Assembly (NCBI GenBank): GCA_947593355.1
Contig: CANQDO010000006.1
Coordinates: forward strand, 1-50,331
Direction: 5' to 3'
From: an uncultured Clostridia bacterium
GTDB lineage: Bacteria; Bacillota; Clostridia; TANB77; CAG-508
Length of the DNA: 50,331 bases
Shown here: in pieces, positions 1-50,331 of the stretch
Layout of the letters: each line of letters opens with the position of its first letter
How positions within the stretch are numbered: the first letter of the stretch is position 1
Notes under the pieces: model-generated
What the model was told of the DNA's origin: nothing
Seen by the model: only the letters and a program-made list of their open reading frames with translations
Database searches by the model: none
Made by a program: the position numbers and the translations under genes

Positions 1-8
1 ATGTCCAA

Positions 9-65
9 AAAGTGCTATTTTTAGGACTTTTATTTTTTATGGACTTTTTCCTATATTATTTTTCA
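9..65 (+). repeat. Left copy of a repeat found inverted at both ends of the window
   Basis: Positions 9-65 match the reverse complement of 50259-50315 with about four differences, including the shared core ATGGACTTTTTCCTATATTA. Weaker similarity continues rightward into the IS110 left end (CCTC, an AT-rich hairpin, then GTTATAAT-like bases). This is direct sequence observation. I infer a repeated target context or the edge of a second IS110-type copy, which would also explain why an assembly stopped here. Confidence 0.7.
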
Positions 66-78
66 ACCTTTTTCCTCG

Positions 79-84
79 TATAAT
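79..84 (+). promoter_or_regulatory. -10 half of a predicted circle-junction promoter
   Basis: TATAAT lies two bases inside the predicted left end. In the linear insertion no good -35 precedes it. In a circle closed through the CT core, TTGACA at 1619-1624 would lie exactly 18 bp upstream. Such split promoters driving bridge RNA and transposase are known for IS110-family circles; this instance is inferred from sequence. Confidence 0.65.
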
Positions 85-90
85 GTAAAT

Positions 91-285
91 AAATTTATTA
101 TACGAATTTCTCCTTTCTTTGAAATTTGTTATAATATTTTTATAGACTCTGTGGATTAGTGTTTTTTCCTATCGCTTGACGATTTCTTTGAAAGGCTCTA
201 ACCACAGATGTTTGTTTATTTGTTAATTAGTTAGATAACGCATGACGTTTTATTTAGAACGAGGCTACATTAAGCAAACATTTTG
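91..285 (+). ncRNA. Predicted IS110 bridge RNA
   Basis: Three consecutive stem-loops lie directly upstream of the transposase, as in the bridge RNA of IS110-group elements. The 5' stem-loop pairs 97-102 with 130-135 and 105-110 with 121-126. The second pairs 148-159 with 198-208 (11 bp, A155 bulged) around a 38-nt loop; its sides TTTTTCCT (163-170) and GAAAG (190-194) match the flanks at the CT core, so it is the likely target-binding loop. The third pairs 208-218 with 271-281 (11 bp, one G-U) around a 52-nt loop; TAGTTAG (228-234) and ACGAG (259-263) match the element's own ends, so it is the likely donor-binding loop. The RNA ends are estimates: the 5' end from the junction promoter, the 3' end from the last stem. 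Confidence 0.72.
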
Positions 286-327
286 TGGATCACATTGTCT
301 AAATTTTATTTAAAAGGAGTATTCTCT

Positions 328-1506
328 ATGATTTATATTGGTATCGATGTTGCAAAGAACAAACATGATTGCTTTGCAATGAGCTCTGATGGAGAAATTT
401 TATTTGAAAGAATGACTATTCCGAATAATTTGAACGGATTTTATTCTTTATTCAACTCTATTTCTCAACTTAACGAAAGTTTTGAAAATATTAAAGTAGG
501 ACTTGAAGCTACTGGACACTACAGCAATAATATTCTTAACTTTCTGACATCAAAAGGATTTAATGTTTATGTCATTAATCCACTACAAACTAATCTTTTC
601 AGAAAAGGTCAAAGCCTTAGAAAGACCAAAACAGATAAGTTAGATGCTCGTTTTATTGCTACAATGCTTATCACAGAAAACTTAAAGCCCTACTCTAATT
701 TATCTTATCACATTTCTGAATTAAAGTCACTAGTTAGACATAGATTTCGTTTAGTTCACGAACGTTCTAAATTTAAAACCTCTCTTTCTAGGCTGGTTAC
801 ACTTATTTTTCCAGAATTAGAAAAAATCGTTTGGTCTATTTCTCAAAATTCTGTGCTTTATCTTCTTAATGAACTTCCTTCTGTAAAAGAAATTTCTAAT
901 TGCAATTTAAAACATCTTACTTCTATTTTAGAAAAATTTTCTAAAGGAAAATATAGTAGAGATAAAGCTATTGAAATACGTGAACTTGCTAGAAAATCTA
1001 TTGGTACTAATAGTCATTCTTTATCTTTTGAATTGAAACAAGTTATTCAGTCTGTTTTATTCTTACAATCACAAATTGATGATATTGATAAAGAATTGAA
1101 AACTTTAGTCGATGAACTTAATAGTCCAATAATGTCAATCCCTGGTATTTCTTATGTCTCTGCTGCTTTTATTTTAGCTGAAATTGGTGATATATATAAC
1201 TTTGATTCACCAGCTAAATTACAAGCTTTTGCAGGACTTGACCCCTCTACATATCAGTCTGGAAAATATTCTGCAACTCATTCATCAATGGTAAAACGTG
1301 GTTCTAAATACCTTCGTTGGGCTTTACTTAATGCTACAAGACTTGTTTGCATGCGTGATAAAACTTTTAATGATTACAAAAATATGAAACTCGCTGAAGG
1401 CAAGCATTATTTTGTAGCACTTAGTCATACTTGTAAAAAATTAATAAGAGTTATTTATTATTTATTAAAAACAAACAATTCTTATCAACAATCCAAAGTA
1501 GCTTAG
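328..1506 (+). CDS. IS110-family transposase (DEDD recombinase)
   Basis: A 392-residue recombinase that would excise and insert the element under bridge-RNA guidance. The N-terminal RuvC-like DEDD domain shows D7 (IGID), E60 (GLEATGHY), D103 and D106 (TKTDKLDAR). The C-terminal transposase_20 domain starts near residue 268 (MSIPGISYVSAA) and carries QSG with the candidate catalytic Ser311, then KRGSKYLRWAL. Length and domain order are normal for the family. I chose ATG 328 because AAAAGGAGT lies 7 bp upstream; the in-frame TTG at 283 falls in the bridge-RNA stem and has no ribosome site. No frameshift or stop is seen, so the gene is probably functional. Confidence 0.95.
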   Translation: MIYIGIDVAKNKHDCFAMSSDGEILFERMTIPNNLNGFYSLFNSISQLNESFENIKVGLEATGHYSNNILNFLTSKGFNVYVINPLQTNLFRKGQSLRKTKTDKLDARFIATMLITENLKPYSNLSYHISELKSLVRHRFRLVHERSKFKTSLSRLVTLIFPELEKIVWSISQNSVLYLLNELPSVKEISNCNLKHLTSILEKFSKGKYSRDKAIEIRELARKSIGTNSHSLSFELKQVIQSVLFLQSQIDDIDKELKTLVDELNSPIMSIPGISYVSAAFILAEIGDIYNFDSPAKLQAFAGLDPSTYQSGKYSATHSSMVKRGSKYLRWALLNATRLVCMRDKTFNDYKNMKLAEGKHYFVALSHTCKKLIRVIYYLLKTNNSYQQSKVA

Positions 1507-1618
1507 TTGATAGTGTTTCATACTCTTTTATAAAGCATTTTCATAAATGCTTATTTGTCATGCATTTTTCAATGTACAAATTTATATAAAATATTTTTAA
1601 CTTTTTTTCATTTTTCTA

Positions 1619-1624
1619 TTGACA
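1619..1624 (+). promoter_or_regulatory. Outward -35 (TTGACA) in the IS right end
   Basis: A consensus TTGACA lies 15 bp inside the predicted right boundary and points out of the element. In the inserted form only poor -10 candidates follow in the flank. It pairs with TATAAT at 79-84 when the ends are joined (18-bp spacer). Confidence 0.6.
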
Positions 1625-1668
1625 TTCATATAGTTAGTCTTTCTCTTTTGATAATTAATTTTCTAACC

Positions 1669-2409
1669 TTACGTCTTCGATAAAAAATCTTTTGCTAAAG
1701 TTAGTACTAATATTTTTTTAACATTTGCTTTTCTTAGTAACTTTGCACACTCATTTACTGTACTTCCTGTTGTATATATATCATCAAAAATAACAACATT
1801 TTTGTTATTTAACATTTGCTCATTTTGCAATTTATATACTCCTTTTACATTTTTAATTCTCTGCTTTTTAGTTAAACTACTTTGTGCTACTGTGTTTTTT
1901 TGTTTAACTAAACAATTTGATATATATTGCAAGTTTTCTATGTTTTTTGCTACTTTTTTTGCTATAATTTCACTTTGATTATAGCCTCTTTTTCTCTTTC
2001 TTTTTGCATGTATTGGTACTGGAGTTATTATATCATAACTTTTTAAAAATCTACATATTTTTTCATTTTTTAATATAAAGTTCACAAAAGTTTCATTTAA
2101 ATAACTTTTTTCTCTAAATTTATATTCTATAATTTTCTTTCTTACTATTCCTTCATATTTAAATAAGTATATATGACTATCAAAATATTTATCTTTATAT
2201 TTTACAATATTTAATTTTTCTGTATCTGCTTGTAAGTCTTTATCTATATATTTAGGATAAAGAATATCGCTTATACTATTCAATTTTGGAATTTCTACTT
2301 TGGAAATTATATTTTCTTCTATTTTTCGTTTTAAGCTGTTTATAATTGAATTTTCCATGATAAAATTTCTTGTTTCAGAAAAAATTTTTTTGATAATTTG
2401 CACTAACAT
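1669..2409 (-). CDS. comF: ComF family protein (phosphoribosyltransferase fold)
   Basis: A 246-residue ComF-type protein. In competent Gram-positives ComF acts in the cytoplasm in uptake of transforming DNA; its biochemical reaction is not settled. The PRPP-binding loop is clear near the C-terminus (VVIFDDIYTTGSTVNE), preceded by the family segment TPVPIHAKRKRKRGYNQSE. The N-terminal CxxC zinc ribbon usual in ComF is missing: the corresponding part reads SDILYPKYIDKD, without cysteines. The start at 2409 follows AGGCGG with 8-bp spacing. recD2 lies upstream, separated by a terminator at 2435-2462, so comF probably has its own promoter. The IS110 element is inserted just beyond its stop. Confidence 0.85.
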   Translation of the reverse strand: MLVQIIKKIFSETRNFIMENSIINSLKRKIEENIISKVEIPKLNSISDILYPKYIDKDLQADTEKLNIVKYKDKYFDSHIYLFKYEGIVRKKIIEYKFREKSYLNETFVNFILKNEKICRFLKSYDIITPVPIHAKRKRKRGYNQSEIIAKKVAKNIENLQYISNCLVKQKNTVAQSSLTKKQRIKNVKGVYKLQNEQMLNNKNVVIFDDIYTTGSTVNECAKLLRKANVKKILVLTLAKDFLSKT

Positions 2410-2434
2410 ATATTGTACCGCCTTATTTTGAAAA

Positions 2435-2462
2435 AAATACACATACTTTTGTATGTGTATTT
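2435..2462 (-). terminator. Intrinsic terminator downstream of recD2
   Basis: A perfect 12-bp stem (AAATACACATAC, TTTT loop, then its complement) is followed on the minus strand by a T-run. It lies between recD2 and comF and would end the recD2 transcript just before comF. Confidence 0.75.
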
Positions 2463-2548
2463 ATATTAACATATTATGTTTAGTTTTGCAATATACAAAT
2501 TATATGTATAAATTTAAACATTACCTAAATGATTTATTTTTCATATTT

Positions 2549-2597
2549 CAAAATTGTCCGTCCCAAAAATCCGGAATTTTAGAACCGTCCCCCCAAT
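2549..2597. repeat. REP-like GGGACGG element overlapping the recD2 3' end
   Basis: On the minus strand the segment reads GGGGGGACGGTTCT, then AAAATTCCGGATTTT (palindromic TCCGGA centre), then GGGACGGACAATTTT. Similar GGGGACGGTTC and GGGACAGTCCC sequences are dispersed in many Firmicutes. The recD2 stop codon lies inside it, so the last residues of RecD2 come from the repeat. A shorter related fragment (GGACGGTTCC) is at 5485-5494. Confidence 0.6.
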
Positions 2598-4960
2598 TTA
2601 TATTTAAGTCCTGTATTTCTTTTCTTGTTATCCGCATTTTGTATCATATACTGCACCAAATTAGCATTACCTATTATAATTAGCATTTCTTTAGCTCTTG
2701 TCATGCCTGTATATAATAGGTTTCTAGTAAGAAGCTGTGGTGATGTTTGTGGCACAACCATTATTGCAACATCAAATTCACTTCCTTGTGCTTTATGTAT
2801 TGTAATTGCATAAGCATGCTCTATTTGGTCCATTTCTGAATATTGATAGTTTGCAACTTTGTCATCATCAAATTTTATGGTAATTATTTTTTCTTCATCA
2901 TCTATTGCTTCAATTACTCCCAATTCTCCATTAAATATTCCTGAACCATTTTCATATTTTCCATCTATTTCTTTTTCCCAAAAAATATCATAATTATTTT
3001 TTGTTTGCATTACTCTGTCGTTTTCTCGAAATATAACATCTCCAAAAGCCTTTTCATTTAATATTGAAGGCGGATTTAAGTTTTCTTGTAATATTTTATT
3101 TAGCTCTTTCGTTCCCAATTTTCCTTTTTTAGTTGGAGTTAAAACTTGAATGTTTTTAAAGAAATCATAATTTCCATAGTTCTTCAATCTTTCTTTACAT
3201 AATGATATTATGTTATATAATATTTTATCTTGATTTGCTTCATTTATATAGAAAAAGTCCTGTTTTAATTCCTTCTGGTCTATTTCTTCTTCATCTTCTA
3301 AATCTTCTTTACTAGATTTTGACGTTTGATTTTCGTCATTAAGATTTACGGCTTGCTTGTCATTACTAGATAAAAAAGGTTGTCCTTCATTTACTCTATG
3401 CGCATTTAATATTATTTTACTTTTAGCTGCTTGTCTAAAAATTTTGTTTAACACTATTGTTGATATTTCTTCTGAATGAATTAAGTCTTTTAACACTGCC
3501 CCTGGTCCTACAGATGGTAATTGGTCTATATCTCCAACTAATACTAATTTTGTTCCTTGATATAATGCTTTGGATAAATAATTCATTAAAAATATATCTA
3601 CCATTGACATTTCGTCTACTATAACTACGTCTGCATCTAGTGGCGCTACCTCATATTCTTTATTATTAAACATTCCTTGGTCTGATTCAAACTTTCCTAT
3701 TTCTAATAATCTGTGCAATGTTTTGGCTTCTTCTCCTGTTGTTTCAGTCATACGTTTTGCTGCCCTTCCAGTAGGCGCACATAAAACTACTTTTTTACCA
3801 TTTCTTTTGTACATATCTATAATGCTTTTTATTATTGTTGTTTTTCCTGTACCAGGTCCACCAGTAATTATACATACGTTATTTTCATTTACACTTTCTA
3901 TTGCCTCTTTTTGCTTCTCTGAAAGTTCTATGTCTGAATGTTCTTCTATTAATTTTAACTCTTTTTTTACATTGTTTATTTTTTTGATATTTTTACTTTT
4001 ATTTAAAATCTTTATTTTATCTGCTACATTTTCTTCTGCCTTGTAAAAAGCAGATAGATATATCCATTTTTCCTCTCTGTTTTCGTATGCCACATCTTTT
4101 TCCTCTGCATTTTCTTCATTACTTTCGCTTGTTATATTTTTCTTTTCTTCACTTTTTATTTTTCTTACTTCTTCTACTATATCTCCTTTTACTTTAAGTT
4201 CTATTATACTTTCTTCTATATCTTCATTCTCTACTGATAATAGAGTTTTGCAGAAATCTATTAAATTTTCTAATAATACACAACAATGACCATTATATGA
4301 TGCACACATTAAGGCATATTTTATTCCACTTTTTACCCTTTTTTCATTATTATATGGAAGTCCTAAATCCATTGCCATTTTATCTATTTTTTTGAAGTCC
4401 ACATTATTAGCAACATCAACTAATATATATGGATTTGCTTCTATTTCTTCTATTGCGTTTGCTCCCAACGCTTTATATACATTTTTTGCATTTTGAACAC
4501 CAATTCCAAATTTCTCTAAAAAACCTACTATTTGCCATAGCTCCCAATTTTCCACAAATGTTTCTGATATTTGTATAGCCTTATCTACAGTTATTCCTTT
4601 AATATTTGCAAGCCTTCTTGGTTCAAATTTTAGAACATGAATAGTTTCTTCTCCAAATTCTTTTATTATTCTTTTCGCAGTAGCAGGTCCTACTCCTTTT
4701 ATAGTTCCATTTGATAAATATCTTTCTAATGCTCCTAATGTTTCAGGCATAAGTTTTTCAAATGTATTTACTTTAAATTGTTCACCATAATCTTGGTGTA
4801 CTACAAAGTTACCTTCTAATTTTAAAGTATCTCCAACATTAATAAAAGGTAAATAACCTACTATTACAGTATCTCCTTCTTGTGTTTCAAATTCTGCTAC
4901 AGTATAACTATTTACCTCGTTTTGATAAATTATATCTTTAACTTCGCCTTTGATTTCCAA
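2579..4960 (-). CDS. recD2: RecD2 family ATP-dependent DNA helicase
   Basis: A 793-residue superfamily 1B 5'-3' helicase, the AddAB/RecBC-independent RecD2 type involved in replication and repair. It has an N-terminal OB-like region, helix-hairpin-helix segments (residues ~75-130, for example TIKGVGPATAKRI), Walker A GGPGTGKT at 367-374, Walker B VDEMSM around 449, VGDIDQLPSVGPG, and the C-terminal UvrD-like HAYAITIHKAQGSEFD. Two acidic low-complexity inserts (near 270-297 and 535-560) enlarge it slightly. The start is TTG at 4960 with GAGG 7-8 bp upstream; no ATG is better placed. The last five residues (LGGRF) are encoded by a GGGACGG repeat. Confidence 0.93.
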   Translation of the reverse strand: MEIKGEVKDIIYQNEVNSYTVAEFETQEGDTVIVGYLPFINVGDTLKLEGNFVVHQDYGEQFKVNTFEKLMPETLGALERYLSNGTIKGVGPATAKRIIKEFGEETIHVLKFEPRRLANIKGITVDKAIQISETFVENWELWQIVGFLEKFGIGVQNAKNVYKALGANAIEEIEANPYILVDVANNVDFKKIDKMAMDLGLPYNNEKRVKSGIKYALMCASYNGHCCVLLENLIDFCKTLLSVENEDIEESIIELKVKGDIVEEVRKIKSEEKKNITSESNEENAEEKDVAYENREEKWIYLSAFYKAEENVADKIKILNKSKNIKKINNVKKELKLIEEHSDIELSEKQKEAIESVNENNVCIITGGPGTGKTTIIKSIIDMYKRNGKKVVLCAPTGRAAKRMTETTGEEAKTLHRLLEIGKFESDQGMFNNKEYEVAPLDADVVIVDEMSMVDIFLMNYLSKALYQGTKLVLVGDIDQLPSVGPGAVLKDLIHSEEISTIVLNKIFRQAAKSKIILNAHRVNEGQPFLSSNDKQAVNLNDENQTSKSSKEDLEDEEEIDQKELKQDFFYINEANQDKILYNIISLCKERLKNYGNYDFFKNIQVLTPTKKGKLGTKELNKILQENLNPPSILNEKAFGDVIFRENDRVMQTKNNYDIFWEKEIDGKYENGSGIFNGELGVIEAIDDEEKIITIKFDDDKVANYQYSEMDQIEHAYAITIHKAQGSEFDVAIMVVPQTSPQLLTRNLLYTGMTRAKEMLIIIGNANLVQYMIQNADNKKRNTGLKYKLGGRF

Positions 4961-5052
4961 AAAATGTCCTCTTTTCCTTATAAATTTGCCACTATTTTCA
5001 AATTCATTTTTCTTTTATATTCGCTTATTTTAAATTTGCTCTTATTTTATCA

Positions 5053-5083
5053 AAAAAGAAATGTTTTTACAACATTTCTCTTT
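5053..5083 (-). terminator. Intrinsic terminator after the 5090-5443 gene
   Basis: On the minus strand AGAAATGTT, a short loop and AACATTTCT are followed by TTTTTT. It lies 10 bp past the stop of the small membrane protein gene. Confidence 0.7.
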
Positions 5084-5089
5084 AATAAT

Positions 5090-5443
5090 CTATACATTTT
5101 TAATTCCTTCTATTATTTCTTTACATTCCCTCCAATTTGTAACTTTTATGCAACTATAATCTTTACTTAATTTTTCTAAAATTTCCTTCGTGTCATCTGT
5201 AGAATTTAAGTCTGTTACTATTATATCTTTTACATTCTCTTCTTTTCCATATAAAATTCTAAAAAGTATTGAACGTAGAAAACCTTCTATTTTGTTTTCT
5301 TGATTTTTTACTGCTATTATAAAGTAAATTCCTTCTGACTTTAAACTTGTATGTAAACATATGCTTAATATTGCCTTGACTAGCTCTATTGCACCATAAA
5401 TTGCCATTGTCCAGAGTATAGCATTTAATATAAAATCTCCCAT
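5090..5443 (-). CDS. Small membrane protein with a glycosyltransferase-2-like segment
   Basis: 117 residues, no function assigned. One N-terminal hydrophobic helix (residues ~3-25) is followed by a cytoplasmic segment resembling the nucleotide-binding start of a family 2 glycosyltransferase: IYFIIAVKNQENKIEGFLRS, then DIIVTDLNSTDDTKEILEKL. The rest of a glycosyltransferase catalytic domain is absent, so enzyme activity is unlikely without a partner. The start at 5443 follows AGGGGG; an in-frame ATG seven codons upstream lacks a site. It lies between tmk and recD2 on the same strand and has its own terminator. Family resemblance is my reading of the motifs, not a search result. Confidence 0.6.
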   Translation of the reverse strand: MGDFILNAILWTMAIYGAIELVKAILSICLHTSLKSEGIYFIIAVKNQENKIEGFLRSILFRILYGKEENVKDIIVTDLNSTDDTKEILEKLSKDYSCIKVTNWRECKEIIEGIKNV

Positions 5444-5565
5444 ATATATGCCCCCTAATACCATATAATATGATAGATTTTATTGGACGGTTCCATTTTT
5501 AGACTCTCTTATAAAGTTTTTATACAGCCATTAAATCTCGAACTTTTAAAACTGCCTTGAAAATT

Positions 5566-6270
5566 TTACCTTTCTTCTTCATCATGTTCTTTTCTTAAAT
5601 TTAAAATACTTGATAATCTATTATAAATTTGTTCATGTATATCTTCTATTGTTCTTAATTTACCATTTTGAACACAATCTATTTGGTACCAACCATATTT
5701 TTTTGCTACATCAAGAGCTGCACTATGTGCATCTCTTAAATGATTTTCATCACTTTCATGAATATCTTTTTGAGCTGTATGTGAAAATTTATTTTCTCTA
5801 TCTTTTATTAATTCTAATGCCGTTTCAACAGGCATATTTAAGAAAAATACTTCTGTTGGCTTTGGAAGACCATATAGGTTAAATTCAAAGTCTAATAACC
5901 AATCTAAAAATTTCTCTCTTTCTTGCTTATTATCTATTTTTCCGGCCTGATGCACCATGTTTGCTGTTGTATACCTATCTGCTAATATTATTCCACCATT
6001 TTTGTAGTATTCTTCAAAATCTTTTTTATATGTTGCATACCTATCTACTGCATAAAAAGTTGAAGCTATATATGGGCTTATTTGTTTTGCATTTTTTCCA
6101 AATTCCCCTGATAAATACATTTTTACTAGAGCTGAACTTGGTGAATCGTAATTTGGAAAACTCATAACTCTATAATCTATTTTTTGCTTATCTAAACTTC
6201 CTTTTAATAATTCAAATTGAGTTTGTTTTCCGCTTCCATCTGTTCCATCAATAACAAATAATTTTCCCAT
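5566..6270 (-). CDS. tmk: Thymidylate kinase
   Basis: A 234-residue cytosolic dTMP kinase (dTMP to dTDP, dTTP synthesis). It has P-loop GTDGSGKQTQ near residue 8, a DRY motif (ILADRYTTAN) near 95-105, and a lid region with EVFFLNMPVETALELIKDR. It is ~25 residues longer than the usual 205-215. The start at 6270 (MGKLFVIDG) follows AGGAAG with good spacing; the ATG 13 codons upstream does not. It lies 64 bp after pheT on the same strand and could share that transcript. Confidence 0.92.
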   Translation of the reverse strand: MGKLFVIDGTDGSGKQTQFELLKGSLDKQKIDYRVMSFPNYDSPSSALVKMYLSGEFGKNAKQISPYIASTFYAVDRYATYKKDFEEYYKNGGIILADRYTTANMVHQAGKIDNKQEREKFLDWLLDFEFNLYGLPKPTEVFFLNMPVETALELIKDRENKFSHTAQKDIHESDENHLRDAHSAALDVAKKYGWYQIDCVQNGKLRTIEDIHEQIYNRLSSILNLRKEHDEEER

Positions 6271-6334
6271 ATTTTTTACTTCCTTTCCTACAATTTTTAC
6301 TGTTTGCATACTTATAAAATCTTCAATTAATATT

Positions 6335-8701
6335 TTATTTTCTTATTTCCATTCCTTGTTTTTCTATTGCTTGTATAATCTTGTTCAATATATCATTTAT
6401 CTCATCATCTGTCAATGTTCTATCTTGAGCTTCAAACTCTAAAGAATAGGCTATGCTCTTCTTGCCTTTTTCTACATTTTCCCCTGTATAAACATCAAAC
6501 ACATCTGTACTCTTAAGCAAGTTTCCGGCAGCTTTCTTTATTATTTTTGCTATTTCTTCTGAAGCTAGATTTTTTTCTGCAATAACTGCTAAATCTTTCT
6601 TTATGCTTGGGAATTTTGATATTTCTTTATATTTCATTTTTCCTGTTTTTATTTCTAGTAATAAATCTAAATTAATTTCCATTACATATACAGGTTCTTT
6701 TGAAACAGTTGGATGTACTCTTCCAACTATTCCTACTTGTTTACCATTTACTACTATTTGTGCTGTTTGGCCTGGATGAAATTCTTGAGGAATATTGCCT
6801 GCTACAAAGCTATATCTATTTTCATATCCTAAATAATTTAATAATTCTTCTGCAATACCTTTAATTATATAAAAATCTACTTGTTTTCTATTGTCTACGC
6901 CTAAATAATATTCACCTGACATTAATACACATAATTTTGAATCTTCTCCATATTCTCCATTTTTCTTATAAAAACCTTTACCTATTTCAAAAATTGAAAC
7001 ATCTTTTACATTATGTGCTTTATTATATTCGTATATTTTTAGTAATGATGGTATCATACTATATCTTAATGTATTTCTTTCTTCTGTCATCGGGTCTAAT
7101 AATCTTACCATTTCAAATTCGTCTAATGTAAATTTTGAAGCTTCTTTATCATTTACAAGTATATATGAAAGTGTTTCATTTAATCCTAATAAAATCATTT
7201 TATTTCTTATTTCTCTTGGAACTTTATTGTAGCTTCCTGGTCTTACTGGAAGAATTGGTAATTTTCCTTCTATATTATCTACACCATAAATACGTCCAAC
7301 TTCTTCTATTAAATCTTCTTTTATGCTTATATCTAACCTTCTTGTAGGTACATATACTTTTATAGTTTTTCCTTCTTCCTTGTATTTGAAACCTAACTTT
7401 CTAAATACTTCTAATACCTCTTTTTCAGGTACTTCTAAGCCTAAAAGATTATTTATATCTTCGTATGTTATACTAATTTCTTTATCTTCCTTGCTTGTTG
7501 TATCGTATTTTGCAAGTCCTGTAACAACTTTTGCATCTGCATATTTTTCTAGCAAATTACAAGATCTTTCTATCGCCATGTATGTTCTTACTGGATCTAA
7601 TCCTTTTTCAAACCTTGAACTAGCTTCACTTCTTAATATTTTCTTTGATGTTTGCCTTATTTTTACTGGATTGAATATTGCTGATTCTATAATTATATTT
7701 TTAGTAGTTTCTTCAATTTCTGTATCTAAACCACCCATAACACCAGCTAAACCTATTGCTTTTGTTCCATCAGAAATAACAATATCATCTTCAGATAAAG
7801 TTCTTTCTATATTATCTAATGTTGTTAGTTTTTCTCCTTCTTTTGCCATTCTAACTTCTATTTTTCCTTTTAGAGTATCTGCATCATAGTAATGTAGTGG
7901 TTGACCTGTTTCTAACATAACATAGTTACTAATATCTACTACATTATTTATTGGCCTTATTCCTGATGCAATTAATCTATTTTTTATGAATGCTGGGCTT
8001 TCCTTGATACTTACATTTTCTACTCTTTTTGCTAAAAACAATTCACAATTTTCAGTATTTATTTCTAATTTGAAACTTTTATTTATATCTTCTCCATCTT
8101 CTTTATGTGATGTTTCTATTTCTTTAACAGGCTTATCATATATTGCTCCAAGCTCATATGCCATTCCTAAAATACTTAATAAATCTCCACGATTTGCAGT
8201 TAGCTCAAAGTCTATTACTCCATCATCCATTTCCATAAACTTTAATGGATCTCCTCCAACTGGTGCATCTTGTGGCAATTCATGTATTCCATCTCTATCT
8301 GCATCTGTTAAAAATTTATTTTCTAACCCAAGTTCTGCAATAGAACATAACATACCATTAGATTCTTGACCTCTTATATTTCCTTTCTTTATTTTAAAAT
8401 CTCCTGGAAGCTCTGCGCCAACTAATGCAACTATAACTTTTAATCCTTTTCTAACATTTGGTGCACCACAAACTATTTGCAATATTTCATTTCCAACATC
8501 TACTTTGCATACATGTAAATGGTCTGAATCTGGATGCATTTCACATTCCTTTACTTCTCCTATTACTAAATTTGTTGCATTTATTAACTTTCCGCATGAA
8601 TCATATTCATTTCCTACTCTAGTCATGTCATCTGCAATTTTCTCAATGTCACCATCATCTATATCCACATAATCTTTTACAAAATTTGTACTTAATTTCA
8701 T
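6335..8701 (-). CDS. pheT: Phenylalanyl-tRNA synthetase beta subunit
   Basis: 788 residues, the normal length for bacterial PheT, which joins PheS in an (alpha beta)2 enzyme charging tRNA-Phe. It shows an N-terminal EMAP-type tRNA-binding domain (VIGEVKECEMHPDSDHLHVC, residues ~46-66), the B3/B4 editing domain (IASGIRPINNVVDISNYVML), B5, and a C-terminal ferredoxin-fold anticodon-binding domain (KFPSIKKDLAVI). A GGAAA ribosome site precedes the ATG. It starts 41 bp after pheS and is controlled by the same T-box. Confidence 0.97.
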   Translation of the reverse strand: MKLSTNFVKDYVDIDDGDIEKIADDMTRVGNEYDSCGKLINATNLVIGEVKECEMHPDSDHLHVCKVDVGNEILQIVCGAPNVRKGLKVIVALVGAELPGDFKIKKGNIRGQESNGMLCSIAELGLENKFLTDADRDGIHELPQDAPVGGDPLKFMEMDDGVIDFELTANRGDLLSILGMAYELGAIYDKPVKEIETSHKEDGEDINKSFKLEINTENCELFLAKRVENVSIKESPAFIKNRLIASGIRPINNVVDISNYVMLETGQPLHYYDADTLKGKIEVRMAKEGEKLTTLDNIERTLSEDDIVISDGTKAIGLAGVMGGLDTEIEETTKNIIIESAIFNPVKIRQTSKKILRSEASSRFEKGLDPVRTYMAIERSCNLLEKYADAKVVTGLAKYDTTSKEDKEISITYEDINNLLGLEVPEKEVLEVFRKLGFKYKEEGKTIKVYVPTRRLDISIKEDLIEEVGRIYGVDNIEGKLPILPVRPGSYNKVPREIRNKMILLGLNETLSYILVNDKEASKFTLDEFEMVRLLDPMTEERNTLRYSMIPSLLKIYEYNKAHNVKDVSIFEIGKGFYKKNGEYGEDSKLCVLMSGEYYLGVDNRKQVDFYIIKGIAEELLNYLGYENRYSFVAGNIPQEFHPGQTAQIVVNGKQVGIVGRVHPTVSKEPVYVMEINLDLLLEIKTGKMKYKEISKFPSIKKDLAVIAEKNLASEEIAKIIKKAAGNLLKSTDVFDVYTGENVEKGKKSIAYSLEFEAQDRTLTDDEINDILNKIIQAIEKQGMEIRK

Positions 8702-8742
8702 TTTTATTTCCTTTCCATACTAAAAAGTATTTATAAATAATT

Positions 8743-9777
8743 CTAATCTTTTCTATCAAATTGTTTTAAAAATCTTACATCATTTGTATATAAATAACGA
8801 ATGTCAGTAATTCCATATTTAAACATTGCTAAACGGTCTAAACCAGTACCAAACGCAAATCCAGTATATTTTTCTGGATCATAACCATTCATTTTTAATA
8901 CATTTGGATGTACCATTCCTGAACCTAATACTTCAATCCAACCTGTTTGCTTACATAGGTTACAGCCTTTTCCTCCACACTTAAAGCAACTAACATCTAC
9001 CTCATAAGATGGTTCTGTAAATGGGAAATAACTTGGTCTAAATCTTAATTTTGAATTTTCTCCTAACATCTTTTTAACAAATATTTCTAGAGTACCTTTT
9101 AAATCTGCTAAAGAAATATTTTTATCTATTACTAAGCCTTCTACTTGACCAAATTGATGTGAATGTGTTGCATCATCATCTCTTCTATATGTTTTTCCTG
9201 GGCATATAACCCTTATTGGTGTTTTTTCTTCATTTGCCATCATTACTCTTGCTTGAACAGCTGAAGTTTGTGTTCTTAATAAATACTCTGGTGAAACATA
9301 AAAACTATCTTGCATATCTCTTGCAGGGTGACCCTTTGGAAGATTTAATCTTTCGAAACAATATTCATCTGTTTCTAGTTCTGGACCATCTACTACATCA
9401 TAACCCATTGAAACAAATAAATCTTCTATTTCTTCAATTATTCTGTTTACTGGGTGCTTACTTCCTGTTTTTATTTTTGTTCCTGGAAGTGTTATATCTA
9501 TTTTTTCTTCCTCTAATTTTTTTGTTAATTCTTCTGCTTTATATTGTTCTTCCTTTTCTTCTATTAGTTTTTCTAATTCATCTCTAACAACATTTACCAA
9601 TGAACCTATTATTGGTCTTTCTTCTGGAGTTAATGCTCCCATTCCTCTTAATACTGCTGTTAGCTCTCCTTTTTTTCCTAAATATTTTACCTTTAGGTCG
9701 CTTAATTCTTTTACATCCTTTACATTTGCAATTTCTTCTTTTGCATTTTTACTAATTTGTTCAATTTGCTCTTTCAT
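8743..9777 (-). CDS. pheS: Phenylalanyl-tRNA synthetase alpha subunit
   Basis: 344 residues, full length. The catalytic subunit activates phenylalanine and transfers it to tRNA-Phe. It has an N-terminal coiled-coil (residues 1-95), class II motif 2 ([19 protein letters not shown]), the cysteine-rich insertion [17 protein letters not shown], and motif 3 ([17 protein letters not shown]). The ATG at 9777 follows AAAGGAG. It is the first gene of pheS-pheT and sits ~25 bp after the T-box terminator, so its expression should respond to uncharged tRNA-Phe. Confidence 0.97.
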
Positions 9778-9799
9778 TATTTTCTCCTTTCTTTTATGT

Positions 9800-10128
9800 A
9801 AAAAAGAAGCAATTCCTATATATAGGACGAATTGCTTCTTTTCGTGGTACCACCTAATTTCGTTAGAATATTTTTATTATACCTTATATTTCAAACACGT
9901 AACGTATTTTGCTACGTACTTATATCTAACCTCATTTTCTTTAACGCAGAATTACGCTATTTTTTACTTTACATAAATTTTTATTACTTTTGCTATTTAT
10001 ATAACGATTTTATGTTTTTAAAAATAGTCCTCCAAAGTGAAATTTCTGCAACTATGGTATAGCTAGCTCACAGCAAATGCCAGCCTCTCTTAATACTTTA
10101 ATAATTGCATACTTTGCTCTTTCATAGG
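9800..10128 (-). promoter_or_regulatory. T-box leader, UUC (Phe) specifier
   Basis: On the minus strand the conserved T-box sequence AGGTGGTACCACG (plus 9843-9855) is followed by a terminator whose stem is AGAAGCAATT (plus 9805-9814 and 9830-9839) with a T-run. Upstream, Stem I holds AGAGAGGCTGGCATTTGC and ends TTCACTTTGGAGG, placing specifier UUC at plus 10039-10041, matching the downstream pheST genes. T-box leaders sense uncharged tRNA and switch between antiterminator and terminator. The 5' limit is estimated. Confidence 0.93.
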
Positions 10129-10236
10129 ATTTTTATTACATCTTTTAATATATTAACATATTTTTTCGAAAAATACAACCAATTATTTACATTTTTTAGC
10201 TTATATACTAATTATATATGTATTACTTTTAAATTT

Positions 10237-11277
10237 TTAACAATTTTTTTGATTCTGCACTTTTTTATACTCTTCAAATTCCTCGTTAGATATTTCTAAA
10301 TATTTTTTTATTTTTTCCTCTGGTTCATTTCCCTCTAGCATATTCTTTATTAATACAGTTATAATTTGTATTCTAACTTCTTTTTCTGCTTCTCTTTTTC
10401 CTTCGTTTTTTGCTTTTCTTATTATTTGCATTTTTTCTTTCATTAAATTTTCAGCAAGCATTCCAACTACCTCCTTCTTATTTTTCAATTTTTGTAAAAA
10501 TTTATTTATTTCTTCTTTTTCAAGAGTTTGACTTAATATGTATTTAATTATTCTTTCAATCTTTATTTTATCTTTATCAGATTCTGCGTTTTCTATTATA
10601 TAATCTAAAGTTTCTATTAACTCTTGCTTTGTTTTGCACTTTTCTACTGCTATAACTTTAGAAATAAAACTTTCATTTTCCAGTAACTCATTTTTAGTAT
10701 AATTATTAGAATCTAATAAATTATATTTTGCATTTATATCACTTTTGTCATAACCTATAATTTTTTCCTCTAAAGTTTGATATTCTAATACAGAATTCCA
10801 TTTTCTATTTCCAGTATATATAACTATAGGTATTACTTTTGGATATTTATAGTCTTCGCTTTGTAACTCGTTTAAATCAATTGCATTTCTAATTATTTCT
10901 ATTGCATAATTTAAAATTCTATATGGCATTGAGTAATCTACATAAGATTGATGCTCTATTAAAAAAAATATGTTTCTTTCTTTTAATTTATACACAATAT
11001 CTGACTCTTGATTTTTATAACTTTGAGTTATAAAACTACTATTATATTTTTCTAATTCTGAAGACTTCACCTCTTTTCTAAATTCAAAAAATTTATTTAA
11101 TAATTTCGCTACCTCCTCTTCATCTGCGAATAAATCTCTAAATAATTTATCATGTGTGTTATTAATACGATCAGAGTCATAACTATATTCTAGCTCTTCT
11201 TCTCTTAATGTATAACTATTGAATGTATCAAATGTATTTTTATATTTATAATAATCTTTGTACGTTATCTCTTTCAA
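10237..11277 (-). CDS. Rpn family PD-(D/E)XK nuclease / putative transposase
   Basis: 346 residues. It resembles the Rpn (recombination-promoting nuclease, formerly transposase_31) family: HDKLFRDLFADEEEVAKLLN near the start, then the nuclease core with D in ESDIVYK and E-x-Q in FFLIEHQSYVDYSMPYR. The C-terminal third is a charged helical region with the family's REAEKE-type repeat. Rpn proteins act on DNA and are often lineage-expanded; cellular role is not settled. The start is TTG at 11277: AAAGGAGG lies 7 bp upstream, and an in-frame ATG at 11295 contains that site within its codons and sits at the predicted transcription start. It is monocistronic with its own promoter at 11297-11326. 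Confidence 0.85.
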   Translation of the reverse strand: MKEITYKDYYKYKNTFDTFNSYTLREEELEYSYDSDRINNTHDKLFRDLFADEEEVAKLLNKFFEFRKEVKSSELEKYNSSFITQSYKNQESDIVYKLKERNIFFLIEHQSYVDYSMPYRILNYAIEIIRNAIDLNELQSEDYKYPKVIPIVIYTGNRKWNSVLEYQTLEEKIIGYDKSDINAKYNLLDSNNYTKNELLENESFISKVIAVEKCKTKQELIETLDYIIENAESDKDKIKIERIIKYILSQTLEKEEINKFLQKLKNKKEVVGMLAENLMKEKMQIIRKAKNEGKREAEKEVRIQIITVLIKNMLEGNEPEEKIKKYLEISNEEFEEYKKVQNQKNC

Positions 11278-11296
11278 TAGCCTTCCTCCTTTCATT

Positions 11297-11326
11297 ATTA
11301 TATTTTATACCGCGGCTTTTAGTCAA
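11297..11326 (-). promoter_or_regulatory. Sigma-A promoter of the Rpn gene
   Basis: TTGACT (plus 11321-11326), an 18-bp spacer and TATAAT (plus 11297-11302) on the minus strand. The implied start of transcription near 11290 leaves a leader just long enough for AAAGGAGG and the TTG start. Confidence 0.65.
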
Positions 11327-11682
11327 TATTAACTTATAAGTTTTGTTTGCATTTTAAAGCTAAATTTGCCCAAAAATTGTATTAATTGAACCTTTTTTAT
11401 TTAATTATTAAATTTATTGGAATATTTATAGATATATAATTTTACTTTGAAATTTAATTTTCTTTTTTATCTAATTAATTTGAATTTTAATTTTTAAATT
11501 TATTTTTAAATTTGGTTCCTTTGAATTTAGTTTAAAATAAAATGTTTTATGTTAATTCAGTTATAACACACTTTTCTATCAATTGCAAACATTTTTCATC
11601 GCCTTTTTTCGACATTTTGGCTTTAAATGCACTTATTTAGACAATTATACGCTATACATTTATATATATTTTTTAATAAATT
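11327..11682. other. AT-rich non-coding stretch
   Basis: About 355 bp of very AT-rich sequence with short runs of AATTTTAAATTT-type words. I see no convincing open frame, RNA structure or promoter. It separates the clpX terminator and foldback element from the Rpn promoter. Confidence 0.5.
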
Positions 11683-11851
11683 TTGCAAAATATTAATATA
11701 TTATTTATTTAGTAACATTTTGTGGGGACCAGCAAATTATAGCTTGTAAAAAAATTTATTTTGTAAAACTTGTTTTGCACAAATAAATTTTTAAACAAGC
11801 TATTATGCAGCTTAAGAGTTACTAAATAAATAATATATTCATATTTTGCAA
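11683..11851. repeat. Foldback element, copy A (no flanking 31-nt repeats)
   Basis: 34-bp terminal inverted repeats (11683-11716 and 11818-11851, one mismatch; they contain AATATATTATTTATTTAG) enclose GTGGGGACC (11722-11730) and an inner stem (TATAGCTTGT against ACAAGCTATTA). The same element recurs at 28842-29005 and 43098-43239. It encodes no protein. As DNA it could be a MITE; as RNA it would be one long hairpin with an asymmetric internal loop carrying GTGGGGACC. Confidence 0.75.
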
Positions 11852-11862
11852 TTATTGCAACA

Positions 11863-11901
11863 CAAAAAAATGAGCCCAAACTTTATTTTGTTTTGAGCTC
11901 A
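11863..11901 (-). terminator. Intrinsic terminator of clpX
   Basis: On the minus strand TGAGCTCAAAAC pairs with GTTTGGGCTCA, followed by TTTTTTT, 18 bp beyond the clpX stop. Confidence 0.85.
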
Positions 11902-11918
11902 ATATAATTTATAAAAAT

Positions 11919-13226
11919 TTATGCTGTTTCTTCTTTTTTATTTGTATTCTTTCTTTGAGGTTTTACCACTTCTTTTTTAGACTTTTCTTTATTGGCATTT
12001 ATTACTAATTTAGGTTGTTGTTTATTAATTACAGTATCCTTTGTAATTATGCATTTTTCTATATTAGGATTTGAAGGAATGTCAAACATAATATCTCGCA
12101 TAATTTCTTCTATTATAGAACGCAAACCTCTTGCTCCTGTTTTTCTTTCTATTGCTTTATCTACAATAGTTTCTAATGCTTCAGGTTCAAATTCCAATTC
12201 AACATTATCAATTTTTAACAATTTTTGATATTGTTTTACCAATGCATTCTTTGGTTTTGTTATAATTTCTATTAATGCATTTTTATCTAATTCCTTTAAT
12301 GTTGCAATTATTGGCATTCTACCTACAAATTCTGGTATTAGTCCAAACTTTAATAAATCTTGTGGTAATAGTTCATCAAAAATTTTATATTTATCTATTG
12401 GTTTATTGCTTACTATTTCAGCAGAAAAGCCTATAGATTTTTTACCTGTACGGCTACCAATTATTTTGTCTAATCCTTCAAATGCTCCACCACATATAAA
12501 TAATATGTTTTCTGTATTTATTTGTATTAATTCTTGATGTGGGTGCTTTCTTCCGCCTTGTGGTGGCACTGATGCTGTTGTACCCTCTATTATTTTTAAT
12601 AATGCTTGTTGTACACCTTCACCACTTACATCTCTAGTTATTGATGGATTTTCAGACTTTCTAGATATTTTGTCTATTTCATCAATATATATAATTCCTC
12701 TCTCTGCTTTTTCTACATCATAGTCTGCATTTTGTATTAATTTTAAAAGTATATTTTCGACATCTTCTCCTACATAACCTGCTTCTGTTAAAGTAGTTGC
12801 ATCTGCTATTGCAAATGGTACCTTTAAAATTTTTGCAAGCGTTTGCGCAAGTAGTGTTTTTCCACAACCTGTTGGACCAAGTAATAGTACATTGCTCTTT
12901 TGTATTTCTACATCATCATCATCTTTTTGAGGATTATTTATACGTTTATAATGGTTATAAACAGCTACTGATAATGTTTTTTTAGCATCTTCTTGGCCTA
13001 TAACATAACTATCTAATATTTCCTTTATTTGTGCAGGATTAGGTAAATCATTTTCTTTTTTGTTTATAGTATATGTTTCCTCTTCATCTTCATATTCTTC
13101 ACTTTCCATTATATTGCTACAAACTTTTATACATTCATTACAAATATATACTCCAGGTCCTGCAATTATTTTTTGTACTGCATCTTGTGACTTTCCACAA
13201 AATGAACATCTTACATTTCTATCCAT
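11919..13226 (-). CDS. clpX: ATP-dependent Clp protease ATP-binding subunit ClpX
   Basis: 435 residues. AAA+ unfoldase that recognises tagged substrates and feeds them to ClpP. The N-terminal C4 zinc-binding domain is visible (CSFCGK near 7-12, CNEC near 34-37), then Walker A GPTGCGKT, Walker [11 protein letters not shown], the pore loop GYVGEDVE, sensor region and ClpP-binding IGF loop (KKSIGFSA). The C-terminal tail is Lys-rich and variable. The ATG follows AAAGGAG. clpP is 28 bp upstream on the same strand, and tig before that, the usual Firmicutes order. Confidence 0.97.
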
Positions 13227-13254
13227 TTTTGCCTTCTCCTTTATATGTTATATT

Positions 13255-13857
13255 CTATGCTCTTTTTTCTAAAATTCCATCAATTAAACCATATTTTAAT
13301 GCTTCTTCTGCTGTCATGTAATTGTCTCTTTCTGTATCTCTTTCGATTACATCTAAAGGTTGACCTGTCCTTGCACTTAATAATTTATTTAATTTTTCTC
13401 TTGTTTTTACCATATGGTCTGCATGTATTTTTATTTCAGTAGTTTGTCCTGATATTCCTCCACCTGCTATTAATGGTTGATGTATTAATATTTCTGCATT
13501 TGGAGTTGCAAACCTTTTTCCTTTTTCTCCTGAGCATAGTAAAACTGCTCCCATACTTGCAGCCATTCCTACGCAATATGTTGCAACTGGGCATTTTATG
13601 TAGTTCATTGTATCTACTATTGCCATTCCGTCTGTAATAGAGCCTCCAGGACTATTTATATATAAAAATATTTCTTTATCTGGATCTTCTGACTCTAAAA
13701 ATAATAATTGTGCTATTACTAAACTTGCTGACGTTGGATTTACATCTTCCCCTAAAAATATTATTCTGTCTTTTAACAATCTTGAGAAAATATCGTATGA
13801 CCTTTCCCCTTTTGATGTTTGTTCAATAACATATGGTACTAAACTGTTCTTTTCCAT
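13255..13857 (-). CDS. clpP: ATP-dependent Clp protease proteolytic subunit
   Basis: 200 residues, full length. Serine peptidase forming the tetradecameric chamber that works with ClpX. The catalytic triad is recognisable: Ser in [14 protein letters not shown], His in AEILIHQP, Asp in [10 protein letters not shown]. The N-terminal axial loop ([21 protein letters not shown]) is normal and has little or no propeptide. It lies between tig and clpX on one strand. A hairpin at 13929-13982 separates it from tig, so clpP-clpX may also have a separate transcript. Confidence 0.97.
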
Positions 13858-13928
13858 TATTTTTCCTTCCTTTCATGTAGCCTTAAAGGCCTTTTTATAA
13901 TAATTTAATATAATTTTATAAAGTAACA

Positions 13929-13982
13929 AAAGTTAGTGGTAAAAATATGTATTATATTAAACAAATTATCACCCCTAACTTT
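13929..13982 (-). terminator. Hairpin between tig and clpP, probable (attenuating) terminator
   Basis: On the minus strand AAAGTTAG-GGGT pairs with ACCACTAACTTT across a ~25-nt AT-rich loop; a weak TTTTG tract follows. It lies 10 bp past the tig stop. Termination is likely but may be partial, given the poor T-run. Confidence 0.5.
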
Positions 13983-13991
13983 CTACATTTA

Positions 13992-15275
13992 TTATTTTAT
14001 TTTTGCATTATCAACTATGAATTTTATTGCGTTTTCTGTTTTTATGTTTTCTGTAATATAAAGTTTTAAACTTTCATTTGCTTCTAATTCTTCAGGCTTC
14101 TTTCCATAGTTTTTAGCCATTTCTTCTATTTTTGCTTTTACTTCATCTTCAGATGCTTCTATTTTTTCTGCTTTAATAACTGCTTCTAAAACTAATCTTG
14201 ATTTTACACTTCTTGTAGCTTGTTCTTCAAATTCTTTTCTCATATCAGCATCTGTTTTATTTATCATTTGTAAATATTGTTTTAATGATAAACCTTGATA
14301 ACTTAATCTTTGTTCAATATCTTTTACCATATTATCTATTTCTGTTTCTATCATTCCTGATGGAATATCTATTTGAGTATTATCACACACTGTTTTAATA
14401 GCTTCTTCCTCAGTTTCATATTTTGCTTTTGATACATTTTGTTCTTCTAATTTTTCCTTTATACTATCTTTTAATTCTTTTAAAGTATCGAACTCACTAA
14501 CATCTTTAGCAAATTCATCATCAATTTCTGGTAATTCTTTTTTCTTTATTTCGTGTAATTTAACTTTAAATGTAGCTTCTTTTCCAGCTAAATCTTTTGA
14601 AAAATATTCTTCTGGGAATGTAACATTTATATCTTTTTCTTCATCTATTTTCATTCCTATTATTTGATCTTCAAAACCTGGTATAAATGTATTGCTTCCA
14701 ATAACTAATTCATGGTTTTCAGCTTTTCCACCTTCAAATGCCTTACCATCAACATAACCTTCAAAGTCTATAACTGTTGTATCACCGTTTTCTACTGGTC
14801 TATCCTCAATATTTACAAGTCTAGCATTTTTTTCTGCCATATGACCTATTTCGTGGTCTATATCTCCATCTGTCACATTATACTCTATTTTTTTAATTTC
14901 TATACCTTTATATTTTCCAAGTTCTACTTCTGGTTTTGTTTGAACTATTGCTGTAAATATAAGGTCTTTTCCTTTTTCCATTTGTGTTATATCAATTTCA
15001 GGTCTGCTTACTGCTTCTATTCCAGCCTCTTTTAACTCTTTTTCGTATATTTCTGGAACTATTTCATTAAAAGCATCCTCATAAAAAATTTGTGCACCAT
15101 ATTGTTTTTCCACCATTTTATATGGAGCCTTTCCTTTTCTAAACCCTGGAATAGTTATGTATTTTGCACTTTTGGCATATACTTTTTGTATTCCTTCTTC
15201 AAATTTTTCGGCTTCGATTGTAAAGCTTAATTTTACTTCATTATTTTTGTCTGTCTTTTCTACTTTTATACTCAT
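13992..15275 (-). CDS. tig: Trigger factor
   Basis: 427 residues, normal length. Ribosome-bound chaperone and peptidyl-prolyl isomerase meeting nascent chains. The N-terminal ribosome-binding domain has the signature GFRKGKAP (~residues 40-47); the FKBP-like PPIase domain (~155-240) includes VIDFEGYVDGKAFEGG; the C-terminal helical arms follow. I place the start at 15275 (MSIKVEKTD) with AAAGGA ~11 bp upstream; an in-frame ATG six codons earlier has no ribosome site. A strong promoter lies at 15320-15347. Confidence 0.95.
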   Translation of the reverse strand: MSIKVEKTDKNNEVKLSFTIEAEKFEEGIQKVYAKSAKYITIPGFRKGKAPYKMVEKQYGAQIFYEDAFNEIVPEIYEKELKEAGIEAVSRPEIDITQMEKGKDLIFTAIVQTKPEVELGKYKGIEIKKIEYNVTDGDIDHEIGHMAEKNARLVNIEDRPVENGDTTVIDFEGYVDGKAFEGGKAENHELVIGSNTFIPGFEDQIIGMKIDEEKDINVTFPEEYFSKDLAGKEATFKVKLHEIKKKELPEIDDEFAKDVSEFDTLKELKDSIKEKLEEQNVSKAKYETEEEAIKTVCDNTQIDIPSGMIETEIDNMVKDIEQRLSYQGLSLKQYLQMINKTDADMRKEFEEQATRSVKSRLVLEAVIKAEKIEASEDEVKAKIEEMAKNYGKKPEELEANESLKLYITENIKTENAIKFIVDNAKIK

Positions 15276-15319
15276 TTCTTTCAATCCTTTCATGATTTGC
15301 TTAAATAATTAGCTTTTTT

Positions 15320-15347
15320 ATTATACCACATTTTAACGGAATTGCAA
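15320..15347 (-). promoter_or_regulatory. Sigma-A promoter of tig (extended -10)
   Basis: On the minus strand TTGCAA (plus 15342-15347), a 16-bp spacer and TATAAT (plus 15320-15325) preceded by TGG, an extended -10. Confidence 0.65.
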
Positions 15348-15446
15348 GTCCTTTTAATTGTTTTTATCGTTTTTATGCCATAAGTCAGCTCTTGAAATCA
15401 TATAAAGTTTCAAGCATTGCAATATAAAAACATTAATAATATACAA

Positions 15447-15488
15447 GGCTGTCCCAAACTGACCCATTTGTAGGAATTTGGGATAGCC
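15447..15488. repeat. REP-like GGCTGTCCC palindrome after dnaE
   Basis: GGCTGTCCCAAA (15447-15458) pairs with TTTGGGATAGCC (15477-15488) with one G-T wobble. It ends 9 bp from the dnaE stop. No T-run follows on the minus strand. It shares GGCTGTCCCAA(A/G)CTG with the tandem array at 46810-46969, so it is a single member of that family. Confidence 0.65.
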
Positions 15489-15497
15489 CTCCAATTC

Positions 15498-18400
15498 TTA
15501 CATTTTGCAATTTTCTTTTCCAACAATTTCTTCAAACTCCTTAAATATTGGTTCATTTAATAAAATTGCCTTTGAAGTTATTAGCTTTCCTTCATTTTCT
15601 ATTTGAAGTATTGTATTATTTCTATCTCCTTGGAAAAACCTAATTGCTCCTTTTAGCCTACTTTTTTGTTCTTCTGTAATGTTTGTTATATCAACTTTTA
15701 AAATACTTCTTTTGTTTGGTGTATTACCTACATTATTTACAGCAAAAGAAAAATCGCTAATTTTACTTGCTATTATCGTTACATCTCCTTCGTCTTCTCT
15801 TATACTTAACCTGCCTTCTACCATAACAATATTATCTTCCATTAATGAATTTGCAGATGCTTGGTAACAGTTTTCAAATACTATTATTTCCATACTTCCG
15901 TGCAAATCTTCTATTGTTACAAATGCCATTATTTTATTGTTTTTAGTATATTTTTTCTTAATATTACTTATAATTCCAGCATATTTAACATTTTGACCAT
16001 CTTTATATGGGAATTTGCCTGTTTCTTCTAGTTCTTGCAAACCTTCCATTATTGCAACACTACTAATATTGGTATGAGATTCTATTTGCGTTCTTAAACC
16101 TTCTAATGGGTGCCCTGAAATATATAAGCCTAACATTTCTTTTTCCATAGAAAGTAACTCTTTGTCAGTATACTCTTTCAAATATGTATAGTTATATTTC
16201 ATTTGTTCTAAAGACTTATCCTCTTCTTCTTTTCCTCCTAAATCAAACATTGAAACTTGCCCTTGATAACTTTTCTTAGAACTATCTGAAATTGTATCTA
16301 TTATTGACTCGAAAGATGCCATTAATGTGCTTCTTGTTTGTTCAAAATTATCAAATGCTCCTGCTTTTATTAAACTTTCTATACATTTTTTGTTTACAGC
16401 TTCATTTTGAATTCTTTCACAAAAGTCTGTAAAACTTTTATATTCTCCATTTTTTTCACGTTCTTCTACTATGTTTTCTACCGCAGTACCAACATTTTTT
16501 ATACTTCCTAAACCAAACCTAATTTTATTTCCATCTACCGTAAATCTTGAATTACTTTTGTTTATATCTGGCTTTAATATTTCAATATGTAGTCTTTTAC
16601 ATTCATCTATATATCCTGGTATTTTATCTAGATTTCCTAAAAAGCTATTTAAAGTTGCTGCCATAAATTCTGCAGGATAATATGCTTTTAAATACGCTGT
16701 TTGATATGATACTACTGCATATGCTGCTGCATGTGACTTATTGAAGGCATATTTTGCAAACTCTGCCATTTCGTCAAATATTATATCGGCATCTTTTGCT
16801 TCTATTCCATTTCTAACACAACCTGGAACTACTACATTGCCATCTTCATCTACTTGTCCATTTATAAAAATTTCTCTTTCTTTTGCCATAACATCTAGCT
16901 TTTTCTTACCCATTGCACGCCTTACTAAATCTGCTCTTCCTAATGAATAACCCGCTAAATCTCGTACTATTTGCATTACTTGTTCTTGATATACCATACA
17001 ACCATAAGTTACTTCTAGTATAGGTTTTAGTGCAGGATGCGTATATACCGCATGTTCAGGATCTTTTTTGTTTGCAATGTACCTTGGTATTTGATCCATA
17101 GGACCTGGCCTATATAATGAAACACCTGCTATAATATCTTCTAAACAGTCCGGCTTTAATTCTTTCATAAAGTTTGTCATTCCTTGACTTTCAAACTGGA
17201 ATATTCCAACAGAATTTCCATCTTGCCATAATTTATATACTTTAGGATCATTCATGTCCTTATCAAACTCTACTTTTATTCCTCTATTTGTTTTTACTAA
17301 ATCCATTGTATCTTTTATAACTGTTAGCGTTCTTAAGCCTAAAAAGTCCATTTTTAAAAGCCCTAACTCCTCTAAAGTTGTCATTATATATTGTGTAGAT
17401 ATATTTCCATCTCTTACATACAAAGGCACATAAGTATCAACCGGCTCTTTTGTTATAACTATTCCACATGCATGTGTTGATGCCTGACGTGGCATTCCCT
17501 CTAATGCCATTGCTATATCTAACAATTTTTTTGTATCATTATCATTTTCATAAAGTTCACGTAGTTCTCTATTTTGTTCCATTGCCTTTTTTATTGTAAT
17601 ATGTATTTCGTTTGGTATCATTTTTGCAAGTTTATCTGCATCTGCATAAGGAACATCCAAAACTCTTGCAACGTCTCTTATTACCATTCTTGCTGACATT
17701 GTTCCAAAAGTTATAATTTGTGATACATGGTCATAACCATATTTTTCACATACATACTCTATTACCTTATCTCTTTTTTCATAACAAAAATCAACGTCAA
17801 AATCGGGCATACTAATTCTTTCCGGGTTTAAAAATCTTTCAAAAATTAATGTATATTTTATTGGGTCTATATCTGTTATTCCTATTGAATACGCAACAAT
17901 AGAACCTGCTCCAGAGCCACGCCCTGGACCAACAGGTATATCGTGAGTTTTTGCAAAGTTTATATAATCCCAAACGATTAAGAAATAGTCTACATAGCCC
18001 ATCTTTTTAATTACAGACAATTCATAATCTGCTCTATTTTTTATTTCTTCTGAATAATTTTCGCCATACCTTTTTATTAAACCATCAAATGTTAATTTTT
18101 CTAAATAATCATAATGTGTTTTGTATTCTTCTGGTACATCATAATTTGGAAGAATTGTATGTCCAAATTCAAATTCTACATTGCATTTTTCTGCTATTTT
18201 TACGGTATTTTCTACAGCATCCGGAACAGCTTCAAAATAATTTATCATTTCTTCTGGTGATTTTATATATAATTCGTCTGTTTCAAACCTCATTCTATCT
18301 TCATCAGACATTTTCTTTCCAGTTTGAATACATAATAATACCTCATGATTATATGCATCTTCTCTTCTTGAATAATGCGCATCATTTGTAGCCACAAGAG

Positions 18401-18995
18401 GAATATTTAGTTCTCTTGCTATTTCTATTATTTTTTGATTTACTAAAACCTGCTGTTTTATGCCATTATTTTGAATTTCTAAATAATAATCATCTCCAAA
18501 TAAATTTTTATACCATAATGCTACTCTTTTAGCTTCTTCCATATCATTTTTTAATATTGCTTGACTTATTTCTCCAGCTAAACATGCACTTTGGCATATT
18601 AAGCCTTCATGATATTTTTCTAATATTTCTTTATCGATACGAGGTTTATAATAAAAACCCTCTGTAAAGCTTAATGATACTAATTTTGATAAGTTTTTAT
18701 AACCGTTGTTATCTTTTGCAAGTAATATTAAGTGGTTATATTTACCATCTATACTTGGATCTTTGTCAAACCTAGTACGTGGAGCAACATATACTTCACA
18801 ACCTATTATAGGTTTTATTCCATTTGCTTTGCATGCTTTATAAAAGTCTATTACTCCAAACATTACACCATGATCTGTAATTGCTATTGAGTCCATTCCT
18901 AACTCTTTTGCAATTACTGGTATGTCTTTTATACGATTTGCACCGTCTAATAAACTAAATTCACTATGTAAATGTAAGTGTACAAAATTTGACAT
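15498..18995 (-). CDS. dnaE: DNA polymerase III alpha subunit (DnaE)
   Basis: 1165 residues, full length. Replicative-type C-family polymerase; in Firmicutes that also carry PolC, DnaE extends RNA primers. The N-terminal PHP domain shows HLHLHSEFSLLDG (~7-18) and the metal-site repeats AITDHGVMFG and ATNDAHYSR. The polymerase core has GPGRGSGAGS and MPDFDVDFCYEKRD with the catalytic aspartates, then the HhH region and OB fold (IMAFVTIEDLHGSMEIIVFE). A ribosome site AAAGGAAG precedes the ATG. A REP-like hairpin follows the stop, and a foldback element lies between it and the FAD gene. Confidence 0.97.
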   Translation of the reverse strand: MSNFVHLHLHSEFSLLDGANRIKDIPVIAKELGMDSIAITDHGVMFGVIDFYKACKANGIKPIIGCEVYVAPRTRFDKDPSIDGKYNHLILLAKDNNGYKNLSKLVSLSFTEGFYYKPRIDKEILEKYHEGLICQSACLAGEISQAILKNDMEEAKRVALWYKNLFGDDYYLEIQNNGIKQQVLVNQKIIEIARELNIPLVATNDAHYSRREDAYNHEVLLCIQTGKKMSDEDRMRFETDELYIKSPEEMINYFEAVPDAVENTVKIAEKCNVEFEFGHTILPNYDVPEEYKTHYDYLEKLTFDGLIKRYGENYSEEIKNRADYELSVIKKMGYVDYFLIVWDYINFAKTHDIPVGPGRGSGAGSIVAYSIGITDIDPIKYTLIFERFLNPERISMPDFDVDFCYEKRDKVIEYVCEKYGYDHVSQIITFGTMSARMVIRDVARVLDVPYADADKLAKMIPNEIHITIKKAMEQNRELRELYENDNDTKKLLDIAMALEGMPRQASTHACGIVITKEPVDTYVPLYVRDGNISTQYIMTTLEELGLLKMDFLGLRTLTVIKDTMDLVKTNRGIKVEFDKDMNDPKVYKLWQDGNSVGIFQFESQGMTNFMKELKPDCLEDIIAGVSLYRPGPMDQIPRYIANKKDPEHAVYTHPALKPILEVTYGCMVYQEQVMQIVRDLAGYSLGRADLVRRAMGKKKLDVMAKEREIFINGQVDEDGNVVVPGCVRNGIEAKDADIIFDEMAEFAKYAFNKSHAAAYAVVSYQTAYLKAYYPAEFMAATLNSFLGNLDKIPGYIDECKRLHIEILKPDINKSNSRFTVDGNKIRFGLGSIKNVGTAVENIVEEREKNGEYKSFTDFCERIQNEAVNKKCIESLIKAGAFDNFEQTRSTLMASFESIIDTISDSSKKSYQGQVSMFDLGGKEEEDKSLEQMKYNYTYLKEYTDKELLSMEKEMLGLYISGHPLEGLRTQIESHTNISSVAIMEGLQELEETGKFPYKDGQNVKYAGIISNIKKKYTKNNKIMAFVTIEDLHGSMEIIVFENCYQASANSLMEDNIVMVEGRLSIREDEGDVTIIASKISDFSFAVNNVGNTPNKRSILKVDITNITEEQKSRLKGAIRFFQGDRNNTILQIENEGKLITSKAILLNEPIFKEFEEIVGKENCKM

Positions 18996-19028
18996 TTATT
19001 CTACTTCCTTTCGCAATTAAATTTATGT

Positions 19029-19158
19029 GTTTCAAAGTTATATTTATAAATTTTTTCCGTTGCCCCTTTTTAAGAAAATGTAATTCACTTCGTTCATAAC
19101 ATTTTCTAAAATGGTCCCCACGAGTCACTACAAAAATTTATAAATATAACTTTGAAAC
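19029..19158. repeat. Foldback element of a second type with the same GTGGGGACC core
   Basis: Perfect 27-bp terminal inverted repeats (19029-19055 and 19132-19158, beginning GTTTCAAAGTTATATTT) enclose an inner stem (AGAAAATGT against ACATTTTCT) and, on the minus strand, GTGGGGACC (plus 19113-19121). Arm and stem sequences are unrelated to copies A, B and D, yet layout and nonamer position are the same. It fills most of the gap between the FAD gene and dnaE. Confidence 0.7.
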
Positions 19159-19185
19159 TACTAAAATGCAATTTATTTAAATAAT

Positions 19186-20649
19186 TTACTTTTTATTTGC
19201 AAGTATTCTAGCCATTTGAATTCCTGATGCTGAAGCCATCATTAAACCTCTTGTCATTCCACCACCATCACCAATTGAATACAACCCTTTTATATTTGTT
19301 TCAAAATTTTCATCTATTGTTACTTTATTACTATAAAATTTAATTTCTGGAGCATATAATAAGTTTTCTGGATTTGCAAAGCCTTCTACTACTTTATCTA
19401 ATGTTCTTATAAATTGCATAATATCAGTCATAGTTCTATAGCCTATGGCAAATGTTATATCTCCTGGTACTGCTGATTTTAATGTTGGTACAACTCCATT
19501 ATTGTTTAACTCTTTTTCCCATGTTCTTTTTCCTCTATATATGTCTCCTAACCTTTGTACTAATACATTTCCTCCGCCCAATTCATTTAAATTTTTAGCA
19601 ACATTCCTTCCATAATCTATTGGCTTATCAAATGGATGATTAAACCTATGTGATACAAGTATTGCTAAATTTGTATTTGTACTTTTTTTATCTTTGTATG
19701 AATGTCCATTAACTAATGTTAAATTATGATCATATACTTCTGATGACACAAAACCGCTTGGGTTTTGACAAAATGTTCTTACTTTATCTCCGAAAGGTCC
19801 TGGTCTTCCAATAAATTTCCCTTCATACATATATTTATTTATGTTTTTCATAACTTCATCTGGAAGTTCATAACGAACACCAATATCTACTACACCAGCT
19901 TGTGTAGCTATATTATGCTTTGTACACATATCTACTAACCAATTAGCACCTTTTCTGCCTACTGCTATTATTACATTATTTCCATATATAGCTTCTGAAT
20001 TTTTATCTTCTTCATCATCATTTTCCTTTGCTTGCTTTATTAGTTCACTTGATTTTTTTACTTTTACACCTTTTACAGTTCCATCTTCTATAATTAAGTC
20101 ATTTACTGTTGTTTCAAACATCATATCTATTCCATTGTCTTCAAGATATTTTTCTAATTTTTTATATAATTCATGTGCCTTTTCTGTTCCTAAATGTCTA
20201 ATAGGAATATCTATTAATGTTAATCCTTCTTTTTTAGCTCTCTTTTTTATTTCAGAGACTTCTTCTTTATATTCTGTACCTTCTAGATTCTTGTCTGCAC
20301 CAAAATCCAAATAAATTTGATCTGCATAATCTATTAATTTCTTTGTATTTTCTACCCCTACATAATGATGTAATTCTCCTCCAACATAAAAATCATCATC
20401 TTCTTTATTGTATAGTGATAATTTTCCATCTGAAAATGCTCCTGCTCCTGAAAATCCACTTGTAATATTGCAAAATGGTTTACACTTTGTGCATACTCCA
20501 GTTTTTTCTATTGGACAAATTCTGTTTTCTACTCGCTTTCCTTGGTCTATTAATAATACCTTTTTCGTTTTATCTAGTTTAACCATTTCATATGCTAAAA
20601 AAATTGAACTTGGTCCCATTCCTACTACTATAATATCGTATTTTTGCAT
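19186..20649 (-). CDS. FAD-dependent oxidoreductase of the uncharacterised FAD-dependent dehydrogenase group
   Basis: 487 residues. The N-terminal Rossmann motif binds FAD (DIIVVGMGPSSIFLAYE, then LLIDQG). A cysteine-rich stretch CPIEKTGVCTKCKPFC (~45-60) and GFSGAGAFSDGKL are characteristic of this widespread group of predicted dehydrogenases. The middle holds a second substrate-binding domain and the C-terminus ends with the FAD-binding GLYSIGDGGGMTRGLMMASA. Substrate is unknown. The ATG follows GGGAAAG. A perfect 24-bp palindrome lies ~90 bp upstream and could be an operator. Confidence 0.85.
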   Translation of the reverse strand: MQKYDIIVVGMGPSSIFLAYEMVKLDKTKKVLLIDQGKRVENRICPIEKTGVCTKCKPFCNITSGFSGAGAFSDGKLSLYNKEDDDFYVGGELHHYVGVENTKKLIDYADQIYLDFGADKNLEGTEYKEEVSEIKKRAKKEGLTLIDIPIRHLGTEKAHELYKKLEKYLEDNGIDMMFETTVNDLIIEDGTVKGVKVKKSSELIKQAKENDDEEDKNSEAIYGNNVIIAVGRKGANWLVDMCTKHNIATQAGVVDIGVRYELPDEVMKNINKYMYEGKFIGRPGPFGDKVRTFCQNPSGFVSSEVYDHNLTLVNGHSYKDKKSTNTNLAILVSHRFNHPFDKPIDYGRNVAKNLNELGGGNVLVQRLGDIYRGKRTWEKELNNNGVVPTLKSAVPGDITFAIGYRTMTDIMQFIRTLDKVVEGFANPENLLYAPEIKFYSNKVTIDENFETNIKGLYSIGDGGGMTRGLMMASASGIQMARILANKK

Positions 20650-20740
20650 AATTTATCACTTTCCCTTCTTTTTGCTTAAATACATATGAATAGCCATAAA
20701 AATTTATTCGATTTTAGCTTATTCTTTTATAAATATTTTT

Positions 20741-20764
20741 AACGTGATACAATTGTATCACGTT
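20741..20764. promoter_or_regulatory. Perfect 24-bp palindrome, operator or plus-strand terminator
   Basis: AACGTGATACAA followed by its exact complement. A T-run follows on the plus strand only, whereas both flanking genes are on the minus strand, so it does not look like the terminator of the Cna-B gene. Its position ~90 bp upstream of the FAD gene fits a dimeric repressor site. Function is inference. Confidence 0.5.
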
Positions 20765-20817
20765 TTTTTCTTTTATGAAAGGATTTTCACTATATTTTTA
20801 CAAATCTATATAATTGG

Positions 20818-23800
20818 CTAAAAACCTGTTCTAGGTAATTTTTTCTTTTCTATTTGAGTTATCTGATCATCATCTTTCCAAAGTAAAAAGTCATCAAGAT
20901 CCGCTTCTACTTGCGCCCTATTTGTGAATTTTTCTCCATCACTTACATTATTATTTAGTTTCAAAAAAACCTCAGCATTAGTTATGGTTTTAAACCCAAC
21001 ACTTACTTTTCCAAAATCTACTCTAATTTTTTCAATAACCTCCCCTTCTTCTAATTTTACTTTTGAAAGGTCAATATAATTATTAACTTGTGTATTTAAA
21101 TTTGAGGCTAATACTTTATACGCATTCATATTTGTTCTATAGTAAATAGTATAATTTAAATTTTCACTATATGTTCCTGTATACATTTTAGTAATTTTCG
21201 CATACTCTGTAGGTATAAAGTCATACCAAGCGAAGTTGTTTAATGCTACATTTCCAGTATTTGCTACTTTCAACTCATATTTTATTTCTTTATTCTGCTC
21301 TGCTTTCGTATCACCTGTTTTTTCTATATCTACATCTGGCTTTTCAGATTCATTTGTAATATTTAATTCAACAAGTTCTTCATTCTCATTTATTTCAGCC
21401 ACAAATTCTTCTTCATTTAACAAATACCATTCTCCCGATTCTACTTCTTTTATAAAATATTTGCCTTTATCTAATTTTTTAGTGATTGCTATTCCTTCTT
21501 CGTCTGTCATAATTATATCTACTAAGTTTTTATTTGCATCATATACTTCAAACCTAACATTTGAAATTGGGCTCCCTGCTTTTTCTCCATTAATAAAATT
21601 ATTATCTTTGCTGGTTTTTATAATTTTTATTTGTCCTTTTTTTTGCTTATTTGTAATATTTAATTTTGCAACTTTATCTTCTGTAATTTCTACTTTTATA
21701 ATTTCATTATTTAAGACATACTCATCTTTTGTTTTAATTTCTTTTATTTGATATTCTCCTATTGGTAATTTAGAAGTTTTTGCATAGCCATTTTCATCAG
21801 TTCTTATAGTTTCTACTATTTCACCATTTGAATTAATTATTTGAAATTCCACTCCTTCTAACTTTATTTCATTATTTTCTTCATCTGTTTTATATATTTC
21901 TATTTGCCCCTTTTTCTTTTCATTTTGAAGTATAACATTCGTTACCTTTCCATATTCTACAACTATATTTGATGTTTCTCCTATTAATTTATATTCTTGC
22001 AAAGTTTTTGTTTCTCTTATAGTATATTTTTGATCTATTGGTAACTTTTTTGTTATTGCTTCTCCATTTTCATCTGTTACTATTACGTCTACCACATTTT
22101 TATTTTCATCTAATACTTCAAATTCTACATTTGAAAGCTTAATTTGTTCATTATCCTTATCTACCTTTATTACTTTTATTTGTCCTTTCTTTTTCTCATT
22201 TTCAATTTTTAAATTTTTAACTTTATTTGCTTCTAATGAAACTTGCAAAACATTGTTATTCAATGCATATAGTTCATTTGTTTGAATTTCATGAAGTCTT
22301 AAAACAGGATAATCCCTTACAGGGTACGCTTTTGTAGTAGCCTCTCCCTTTTCATTTGTTACTATTGTTTCCAATACATTTCCATTTCTATCTTGCACTT
22401 CAAATGTGACATTTGGCAGACGTATTTCATTATTGTCTTTATCTACTTTTACTATTTTTATACTTCCTTTTTTTAATGAATTTTGTATTGTTACTTCTTT
22501 TGTTGTATTTTCTTCTACAATTACTTCCGTGTCTGGAGCTAAATCATACCACTTATTGGTTGATATTTCTATCAACTTGTATTTTCCTGTTCTTAAATTA
22601 TCAATATGAATTTCTCCATTTCTATCAGTAATATACCTTCCTATAACCTTTTGAAATTCATCACTATACAAATTAAATTCAACTCCACCCATGCCAATTT
22701 TATTATTATTTGCATCTACTTTTAACAAAATAATATTTCCTTTTTTGTGCTTGTTTGTAAAATTAATTAATTTTGTCTTCTGATTATCTTCTACTGTAAA
22801 AGTTACATTTTCTATTTGTGATTGCAAAACATAGTCATTATTAGTTTCTATTTCTTTTACACTATAGCTATCATTTAATGGTAATGCTTTCGATTTAGCA
22901 TATCCATTCTCATTTGTCACTAATGTATCTAATAATAATCCTTTTGAATTTCTTATTTCAAACTTAATTCCTTCTAATTTTATTTCTGGATAATCCTCAT
23001 CACTTTTAATTACTTCAATATAGCCTTTTTTTACTTCATTCTCAATTGTTAAAGTAACTGTTTCGTCTGCTTTTACTTCTATTAATTTTTCATCTGTATT
23101 TAACTCATACCATTCATTTGTAGATACTTCTTTTATTTTATAAGTTCCCGTTCTTAAGTTATTTAATGTTATTGTGCCATCTTCTCCTGTGGTTTTAGTT
23201 GCAACTTTTTTATTTAGTTCTATATTCCATATTTCAAATGTTACATCAGAAATTGGCGTTTTCACATCTCTACTATCTACTTTTACAATTTTTAAACCTC
23301 CTTCTTTATGCTTGTTAGTAATGTCTAAAGTAATTGTTTCTCCCGCAGAAATAGTTACTTTTCTAGGTGTATTATCTAGTATATATTCATCATTTGAAGA
23401 TTTTTCTGTTACTGTATATAAACCTGCTACCAAATCTAATGATTCTGCATAGCCACTTTCATTTGTAGTTATAGTTTCTACTAATTCTCCTTTTTCATCT
23501 TTTATTTCAAATGTAGTATGGTCAATAGTGTTTTGTGTTTCTTCGTCTTTTTTATATATTTGCAATTTTCCAGCCGATATCCAATTTACATATAGTCTTA
23601 TATATGAATTAGTATCTGTTACAAATCCATAGCTTGACACTAAATCTTGCTCTTTTATGCTTTCAGTTTTATAAACTATAGCTTGATATGCATATTTATG
23701 ATTATTTATAGGATCTGATTTCCATGATCCACTGATATTAATTGGTGCCTCTAAATGAAATCTATCTCCACCATATATATTTACATTTCCTGTAGATTTT

Positions 23801-24372
23801 GTTCCTTTAGTTTCATTTACTAGTACTACACCTTCTTGTAATGGTATTGTTATATAAAGACTTGAATCTCCAACTATTTCATCAGTTTGCGTGATTTGTT
23901 TACCATTTTGTATATAAGCTTTTAAATTATTGCTTCTAAAATTTAAATTTCCTACAGGAACTGGTTGTGAATTTACATAGTTTATAAAATCCTGTGCTAC
24001 TCTATTTGAATTACCATTTGCAAAATGGTCTATTGCTAGAGTAGTATATACTATTGCTTGTTCCTCTGATTGAAATTTCCACTGTTTTTCACCTTTCCAA
24101 CCATAATATAAACATTTTATAATATTAGGATTGTCATATATTTGAGATGTTACTTCCCTTCCACTTGGTGGTGTAGTTTTCCTATGTTCCAAACAAAATG
24201 CTATTTTTCCATTTACATAGAATTTTCCAACTGTACTTTCTCCATATGTCACACTTCCCTGATAGTCAATTATTCCATCAGCTGCTTTTACTTTAGTTTG
24301 CAAAATTGGCAATATTGCTGTTATTAGCATTACTGCTACTAATATCATACTTATAATTTTATTTCTTATCAT
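20818..24372 (-). CDS. Thioester-domain surface protein with eight Cna-B repeats and a truncated LPXTG signal
   Basis: 1184 residues. A signal peptide (1-30) is followed by a thioester (TQXA-type) adhesin domain: Cys60 (IAFCLEH) and Gln105 (SEEQAIVYTTLAI) are placed to form an internal Cys-Gln thioester that could bond covalently to host surface amines. From ~268 come eight Cna-B/SpaA-type beta domains of ~90 residues, each starting with a (K)IxKVD-type strand and containing an E near KExxT, which suggests isopeptide bonds. A DUF11-like domain (~1025-1165) precedes LPRTGF. The protein stops directly after LPRTGF, lacking the hydrophobic segment and positive tail needed for classical sortase anchoring. 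An AAGGAG site precedes the ATG. It is monocistronic by context. Confidence 0.85.
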   Translation of the reverse strand: MIRNKIISMILVAVMLITAILPILQTKVKAADGIIDYQGSVTYGESTVGKFYVNGKIAFCLEHRKTTPPSGREVTSQIYDNPNIIKCLYYGWKGEKQWKFQSEEQAIVYTTLAIDHFANGNSNRVAQDFINYVNSQPVPVGNLNFRSNNLKAYIQNGKQITQTDEIVGDSSLYITIPLQEGVVLVNETKGTKSTGNVNIYGGDRFHLEAPINISGSWKSDPINNHKYAYQAIVYKTESIKEQDLVSSYGFVTDTNSYIRLYVNWISAGKLQIYKKDEETQNTIDHTTFEIKDEKGELVETITTNESGYAESLDLVAGLYTVTEKSSNDEYILDNTPRKVTISAGETITLDITNKHKEGGLKIVKVDSRDVKTPISDVTFEIWNIELNKKVATKTTGEDGTITLNNLRTGTYKIKEVSTNEWYELNTDEKLIEVKADETVTLTIENEVKKGYIEVIKSDEDYPEIKLEGIKFEIRNSKGLLLDTLVTNENGYAKSKALPLNDSYSVKEIETNNDYVLQSQIENVTFTVEDNQKTKLINFTNKHKKGNIILLKVDANNNKIGMGGVEFNLYSDEFQKVIGRYITDRNGEIHIDNLRTGKYKLIEISTNKWYDLAPDTEVIVEENTTKEVTIQNSLKKGSIKIVKVDKDNNEIRLPNVTFEVQDRNGNVLETIVTNEKGEATTKAYPVRDYPVLRLHEIQTNELYALNNNVLQVSLEANKVKNLKIENEKKKGQIKVIKVDKDNEQIKLSNVEFEVLDENKNVVDVIVTDENGEAITKKLPIDQKYTIRETKTLQEYKLIGETSNIVVEYGKVTNVILQNEKKKGQIEIYKTDEENNEIKLEGVEFQIINSNGEIVETIRTDENGYAKTSKLPIGEYQIKEIKTKDEYVLNNEIIKVEITEDKVAKLNITNKQKKGQIKIIKTSKDNNFINGEKAGSPISNVRFEVYDANKNLVDIIMTDEEGIAITKKLDKGKYFIKEVESGEWYLLNEEEFVAEINENEELVELNITNESEKPDVDIEKTGDTKAEQNKEIKYELKVANTGNVALNNFAWYDFIPTEYAKITKMYTGTYSENLNYTIYYRTNMNAYKVLASNLNTQVNNYIDLSKVKLEEGEVIEKIRVDFGKVSVGFKTITNAEVFLKLNNNVSDGEKFTNRAQVEADLDDFLLWKDDDQITQIEKKKLPRTGF

Positions 24373-24678
24373 TTTTTCTCCTTCTTGATATACATATTTA
24401 GGTTTTAAGGTTCACCCATAACCTTAATTTAATGGTAATTATTAAAGAAATTTCCTGTAATTTAAATTTCTAGAATAAAATCTTTTGTAAAAAATAATTT
24501 TAGAATTAATTCTTTGATAAAAAACAACAAATTTGTTATGTATACTTTTATCACATTTTTAAGCTTATGTCAACAATATTTTTCCGTCAATTTTCTACAT
24601 TTTTCGGCATTTAGCATATTACTATATTAATATTTCCTGTTAATCATTATTATTAAATATCAACTTTTCCGAAAAAAA
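24373..24678. other. Upstream region of the surface-protein gene
   Basis: AT-rich, no gene. Near the gene an 8-bp perfect stem TTAAGGTT / AACCTTAA with loop CACCCAT (24405-24427) would form in the leader RNA. I saw no match to c-di-GMP riboswitch core sequences, which control some clostridial adhesins. TTTTGATAAA- and TTCTAGAAT-like words further up may be promoter parts but I cannot define one. Confidence 0.4.
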
Positions 24679-24706
24679 AAATCACAAGTAAAATTTCTTG
24701 TGATTT
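24679..24706 (-). terminator. Intrinsic terminator of addA-rqcP
   Basis: AAATCACAAG (24679-24688) and CTTGTGATTT (24697-24706) form a perfect 10-bp stem followed on the minus strand by nine T residues, 10 bp beyond the rqcP stop. Confidence 0.85.
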
Positions 24707-24715
24707 TTATATATT

Positions 24716-24952
24716 TTATAAAATTTTTATTGTTTCCTCCATATTCTTTCCTTGTGTTTTTGGAATTTGCATAACTTCAAATTTTGAAATTTTATCTCCA
24801 AATTTAATTTCTATAATATCTCCCACTTTAACTTCATAACTAGGTTTTACTACTTTTCCATTTACAGCAATTCTTCCTCCATCTGCAGCCTCATTAGCAA
24901 CAGTCCTTCTTTTTATTACTCGTGATACTTTTAAGAATTTATCTAGTCTCAT
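24716..24952 (-). CDS. rqcP: RNA-binding S4 domain protein RqcP (YabO-like)
   Basis: 78 residues, essentially a single S4 domain. It begins MRLDKFLKVSRVIKRRTVAN and continues GRIAVNGKVVKPSYEVKVGD, the pattern of B. subtilis YabO/RqcP. RqcP stabilises tRNA during RqcH-driven alanine tailing on stalled 50S subunits (ribosome quality control). Its ATG overlaps the addA stop by one base (TAATG), so the two are translationally coupled. In Bacillus the gene sits in another context, near mazG and divIC; pairing with addA here is unusual or lineage-specific. Confidence 0.85.
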   Translation of the reverse strand: MRLDKFLKVSRVIKRRTVANEAADGGRIAVNGKVVKPSYEVKVGDIIEIKFGDKISKFEVMQIPKTQGKNMEETIKIL

Positions 24953-27900
24953 TAATTTTCATCCTCTCTTATAATAATCTCTTTTTGTAAACATAATGAA
25001 TATATAATCATTTTATCAACTTTTCTATTTAAACTTTTCTCTAATGCCATTTTGTATAATTTCAATTGTTCTGCATATTTTTCTTTCAATATGTTTTCTT
25101 GTCCATCCTTAACATAGTCTGTTTTATAGTCAACTAAAATCAGCTTATCATTTTCATCAGTGAAATATAAATCTATTATTCCTTGTACTAATATATTTTC
25201 ATCTTCATCTGTTTCTAATATTTGCTTTGAAGATATATTTATATAAAATGGCTCTTCCTTTTTTACTTTTTTAGCCTTTTTTACTTGTTGCCATAAGTCA
25301 GATTTTGTATAATTCAATATGCTATTTATTGATATTTCTTTCATTTCACTTTCTGTTATTATTTTTCTGTCCTTTAAATCTTCTATTAGTTTTTCTATCT
25401 TTTCATAATTATATTCTTCTTTTTCATTAAGTTTTTGCACACATAAATGCATTAACGTTCCCTTCTGTGCACCACTAATTTTTTCTTCCTTCATAAATTT
25501 TGGAACTTGCCAAATATCTGATTTTTTTCTTTCTAAAACATTTTCATCTAATTTTTGCCCTTCAACATTTACGTCATTATTTTTAATTTTTTGTTTTAAT
25601 TCTTTTATATTAGTTACTGATGTTTTTGTCATCATAGTAGTTGCTAAATTATGTTCATACTTCCAATTTAGTAATTTTTCTATGTCTTTATATTCCTTTT
25701 TATCATTTAACTTTACTTTATTTATTTTTTCTATAATATTTTCTATTTGCTTTTCTTCATTTTTATTAACTATTTCATCTTTTTTATGCTTATATAACTC
25801 TATAAACTCTGGTTTTTCCCTTAAATATATAAGTTCTAACCATCCCAAATATGAAGTATATTTTTTTAGTAAATTTTCATCAATTTTTAACTCATTTGTA
25901 TAAATCTCTAATTGTTGTTCTTTTTCTTTTAAATCCTCTTCTAAATCTTTGGAAACACCTGTTATTATTAGCTTTTCTTTTGCCCTTGTTAGTGCAACAT
26001 ATAAAACTCTCATTTCTTCTGAAATAAGCTCTTGCTTTGTTTGTATTTTTAATGCTTCTTTTGCTAAAGTACTATATTCAATTCTTCTTTCATAGTTAAT
26101 ATAATTTGGTCCAAAACCTAAATCTTGATGCAATAATATTGTTTCATTTAAGTCTCTCATATTAAACTGCTTACCTGTACTGCACAAAAATACCACGGGA
26201 AATTCTAGTCCTTTACTTTTATGAATACTCATTATTCTAACTACATTTTCATTTTCGCCAATAACTTTTGCAGCTGACATATCAGTGGATGTTGTTTTTA
26301 GCTTGTCTATAAAGTTTATAAAATTAAATAATCCTTTAAAACTAGCTGTTTCATATTGTTTTGCCCTTTGAAATAGCATTTTTAAATTTGCTTGTTTTAG
26401 TTTTCCATTTTGCAATAATCCCACATAATTATAATAGTTTGTATCTATATAAATTTGCCATATTAATTCATCTAAAGATTTATATTTTTCTTCGTTTCTC
26501 CATCTTTCAATATTTTCAATAAATTTATCTATTTTCTTTCTTAAATTTTCTTTAACGCTCACTCTTGATTTTATCATTGCATTATAAAAATTTTCTGATT
26601 TACTGCCTAACCTTATTTCCACCAAATCATTATCTGTAAAACCTCCTATTTCAGATCTCATTACAGTAACAAGTGGTATATCTTGCAAAGGATTATCTAT
26701 TATTTTAAGCAAGCTCATTATAGTTTCTATTTCTGTTGCTTCTAAATATTCACTTGATGTATCACTAAACACTGGTATATCAATACTATTTAGTTCTTTT
26801 TCATATATTGGTGCTAATATTGAAGTTGCACGAAGCAGTATCACTATATCCTTATAGGTTACTCTTCTATATTTTTTTAGATTTTTGTCAAAAATCTGAT
26901 AATTACTATTAACTAACTTTTGGATTTTATTTGCCACAAATCTTGCTTCTAAAATTGTACTTTCTATAATTTCAAAATTTTCTTCATCATCTGCGTTTTC
27001 TTCATTATCTAATTCAGCCTCTAAATCAAAGTCTTCATCTGTTTCATTTAAATCAATAATATGTAATTCTGCATTTCCAGCATAATCAATCTTTTCTGGT
27101 GGTTCTTCATAATTTGCCCCTAAATTTAAGTATTCTTCTTCAGTATAGTCAATATCTCCTAAATTTTTACTCATAATTTCTTTAAACACTAAATTTGTAA
27201 CATCTAATATATTTTCTCTACTTCTAAAATTCTTAAATAATTTAATTTTTTCTCCTTCACCATTTATATCATCATCTACCAATTTATATTTATCATACTT
27301 TTCTAAAAATAGTTCTGGTCTTGCCTGTCTAAATTTATATATACTTTGCTTAACATCACCAACCATAAATATGTTATTTCCATTAGAAATACTTTTCAAT
27401 ATATATTCTTGCACTAAATTACTGTCTTGATATTCATCTACTAAAATTTCATCAAACTTTTCTCTATATTTTTTTGCTACCTCTGTTGGCTCATTTTCTT
27501 TTATCAATATATTAAGTGCAAAATGTTCAATATCATTAAAATCTATTATATTTTTTTCCTTCTTTTTCTCTGCAAACATTTTTGAAAATTCTAGTACAAT
27601 ATCACCTAAATTTTTTATAGTTTTATACATTAAACTTATGTCTTCAAGTGCTGTTTCTGAATCATATGCAAATACTTTTTCTACTAATTTGGCAATTTTT
27701 TTCTTTATATCGTCTCTTACTTTTTTAGCATCTTCTTTATATTCTACAGTCACTTTTTTATCAACCGGCCATTTTACAAATTTAAGGTCTATTAAAGCAT
27801 TATATAAATTATCCCATAAATTTACAGGTATATCTTCTGTATTAATGTTTTCTTCATTTTGAGTCATATTTATTTGTATGTTTTTATTAATATCTATGAT

Positions 27901-28711
27901 TTCTATATTTTTTTGCATATTTTCTATTGCTGATATCTGATTTATATCATCTGCAATAGTTAAAGCAAATTTTTCTAGTTCTGGAAATCTTAATAATTTT
28001 TCCTCAACTTTTTGTAACTTTAATCTATTTTCTTTCAATTCTTCCATAAGTTGATTTATCAAAATTTTTCCCCATACAGTTTGTGCGAAGTCCAAATTTT
28101 CTTTATTTTGAATATTAAGCATCTCTATTTTTTCCTGTAACCATTTTTGTGGATTTGGTGTGCTTTGTATATATTTGTATATATTTAATATTAGTTCTTT
28201 TAAAGGTTCATCACCCTTATATGTAGTATACGTATTTATTAAATCTATAAAATTACTATCATGATTTACATATTTTTGCTCAAATAAATCTTCTAAAACT
28301 TCTTGTTTTAAAAGTTCTATTTCTGTAGTATCTCCTATTCTAAAATTTGCAGATGTCCCTATTTCATAAAAATTATTTTTTATTACATCTAAACAAAATG
28401 CATGTATTGTACTAATACTTGCTTTGCTTAATAAAGTTATTTGCCTCTGTAGATGATAATTTTCTTCATCTTGCTCTAGTTTTTTATAAATTGCATCTAA
28501 AATTCTACTTCTCATTTCACTTGCGGCAGCATTTGTGAAAGTTACCACTAATATTTTATCTATATCTATCTTTTTATTTATTACCTTATTTATTATTCGC
28601 TCAACTAATACAGCTGTTTTTCCACTACCGTGCTGCAGCTGCAACTAATATATTCGAACCTTCTTCATTTATTGCTTGTGTTTGCTCATTTGTCCATTTT
28701 ACTTCTGACAT
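24952..28711 (-). pseudogene. addA: addA, helicase-nuclease subunit, with one frameshift in Walker A
   Basis: Encodes AddA of the AddAB helicase-nuclease that processes double-strand breaks. The ATG at 28711 follows AAGGAG and begins MSEVKWTNEQTQAINEEGSN, reading to VAAAA, where a one-base insertion at 28628-28632 (CACGG on the minus strand) shifts the frame just before GSGKT. Removing one base restores 1252 codons plus stop, a normal AddA length. UvrD-type motifs are intact (VDEYQDSN, GDVKQSIYKFRQARP, RIMSIHKSKGLEFPVV, VALTRAKEK), as is the C-terminal RecB-type nuclease (IIDLYFTDENDKLILVDYKT). No addB lies next to it. It may be a real mutation or a sequence error, because recG shows the same insertion twice. 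Confidence 0.88.
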
Positions 28712-28787
28712 ATCTTTCTCCTTAAATTCTTTTGCACCATTATATTACATATTTTTTATATTTGCATTAATTTTTCCAAATTTTAAT

Positions 28788-29057
28788 TAAACTATTAGGG
28801 ACGGGGTTAAATAGTTTAGTGGGAATTTATTAACAATATTTGCAAAACATTAATATATTATTTATTTAGTAACATTTGGTGGGGACCAGCAAATTATAGC
28901 TTGTAAGCAAATTTTATTTGTAAAATTTATTTTGCATAAATAAAATTTGCCTACAAGCTATTATGTAGCTGGGAGTTACTAAATAAATAATATATTAATG
29001 TTTTGTATTAGAGTAATCAAACCCACTAAACTATTTAACCCCGTCCCTAATAGTTTA
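28788..29057. repeat. Composite foldback, copy B: 31-nt repeat pair enclosing the GTGGGGACC element
   Basis: Two identical inverted 31-nt palindromic repeats (28788-28818 and 29027-29057; each TAAACTATT, GGGACGGGG, AATAGTTTA) flank the long foldback also seen at 11683-11851. Pairing extends inward by GTGGG / CCCAC. The inner arms contain ATTAATATATTATTTATT, GTGGGGACC is at 28879-28887, and the inner stem is TATAGCTTGTA / TACAAGCTATTA. It lies between the divergent addA and kinase genes and contains no gene. Confidence 0.8.
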
Positions 29058-29076
29058 ATGAAATTGTCAAAAGATA

Positions 29077-29105
29077 TTGAATTTTATGTTTACACGTGGT
29101 AGAAT
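29077..29105 (+). promoter_or_regulatory. Sigma-A promoter of the kinase gene
   Basis: TTGAAT (29077-29082), a 17-bp spacer and TAGAAT (29100-29105). This leaves a ~150-nt leader before the ATG at 29259. The leader holds a strong AAGGAGG at ~29192 next to a four-codon ATG frame, of unclear meaning. Confidence 0.55.
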
Positions 29106-29258
29106 ATTTATGCAATTTTATAGTTTACTGAAATATTTTATTTTTTTTGATAAAAATTTAAATATTCAGTACGGTTATAAATTTTAGTATTAAGGAGGTT
29201 ATGTTTATAATTTAGTCACTTTTTACACAACATCTTTAACTTTAAAGGAGAGATCAGT

Positions 29259-29882
29259 ATGAATGTAAAAGAAGAAATTGGTAATTATTTGTTGCGGAAT
29301 GGTACAGTAAACATTGTAATTTCTGGTATAACCTGTTCTGGAAAAACTACTTTTTCTAAAGAACTTGCAGACTACTTTTCAAACTACTATTCAGTTACAA
29401 TCGTGTCACAAGAAAATTATTTAAAAAATATCAAGGATATTCCCAAAGTATACGAAGGCGATTTATTGGATTCTATTGATGCTTTTCATTCAGATGAGTT
29501 TAAACATGATATTGAACTATTAGTAAAAAATAAGGTTAGTATTATGCCCAAATATGATACAACAAGAGGTATAAGAATTACTAAAAGTCAAATTGTAAAG
29601 TATAGTGAAGTTAATATTTTTGAGGGCTTACATACAATACAACTTTTAAAGTCTTTGCCTAACAGTATTTTCATTTTTTTGGACACTGATATTGGCACTT
29701 GTATGCAAAGAAGGATTAAAATGGAATCTACACATTTTGGCATACCTGAAAGCAGAACTCTTGTATATTGGGATTATTGTATTCTTCCTATGTGCGAGAA
29801 ATATATTTTTCCCCAAAAGCAATTTGCTGACGTCATTGTTAATGATGAGGGAGCTACATTCAATAAATCAAAAAAAATTTAA
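29259..29882 (+). CDS. Uridine-kinase-like P-loop phosphotransferase
   Basis: 207 residues. Walker A GITCSGKTTF is near residue 22, followed by the uridine kinase/phosphoribulokinase pattern: an SQENYLKN segment, an EGDLLDSIDAFHSDEFKHDI region, NIFEGLHT (Walker B-like with the catalytic acidic residue) and RRIKMEST. It probably phosphorylates a nucleoside or sugar in the cytoplasm, but the substrate cannot be read from sequence. The ATG follows AAAGGAGAGATC with good spacing. It is a single plus-strand gene between minus-strand addA and spoIIQ, with its own promoter and a shared terminator at 29921-29946. Confidence 0.8.
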   Translation: MNVKEEIGNYLLRNGTVNIVISGITCSGKTTFSKELADYFSNYYSVTIVSQENYLKNIKDIPKVYEGDLLDSIDAFHSDEFKHDIELLVKNKVSIMPKYDTTRGIRITKSQIVKYSEVNIFEGLHTIQLLKSLPNSIFIFLDTDIGTCMQRRIKMESTHFGIPESRTLVYWDYCILPMCEKYIFPQKQFADVIVNDEGATFNKSKKI

Positions 29883-29920
29883 CAATTTTACCAGCAAACC
29901 AAAACTAAAATTTATATCAA

Positions 29921-29946
29921 AAGAAGGCTTTATTTAGAGCCTTCTT
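29921..29946. terminator. Bidirectional terminator between the kinase and spoIIQ
   Basis: AAGAAGGCT (29921-29929) and AGCCTTCTT (29938-29946) form a stem with a T-rich tail on the plus strand. It overlaps the last bases of spoIIQ and can serve both convergent genes. Confidence 0.75.
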
Positions 29947-30788
29947 TAATTTTTTATATATAATTCTGGGTCAATATATTCTTCGTCTTTCAAAATTTCA
30001 AAATGCAAATGTGGGTCATCCGCAATTTCAAATGTTGCTGTATTTCCCACAGTGCCTATTGTTTGACCTTGTTTTATTTTTTCTCCTTCACTTACAAACT
30101 CTGCTGTTAATAAATTTGAATATACCGTCTTATAACCGTCTGCATGTTCAACTACTACTGTTATACCATATCTTGGATCATTTTTTATAGACTTTACTGT
30201 GCCTTCTTCAGATGCTTTTACTATAGTTGTTTTATCTGCTTTTATATCTATTCCATTATGAGTTATCCACTCCCTTAATGTATCAGAATATACTAACTTA
30301 TCTTTTGCAAATTCTTTTACTATTTCACCTTCGACTGGCTTTATAAATTTTAATTCTTTTTTAGTTTCAGGTGTCACATTACTTTCTTTGCTGTCCATAT
30401 TATTTGTTTTTGTGCTATTAGTTACACTCGTGTTACTAGTAGTTTCTTTTTGCATATTACTTGTATTAATTGCTATTTTCATTGTATTAGTAGTATTGCC
30501 ATCTGTGTTATTTACAGTATTTCTATCAATTTCATTTTTATTTGCTGTATTTTCATTTTGAAGTTCATTTACTGTCCTACCAATAGGATTACTTGCTTCT
30601 GAAGAAGATATACCATTAGTTTCATTTTGTGCTTTTGCTATTTCTACCCCATCATCATTAAAACTATTTGTATAAACCACAAATGTAATTACAAATGCTA
30701 TTATTGCCACAACCAAAATCGAACCTGAAATGTATAACATTTTTCTTGTTTCTTTTTCTTCGTCGAAAACATTTCTGTGTCCTCTCAT
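29946..30788 (-). CDS. spoIIQ: SpoIIQ-like M23 (LytM) peptidase-domain protein
   Basis: About 280 residues. One membrane helix (~residues 17-39) is followed by a long Asn/Thr/Ser-rich linker (~50-140) and a C-terminal LytM domain with HNGIDI and HLHFEI, so the zinc ligands are kept. In clostridia SpoIIQ of the forespore pairs with SpoIIIAH during engulfment and commonly sits right after spoIID, as here. B. subtilis SpoIIQ lost the catalytic histidine; the intact motif is the clostridial form. I prefer the start at 30788, since the ATG at 30800 touches the AAAGGA site. The assignment rests on context plus domain layout. Confidence 0.85.
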   Translation of the reverse strand: MRGHRNVFDEEKETRKMLYISGSILVVAIIAFVITFVVYTNSFNDDGVEIAKAQNETNGISSSEASNPIGRTVNELQNENTANKNEIDRNTVNNTDGNTTNTMKIAINTSNMQKETTSNTSVTNSTKTNNMDSKESNVTPETKKELKFIKPVEGEIVKEFAKDKLVYSDTLREWITHNGIDIKADKTTIVKASEEGTVKSIKNDPRYGITVVVEHADGYKTVYSNLLTAEFVSEGEKIKQGQTIGTVGNTATFEIADDPHLHFEILKDEEYIDPELYIKN

Positions 30789-30870
30789 ACTAACTCTCAT
30801 TCCTTTCTTTTTACTAAATTTTCGGAACTAAATTTTCCATTTAGTTAAAGTATTGCCTTCTTTTACAATT

Positions 30871-31887
30871 TTATACATTTGTAATCTCTACTCCAGAATA
30901 AAAATGCTTAATTATTTCTTCATAGTTACTACCTGTTTTAGCCATACTGTCAGCTCCAGTTTGACTCATTCCAACGCCATGCCCATAGCCTTTTACCTTA
31001 AATGTAACTTTATTCTCTTCTATTACAACCTCAAAATTTGCTGATCTTAAGCCCAATATTGTTCTTACCTCTACACCAGATAACTCTAAATTACCAAATT
31101 TTATTTTTTTCACTCTATTACCATCTGTGTATTCCAATATTTTAATGCAATCTGCTTCATCAAAATTAATTTGAAAATTACTATGTACTGCTAACATTTT
31201 TTGACTTATTTCTTGCTTTGTAAAACTAGCTTCCGAACTATATTGTGTATAAGCATCTTCTCCTGCTGTTTCTACACTTTGAAGATATGGATAGCCTGTA
31301 CCTCCCCATACATTGGCAGTTGTTTCAGTCTTTCCGCCACTATTAGAATGGAAAAATGCATTTATAGGCTTTCCTTCATAGGTTATCATCTTTCCTTGTG
31401 TTAAATTAACCGCTCTTACTATTTTATTCCAATTCTCTTCCCTTAAGTTTTCATCCCACCTTGCAAGCCTATCTTCCTTTGAAATCCATGCTTGACAACA
31501 TGCAGAATCGTCGCAAATACTTGCTTCTCCATGTTTATTGCTATTATTTTGAATTTTATAAATGGTATATGTTCTAGCAACTACTGCTTGTGCTTTTAAT
31601 GCCTCTTCTTCGAAATTTGCAGGCATTTCACTAGACACAACTCCATACAAATATTCATCTAATTTTATTTCTTCTATTTCATTTGTTTTTGTATGTAATA
31701 ATTTCACTGTATTATATTGTTTATAATCATATGTGCTTTCTTTTTCACTTAATGGTATGTTTGATAAAATAGTTTGATTTTCTAAATTACTTGATACATC
31801 TTCTTCTTCAAATTTTTTTGTGAATAAAATTGGTACTAAAAAACATATTAGAATAAATAATATTAAATATATAAAAATTTTTCTCGT
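30871..31887 (-). CDS. spoIID: Stage II sporulation protein D (SpoIID), apparent ACG start
   Basis: Lytic transglycosylase of the DMP machine that thins septal peptidoglycan during engulfment. The SpoIID domain shows LDEYLYGVVSSEMPANF, EALKAQAVVARTY, FHSNSGGKTE and the C-terminal GYGHGVGMSQTGA. The open frame continues well upstream of the first GTG (31707) and encodes a membrane anchor (KIFIYLILFILICFLVPIL). The best-placed start is codon 31887, 9 bp after AAAGGAG (31897-31903), but it reads ACG, not ATG. From there the protein is 338 residues, close to the ~340 of other SpoIIDs. A sigma-E-like promoter lies upstream. Confidence 0.85.
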   Translation of the reverse strand, partial: TRKIFIYLILFILICFLVPILFTKKFEEEDVSSNLENQTILSNIPLSEKESTYDYKQYNTVKLLHTKTNEIEEIKLDEYLYGVVSSEMPANFEEEALKAQAVVARTYTIYKIQNNSNKHGEASICDDSACCQAWISKEDRLARWDENLREENWNKIVRAVNLTQGKMITYEGKPINAFFHSNSGGKTETTANVWGGTGYPYLQSVETAGEDAYTQYSSEASFTKQEISQKMLAVHSNFQINFDEADCIKILEYTDGNRVKKIKFGNLELSGVEVRTILGLRSANFEVVIEENKVTFKVKGYGHGVGMSQTGADSMAKTGSNYEEIIKHFYSGVEITNV

Positions 31888-31933
31888 TCTTTTCCACTCC
31901 TTTATGAGTTGTATGTTTTATACTGTTTTCTAA

Positions 31934-31961
31934 ATTGTATACTTTATATTACTTTTTATGG
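31934..31961 (-). promoter_or_regulatory. Sigma-E-like promoter of spoIID
   Basis: On the minus strand CCATAAA (plus 31955-31961), a 13-bp spacer and TATACAAT (plus 31934-31941), resembling the B. subtilis sigma-E boxes (KMATAWW / CATACAAT). spoIID is a known sigma-E gene. Confidence 0.45.
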
Positions 31962-31975
31962 TTATTCTATTTAAT

Positions 31976-32701
31976 TTATATAGCTAATTTTAATTTCATT
32001 ATGTTTAAAACTCTTTTTTCAATTCTAGAGACTTGTACTTGACTTATACCTAATATTTTAGCAACTTCCATTTGCGTTTTATTCTTATAATATCGTAGCA
32101 AAATTATTTGTTTTTCTCTATCTTCTAAATTTCTTATTAAATTTCTTACAGCTATTTTATTTGCAATTTGTTCCGATTCATCTACTCCTGTCGATATTTT
32201 ATCTATAAAACCTATTCCACCTTCATCATCAGAATAAACATTATCATATATAGAAACTGTTGGATTTAATGAATCTAAAGCCACTGCAATATCCTCCTTC
32301 GTTGTTTTTAATTCTTTTGCAATTTCAGATATTGTAATTTCTTGCCCCTTTTTTCTTAAATACCTTTCTTGAACTTCTCTTATTTTTGATGCAAGCTCTT
32401 TTAAACTCCTACTAACTTTTACACTTCCATCATCTCTTATGAACCTTTTTATTTCTCCTAATATATATGGTACTGCATAAGTTGAAAGCTTTACATCAAA
32501 ACTTGTATCAAATTTTTTTATCGATTTTATAAAACCTATTGTTCCTATTTGGTATAAATCTTCTAATTCATATCCTCTATCTTTAAATCTTTTAACTATA
32601 CTCCATATTAGGCCATTATTATTTTCTATTAACTTAGACATGACTTCATTATCGCCATTTTGGGCCTTAATTATATTTTCCACACTATTTTCGTATAACA
32701 T
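31976..32701 (-). CDS. sigF: RNA polymerase sigma-F factor
   Basis: 241 residues, normal length. Forespore-specific sigma factor held inactive by SpoIIAB. Region 2 is clear (NGLIWSIVKRF, ELEDLYQIGTIGFIKSIKKFD, STYAVPYILGEIKRFIRDDG), region 3 follows, and region 4.2 reads TQMEVAKILGISQVQVSRIEKRVL. I place the start at 32701 (MLYENSVENI) because GAGGAG lies ~6 bp upstream; an in-frame ATG 19 codons earlier encodes a non-conserved extension. It is third gene of spoIIAA-spoIIAB-sigF. Confidence 0.95.
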   Translation of the reverse strand: MLYENSVENIIKAQNGDNEVMSKLIENNNGLIWSIVKRFKDRGYELEDLYQIGTIGFIKSIKKFDTSFDVKLSTYAVPYILGEIKRFIRDDGSVKVSRSLKELASKIREVQERYLRKKGQEITISEIAKELKTTKEDIAVALDSLNPTVSIYDNVYSDDEGGIGFIDKISTGVDESEQIANKIAVRNLIRNLEDREKQIILLRYYKNKTQMEVAKILGISQVQVSRIEKRVLNIMKLKLAI

Positions 32702-32778
32702 AAAAATCTCCTCGCACAATGTTTTTATCTTTTGCATATTGGACCTTATTAATTTCATTTACTTATATCACCTTTAAT

Positions 32779-33261
32779 TTAGCTTTGAATTTCTGTTAAA
32801 CTATTTAACCCCGTCCCTAATAGTTTATCTTCTTTTTTTATTGTTTTTTTCATAGTTACTTTTGTGCCTAGCCCTACTATAGATTCAACATTTAGCTCGT
32901 CCATAAAACTTTCCATTATCGTAAAACCCATTCCAGATCTTTCTAAATTAGGTTTTGAAGTATACAAAGGTTTTCTTGCTTCGTCAATATTTTCTATTCC
33001 TTTTCCAGAGTCTGAAATCTCTATAACAAGTAAGTTATCTACAATCTTACAATGTATTCTTACTATTCCTTCTTTATCTTCATAACCATGTACTATGGCA
33101 TTAGTAACTGCTTCTGATACTGAAGTTTTTATGTCGGCAAGCTCTTCCACTGTTGGATCTAATTGTGATGCAAATGCGGCAACACTTATTCTTGCAAACG
33201 CTTCATTATTAGATTTACTTAAAAATTCTAATTTCATTTCATTTTCATATACACTTTTCAT
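32779..33261 (-). CDS. spoIIAB: Anti-sigma-F factor / serine kinase SpoIIAB
   Basis: 160 residues. GHKL-fold kinase that binds SigF or phosphorylates SpoIIAA. The N box is [15 protein letters not shown] (~47-61), G1 is [10 protein letters not shown], and G2 is [14 protein letters not shown]. The conserved domain ends near KKTIKKE (~145). The last ~15 residues ([10 protein letters not shown] and following) are encoded by one copy of the 31-nt palindromic repeat plus flanking bases, making it longer than the usual ~145. The AAAGGA site and ATG are normal. It lies between spoIIAA and sigF. Confidence 0.95.
32797..32827. repeat. Solo 31-nt palindromic repeat inside the spoIIAB 3' end
   Basis: An exact copy of the unit found in inverted pairs at 28788, 38093 and 43044 (TAAACTATT, GGGACGGGG, AATAGTTTA on the minus strand). 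It is the only solo copy and the only one inside a reading frame. Confidence 0.9.
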
Positions 33262-33373
33262 TGCATTTTCCTTTCTATCTTACATTCTAACTATACATTT
33301 TTTTTATTATAGGCATCCTATTTTTTACTATAAGTACTATAAGCATCATATTTTTTGTTATTTGTTATAAGCA

Positions 33374-33694
33374 TTATATTGCTTCCGATTCTATTATTGG
33401 GCAAATTTTTAAAATTCCGCACATTTCAAATATCTTTTTTATGCTTGGTTTTACGTTTACCATTTCTAAACTTCCACCCAACATTTTCATCATTTTGTAT
33501 CTTCCTAAAATCATTCCTATTCCTGCACTGTCCATAAAAGTAACATTATTAAAGTCAAATATAACTTTTCTCGGCATAAATCTTGTAATTTCATTATCGG
33601 TTTTCCTCCTTATCTCTTCTGTAGTATGATGGTCTATTTCTTCTGTTATTTCTATTAAAAGTAGCTTGTCCTCTTGTATATATTTCGAATTCAA
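33374..33694 (-). CDS. spoIIAA: Anti-sigma-F factor antagonist SpoIIAA
   Basis: 106 residues, a single STAS domain. Dephosphorylated SpoIIAA binds SpoIIAB and frees SigF. The phosphorylated serine is in VTFMDSAGIGMILGRYK (~residue 56). First gene of the spoIIA operon; GGAGGGA precedes the start. A Spo0A-type regulatory region and a short palindrome lie upstream. The 112-bp gap to spoIIAB contains imperfect direct repeats of TATAAGCATYATAT. Confidence 0.95.
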   Translation of the reverse strand: MNSKYIQEDKLLLIEITEEIDHHTTEEIRRKTDNEITRFMPRKVIFDFNNVTFMDSAGIGMILGRYKMMKMLGGSLEMVNVKPSIKKIFEMCGILKICPIIESEAI

Positions 33695-33721
33695 TACATA
33701 TCCCTCCTCTTTTTCTGTAGA

Positions 33722-33741
33722 GATGAACTTGCAAGTTCATC
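33722..33741. promoter_or_regulatory. Perfect 20-bp palindrome in the spoIIAA leader
   Basis: GATGAACTTG followed by its exact complement, lying between the predicted transcription start (~33755) and the spoIIAA ribosome site. It would form a strong hairpin in the mRNA without a T-run, or serve as an operator. Confidence 0.5.
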
Positions 33742-33760
33742 CCTCTTTCTTTCGTTTTTT

Positions 33761-33835
33761 ATTATAATCTAATTTACAATATTTTCCAATAGCAAAATAT
33801 AGGAAGTTTTGCCGATTTTTAAGAAGTTTTCGACA
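33761..33835 (-). promoter_or_regulatory. spoIIA promoter with two Spo0A-box-like sites
   Basis: On the minus strand TTGGAA (plus 33784-33789), a 17-bp spacer and TATAAT (plus 33761-33766) form a sigma-A-like promoter. Upstream is a perfect 0A box TGTCGAA (plus 33829-33835, in TTTTGTCGAAAA) and, on the other strand, TGCCGAT (33810-33816, 6 of 7). Spo0A control of spoIIA is established in Bacillus, where sigma-H is used; I could not find a clear sigma-H match here. Confidence 0.6.
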
Positions 33836-33848
33836 AAATTTGCAAAAT

Positions 33849-33888
33849 AAAAACACCTTCAATTACAAATGTAATTTGAAAGCGCTTT
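33849..33888 (-). terminator. Intrinsic terminator of valS
   Basis: On the minus strand AAAGCGCTTTCAAATTAC pairs with GTAATTGAAGGTGTTTTT with two G-U pairs and a T-run, 18 bp past the valS stop. Confidence 0.7.
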
Positions 33889-33905
33889 TGGTTATATTTT
33901 TATTT

Positions 33906-36578
33906 TTATAAATTTTCTAATCTTTCCTTTGTAGCCTTTAGCATATCTTCATATTTAGCAAGCTTTTCTTTTTCCTCATTTATTTTTGCTTCTGGTGCCT
34001 TATTAACAAAACCTGGATTTGAAAGCATTTTACTTGCTCTTTGAACTTCTGCTTCCAACCTTGTTATTTCTTGCTCTAACCTTTGCTTTTCTTCTTCTAT
34101 ATTAACTAAATCTTCTAAAGGAATATATACTTCAGTTTCTTTAGTTAATATTGAAACTGCATTTTTTAACATATTTTCATCTAAATTTTCTTTATTATCT
34201 TCAATAACAATTTCATTTGCAAAGCCTAATTTTTGTATAAGCTCTTTTGAATTTATTATCATATCTCTTAAATTTTTAGTTACAAATATTAATTTTGATT
34301 TTTTTGATGGGTGAACTTTATTTGTAGTTCTTACATTTCTAATTCCTACTATTATATCTTTTAGTTCATCTATTTGTTTTTCTTCTTTTTCAAAATTTAA
34401 GTTTTCTGCATATTTAGGCCAACTTGAAATCATTATACTTTCATCATTATTATATAACTTTGTATAAATTTCTTCTGTAATAAATGGCATTATTGGGTGC
34501 AATAATTTTAGTGAATCTTGTAATACTTTATTTAATGTCCAATATACTGCATTTTTTGTATTGCAGTTCTCATTGTATAAACGAGTTTTTGCCATTTCTA
34601 TATACCAATCGCAAAATTCATTCCATATGAAGTCATATATTTTTTGAAGTGCAACACCTAAATCATAATTGTCTAAATTAGCTGTTACTTCTTTTGCTAA
34701 TCTGTTTACCTTTGATAAAATCCATTTATCTTCATAACATAAATTGTTTGGTATTTCTTCACTTGAAACTTCTTTACTTTCACTTTCTGGAATATTTGAG
34801 CAAACAAATTTAGATGCATTCCATAGCTTATTAGCAAAATTTGATGCACTATCTAACTTCTCTGGCATATATCTAATATCATTTCCTGCAGATGTGCCAA
34901 GTATTAGTGAAAACCTTAAGCTATCTGTTCCATATTTTTCTATTATTTCCAATGGATCTATTCCATTTCCTAAAGATTTTGACATTTTTCTTCCTTGAGA
35001 ATCTCTTACTATTCCATGAATTAAAACATCTTTAAATGGTACTTCTCCTGTGTGTTCTAAACTAGAAAATATCATTCTTGCAACCCAGAAAAATATAATA
35101 TCATAGCCTGTAACTAATGTACTTGTTGGGAAAAATCTTTTTAAATCTTCAGTTTTTTCTGGCCAACCAAGTGTTGAAAATGGCCACAATGCTGAACTAA
35201 ACCATGTGTCTAATGTATCTTCATCTTGATGTATATGCTCACTTCCACATTTTGTACATTTTTCAGGAACATCTTCTGTTACCATTACATTTTTACAGTC
35301 ATCACAATAATATGCTGGTATTCTGTGACCCCACCATAATTGCCTTGAAATACACCAATCTTGAATATTCTCCATCCAGTTGAAATATATTTTTTCAAAC
35401 CTTTCTGGAGTAAATTTTACTTTTCCTTCTTTTACTGCTTTTACTGCCGGCTTTGCCAATGGCTCCATTTTTACAAACCATTGCTCTGATATCTTTGGCT
35501 CTATTGTACTGTGACATCTATAACATTTTCCAACATTATGAGAATAATCTTCTATTTTTACAAGTGCACCTATTTCCTCTAATTTTTCTACTATTTTCTT
35601 TCTTGCCTCGTATATATCCATGCCTTCATATTCAGGTACTAAATTACCCATTTTAAAGTTTTCGTCAAATACTTCTATAATTTCTAAATTATGTTTTAAA
35701 GCAGCTTGATAATCGTTTGGATCGTGTGCTGGTGTTAATTTAACAGCACCTGTTCCAAATTCTTTTTCAACAAATTCGTCTGCTATAACTGGAATTTCCT
35801 TATCCATTATTGGTAATATAACTGTTTTACCAACTAAATCTTTATACCTTTCATCATCTGGATGTACTGCAACACCTGTATCTCCAAGCATTGTTTCAGG
35901 CCTTGTTGTAGCAACTATAACATATCTATCTTCATCTTTTACTTTATACCTAATATGCCATAAATGAGTTGCCTCTTCTTCGTATTCAACTTCTGCATCT
36001 GAAATAGATGTATTACAGTTTGGGCACCAGTTTATCATTCTTTTACCTTTGTATATTAAACCTTTTTCATATAATTTAACAAATACATATTTTACTGCAT
36101 TTGATAAACCTTCGTCCATTGTAAACCTTTCACGAGACCAATCACATGAACAGCCTAGTTTCTTTAATTGATTTACTATTGTTCCACCATATTCTTTTTT
36201 CCAATCCCATGCTCTTTCAAGAAAAGCTTCTCTTCCTATGTCTTCTTTAGTAATTCCTGCTTCTTTCATTTTAGCAACTATTTTTGCTTCTGTTGCTATA
36301 GCAGCATGGTCTGTTCCTGGGACCCAAAGAGTACGATAACCACACATTCTTTTATACCTAATTAGAACGTCTTGTAAAGTTTCATCTAATGCATGACCCA
36401 TATGAAGCTTACCTGTAATGTTTGGTGGTGGAATAACTATTGTATATGGCTCTTTAGATTTATCTTCATCTGGTTTAAAATAACCTTTTTCCTCCCAGTT
36501 TTCATATATTTTTTCTTCAAATTCTTTTGGATTGTATTTCCCTTCTAATTGATGTTTATTTTCCAATTTATTTTGCAC
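33906..36578 (-). CDS. valS: Valyl-tRNA synthetase
   Basis: 890 residues, full length. Class I synthetase charging tRNA-Val with post-transfer editing. HIGH appears as HMGH in [17 protein letters not shown] (~50-66), KMSKS in [15 protein letters not shown] zinc site is seen at [15 protein letters not shown] and a second cysteine cluster at YYCDDCKNV and CTKCGSEH. The editing domain ([19 protein letters not shown]) and the C-terminal coiled-coil arm ([20 protein letters not shown]) are present. Only 75 bp separate it from the upstream small gene, and no T-box is visible there. Confidence 0.97.
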
Positions 36579-36652
36579 CCCTTCTATTTTATATATTTTC
36601 TTTTGCTAATAATCAACTTTCCCTTATTTTACATTTTATATTTTAATTTCAT

Positions 36653-36862
36653 TTAACTAATAATACTATTCTGAAATATAATAACAAGCGAACCTACTAT
36701 AGACATAATAAAACCTACTATTTTCAAGATTTTTGCTCCTTCATTTCTATCGCCAAAGCTAAACCTTTTTTGTGTGATTTTTCTTGCGTCATATATACAA
36801 ACAACACCTATTGCTAGTAAAATAAAGCCTATTAACACTATTACTATTTTTAATATTTCCAT
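36653..36862 (-). CDS. Small two-helix membrane protein
   Basis: 69 residues, unrecognised. Two hydrophobic helices (~2-24 and ~46-66) flank a basic cytoplasmic loop (DARKITQKRFSFGDRNEGAK). The start at 36862 lies 9 bp after AAAAAGGA; the ATG three codons earlier touches that site. It sits 75 bp upstream of valS on the same strand and may be cotranscribed with it. Confidence 0.65.
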   Translation of the reverse strand: MEILKIVIVLIGFILLAIGVVCIYDARKITQKRFSFGDRNEGAKILKIVGFIMSIVGSLVIIFQNSIIS

Positions 36863-36925
36863 TATTACCATTCCTTTTTAGAATTCAAATATAATTTATA
36901 CTAGTTTTTAAGTATATTATCTTTT

Positions 36926-37003
36926 TATTTTAATTAACTTTTTATTTTATCGACTCTCTATTTTAATTAATTTTCTATTTTATCGCCTTTCTATTTTAAT
37001 TAA
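36926..37003. repeat. 33-bp imperfect tandem repeat
   Basis: TATTTTAATTAA recurs at 36926, 36959 and 36992 with TTTTATTTTATCG-type sequence between, giving 2.4 units of 33 bp. It lies just downstream of the epimerase gene and runs into its stop codon region. Confidence 0.7.
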
Positions 37004-37868
37004 AAAATTCTACCGTATATTTACATTCGTATTCTTCTTTTGGCTGAATAAGTATAATATCTCCCTTTTGCCTAAAAACTCCAGAAGCTTTTACAGTATC
37101 AGCTGTAGTTTGCCAAGGCTCTATACATATAAAAGGTGCATTTGGTTTAGACCATAATGCTAAATATGGGAACCCTGTATAGTCTAATGTTAATAATTTT
37201 TTTCCTGTATCTTTTTTTACTAAACTTACCTTTGTAGATGTTAAGCCTTTCATTATAATAGCATCATCATCAAATGTATGCCTTGTTATTGTTATTCTTC
37301 TTTTATCGTCCATAATGTTTTTTGCATATTCAGTTCCGACTAAACCATCTACCAAATATAGAAAGTGTATTTTATTTTCATCTTCCTCAAACTCTATACA
37401 ATAATTTTCTCTTTGTAGCTCATCTAAATCTATTTTGAATGCAGGATGACCTCCTATACCAAAAGGCATATCTGTATCACCTTCATTTATAACCTTATAT
37501 ATTGTAGTTAGTTTGTTTTCGTCCATTCTATATGTAACATACAAAGAAAATTCATAAGGAAATTTATCAATTAATTTTTGATTACTTTTTAATACATAAG
37601 AATGAAAATTATCCAATTTTGTAATTGGTTCAAATTCCATATCTCTAGCAAAGCCATGTGGTTGCATTTCATAAGTTTTTCCATTTATTATAGTTTGATT
37701 CTTTTTAGACTTGCCTACCGTTGGAAATAAGACAGGCCAGTGTCTTTTCCAATACACTCTTCCACTTAAGTCTACACAATCTTCGCCCTGGTGTACTTTT
37801 TCTTCGCCGTCTAGCTTAAAGCTTATAAGCTCTGCTCCATATTTTGAAGTTAGCATTTGTGTGTACAT
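36996..37868 (-). CDS. Aldose 1-epimerase family protein (LacX-like)
   Basis: 290 residues. Galactose-mutarotase-like fold acting on a sugar hemiacetal in the cytoplasm; actual substrate unknown. Motifs: QPHGFARDMEFE (catalytic-site His region), FGIGGHPAFKID, and ICIEPWQTTAD with the conserved Glu near the C-terminus. ATG 37868 (MYTQMLTSKYG) follows AAAGG; a GTG two codons upstream is less well placed. It stands alone between the small membrane gene and the repeat next to recG. Confidence 0.85.
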   Translation of the reverse strand: MYTQMLTSKYGAELISFKLDGEEKVHQGEDCVDLSGRVYWKRHWPVLFPTVGKSKKNQTIINGKTYEMQPHGFARDMEFEPITKLDNFHSYVLKSNQKLIDKFPYEFSLYVTYRMDENKLTTIYKVINEGDTDMPFGIGGHPAFKIDLDELQRENYCIEFEEDENKIHFLYLVDGLVGTEYAKNIMDDKRRITITRHTFDDDAIIMKGLTSTKVSLVKKDTGKKLLTLDYTGFPYLALWSKPNAPFICIEPWQTTADTVKASGVFRQKGDIILIQPKEEYECKYTVEFFN

Positions 37869-38092
37869 AAGCACCTTTCCCTTCTTTAACTTCTAATACT
37901 TATTTTCAACTTTTGTTTTTCTAGTTTTACTTTTATAGTTATACTATTGTAATTTTGCTTTTATATACCAAATTTTGCTTAAGTGTTATATTTAACTTCG
38001 TTTGAAAATTTTAACTTTTTTGCTTCTTATATAATATTGTTTTTTTATGTAAATGTCAAGTGTTTTAGCGTATATTGATTAGATTTTTTTAC

Positions 38093-38199
38093 TAAACTAT
38101 TAGGGACGGGGTTAAATAGTTTAATAAATAATATATTAATGTTTTGCTATAACGTAATAATAATTCATTAAACTATTTAACCCCGTCCCTAATAGTTTA
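38093..38199. repeat. Composite foldback, copy C: 31-nt repeat pair, internally deleted
   Basis: Inverted copies of the 31-nt repeat at 38093-38123 and 38169-38199. Between them only the right arm of the inner foldback remains (TAAATAATATATTAATGTTTTGC). A partial duplication (GCTAATAGTTTAG) follows and abuts recG, whose TAA stop lies in it. It appears to be a deletion derivative of copies B and D. Confidence 0.8.
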
Positions 38200-38208
38200 G
38201 CTAATAGT

Positions 38209-40259
38209 TTAGATCTCAATTCTACTTGAAAACTTATCATTTATCAAAGCTTTTAATTTAGCATTCTTATCTAACTCTAATTTAGGGTCTTCATTTTCAA
38301 TTTTCATCGCCAAACTTTGAACTAATTTCAAATATTTAATATCTTCAAATAAATTTGCAATTTTAAACTCTGGAAGTCCATGTTGCTTCGTTCCAAAAAA
38401 TTCTCCGTGAACCCCTTAATTCTAGGTCTTTTTCAGCTATTAGAAATCCATCATTTGTATCTTGCATTATTTTCATTCTTTGTTTAACAACATCAGAATT
38501 ACTACTGTATTTTAACACACAATATGACTGATATTCTCCTCTTCCTACTCTACCCCTTAATTGGTGAAGAGCAGCCAGTCCAAACCTTTCGGCATTTTCT
38601 ATTACCATTATGCTTGCATTTGGTACATTTACTCCTACTTCTATTACTGTAGTTGAAATTAAAATATCTATATCTCCATTTTTAAATTTATTCATTATTT
38701 CTTCTTTTTCTTTTGGTCTTAATTTTCCATGCATATATTCTACTCTATATTCTGGAAATATTTTTGTTTTATAATTTTCTGTAAGTTCTACTACAGCTTT
38801 GGCGTCAATTTCTTCTGTTTCTTCTACTAATGGGCATACTATATAAACTTGCCTTCCCTCCGTAATTTGCTTTCTTATAAAGTTATTTACCCTTTGCTCC
38901 ATTGACTTTGTTACTGCATATGTTTCTATTTTCTTTCTGTTTGGTGGAAGTTCGTCTATTATTGAGATATCCAAATCACCATAAAGTATTAATGCCAATG
39001 TTCTTGGTATTGGAGTGGCTGTCATAACTAATACATCTGGATTATCTCCTTTTGATGTAATAACACCTCTTTGCCTTACACCAAAACGGTGTTGCTCGTC
39101 TGTTACAACAAACCCTAAATTTTTAAATATAACATTTTCTTCTAATAGTGCATGTGTACCTATTAATATGTCTATATCTCCATTGCTTAACCTCTCTAAT
39201 ATACTCTCTTTTTTCTTTTTAGTTACACTTCCTACTAATAATTCACATTTTATGCCATATTTACTTAAAACACTTTCAAAGCTTTCTAAATGTTGGCTTG
39301 CAAGTATTGCTGTTGGTGCCATTATTGCTACTTGATAGTCACACTTTACAGCCTTATATGCAGCTATTATTGAAACTATAGTTTTTCCGTGAACCAACAT
39401 CACCTTGAAGAAGCCTGTTCATTGCTTTATTACTTTCCATGTCATTATCTATTTCTTCTAAAACTTTTAACTGTGCTTTTGTAAGCTTGAATGGTAAATC
39501 ATTTATTACATCTGACATCTTTACATCTTTGCTAAACTGCACGCCATCTTGTTTTGTATATTTATTCTTTAATTGCAAAAGTGCTAGTTGCATAGATAGC
39601 AATTCCTCAAATACAAGCCTTTTTCTGGCATTTTCAAATTCTTTAAAATCTTTTGGAAAATGAATTCCATTTATTGCTGTGTTTATGTCTAATAATTTAT
39701 ATTCATTTAGTAAATATTCTGGCATCGTTTCATCTAACTTAGTCATATTTACAACTTTTAAACCATTTTCTATAATCTTTCTAATTACATTTTGTGAAAG
39801 ATTATAAGTACTTGGATAGATTGGTATTATTTTTCCAGTATTTTTAGATTCTTCTGCTTCTTCAAAAATTGGCGAATTCATTTCAAACTTTCCATATTGC
39901 TTTGAAACTTTTCCATAAAATTTATATAATCGACCTGGAGTAAATTTAGTTTTTAAATAACTTTGATTAAACCAAGTCATTACACATGTACCCGTGTCAT
40001 CTCTAACTACTAATTTATATATAGCCATATTTTTTCTTATTATATGTTCATTTATTTTAGACACTGCAAAAGCTTGTATCAATGCATCTTCGCCATCTTT
40101 AAGCTCTGCAATTTTACACACTTTTCCCCTATCTTCATACCCTCTTGGATAATATGTAATTAAATCTTCTAGTGTATAAATTCCTAATCTATTTAGAAGT
40201 ACCGCCCTTGTTGGACCTACCCCTTTTATATACTGAACTTCTTTTTTTAAATCTACCAT
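38209..40259 (-). pseudogene. recG: recG, ATP-dependent DNA helicase, with two frameshifts
   Basis: RecG remodels stalled forks and Holliday junctions. The N-terminal wedge/OB domain begins MVDLKKEVQYIKGVGPTRAV. Two one-base insertions break the frame, at 39387-39391 inside Walker A (QGDVGS | GKTIVSIIAA) and at 38405-38409 (DLELRG | GEFFGTKQHGLPEF). In both, the minus strand reads GGTTCACGGA where GGTTCAGGA (Gly-Ser-Gly) would restore the frame. With both removed the gene has 682 codons plus stop, the normal RecG length, and the helicase motifs are intact (TDEQHRFGVRQR, TATPIPRTLA, STTVIEVGVNVPNA, QLRGRVGRGEYQ). The TAA stop lies in the repeat next to it. The uniform lesion suggests either sequence error or a shared mutational cause. 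Confidence 0.9.
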
Positions 40260-40503
40260 ACAATCTCCAACCTTTACTTTTTTTATTTTATCATTTTTTT
40301 CTCTGCTATGAAAGTATTTTTAATATATTTTTTATACATAAAGTTATAATGAATGCACTATGATTTACAAAATTTCAAGAAACTATTTCCTTTTTTTAAT
40401 ATTTAGCATATAATATTTTAATCTAAAATATAATTATGTTTTAGCTGTTTACTAATAAGCCCGAAAAGATACTTATTGTACCATAGAAAGGAGGGTGCTT
40501 AAA

Positions 40504-41547
40504 ATGAAAAATTATAAATTAGCCGTAGTAGGAGCTACGGGAGTTGTTGGAAGAACATTTTTGAAAGTTTTGGAAGAAAAAAAATTACCAATTTCAAAAT
40601 ATGTTCTTTTTGCGTCTAGTAAGTCTGCTGGAAAGAAAGTAAATTTTATGGGAGAAGAATATATTGTGCAAGAGTTAACAGAGCATTCTTTTGATGAAGG
40701 TTTTGATTTTGCAGTATTTTCTGCTGGTGGTGACACTTCTAAAAAATTTTCTCCAATAGCAGCATCTCATGGTTGCATTGTTGTAGATAATAGTAGTGCT
40801 TTTCGTATGGATAAAGATGTTCCTTTAGTTGTTCCTGAAGTTAACCCTGAAGAAATAAAAAATAATAAAGGTATCATTGCAAATCCTAATTGTTCTACAA
40901 TTCAAGCAGTTGTTGCCCTAAAACCTTTAGATGATAAATATAAAATTAAAAGAATTGTATATTCTACATATCAAGCTGTTTCAGGTGCTGGCTCTAAAGG
41001 AATATCAGATTTAGAAAATGGAATAGAACATTTTTCTTATAACAAAAATTTAATGGACATTGTTAGTGAAAATAATGATTCTACAGAAAATTTAACTAAA
41101 TTTCCTCATCCTATTTTTAATAATTGTCTTCCTCACATTGACGTATTTCTTGATAATGGTTACACAAAAGAAGAAGAAAAAATGATTAACGAAACAAGAA
41201 AAATTTTGAAAAATCCTGATTTAAAAATAACTGCAACAACTGTAAGAGTGCCTGTTTTCAATTCACACAGTGAGGCTATAAATGTGCAATTTGAAAAAGA
41301 TTTTGATTTAGAAGATTTAAAGTCTACATTAAAACAAAGTCCAGGAATTGTAGTTCAAGATGATGTAAGCCATAACGTTTACCCTCTTTCAAGTTTAGCC
41401 AATAATCACGATGAAGTTTTTGTTGGAAGAATTAGGCGTGACTACAGTGTAGATTCAGGCGTTAATTTATGGGTTGTTGCTGACAACATAAGAAAAGGCG
41501 CAGCAAGTAATGCAGTGCAAATTGTAGAAAAGCTGATTAAACTTTAA
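40504..41547 (+). CDS. asd: Aspartate-semialdehyde dehydrogenase
   Basis: 347 residues. NADPH-dependent reduction of aspartyl phosphate to aspartate semialdehyde, the branch point to lysine/diaminopimelate, threonine and methionine. The Rossmann motif is AVVGATGVVGRTF (~7-19); the catalytic cysteine is in NPNCSTIQ (~130), followed by ISDLENGIEHF and the active-site RVPVFNSHSEAIN. The ATG at 40504 lies 9 bp after AGGAGG; a GTG three codons earlier touches the site. dapA follows after 12 bp, so this is an asd-dapA operon. I saw no lysine riboswitch in the 240 bp upstream. Confidence 0.95.
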   Translation: MKNYKLAVVGATGVVGRTFLKVLEEKKLPISKYVLFASSKSAGKKVNFMGEEYIVQELTEHSFDEGFDFAVFSAGGDTSKKFSPIAASHGCIVVDNSSAFRMDKDVPLVVPEVNPEEIKNNKGIIANPNCSTIQAVVALKPLDDKYKIKRIVYSTYQAVSGAGSKGISDLENGIEHFSYNKNLMDIVSENNDSTENLTKFPHPIFNNCLPHIDVFLDNGYTKEEEKMINETRKILKNPDLKITATTVRVPVFNSHSEAINVQFEKDFDLEDLKSTLKQSPGIVVQDDVSHNVYPLSSLANNHDEVFVGRIRRDYSVDSGVNLWVVADNIRKGAASNAVQIVEKLIKL

Positions 41548-41559
41548 GGAGAATGCTAT

Positions 41560-42447
41560 ATGAAAAAAATATTATTTAAAGGTTGTGGCACAGCTATTGC
41601 TACTCCATTTACAAAAGATGGCATTAACTATGAGGAATATAAGAAATTAGTAGAATTTCAAATTTCCGAAAAAGTTGATGCTATAATTGTTTGTGGTACA
41701 ACAGGAGAAAGTGCTACTATGACTACAGAAGAAAAGAAAAATTTAATAAAATATACTGTTTCAATTGTAAATTCTAGAATTCCTGTAATTGCAGGAACAG
41801 GCTCTAATAACACAAAAACTGCTATAGAAATGTCTAAATACGCTCAAAGCGTTGGCGTAGATGGGTTACTTATAGTAACTCCATATTATAATAAAACTAC
41901 AAATGAAGGACTAATTGCCCACTATAGCGCAATAGCAAAAGAAGTAGATATTCCAATTATTTTATACAATGTTCCATCAAGAACAGGCGTAAATATCACT
42001 CCAGAAGTATGTTTAGAACTCTCTAAAATTCCAAATATTGTTGCTATAAAAGAAGCTTCTGGAAATATCTCTCAAGTAGCAAAAATTGCTAGCTTATGTG
42101 GAAATAATTTAAATATATACTCTGGAAATGATGATCAAATAATTCCTATTTTATCACTTGGTGGAATTGGCGTTATTTCAGTTCTATCTAACATAGAACC
42201 AAAATACACTCACAACGTGGTTTGGGACTTTTTAAATGGAAATATTGAAAAAGCTAAAAAAGCACAATTAAATGCTACAAATTTAATTGAATGTTTATTT
42301 TCCGAAGTAAACCCTATACCTATAAAAACTGCACTAAACATCAAAGGCTATGACTTTGGCATTCCACGTTTGCCACTTGTAGAATTAAGCTCAAAAAATA
42401 AAGAAAAATTACTAAACTCTATGGAAAACTTTCAAAAAATGTGCTAA
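41560..42447 (+). CDS. dapA: 4-hydroxy-tetrahydrodipicolinate synthase
   Basis: 295 residues, TIM-barrel aldolase condensing aspartate semialdehyde with pyruvate in diaminopimelate/lysine synthesis (also relevant to spore dipicolinate). Substrate motif GTTGESATM (~44-52), catalytic Tyr in LYNVPSRTG (~133), Schiff-base Lys in VAIKEASGN (~162). The ATG follows AAGGAGAATGCT. Translation is close-coupled to asd. Confidence 0.96.
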   Translation: MKKILFKGCGTAIATPFTKDGINYEEYKKLVEFQISEKVDAIIVCGTTGESATMTTEEKKNLIKYTVSIVNSRIPVIAGTGSNNTKTAIEMSKYAQSVGVDGLLIVTPYYNKTTNEGLIAHYSAIAKEVDIPIILYNVPSRTGVNITPEVCLELSKIPNIVAIKEASGNISQVAKIASLCGNNLNIYSGNDDQIIPILSLGGIGVISVLSNIEPKYTHNVVWDFLNGNIEKAKKAQLNATNLIECLFSEVNPIPIKTALNIKGYDFGIPRLPLVELSSKNKEKLLNSMENFQKMC

Positions 42448-42530
42448 AATGAATATGTTAATGTATTTAGATTTTAATATTACACAATTTATCTTAAAAT
42501 TTAGCATAATTTATATAAGGAGTTATACAA

Positions 42531-43046
42531 ATGAGTGTATTAATACAAGAGAAAAGTGAACAAGAGTTATCGCACATTTTAAATGATGCTGACTTTTGTA
42601 ACATAGTTCAAGATATTATAAATAACCAAACTGTTCAAGAAATGAAAAAATACAGGCAACACTATAACACAAGTACATACGACCACTGTTTAGAGGTTGC
42701 CTACATAAGTTATAAAATTTGTAAAAAATTAAAATTAGATTATAAATCAATGGCTCGTGCAGCAATGCTTCATGATTTATTTTTGTACGACTGGCGTAAG
42801 AGCCAACGTGATGTTGAAATAGAAGGACTTCACGCATTTGTTCATCCTAAAATCGCATTAAAAAATGCTTCACAAATATTTGATTTAAATGATAAAGAAA
42901 AAGATATTATAGCTAAACATATGTGGCCAGTTACGCTATTACATTTTCCTAGATATAAAGAATCTTTTGTAATAGTTATAGTAGATAAATATTGTGCATT
43001 GCATGAGTCTTTTTTACATTATAAGAATTCAATATTCAACCACTAA
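42531..43046 (+). CDS. HD-domain phosphohydrolase, ending at a repeat
   Basis: 171 residues. HD-superfamily metal-binding pattern: H in YDHCLEVAYIS, HD in MLHDLFLYDW, further H in HAFVHPKIAL and KHMWPV, then DKYCALHE. It probably hydrolyses a phosphoester or nucleotide; substrate unknown. The ATG follows AAGGAG. It lies 83 bp after dapA, so may belong to the same transcript. The stop codon TAA is the first triplet of the repeat at 43044, so the C-terminus (FLHYKNSIFNH) could be shortened relative to relatives. Confidence 0.85.
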   Translation: MSVLIQEKSEQELSHILNDADFCNIVQDIINNQTVQEMKKYRQHYNTSTYDHCLEVAYISYKICKKLKLDYKSMARAAMLHDLFLYDWRKSQRDVEIEGLHAFVHPKIALKNASQIFDLNDKEKDIIAKHMWPVTLLHFPRYKESFVIVIVDKYCALHESFLHYKNSIFNH

Positions 43047-43294
43047 ACTATTAGGGACGGGGTTAAATAGTTTAATGAAAATATATTTAAAATATTAGCA
43101 AAACATTTATATATTATTTATTTAATAACATTTTGTGGGGACCAACAAATTATAGCTTGTAAAAATTTTATTTAAAATAAAATTTTTTTACAAGCTATTA
43201 TGCAGCCTAAGAGTTATTAAATAAATAATATATAAATGTTTTGTAATAGAATAATTAATTCATTAAACTATTTAACCCCGTCCCTAATAGTTTA
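43044..43294. repeat. Composite foldback, copy D: 31-nt repeat pair enclosing the GTGGGGACC element
   Basis: Inverted 31-nt repeats (43044-43074, 43264-43294) flank the inner foldback (arms from 43098 and to 43239; GTGGGGACC at 43135-43143; inner stem TATAGCTTGTAAAAA against TTTTTACAAGCTATTA). Relative to copy B the arms carry two changes on the left matched by complementary changes on the right, and the REP-proximal extension is ATGAA / TTCAT instead of GTGGG / CCCAC. It ends the HD gene on one side and adjoins the DUF4363 stop on the other. Confidence 0.8.
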
Positions 43295-43305
43295 GCTATA
43301 ATAGT

Positions 43306-43692
43306 TTAAAATATGTTTTTTACTTTTATTTCTGATTTTTCCTTTATATTTCCAAGTGTATAAAGACATTTTTCTAATTCTGGAACACCCTCTTTATATT
43401 CATTTACTAAAATATTTGCTTTTAGAGCATTAAGCTCAGTATCTATTTTTTCTAATTCTGCATGCTCAATATAATATGCCATCTTCTCTTCCTTTTCTTC
43501 CCATACATCAAACATTTCCTCCATCTTTTTTTGCACTTGTTCTTCACTACTTTCATTAATCAAATCTTCTTTTAATGCTAATAAATTGTCTTCCATAAAT
43601 GCAACAGCTTCATTTGTAAAATTTTGAGTAATTATATCTAAAATAACTATAAGTACAATTACTACTATACTAATTACTATTTCTTTATACAT
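43306..43692 (-). CDS. DUF4363 family membrane-anchored protein
   Basis: 128 residues. An N-terminal hydrophobic helix (~4-22) anchors a helical, acidic domain (NLLALKEDLINESSEEQVQ, then MEEMFDVWEEKEEKM) typical of DUF4363, a family of unknown function commonly next to DUF421 genes in Clostridia, as here. The ATG follows AGGAAG. The TAA stop falls in the duplicated end of the adjacent repeat. Confidence 0.75.
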   Translation of the reverse strand: MYKEIVISIVVIVLIVILDIITQNFTNEAVAFMEDNLLALKEDLINESSEEQVQKKMEEMFDVWEEKEEKMAYYIEHAELEKIDTELNALKANILVNEYKEGVPELEKCLYTLGNIKEKSEIKVKNIF

Positions 43693-43789
43693 AACTTCCT
43701 CCTAAATCTATTCGATTCCATAATAAATACCTAAACACTTAAATTTTAGTTTTAATTCTAACTTGAAATTAAAACTTTAATTTTAAATT

Positions 43790-44467
43790 TTACTTCTTTT
43801 TTTGTTTTTCTTGACAAAAGAAATTTCCTTTTCCATCTATTGTAACAACTAAAGCATCTTCTGGTTTAATATTAAACTTTTCAACTTGTTTAACAAGCCA
43901 GTTGTAGTCTTTTCCTAATTTTTCTAGATTCTTTTTCATAATTTTACCATCAACAACTAAATCGTAGGAAATTCCTTCATATTCTGGCATAATATTAAAA
44001 TCTTCTGGAATTGTAGTTCTTTTATTTGGTTTTTGAATAACTGTAATTTGACCGCTTGTTTCTAGTATTGCATACTCTACATCTCCTATATTATTAACAT
44101 TATTTCCTCTTAATCTTTCTTCTAGTTCATCAACTGTAAATCTTTCTTTTTTCATTTTTTGCTCATCAATTTTTCCTCTATATATTAAAATAGAAGGCTT
44201 TCCACACACTAGCTCTCTTACTTTTACATTTTTTAAGTTTAATAATGATATAAGCAAATGCATAACTAGCAAACCAAGTATTGGGATTATTCCATTTGAA
44301 ATTGGTATTCCTGGCTCTGCCATTGGAATTGTTGCTAAATCTGCTATCATTATTGATATTGCAAGTTCAAAAGGTTGAAGTTGACCAATTTCCCTTTTTC
44401 CCATAAGTCTCATAACTACTAAAACAAGTATGTATAAAATTATTGTCCTTAAAAAAGTTAATATCAT
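43790..44467 (-). CDS. DUF421 (YetF/YrbG-like) membrane protein
   Basis: 225 residues. N-terminal membrane helices (to ~80) with the family signature RLMGKREIGQLQPFELAISIMIADLATIPM, then a cytoplasmic domain with GKPSILIYRGKI and YAILETSGQITVI. In Bacillus, YetF-type proteins occur in spore or cell membranes; function is not settled. AAAGGA lies ~12 bp before the ATG. It is followed by DUF4363 on the same strand, with a long AT-only foldback in the 97-bp gap. Confidence 0.88.
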   Translation of the reverse strand: MILTFLRTIILYILVLVVMRLMGKREIGQLQPFELAISIMIADLATIPMAEPGIPISNGIIPILGLLVMHLLISLLNLKNVKVRELVCGKPSILIYRGKIDEQKMKKERFTVDELEERLRGNNVNNIGDVEYAILETSGQITVIQKPNKRTTIPEDFNIMPEYEGISYDLVVDGKIMKKNLEKLGKDYNWLVKQVEKFNIKPEDALVVTIDGKGNFFCQEKQKKK

Positions 44468-44712
44468 TTGAAAATACAGTCCTTTCTAAACTTATTTTTC
44501 TATTTTATTTCTAATTTCAGTGTAATTCATTAACGTAATTTTTCATATACACATGAATTTTAAATAAATTGTGCTTTTTAATTGTATTTTTCACAATTTT
44601 ATTTAAAAATATTCTCTTTTTGAATAAATCATTTTTTTCTGTAAATAATACAATTATAAAACCATGTAAATTGGCAATATATTTGCAAATTTTTATAAGG
44701 AGGTTTTAAATT

Positions 44713-45093
44713 ATGGCTGAGGAAAATCAAACTAAAACTCAATCAAAAAATGGTGCTAGCATGATTTGGCAGGTAATAGGAAGATTAGTTACAGCAGCTA
44801 TAGTTCTTGCAATTACAGCATTTTTTACACCAGGTTTTCAAATAAATAATATTTGGACACTTGCCATTGCTGCAATAGTTCTTACTATAATAGATTATTT
44901 AATAGTAAAATTTACAGGACTTCACGCTACTCCTTTTGGTAAAGGATTTGTAGGTTTTGTACTTTCTGCTATAGTTTTATATGTAACACAATATTTTGTT
45001 GCCGGATATACAATTTCTTGGATGGCAGCAATAATTGGTGCATTAATTTATGGTGTTGTTGACTACTTTTTACCTGGAGAACAACAAATGTAA
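44713..45093 (+). CDS. YvlD-like four-helix membrane protein (holin superfamily IV type)
   Basis: 126 residues. A short polar N-terminus is followed by four hydrophobic segments (~18-40, 46-64, 78-97, 101-120) with the family-like FTPGFQINNIWTLAIAAIVL and ALIYGVVDYFLPG. Chromosomal members are not phage lysis genes; role unknown. The ATG follows AAGGAGG. A single plus-strand gene that faces spoIVA, with a shared terminator at 45117-45164. Confidence 0.75.
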   Translation: MAEENQTKTQSKNGASMIWQVIGRLVTAAIVLAITAFFTPGFQINNIWTLAIAAIVLTIIDYLIVKFTGLHATPFGKGFVGFVLSAIVLYVTQYFVAGYTISWMAAIIGALIYGVVDYFLPGEQQM

Positions 45094-45116
45094 TTTCTTT
45101 TATTACTAATACCATT

Positions 45117-45164
45117 AAAAACAAAGACCTTAATTATCAGCTGATAACTAAAGTCTTTGTTTTT
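45117..45164. terminator. Bidirectional terminator between the YvlD-like gene and spoIVA
   Basis: AAAAACAAAGAC pairs with GTCTTTGTTTTT around a loop containing TTATCAGCTGATAA, itself a small stem. T-runs occur in both directions. Confidence 0.8.
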
Positions 45165-45212
45165 ATAGTTATATTATTCTTTTAAATTTTTTTATAGTAT
45201 TTGCTATTTAAA

Positions 45213-46694
45213 TTATAAAATAATGCAGATAAGTCCACCACTACCCTCATTAACAATTCTTTCTAAAGTTTCTTGAAGTTTAGCTTGTGCATCTTCAGGC
45301 ATTCTGCATAATTTATTTTGTAAGCCCTCATTTACAAGCTCATGTAAACTCTTTCCAAATATATTAGATTCCCAAATTTTCTTTGGATCAGATTCGAATT
45401 CAGAAAGAAGATAATTTACTAATTCTTCAGACTGCTTTTCGCTTCCAACAATAGGAGAAACTTCGGTTTCTATGTCTGCTCTTATCATATGAATTGATGG
45501 CGCCTTTGCTTTTAATTTTACGCCAAATCTTGAACCTTGTTTTACCATTTCAGGCTCATCTAATATAAGTTCATCCATAGAAGGAGTTACAATTCCATAT
45601 CCTTTTGCCTTAACCTCTTCTAATGCATACGCAATTTTATCATATTCCTTTTTAGTTTTTGCCAAAGTACTTATTGTAGAGAATAAATCTCCTTCATTGG
45701 CAATTTCAACATTAGAAATTTCTGTAAGAACTTTATAAAATAGGTCATCTCTTAATTCAATAGAAACATTTACATTTCCATTGCCTAAAAGAATTTCATT
45801 AACATACGTTTTTGTAATAAATTCTGTTTTTTGAATTTTTGAAACGCCATTATCTACCTGCTTTAAAAGTTTAACATCTTTAAAAGCATCTTTTATTTCA
45901 GAGTATAATTCCTTCTTTAGCCAATGTTCATAATCTAAACCGTCAACCCAACGAGGAAAATTAATGTTAATTCTCTCAATAGGAAATTGATATAAAATTT
46001 TATTAAAAATAGAATTAATATCATCTAAATCTAAAGTAGAACAGTCCATAGGCATAACTGGAACGCAATATCTTTCCTCTAAATTTCTAGCAAGATTTAT
46101 AGTATAGTCAGATTGAACATCAGCAGAATTAAGAACAATTACGAAAGGCTTATTAAGGCTTTTCAATTCATTTACAACTCTTGCTTCTGCATCTACATAA
46201 TCTTCTCTAGGAATATCAGTAATACTGCCATCTGTAGTTACTAAAATACCAATAGTAGAATGTTCTTCAATAACCTTTTTTGTACCCATTTCAGCTGCTT
46301 GCTCAAAAGGAATTTCGTTATCACTCCATGGTGTTTTAACCATTCTAGGCATATCATCTTCTAAATAACCAATAGCATTATTTACTAAATAACCCACGCA
46401 GTCTACCATACGAGTTTTTAGTTTAATATTCTCTCCTAAAGTAATTTCTACGGCTTCATTTGGAATAAATTTAGGTTCAGTAGTCATTATTGTTCTACCA
46501 GAAGCACTTTGTGGCAGTTCATCTAATGCTCTTTCTCTTTTGTACTCATTATCAATATTTGGAATTACAAGCAAATCCATAAATCTTTTTATAAATGTAG
46601 ATTTACCAGTTCTAACAGGACCTACAACACCAACATAGATATCTCCATCAGTACGTTTTGCTATATCTTGATATACTAATAAATTCTCCTCCAT
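45213..46694 (-). CDS. spoIVA: Stage IV sporulation protein A (SpoIVA)
   Basis: 493 residues, full length. ATPase that polymerises on the forespore outer membrane as the basement layer of the coat. Walker A GPVRTGKST (~25-33), a Walker B-like MVDCVGYLV, and the conserved SASGRTIMTTEPKFIPNEAV. The C-terminus ends GGLICIIL, as usual for the membrane-contact tail. The ATG follows AAGGAGG. A sigma-E-like promoter lies at 46751-46780, fitting its mother-cell expression. Confidence 0.97.
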   Translation of the reverse strand: MEENLLVYQDIAKRTDGDIYVGVVGPVRTGKSTFIKRFMDLLVIPNIDNEYKRERALDELPQSASGRTIMTTEPKFIPNEAVEITLGENIKLKTRMVDCVGYLVNNAIGYLEDDMPRMVKTPWSDNEIPFEQAAEMGTKKVIEEHSTIGILVTTDGSITDIPREDYVDAEARVVNELKSLNKPFVIVLNSADVQSDYTINLARNLEERYCVPVMPMDCSTLDLDDINSIFNKILYQFPIERININFPRWVDGLDYEHWLKKELYSEIKDAFKDVKLLKQVDNGVSKIQKTEFITKTYVNEILLGNGNVNVSIELRDDLFYKVLTEISNVEIANEGDLFSTISTLAKTKKEYDKIAYALEEVKAKGYGIVTPSMDELILDEPEMVKQGSRFGVKLKAKAPSIHMIRADIETEVSPIVGSEKQSEELVNYLLSEFESDPKKIWESNIFGKSLHELVNEGLQNKLCRMPEDAQAKLQETLERIVNEGSGGLICIIL

Positions 46695-46750
46695 GTAAAT
46701 ATATACCTCCTTAAAATGTTTATGATGTTTGTACTAATAAACTTTTATTA

Positions 46751-46780
46751 ATGTATATTATAGATTTTCAAACTTATGAC
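46751..46780 (-). promoter_or_regulatory. Sigma-E-like promoter of spoIVA
   Basis: On the minus strand GTCATAA (plus 46774-46780), a 15-bp spacer and ATATACAT (plus 46751-46758), similar to sigma-E boxes. It lies ~60 bp upstream of the start codon. Sigma-E control of spoIVA is established in Bacillus. Confidence 0.5.
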
Positions 46781-46809
46781 AAAATTTTAAAAAAAGGCAA
46801 TTGAAGGCT

Positions 46810-46969
46810 GTCCCAAGCTGTAATACTTGGGTTAGTTGTGGACAGTCCCCAACTGTGACATTCGGGACAATTGGGGGCAGTCCCAAACTGTGACATTTTG
46901 GACAATTGTGGACAGTCTCCAACTGCGACATTCGGGACAATTGGGGACTGTCCCCAATTGCGACACTTT
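46810..46969. repeat. 35-bp tandem array of GGGACAGTCCC-type units
   Basis: GTCCC(C)AA-CTG starts recur at 46810, 46845, 46880, 46915 and 46950, exactly 35 bp apart, giving four full units and a partial one. Each contains GCGACATTCGGGACAATT-like sequence and can fold on itself or with its neighbour. The array ends ~6 bp before the glmU -35 box. Single members occur at 15447 and, more distantly, 2549. Confidence 0.85.
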
Positions 46970-46974
46970 TAAAG

Positions 46975-47003
46975 TTGAATAAAAACTTTTTATATGATAC
47001 AAT
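46975..47003 (+). promoter_or_regulatory. Sigma-A promoter of glmU
   Basis: TTGAAT (46975-46980), a 17-bp spacer and TACAAT (46998-47003). The implied start near 47010 gives a ~47-nt leader to the ATG at 47057. The 35-bp array directly precedes the -35. Confidence 0.7.
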
Positions 47004-47056
47004 AGGTGCAACATTTGAATAAAATATATAAATATGTTTTGAAAGGAATGATTAAA

Positions 47057-48322
47057 ATGGATCAAGATGTAATGGCTATAGTAATGGCAGCTGGTAAAGG
47101 AACAAGAATGAAATCAAAGAAATCTAAATTATTACAAAAAATATATGGTAAAGAAGTTGTAAAAAGAGCTGTGGAAAACGCAGAAAAAGCAGGCGTAAAA
47201 GATATTGTTGCAGTTGTTGGCTATAAAAAAGAAGAAGTAATAGAAGTTTTAGGTGAAAATATAAAATATGCTTTTCAAGAGGAAATGTTAGGAACAGGTC
47301 ATGCAGTAATGCAGGCTACTAAATATTTAGAAGGTAAAAAGGGCAAAGTTTTAGTTTTAAATGGAGATGTACCTATATTAAGACCTGAAACTTTAAATAG
47401 TTTGTTAAATAAAAGTATTGAAAACAAAGAGTCAGCAACTTTATTAACTGCTATTTATGATAACCCAACAGGTTATGGACGTATTGTAAGAGATGTTGGT
47501 GGAAATATTGAAGCAATTGTTGAAGAAAAAGATACTACAGAAAGTCAAAAAGCAATTAAAGAAATAAATGCAGGTATTTATTGTTTCGATATTGTAGAAT
47601 TGCTTAGTGCTTTAAAAGAAATTAAACCAAACAATGCTCAAGGTGAGTATTATTTAACTGATGTAATTAAAATAATGAATGATAAAGGTTTAAAAACAGG
47701 TGCAGTAATAGTTGAAGATAATACTGAAATTTTGGGTGTAAATGATAGAATTCAATTGGAAATGTTAACAAAAGTGCTTCAAATAAGAATAAATACAGAA
47801 CATATGAAAAATGGAGTTACTATAGAAGATATAAATAATACATATATTTATGATGATGTAGAAATCGGAATGGATACAATAATACATCCAAATACTACTA
47901 TAAAATCAGGAGTTGTTATTGGAGAAGATTGCGAAATTGGTCCAAATTCATATATAAGAGAAGGTTGCAAATTAGCAAACAAAGTAAAAATTGGAAGTTT
48001 TGTGGAAATTAAAAAAGCAATTATAGGCGAAGGCAGTAAAGTACCACATCTATCATATATGGGTGACTGTGAAATTGGTTCACATTGTAATATAGGCTGT
48101 GGAACTATTACATGTAATTATGATGGATTCCACAAGAGTAAAACTATTATAGGAGATAAATCTTTTATAGGTTCTAATACAAATTTAGTAGCACCTGTTA
48201 CACTGGGCGATAATAGTTTTGTCGCCGCAGGTTCAACTATTACAGAAGATGTTCCTGCAGATAGTTTAGCCATTGCAAGGCAAAGGCAAACAAATAAAGA
48301 GGGCTGGAATAAAAATAAATAA
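47057..48322 (+). CDS. glmU: Bifunctional UDP-GlcNAc pyrophosphorylase / GlcN-1-P acetyltransferase
   Basis: 421 residues. Makes UDP-GlcNAc for peptidoglycan from glucosamine-1-phosphate. The N-terminal uridyltransferase shows IVMAAGKGTRMKSKKSK (~8-24), GTGHAVMQA and LNGDVPIL; the C-terminal left-handed beta-helix shows GSFVEIKKAIIGEGSKVPHL, GTITCNYDGF and IGSNTNLVAPV, with the acetyltransferase residues. It is ~35 residues shorter than usual: about two helix coils appear to be missing between IKSGVVIGEDCEIGPN and GCKLANKVKIG. The ATG 47057 follows GAAAGGA; earlier in-frame ATGs lack a site. Single gene. Confidence 0.95.
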   Translation: MDQDVMAIVMAAGKGTRMKSKKSKLLQKIYGKEVVKRAVENAEKAGVKDIVAVVGYKKEEVIEVLGENIKYAFQEEMLGTGHAVMQATKYLEGKKGKVLVLNGDVPILRPETLNSLLNKSIENKESATLLTAIYDNPTGYGRIVRDVGGNIEAIVEEKDTTESQKAIKEINAGIYCFDIVELLSALKEIKPNNAQGEYYLTDVIKIMNDKGLKTGAVIVEDNTEILGVNDRIQLEMLTKVLQIRINTEHMKNGVTIEDINNTYIYDDVEIGMDTIIHPNTTIKSGVVIGEDCEIGPNSYIREGCKLANKVKIGSFVEIKKAIIGEGSKVPHLSYMGDCEIGSHCNIGCGTITCNYDGFHKSKTIIGDKSFIGSNTNLVAPVTLGDNSFVAAGSTITEDVPADSLAIARQRQTNKEGWNKNK

Positions 48323-48388
48323 TAATCTTTTTAATACAAATAATATAAATAGCACAAATAAAATCTTATAAATTTACAATTGAAACTA

Positions 48389-48431
48389 AAAATATAGGCA
48401 TTTTGAATTAACATTCATTTGCCTATATTTT
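48389..48431. terminator. Bidirectional terminator between glmU and the sigma-factor gene
   Basis: AAAATATAGGCA (48389-48400) pairs perfectly with TGCCTATATTTT (48420-48431). It lies between two convergent genes. Confidence 0.75.
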
Positions 48432-48461
48432 ATATTAATATATGATTTACTTTATCTTTTA

Positions 48462-49388
48462 CTATTTCAATTTTCTTCCTATTCTTTTTCTGTTCTTAAC
48501 TATAGTAATTACAACTAATATCGTTAAAGTGAAAAATATTATAAATATACTTAACAAACCGATATCTATAAATGTTATTTCACTACTTTCTTGAGTCTTT
48601 TCTACTTCTGCACTTATAATAGTTTGTTCATTACTAAAACTATTTTCTTCAACTACTTTGTTTTCTTCCCCTATCTCTTGTTGTTCGTCTTTTACTTTGT
48701 TCTGTTCATTATTTTCATTGCTTGTGGTAGTCTCGCTATCTGCAATAATTTCGCTATCTGCAATTGTTTCATTACTTGTAGCATTTTCACTTTCTAATGT
48801 ATTTTCTTTCTTTTTTCCTACTCTTCTTAATACAAAAGCTCCTATTGCAATTATACTAATGCACAAATTTGTTATTAATAGTTTTATTGTATTTAAAGAT
48901 TTATAATATTTCCATTGCACTGTTCCTATTGGCATATTTATAAGTTTCGCAATTTGTCTAAATGATAAGCCAGCTATAATTTTTAATGAAACTATTTCTT
49001 TTTCTCTCTCATCTAATTTTGACATTATTCTATTATAGGAGTCTTTACTAATAATATCATCTATTCCACCCTCTTCAGCTATATAATAGATATTATCTAT
49101 ATTAATGTCGTTTCTTACCTTTTTTAAATAATTTATAGATTCATTTTTAGTAACAGTATATAGCCAACTTGCTTCTCCTTGTGTAGGTAAGTGTTTTTTA
49201 GGTAAACTGTATATTTTAGTAAATATAGCTTGTGCCACATCTTCACTATTTTCCCTATTTTTCAATATAGAAAGTGATATACTATATATTAAATTATAAT
49301 ACTTCGCATATAGTTCATTAAATTTGAGCTCATCATTGTTCTTTATTCCTTCAAATATTTCATGTAATTCTTCTTTATTTATCTTCAA
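48462..49388 (-). CDS. ECF-like sigma factor with a two-helix membrane extension
   Basis: 308 residues. The first ~170 are a sigma-70 family ECF-type factor: region 2 with YYNLIYSISLSILKNRENSE and EDVAQAIFTKIYSLPKK, region 4 with DEREKEIVSLKIIAGLSFRQ and AKLINMPIGTVQWKYYKSL. A membrane helix (~170-187), an acidic Asn/Ser/Glu-rich loop (~195-272), a second helix (~274-297) and a basic tail (KNRKRIGRKLK) follow; the positive-inside rule puts the sigma domain and tail in the cytoplasm and the loop outside. The start is TTG with AGGAG 6 bp upstream. It is the second gene after the DUF1287 gene (9-bp gap), so both are probably cotranscribed. No separate anti-sigma gene is visible. Confidence 0.82.
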   Translation of the reverse strand: MKINKEELHEIFEGIKNNDELKFNELYAKYYNLIYSISLSILKNRENSEDVAQAIFTKIYSLPKKHLPTQGEASWLYTVTKNESINYLKKVRNDINIDNIYYIAEEGGIDDIISKDSYNRIMSKLDEREKEIVSLKIIAGLSFRQIAKLINMPIGTVQWKYYKSLNTIKLLITNLCISIIAIGAFVLRRVGKKKENTLESENATSNETIADSEIIADSETTTSNENNEQNKVKDEQQEIGEENKVVEENSFSNEQTIISAEVEKTQESSEITFIDIGLLSIFIIFFTLTILVVITIVKNRKRIGRKLK

Positions 49389-49397
49389 TTTATTCTC

Positions 49398-50084
49398 CTA
49401 TACAAATTCTTTTACATTTAATTCTTCGGTATAATCAAATCTAAAATGACCTGATATGTTCACCGCCATGCTATATAGTTCCAAAATATCTTCTTCTCTA
49501 TTTGGCTGACTTCCGTTGTGTATAAGATATGGTACTCCTCTTTCATTTCTTTTATCTGAAATTATTCCTATATGTTCTTTTTCAAAAGTGACTATATCTC
49601 CCGGTTGCCACTCTTCTATTTTAGTTAAATCTGTGGTTAGATTTTTAGCATGCCTACTAAAGAAAACTCTTAAATTATCAACCCTTCTAAAATCTATATT
49701 CGGGTCTGGTTTTCCATCTACTCTTGGGTATAGGCTAACATTATTTTTAATATCTTCATCCACCATATCTTTTAATGAATAGCCTGCATTTTTAAATGCT
49801 CTCCATATTACATCTGTACAAACGCCTTCTGTTTCCGGAGGGTAACCCCCTGCATAATATGCACTTTTATATTCAGGCTTATTTATTGCATCTTGCCTTG
49901 CACCTAATAGTATATCTGTATAATCATCCACACCATTATTATTAAAATCTCTTCTACTTAGCACTACTTCTATGCCAAAATCTTCTGCAAAATATACTTT
50001 TTTCGCTAACATAAAATATCCTATCAATAATACTATTGTGACAATTACAATAATTAATGCCAATATTTTTATTAGCTTTTTCAC
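49398..50084 (-). CDS. DUF1287 family exported protein, NlpC/P60-like
   Basis: 228 residues. An N-terminal hydrophobic helix (~5-25) acts as anchor or signal. DUF1287 features: Cys89 (EGVCTDVIWRAFKNAGY), His171 (GDIVTFEKEHIGIISD) and a HNGSQPNREEDI segment, consistent with a papain-like cysteine hydrolase arrangement. A calcium-type loop is visible at residues 46-57 (DFNNNGVDDYTD). It may act on the cell wall or a surface polymer; substrate unknown. It precedes the membrane-bound sigma factor in a two-gene unit, so it could be part of an envelope response. Upstream lies the right copy of the end repeat. Confidence 0.8.
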   Translation of the reverse strand: MKKLIKILALIIVIVTIVLLIGYFMLAKKVYFAEDFGIEVVLSRRDFNNNGVDDYTDILLGARQDAINKPEYKSAYYAGGYPPETEGVCTDVIWRAFKNAGYSLKDMVDEDIKNNVSLYPRVDGKPDPNIDFRRVDNLRVFFSRHAKNLTTDLTKIEEWQPGDIVTFEKEHIGIISDKRNERGVPYLIHNGSQPNREEDILELYSMAVNISGHFRFDYTEELNVKEFV

Positions 50085-50258
50085 CTATTTTTTCCTTCCT
50101 ACAAATTAAAATTTCATTCTACACTTTCCTATATTATAAATAACCCATCTACATTTTTCAAGATTTTTCTAAAATTATTTGCCTTTAATTTATACATAGT
50201 ATATAATATACATAACAAATAAGAAAGAATATGTTTTAACATATTATGAGGTATAAGT

Positions 50259-50315
50259 TTGAAAAATAATATAGGAAAAAGTCCATGAAAAATAAAAGTC
50301 CTAAAGAGCACTTTT
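50259..50315 (-). repeat. Right copy of the inverted end repeat, with IS110-left-end-like sequence
   Basis: Reverse complement of 9-65 with about four differences. On the minus strand the similarity continues weakly (CCTCATAATATG, an AATATG / CATATT hairpin, CTTTCTTATTTGTTAT), parallel to the IS110 left end, but the guide stem-loops are absent. A decayed or target-like copy is likely. About 170 bp between here and the DUF1287 gene hold no gene. Confidence 0.65.
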
Positions 50316-50331
50316 AAAATTAAATATATAA

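What the first reader, a model, noticed from the sequence alone, without database searches (positions are those of the whole stretch)
77..1640. IS110 element whose ends, CT core and guides can be deduced from sequence
Four short matches agree on one solution: loop 1 TTTTTCCT = 69-76, loop 1 GAAAG complementary to 1639-1643, loop 2 TAGTTAG = 1631-1637, loop 2 ACGAG complementary to 75-79, all around CT at 75-76 and 1639-1640. This is the logic of bridge-RNA recombinases (established for IS621 and relatives). The guides predict a pre-insertion site reading TTTTTCCTTTC. A weak point is that the left donor guide does not extend into the core.
Basis: partly seen in the sequence, partly recalled or inferred. 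Interest (0 to 1): 0.75.

Follow-up and report, generated by a model that had tools for sequence, protein, structure and literature searches.

The report
RNA-guided transposon aimed at gene starts
This is an intact IS110 jumping gene whose own guide RNA (a bridge RNA) picks the landing site, and across its relatives in Bacillota that guide is written to match the ribosome-binding (Shine-Dalgarno) sequence just before a start codon, so the element can settle in front of very many genes without breaking any.

Summary
Relatives and multi-copy genomes put its ends at the predicted CT core (75-76 / 1639-1640). Across about 130 related loci the target-loop guides match their own flanks far better than shuffled ones, and the right donor guide covaries with the left end. 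The RNA fold is supported by compensatory changes. An orthologous empty site in a sister species reads exactly TTTTTCCTTTC, as predicted. The "weak point" (left donor guide stops before the core) is a trait of the whole clade and differs from IS621.

On the reverse strand the site is a Shine-Dalgarno (SD) sequence a few bases before a start codon (here GAAAGGAAAAATTTATG of a KAP-NTPase gene after comF). In the main clade 69 of 81 insertions have an ATG with an open frame 3-16 nt beyond the core, against 10% of comparable sites. Of 66 distinct guide pairs, 58 carry at least 5 nt of SD consensus (shuffled mean 24). SD targeting has one precedent, IS900, but I found no paper tying it to bridge-RNA guides. 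The neighbour at window 1-70 is another IS110-family element at the same SD. Mechanism is inferred; nothing was assayed.

The parts
75..76 (.). left CT core, end of the left target and start of the left end (LE)
69..76 (+). left target next to the insertion (TTTTTCCT); 69-70 are probably shared with or part of the neighbouring element X
77..327 (+). noncoding left end carrying the bridge-RNA gene
79..84 (+). TATAAT -10 box of the promoter formed when RE and LE join; 18 nt from TTGACA at 1619-1624 in the circle
   Evidence: sequence; 51 of 64 related junctions have TTGANN-(17 or 18)-TATRNT
146..280 (+). bridge-RNA core (target loop + donor loop), covariance model R1 match, 146 bits; the full RNA probably runs about 90-285
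   Evidence: fold z-score -5.45
149..207 (+). target-binding loop with its stem CTGTGG...CCACAG
162..170 (+). left target guide (LTG) TTTTTTCCT
190..194 (+). right target guide (RTG) GAAAG, pairs with CTTTC at 1639-1643
208..281 (+). donor-binding loop with its stem ATGTTTG...CAAACAT
228..234 (+). left donor guide (LDG) TAGTTAG, pairs with donor positions 0-6 and stops one nucleotide before the core
259..263 (+). right donor guide (RDG) ACGAG, pairs with CTCGT at 75-79
328..1506 (+). IS110 DEDD recombinase, 392 aa (PF01548 + PF02371), preceded by its own SD-like AAAAGGAG
1507..1640 (+). noncoding right end (RE) with TTGACA -35 box at 1619-1624 and left donor TAGTTAG at 1631-1637
1639..1640 (.). 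right CT core
1639..1643 (+). right target CTTTC; on the reverse strand GAAAG, the upstream part of the SD of the targeted gene
1..70 (+). right end of a second, multi-copy IS110-family element (X) lying between this insertion and the start codon it targeted

Best explanation
Window 77-1640 (or equivalently 75-1638) is an intact IS110-group element working like IS621. Excision joins RE to LE, which builds a sigma-70-type promoter across the junction (TTGACA in RE, TATAAT in LE). That promoter transcribes a bridge RNA of about 195 nt from the LE. The recombinase uses its donor loop to hold the RE-LE junction and its target loop to hold the genomic site, and exchanges strands at the shared CT. 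The target loop encodes (T)TTTTCCT/CTTTC, which on the other strand is GAAAGGAAAA: the Shine-Dalgarno sequence of a gene. The element is thus aimed at translation-initiation regions. It lands with its LE facing the start codon. Because the core lies at the upstream edge of the SD, the gene-side piece keeps part of the SD, and the LE adds CGAGG or CAAGG in front of it. Many related elements in Clostridia and Bacilli carry differently worded guides with the same meaning, some reaching into the start codon. Shown here by comparison: boundaries, guide/flank covariation, RNA fold, empty site, SD/start-codon position. Inferred: RNA expression, circle formation, strand exchange, and survival of target-gene expression.
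For: Pfam DEDD_Tnp_IS110 and Transposase_20; homology to IS621 and ISCro4 of solved structure. Boundaries from relatives and multi-copy genomes. bRNA fold: 94% of cells paired, 14 of 23 pairs with two-sided changes, 53 such cells against 17.6 shuffled, slid controls at most 51% paired. LTG and RTG match own flanks. RDG covaries with LE: CTCG with CTCG 43 times, CTTG with CTTG 26 times, never crossed; LDG identity 0.95 in one register, at most 0.19 in shifted ones. Junction promoter in 51 of 64. Empty site TTTTTCCTTTC before a KAP-NTPase gene in G019. Start codon 3-16 nt away with ORF of at least 30 codons: 69 of 81 against 644 of 6632 control sites; 22 of 23 copies in four multi-copy genomes. 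SD match of at least 4 nt in 47 of 48 reconstructed sites. Guides alone: 58 of 66 with at least 5 nt of SD against 23.8 shuffled (max 36), only 2 on the wrong strand. Annotated start codons sit just outside the LE in several Lactococcus, Enterococcus and Leuconostoc plasmid copies.
Against: Copies are related, so counts are not independent events; distinct guide pairs were used to lessen this. A sister clade (LTG CAAATTACT) has guides that match its flanks but are not SD (1 of 11 with a start codon in range). In the window itself the start codon is not present, because element X separates it; the SD reading of this copy rests on the orthologous empty sites. In the guide statistics I kept loci whose left core reads CT, so core universality was not tested there. 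The one circular record found (1,563 bp) carries CTCACCT at the junction rather than a single CT, and may be an assembly product. No expression or transposition data.
Confidence: 0.92

Rival explanations
1. The SD/start-codon position is survivorship: insertions elsewhere kill or harm the host, so only intergenic ones are seen, and guides merely follow.
For: These are gene-dense genomes, and IS are generally tolerated best between genes (general knowledge).
Against: Intergenic bias alone does not place the core 6-9 nt from ATG on one strand only, nor put the SD consensus into the guide letters: 58 of 66 guide pairs with at least 5 nt of SD, 2 on the wrong strand; 85% against 10% of CCT/TCT sites in the same flanks. 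Survivorship may still be the reason why such guides were selected.
Confidence: 0.06
2. Target choice is by protein-DNA recognition and the loop matches are remnants copied from the target, not guides.
For: No biochemistry here; part of the matches are pyrimidine-rich.
Against: Guides differ between close relatives and flanks differ with them; donor guide and LE covary; the fold keeps the guides in loops; the IS621 precedent shows guide function (PMC11208160).
Confidence: 0.03
3. The element is decayed or immobile and the anatomy is a fossil.
For: Only one copy of the recombinase gene in this incomplete assembly.
Against: Intact 392-aa frame with the DEDD motifs in place, intact guides, near-identical RE/LE in relatives of other species, and a polymorphic site (present here, absent in G019 and G023).
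Confidence: 0.1

Closest known systems
IS621 and the IS110 group with bridge RNA in the left end (Durrant et al. 2024, PMC11208160; structure PMC11208158)
   Same: DEDD + C-terminal PF02371 recombinase domains; long LE; RE-LE junction promoter; target loop then donor loop; LTG/RTG/LDG/RDG layout; CT core; no terminal inverted repeats; handshake letters fit: TBL GC can pair with donor 6-7 (GT, one wobble), DBL G pairs with target C7.
   Different: Target is the SD/start region rather than REP elements; LDG pairs donor positions 0-6 and stops before the core, whereas the IS621 LDG pairs through the core C; RDG is contiguous (5 nt) rather than interrupted; recombinase 392 aa against 328, low overall identity.
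IS900 of Mycobacterium avium subsp. paratuberculosis (IS110 family)
   Same: Inserts at translation-initiation signals: target motif CATGNNNNNNTCTCCTT (PMC8141618, citing Doran et al. 1997), i.e. start codon and SD on the reverse strand in the same orientation.
   Different: IS900 goes between SD and start codon (own knowledge of the published site); the window clade cuts at the upstream edge of the SD. The guide RNA of IS900 was not examined here and no held paper links IS900 with bridge RNA.
IS1111 group / seekRNA (PMC11187229)
   Same: Guide RNA from a noncoding end sets the target.
   Different: In IS1111 the RNA lies downstream of the gene and subterminal inverted repeats are present; neither applies here.
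Element X, second IS110-family element in the same genome (window 1-70)
   Same: IS110-family recombinase, also lands beside reversed SD sequences.
   Different: Different ends (...TTTTTCAACCTT) and apparently the IS900-like position between SD and start codon.

Membership tests
[quoted passage not shown]
   148 and 83 bits, above cut-offs; IS621 match E 5e-21 with motifs GID, EATG, KTDxxDA aligned
IS110 family | no target duplication beyond a short core; no terminal inverted repeats | tested here: met
   ends shared by relatives are CCTCGTATAATG and ATAGTTAGTCT, not inverted copies of each other; only CT is common to both junctions; empty site has one CT
IS110 group (versus IS1111 group) | noncoding RNA region in the left end, LE longer than RE | tested here: met
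   LE 251 nt with bRNA, RE 134 nt
bridge-RNA systems | two stem-loops whose internal loops hold guides for target and donor, kept by covariation | tested here: met
   fold and pair counts; guide covariation
bridge-RNA systems | core dinucleotide included in all four guide pairings (as described for IS621) | tested here: not met
   LTG, RTG and RDG include the core; LDG does not, throughout the clade. Filed as a variant for that reason
bridge-RNA systems | promoter reconstituted at the RE-LE junction | tested here: met
   sequence level only: 51 of 64 junctions
bridge-RNA systems | RNA is expressed, bound by the recombinase and directs recombination | not testable with these tools
   needs RNA-seq and an in vitro assay
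IS110 family | circular intermediate | tested here: inconclusive
   a 1,563-bp circular record in Monoglobus holds only a related element, but its junction has CTCACCT instead of one CT
SD-targeting elements (IS900-like behaviour) | insertion at SD next to a start codon, in one orientation | tested here: met

The most novel reading that the evidence does not exclude
A Bacillota-wide clade of bridge-RNA transposons is programmed by its RNA guides against the translation-initiation region as such (SD, spacer, sometimes the start codon), a target present before most genes. Lineages have reworded their guides many times while keeping that meaning, and the LE end partly rebuilds the SD on the gene side, so that insertion is nearly harmless. 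IS900 would be an independent or distant case of the same strategy.
Probability: 0.75. Interest if true: 0.68.

Novelty: new variant of a known kind. Interest (0 to 1): 0.58.

Why it matters
It shows what natural bridge-RNA guides are for in a large group: a general, abundant and low-harm landing site, the ribosome-binding site, instead of a rare repeat. It would explain the 1997 observation on IS900 in guide-RNA terms, gives a large natural set of guide/target pairs for learning mismatch tolerance, and shows a donor guide that stops short of the core. It also suggests a test of whether such insertions tune expression of the gene behind them.

Tried and rejected
Rfam search of the window found nothing, so a model was built from the relatives instead. 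A search of viral contigs gave no relative. I first took 1-74 as host flank; it proved to be the end of element X. Because of that the window copy shows no start codon, which for a while looked like a failure of the SD idea until the sister genomes showed the empty site. An outward promoter from the LE towards the target gene was considered: the consensus scan found no more promoter-like sites than in shuffled sequence, so nothing is claimed. The circular 1,563-bp record was hoped to show a single-core junction and did not. The sister clade with LTG CAAATTACT was tested for SD targeting and does not fit. Automatic boundary calls failed for some loci (alternative ends such as TCACGTATAAT, two G828 copies); these were left out or redone. 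The catalytic serine could not be fixed by position counting on the phmmer alignment (landed on a neighbouring Tyr), so it is inferred from the aligned YxSG motif only.

Full report
WHAT IS THERE. Window 328-1503 encodes a 392-aa recombinase with both IS110 domains, homologous to IS621 and ISCro4 of known structure. It is preceded by a 251-nt noncoding left end and followed by a 134-nt right end.

BOUNDARIES. Five relatives with 85-94% protein identity share CCTCGTATAATG on the left and ATAGTTAGTCT on the right and diverge immediately outside (L027 informs the right end only). In four other genomes with 4-8 copies each, the shared sequence starts at or one to two bases before the CT core next to [CT]GTAT. 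In the three genomes where the comparison reached the right end (G745, G845, G669) it ends at the core or one to three bases past it, where all targets agree. This settles CT at 75-76 and 1639-1640.

EMPTY SITE. The insertion lies directly after comF (PF00156). In sister species G019 and G023 the same place is uninterrupted: comF ... AATTATCAAAAGAGAAAGGAAAAATTTATGGAAGAATTAG in G019, where the ATG starts a KAP-family NTPase gene. G023 differs by a few letters on the left (CTTTCCTTTC). The element therefore sits in the Shine-Dalgarno sequence (GAAAGGA) of the KAP gene.

THE LEFT NEIGHBOUR. Window 1-70 is not host DNA. It recurs, 97-100% identical, at seven other contig ends of this genome, and at 90% at the window's own right end. 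In G006 and G011 the same end is attached to an IS110-family recombinase gene (PF02371, PF01548). So a second IS110-family element, called X here, lies between this element and the KAP start codon. Its right flanks in about 20 insertions also begin with reversed SD-like sequence in most cases (CCTCC, CTCTCC, ACCTC and so on; judged by eye, no statistic), which suggests the IS900-like position between SD and start codon. Two different IS110-family elements have thus used one SD. A third, also multi-copy, has right ends at contigs C24, C40, C47, C54 and left ends at C16, C22, C29, with sites reading TCTCCT/CTCC[CT].

BRIDGE RNA. Nineteen homologous left ends align and fold into two stem-loops with internal loops. 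Counted on the alignment, 94% of cells pair, 14 of 23 pairs show changes on both sides, and 53 such cells are seen against 17.6 in shuffles; slid structures pair in at most 51% of cells. The window RNA 90-285 folds with z = -5.45. A covariance model finds this RNA in 62 of 385 genomes of the order and 49 of 391 of the class, and in Lactococcus, Enterococcus and Leuconostoc plasmid elements.

GUIDES. For 86 insertions with 52 distinct LTGs, positions 1-7 match the element's own left flank at 4.88 of 7, against 2.97 (sd 0.15, maximum 3.56 in 5,000) when flanks are dealt out anew. RTG positions 10-13 match 2.97 of 4, against 1.20 (sd 0.21). Inside the window's own subclade the same test gives p = 0.005 and 0.0003. 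RDG and left end covary (CTCG/CTCG 43, CTTG/CTTG 26, none crossed). LDG pairs donor positions 0-6 with identity 0.95, and at most 0.19 in neighbouring registers. In IS621 the LDG reaches the core C (PMC11208158); here it stops one base short in the members analysed. The handshake letters fit: TBL GC can pair with donor positions 6-7, DBL G with target C7 (sequence; concept from PMC11208158).

JUNCTION PROMOTER. RE carries TTGACA at 1619-1624 and LE carries TATAAT at 79-84; joined through one CT they are 18 nt apart. 51 of 64 related junctions have TTGANN-(17 or 18)-TATRNT. This matches the published life cycle of IS110 elements (PMC11208160). One 1,563-bp circular record (NZ_OY725734.1, Monoglobus) contains nothing but a related element, but its junction reads CTCACCT, two cores and CAC, so it is only weak support for the circle.

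TARGET. Reading the flanks on the reverse strand from the core, 69 of 81 main-clade insertions meet an ATG opening a frame of at least 30 codons within 3-16 nt, against 644 of 6,632 CCT/TCT sites in the same flanks and 7.5% of random positions. The commonest distances are 8, 9 and 6 nt, and 47 of 48 reconstructed sites contain at least 4 nt of SD consensus (44 at least 5). In four multi-copy genomes 22 of 23 copies fit. The guides themselves carry the signal: of 66 distinct guide pairs, 58 hold at least 5 nt and 51 at least 6 nt of SD consensus, against 23.8 and 8.0 in composition-preserving shuffles (maxima 36 and 17); on the wrong strand only 2 reach 5 nt. In G745 and G845 the guides reach into or up to the start codon (reverse complements GATAGGAGAAATAGAT(A) and TTTAAGGAGAAAAAATGG; the real G745 sites read AGAAATAGATG). 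In plasmids of Lactococcus, Enterococcus and Leuconostoc, start codons annotated independently lie just outside the left end in several copies (L245 does not show it closely). A sister clade with LTG CAAATTACT follows its guide but not the SD (1 of 11), although several of those copies sit just upstream of an SD.

CONSEQUENCE FOR THE TARGET GENE (inferred). In the window clade the core is the upstream edge of the SD, so the gene keeps the downstream part, and the LE contributes CGAGG or CAAGG: 39 of 48 gene-side junctions still have at least 4 nt of SD. Other groups (G745, for example) split SD from start codon, as IS900 does. No outward promoter was found beyond chance, so the fate of transcription is open.

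WHAT IS KNOWN. IS110 bridge RNAs are established (PMC11208160, PMC11208158, PMC11187229). Targeting of translation-initiation signals is known for IS900 (Doran et al. 1997, cited in PMC8141618, with target motif CATGNNNNNNTCTCCTT). I found no held paper that mentions IS900 together with bridge RNA, and Durrant et al. do not mention Shine-Dalgarno, ribosome or IS900. The library lacks most subscription papers and preprints, so priority cannot be claimed. I file the element as a member of the IS110 group that fails one IS621 feature (core within all four guide pairings), and the clade as a variant in target and donor-guide register.

LIMITS. All evidence is comparative. Copies are related and counts are not independent. 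Loci whose left core is not CT were left out of the guide statistics. The genome is a fragmented assembly (76 contigs), and the window is one whole contig.

Noticed in passing
window 1-70 and 50249-50315: Both ends of this contig are right ends of a second IS110-family element (X), present at seven further contig ends in the genome; X flanks also look like reversed Shine-Dalgarno sequences.
   Followed up: partly
L002-L005, L048, L050, L051 (own genome contigs C47, C54, C40, C24, C16, C22, C29): A third, multi-copy IS110-type element whose body is missing from the assembly; its ends share TAGTTAGTCT / CTCGTATAATA and its sites read TCTCCT/CTCC[CT].
   Followed up: partly
L029, L030, L057, L059, L060, L089, L092: Sister clade with LTG CAAATTACT or CAACTTACT; guide and flank match nearly perfectly but the target is not SD; L059, L089, L092 share ATCTCAGC(G/A)ACAA before the site, an unidentified repeated target.
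   Followed up: no
L239 (NZ_OY725734.1): A deposited 1,563-bp circular 'plasmid 10' of Monoglobus pectinilyticus is just an IS110 element; probably a transposition circle or an assembly product rather than a plasmid.
   Followed up: partly
L036 (G180): Relative whose RNA lacks most of the donor loop although target loop and recombinase gene remain; its left target guide AATCCTCCT matches its left side.
   Followed up: no
L074, L075, L130, L167, L192: Subgroup with donor guide CGTGA and left end TCACGTATAAT; the core may be CA rather than CT there.
   Followed up: no
L106, L134, L135 (G669): Three copies sit in repeated sites GCATCACACCCACCT with similar longer flanks, possibly a repeated gene family leader.
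   Followed up: no
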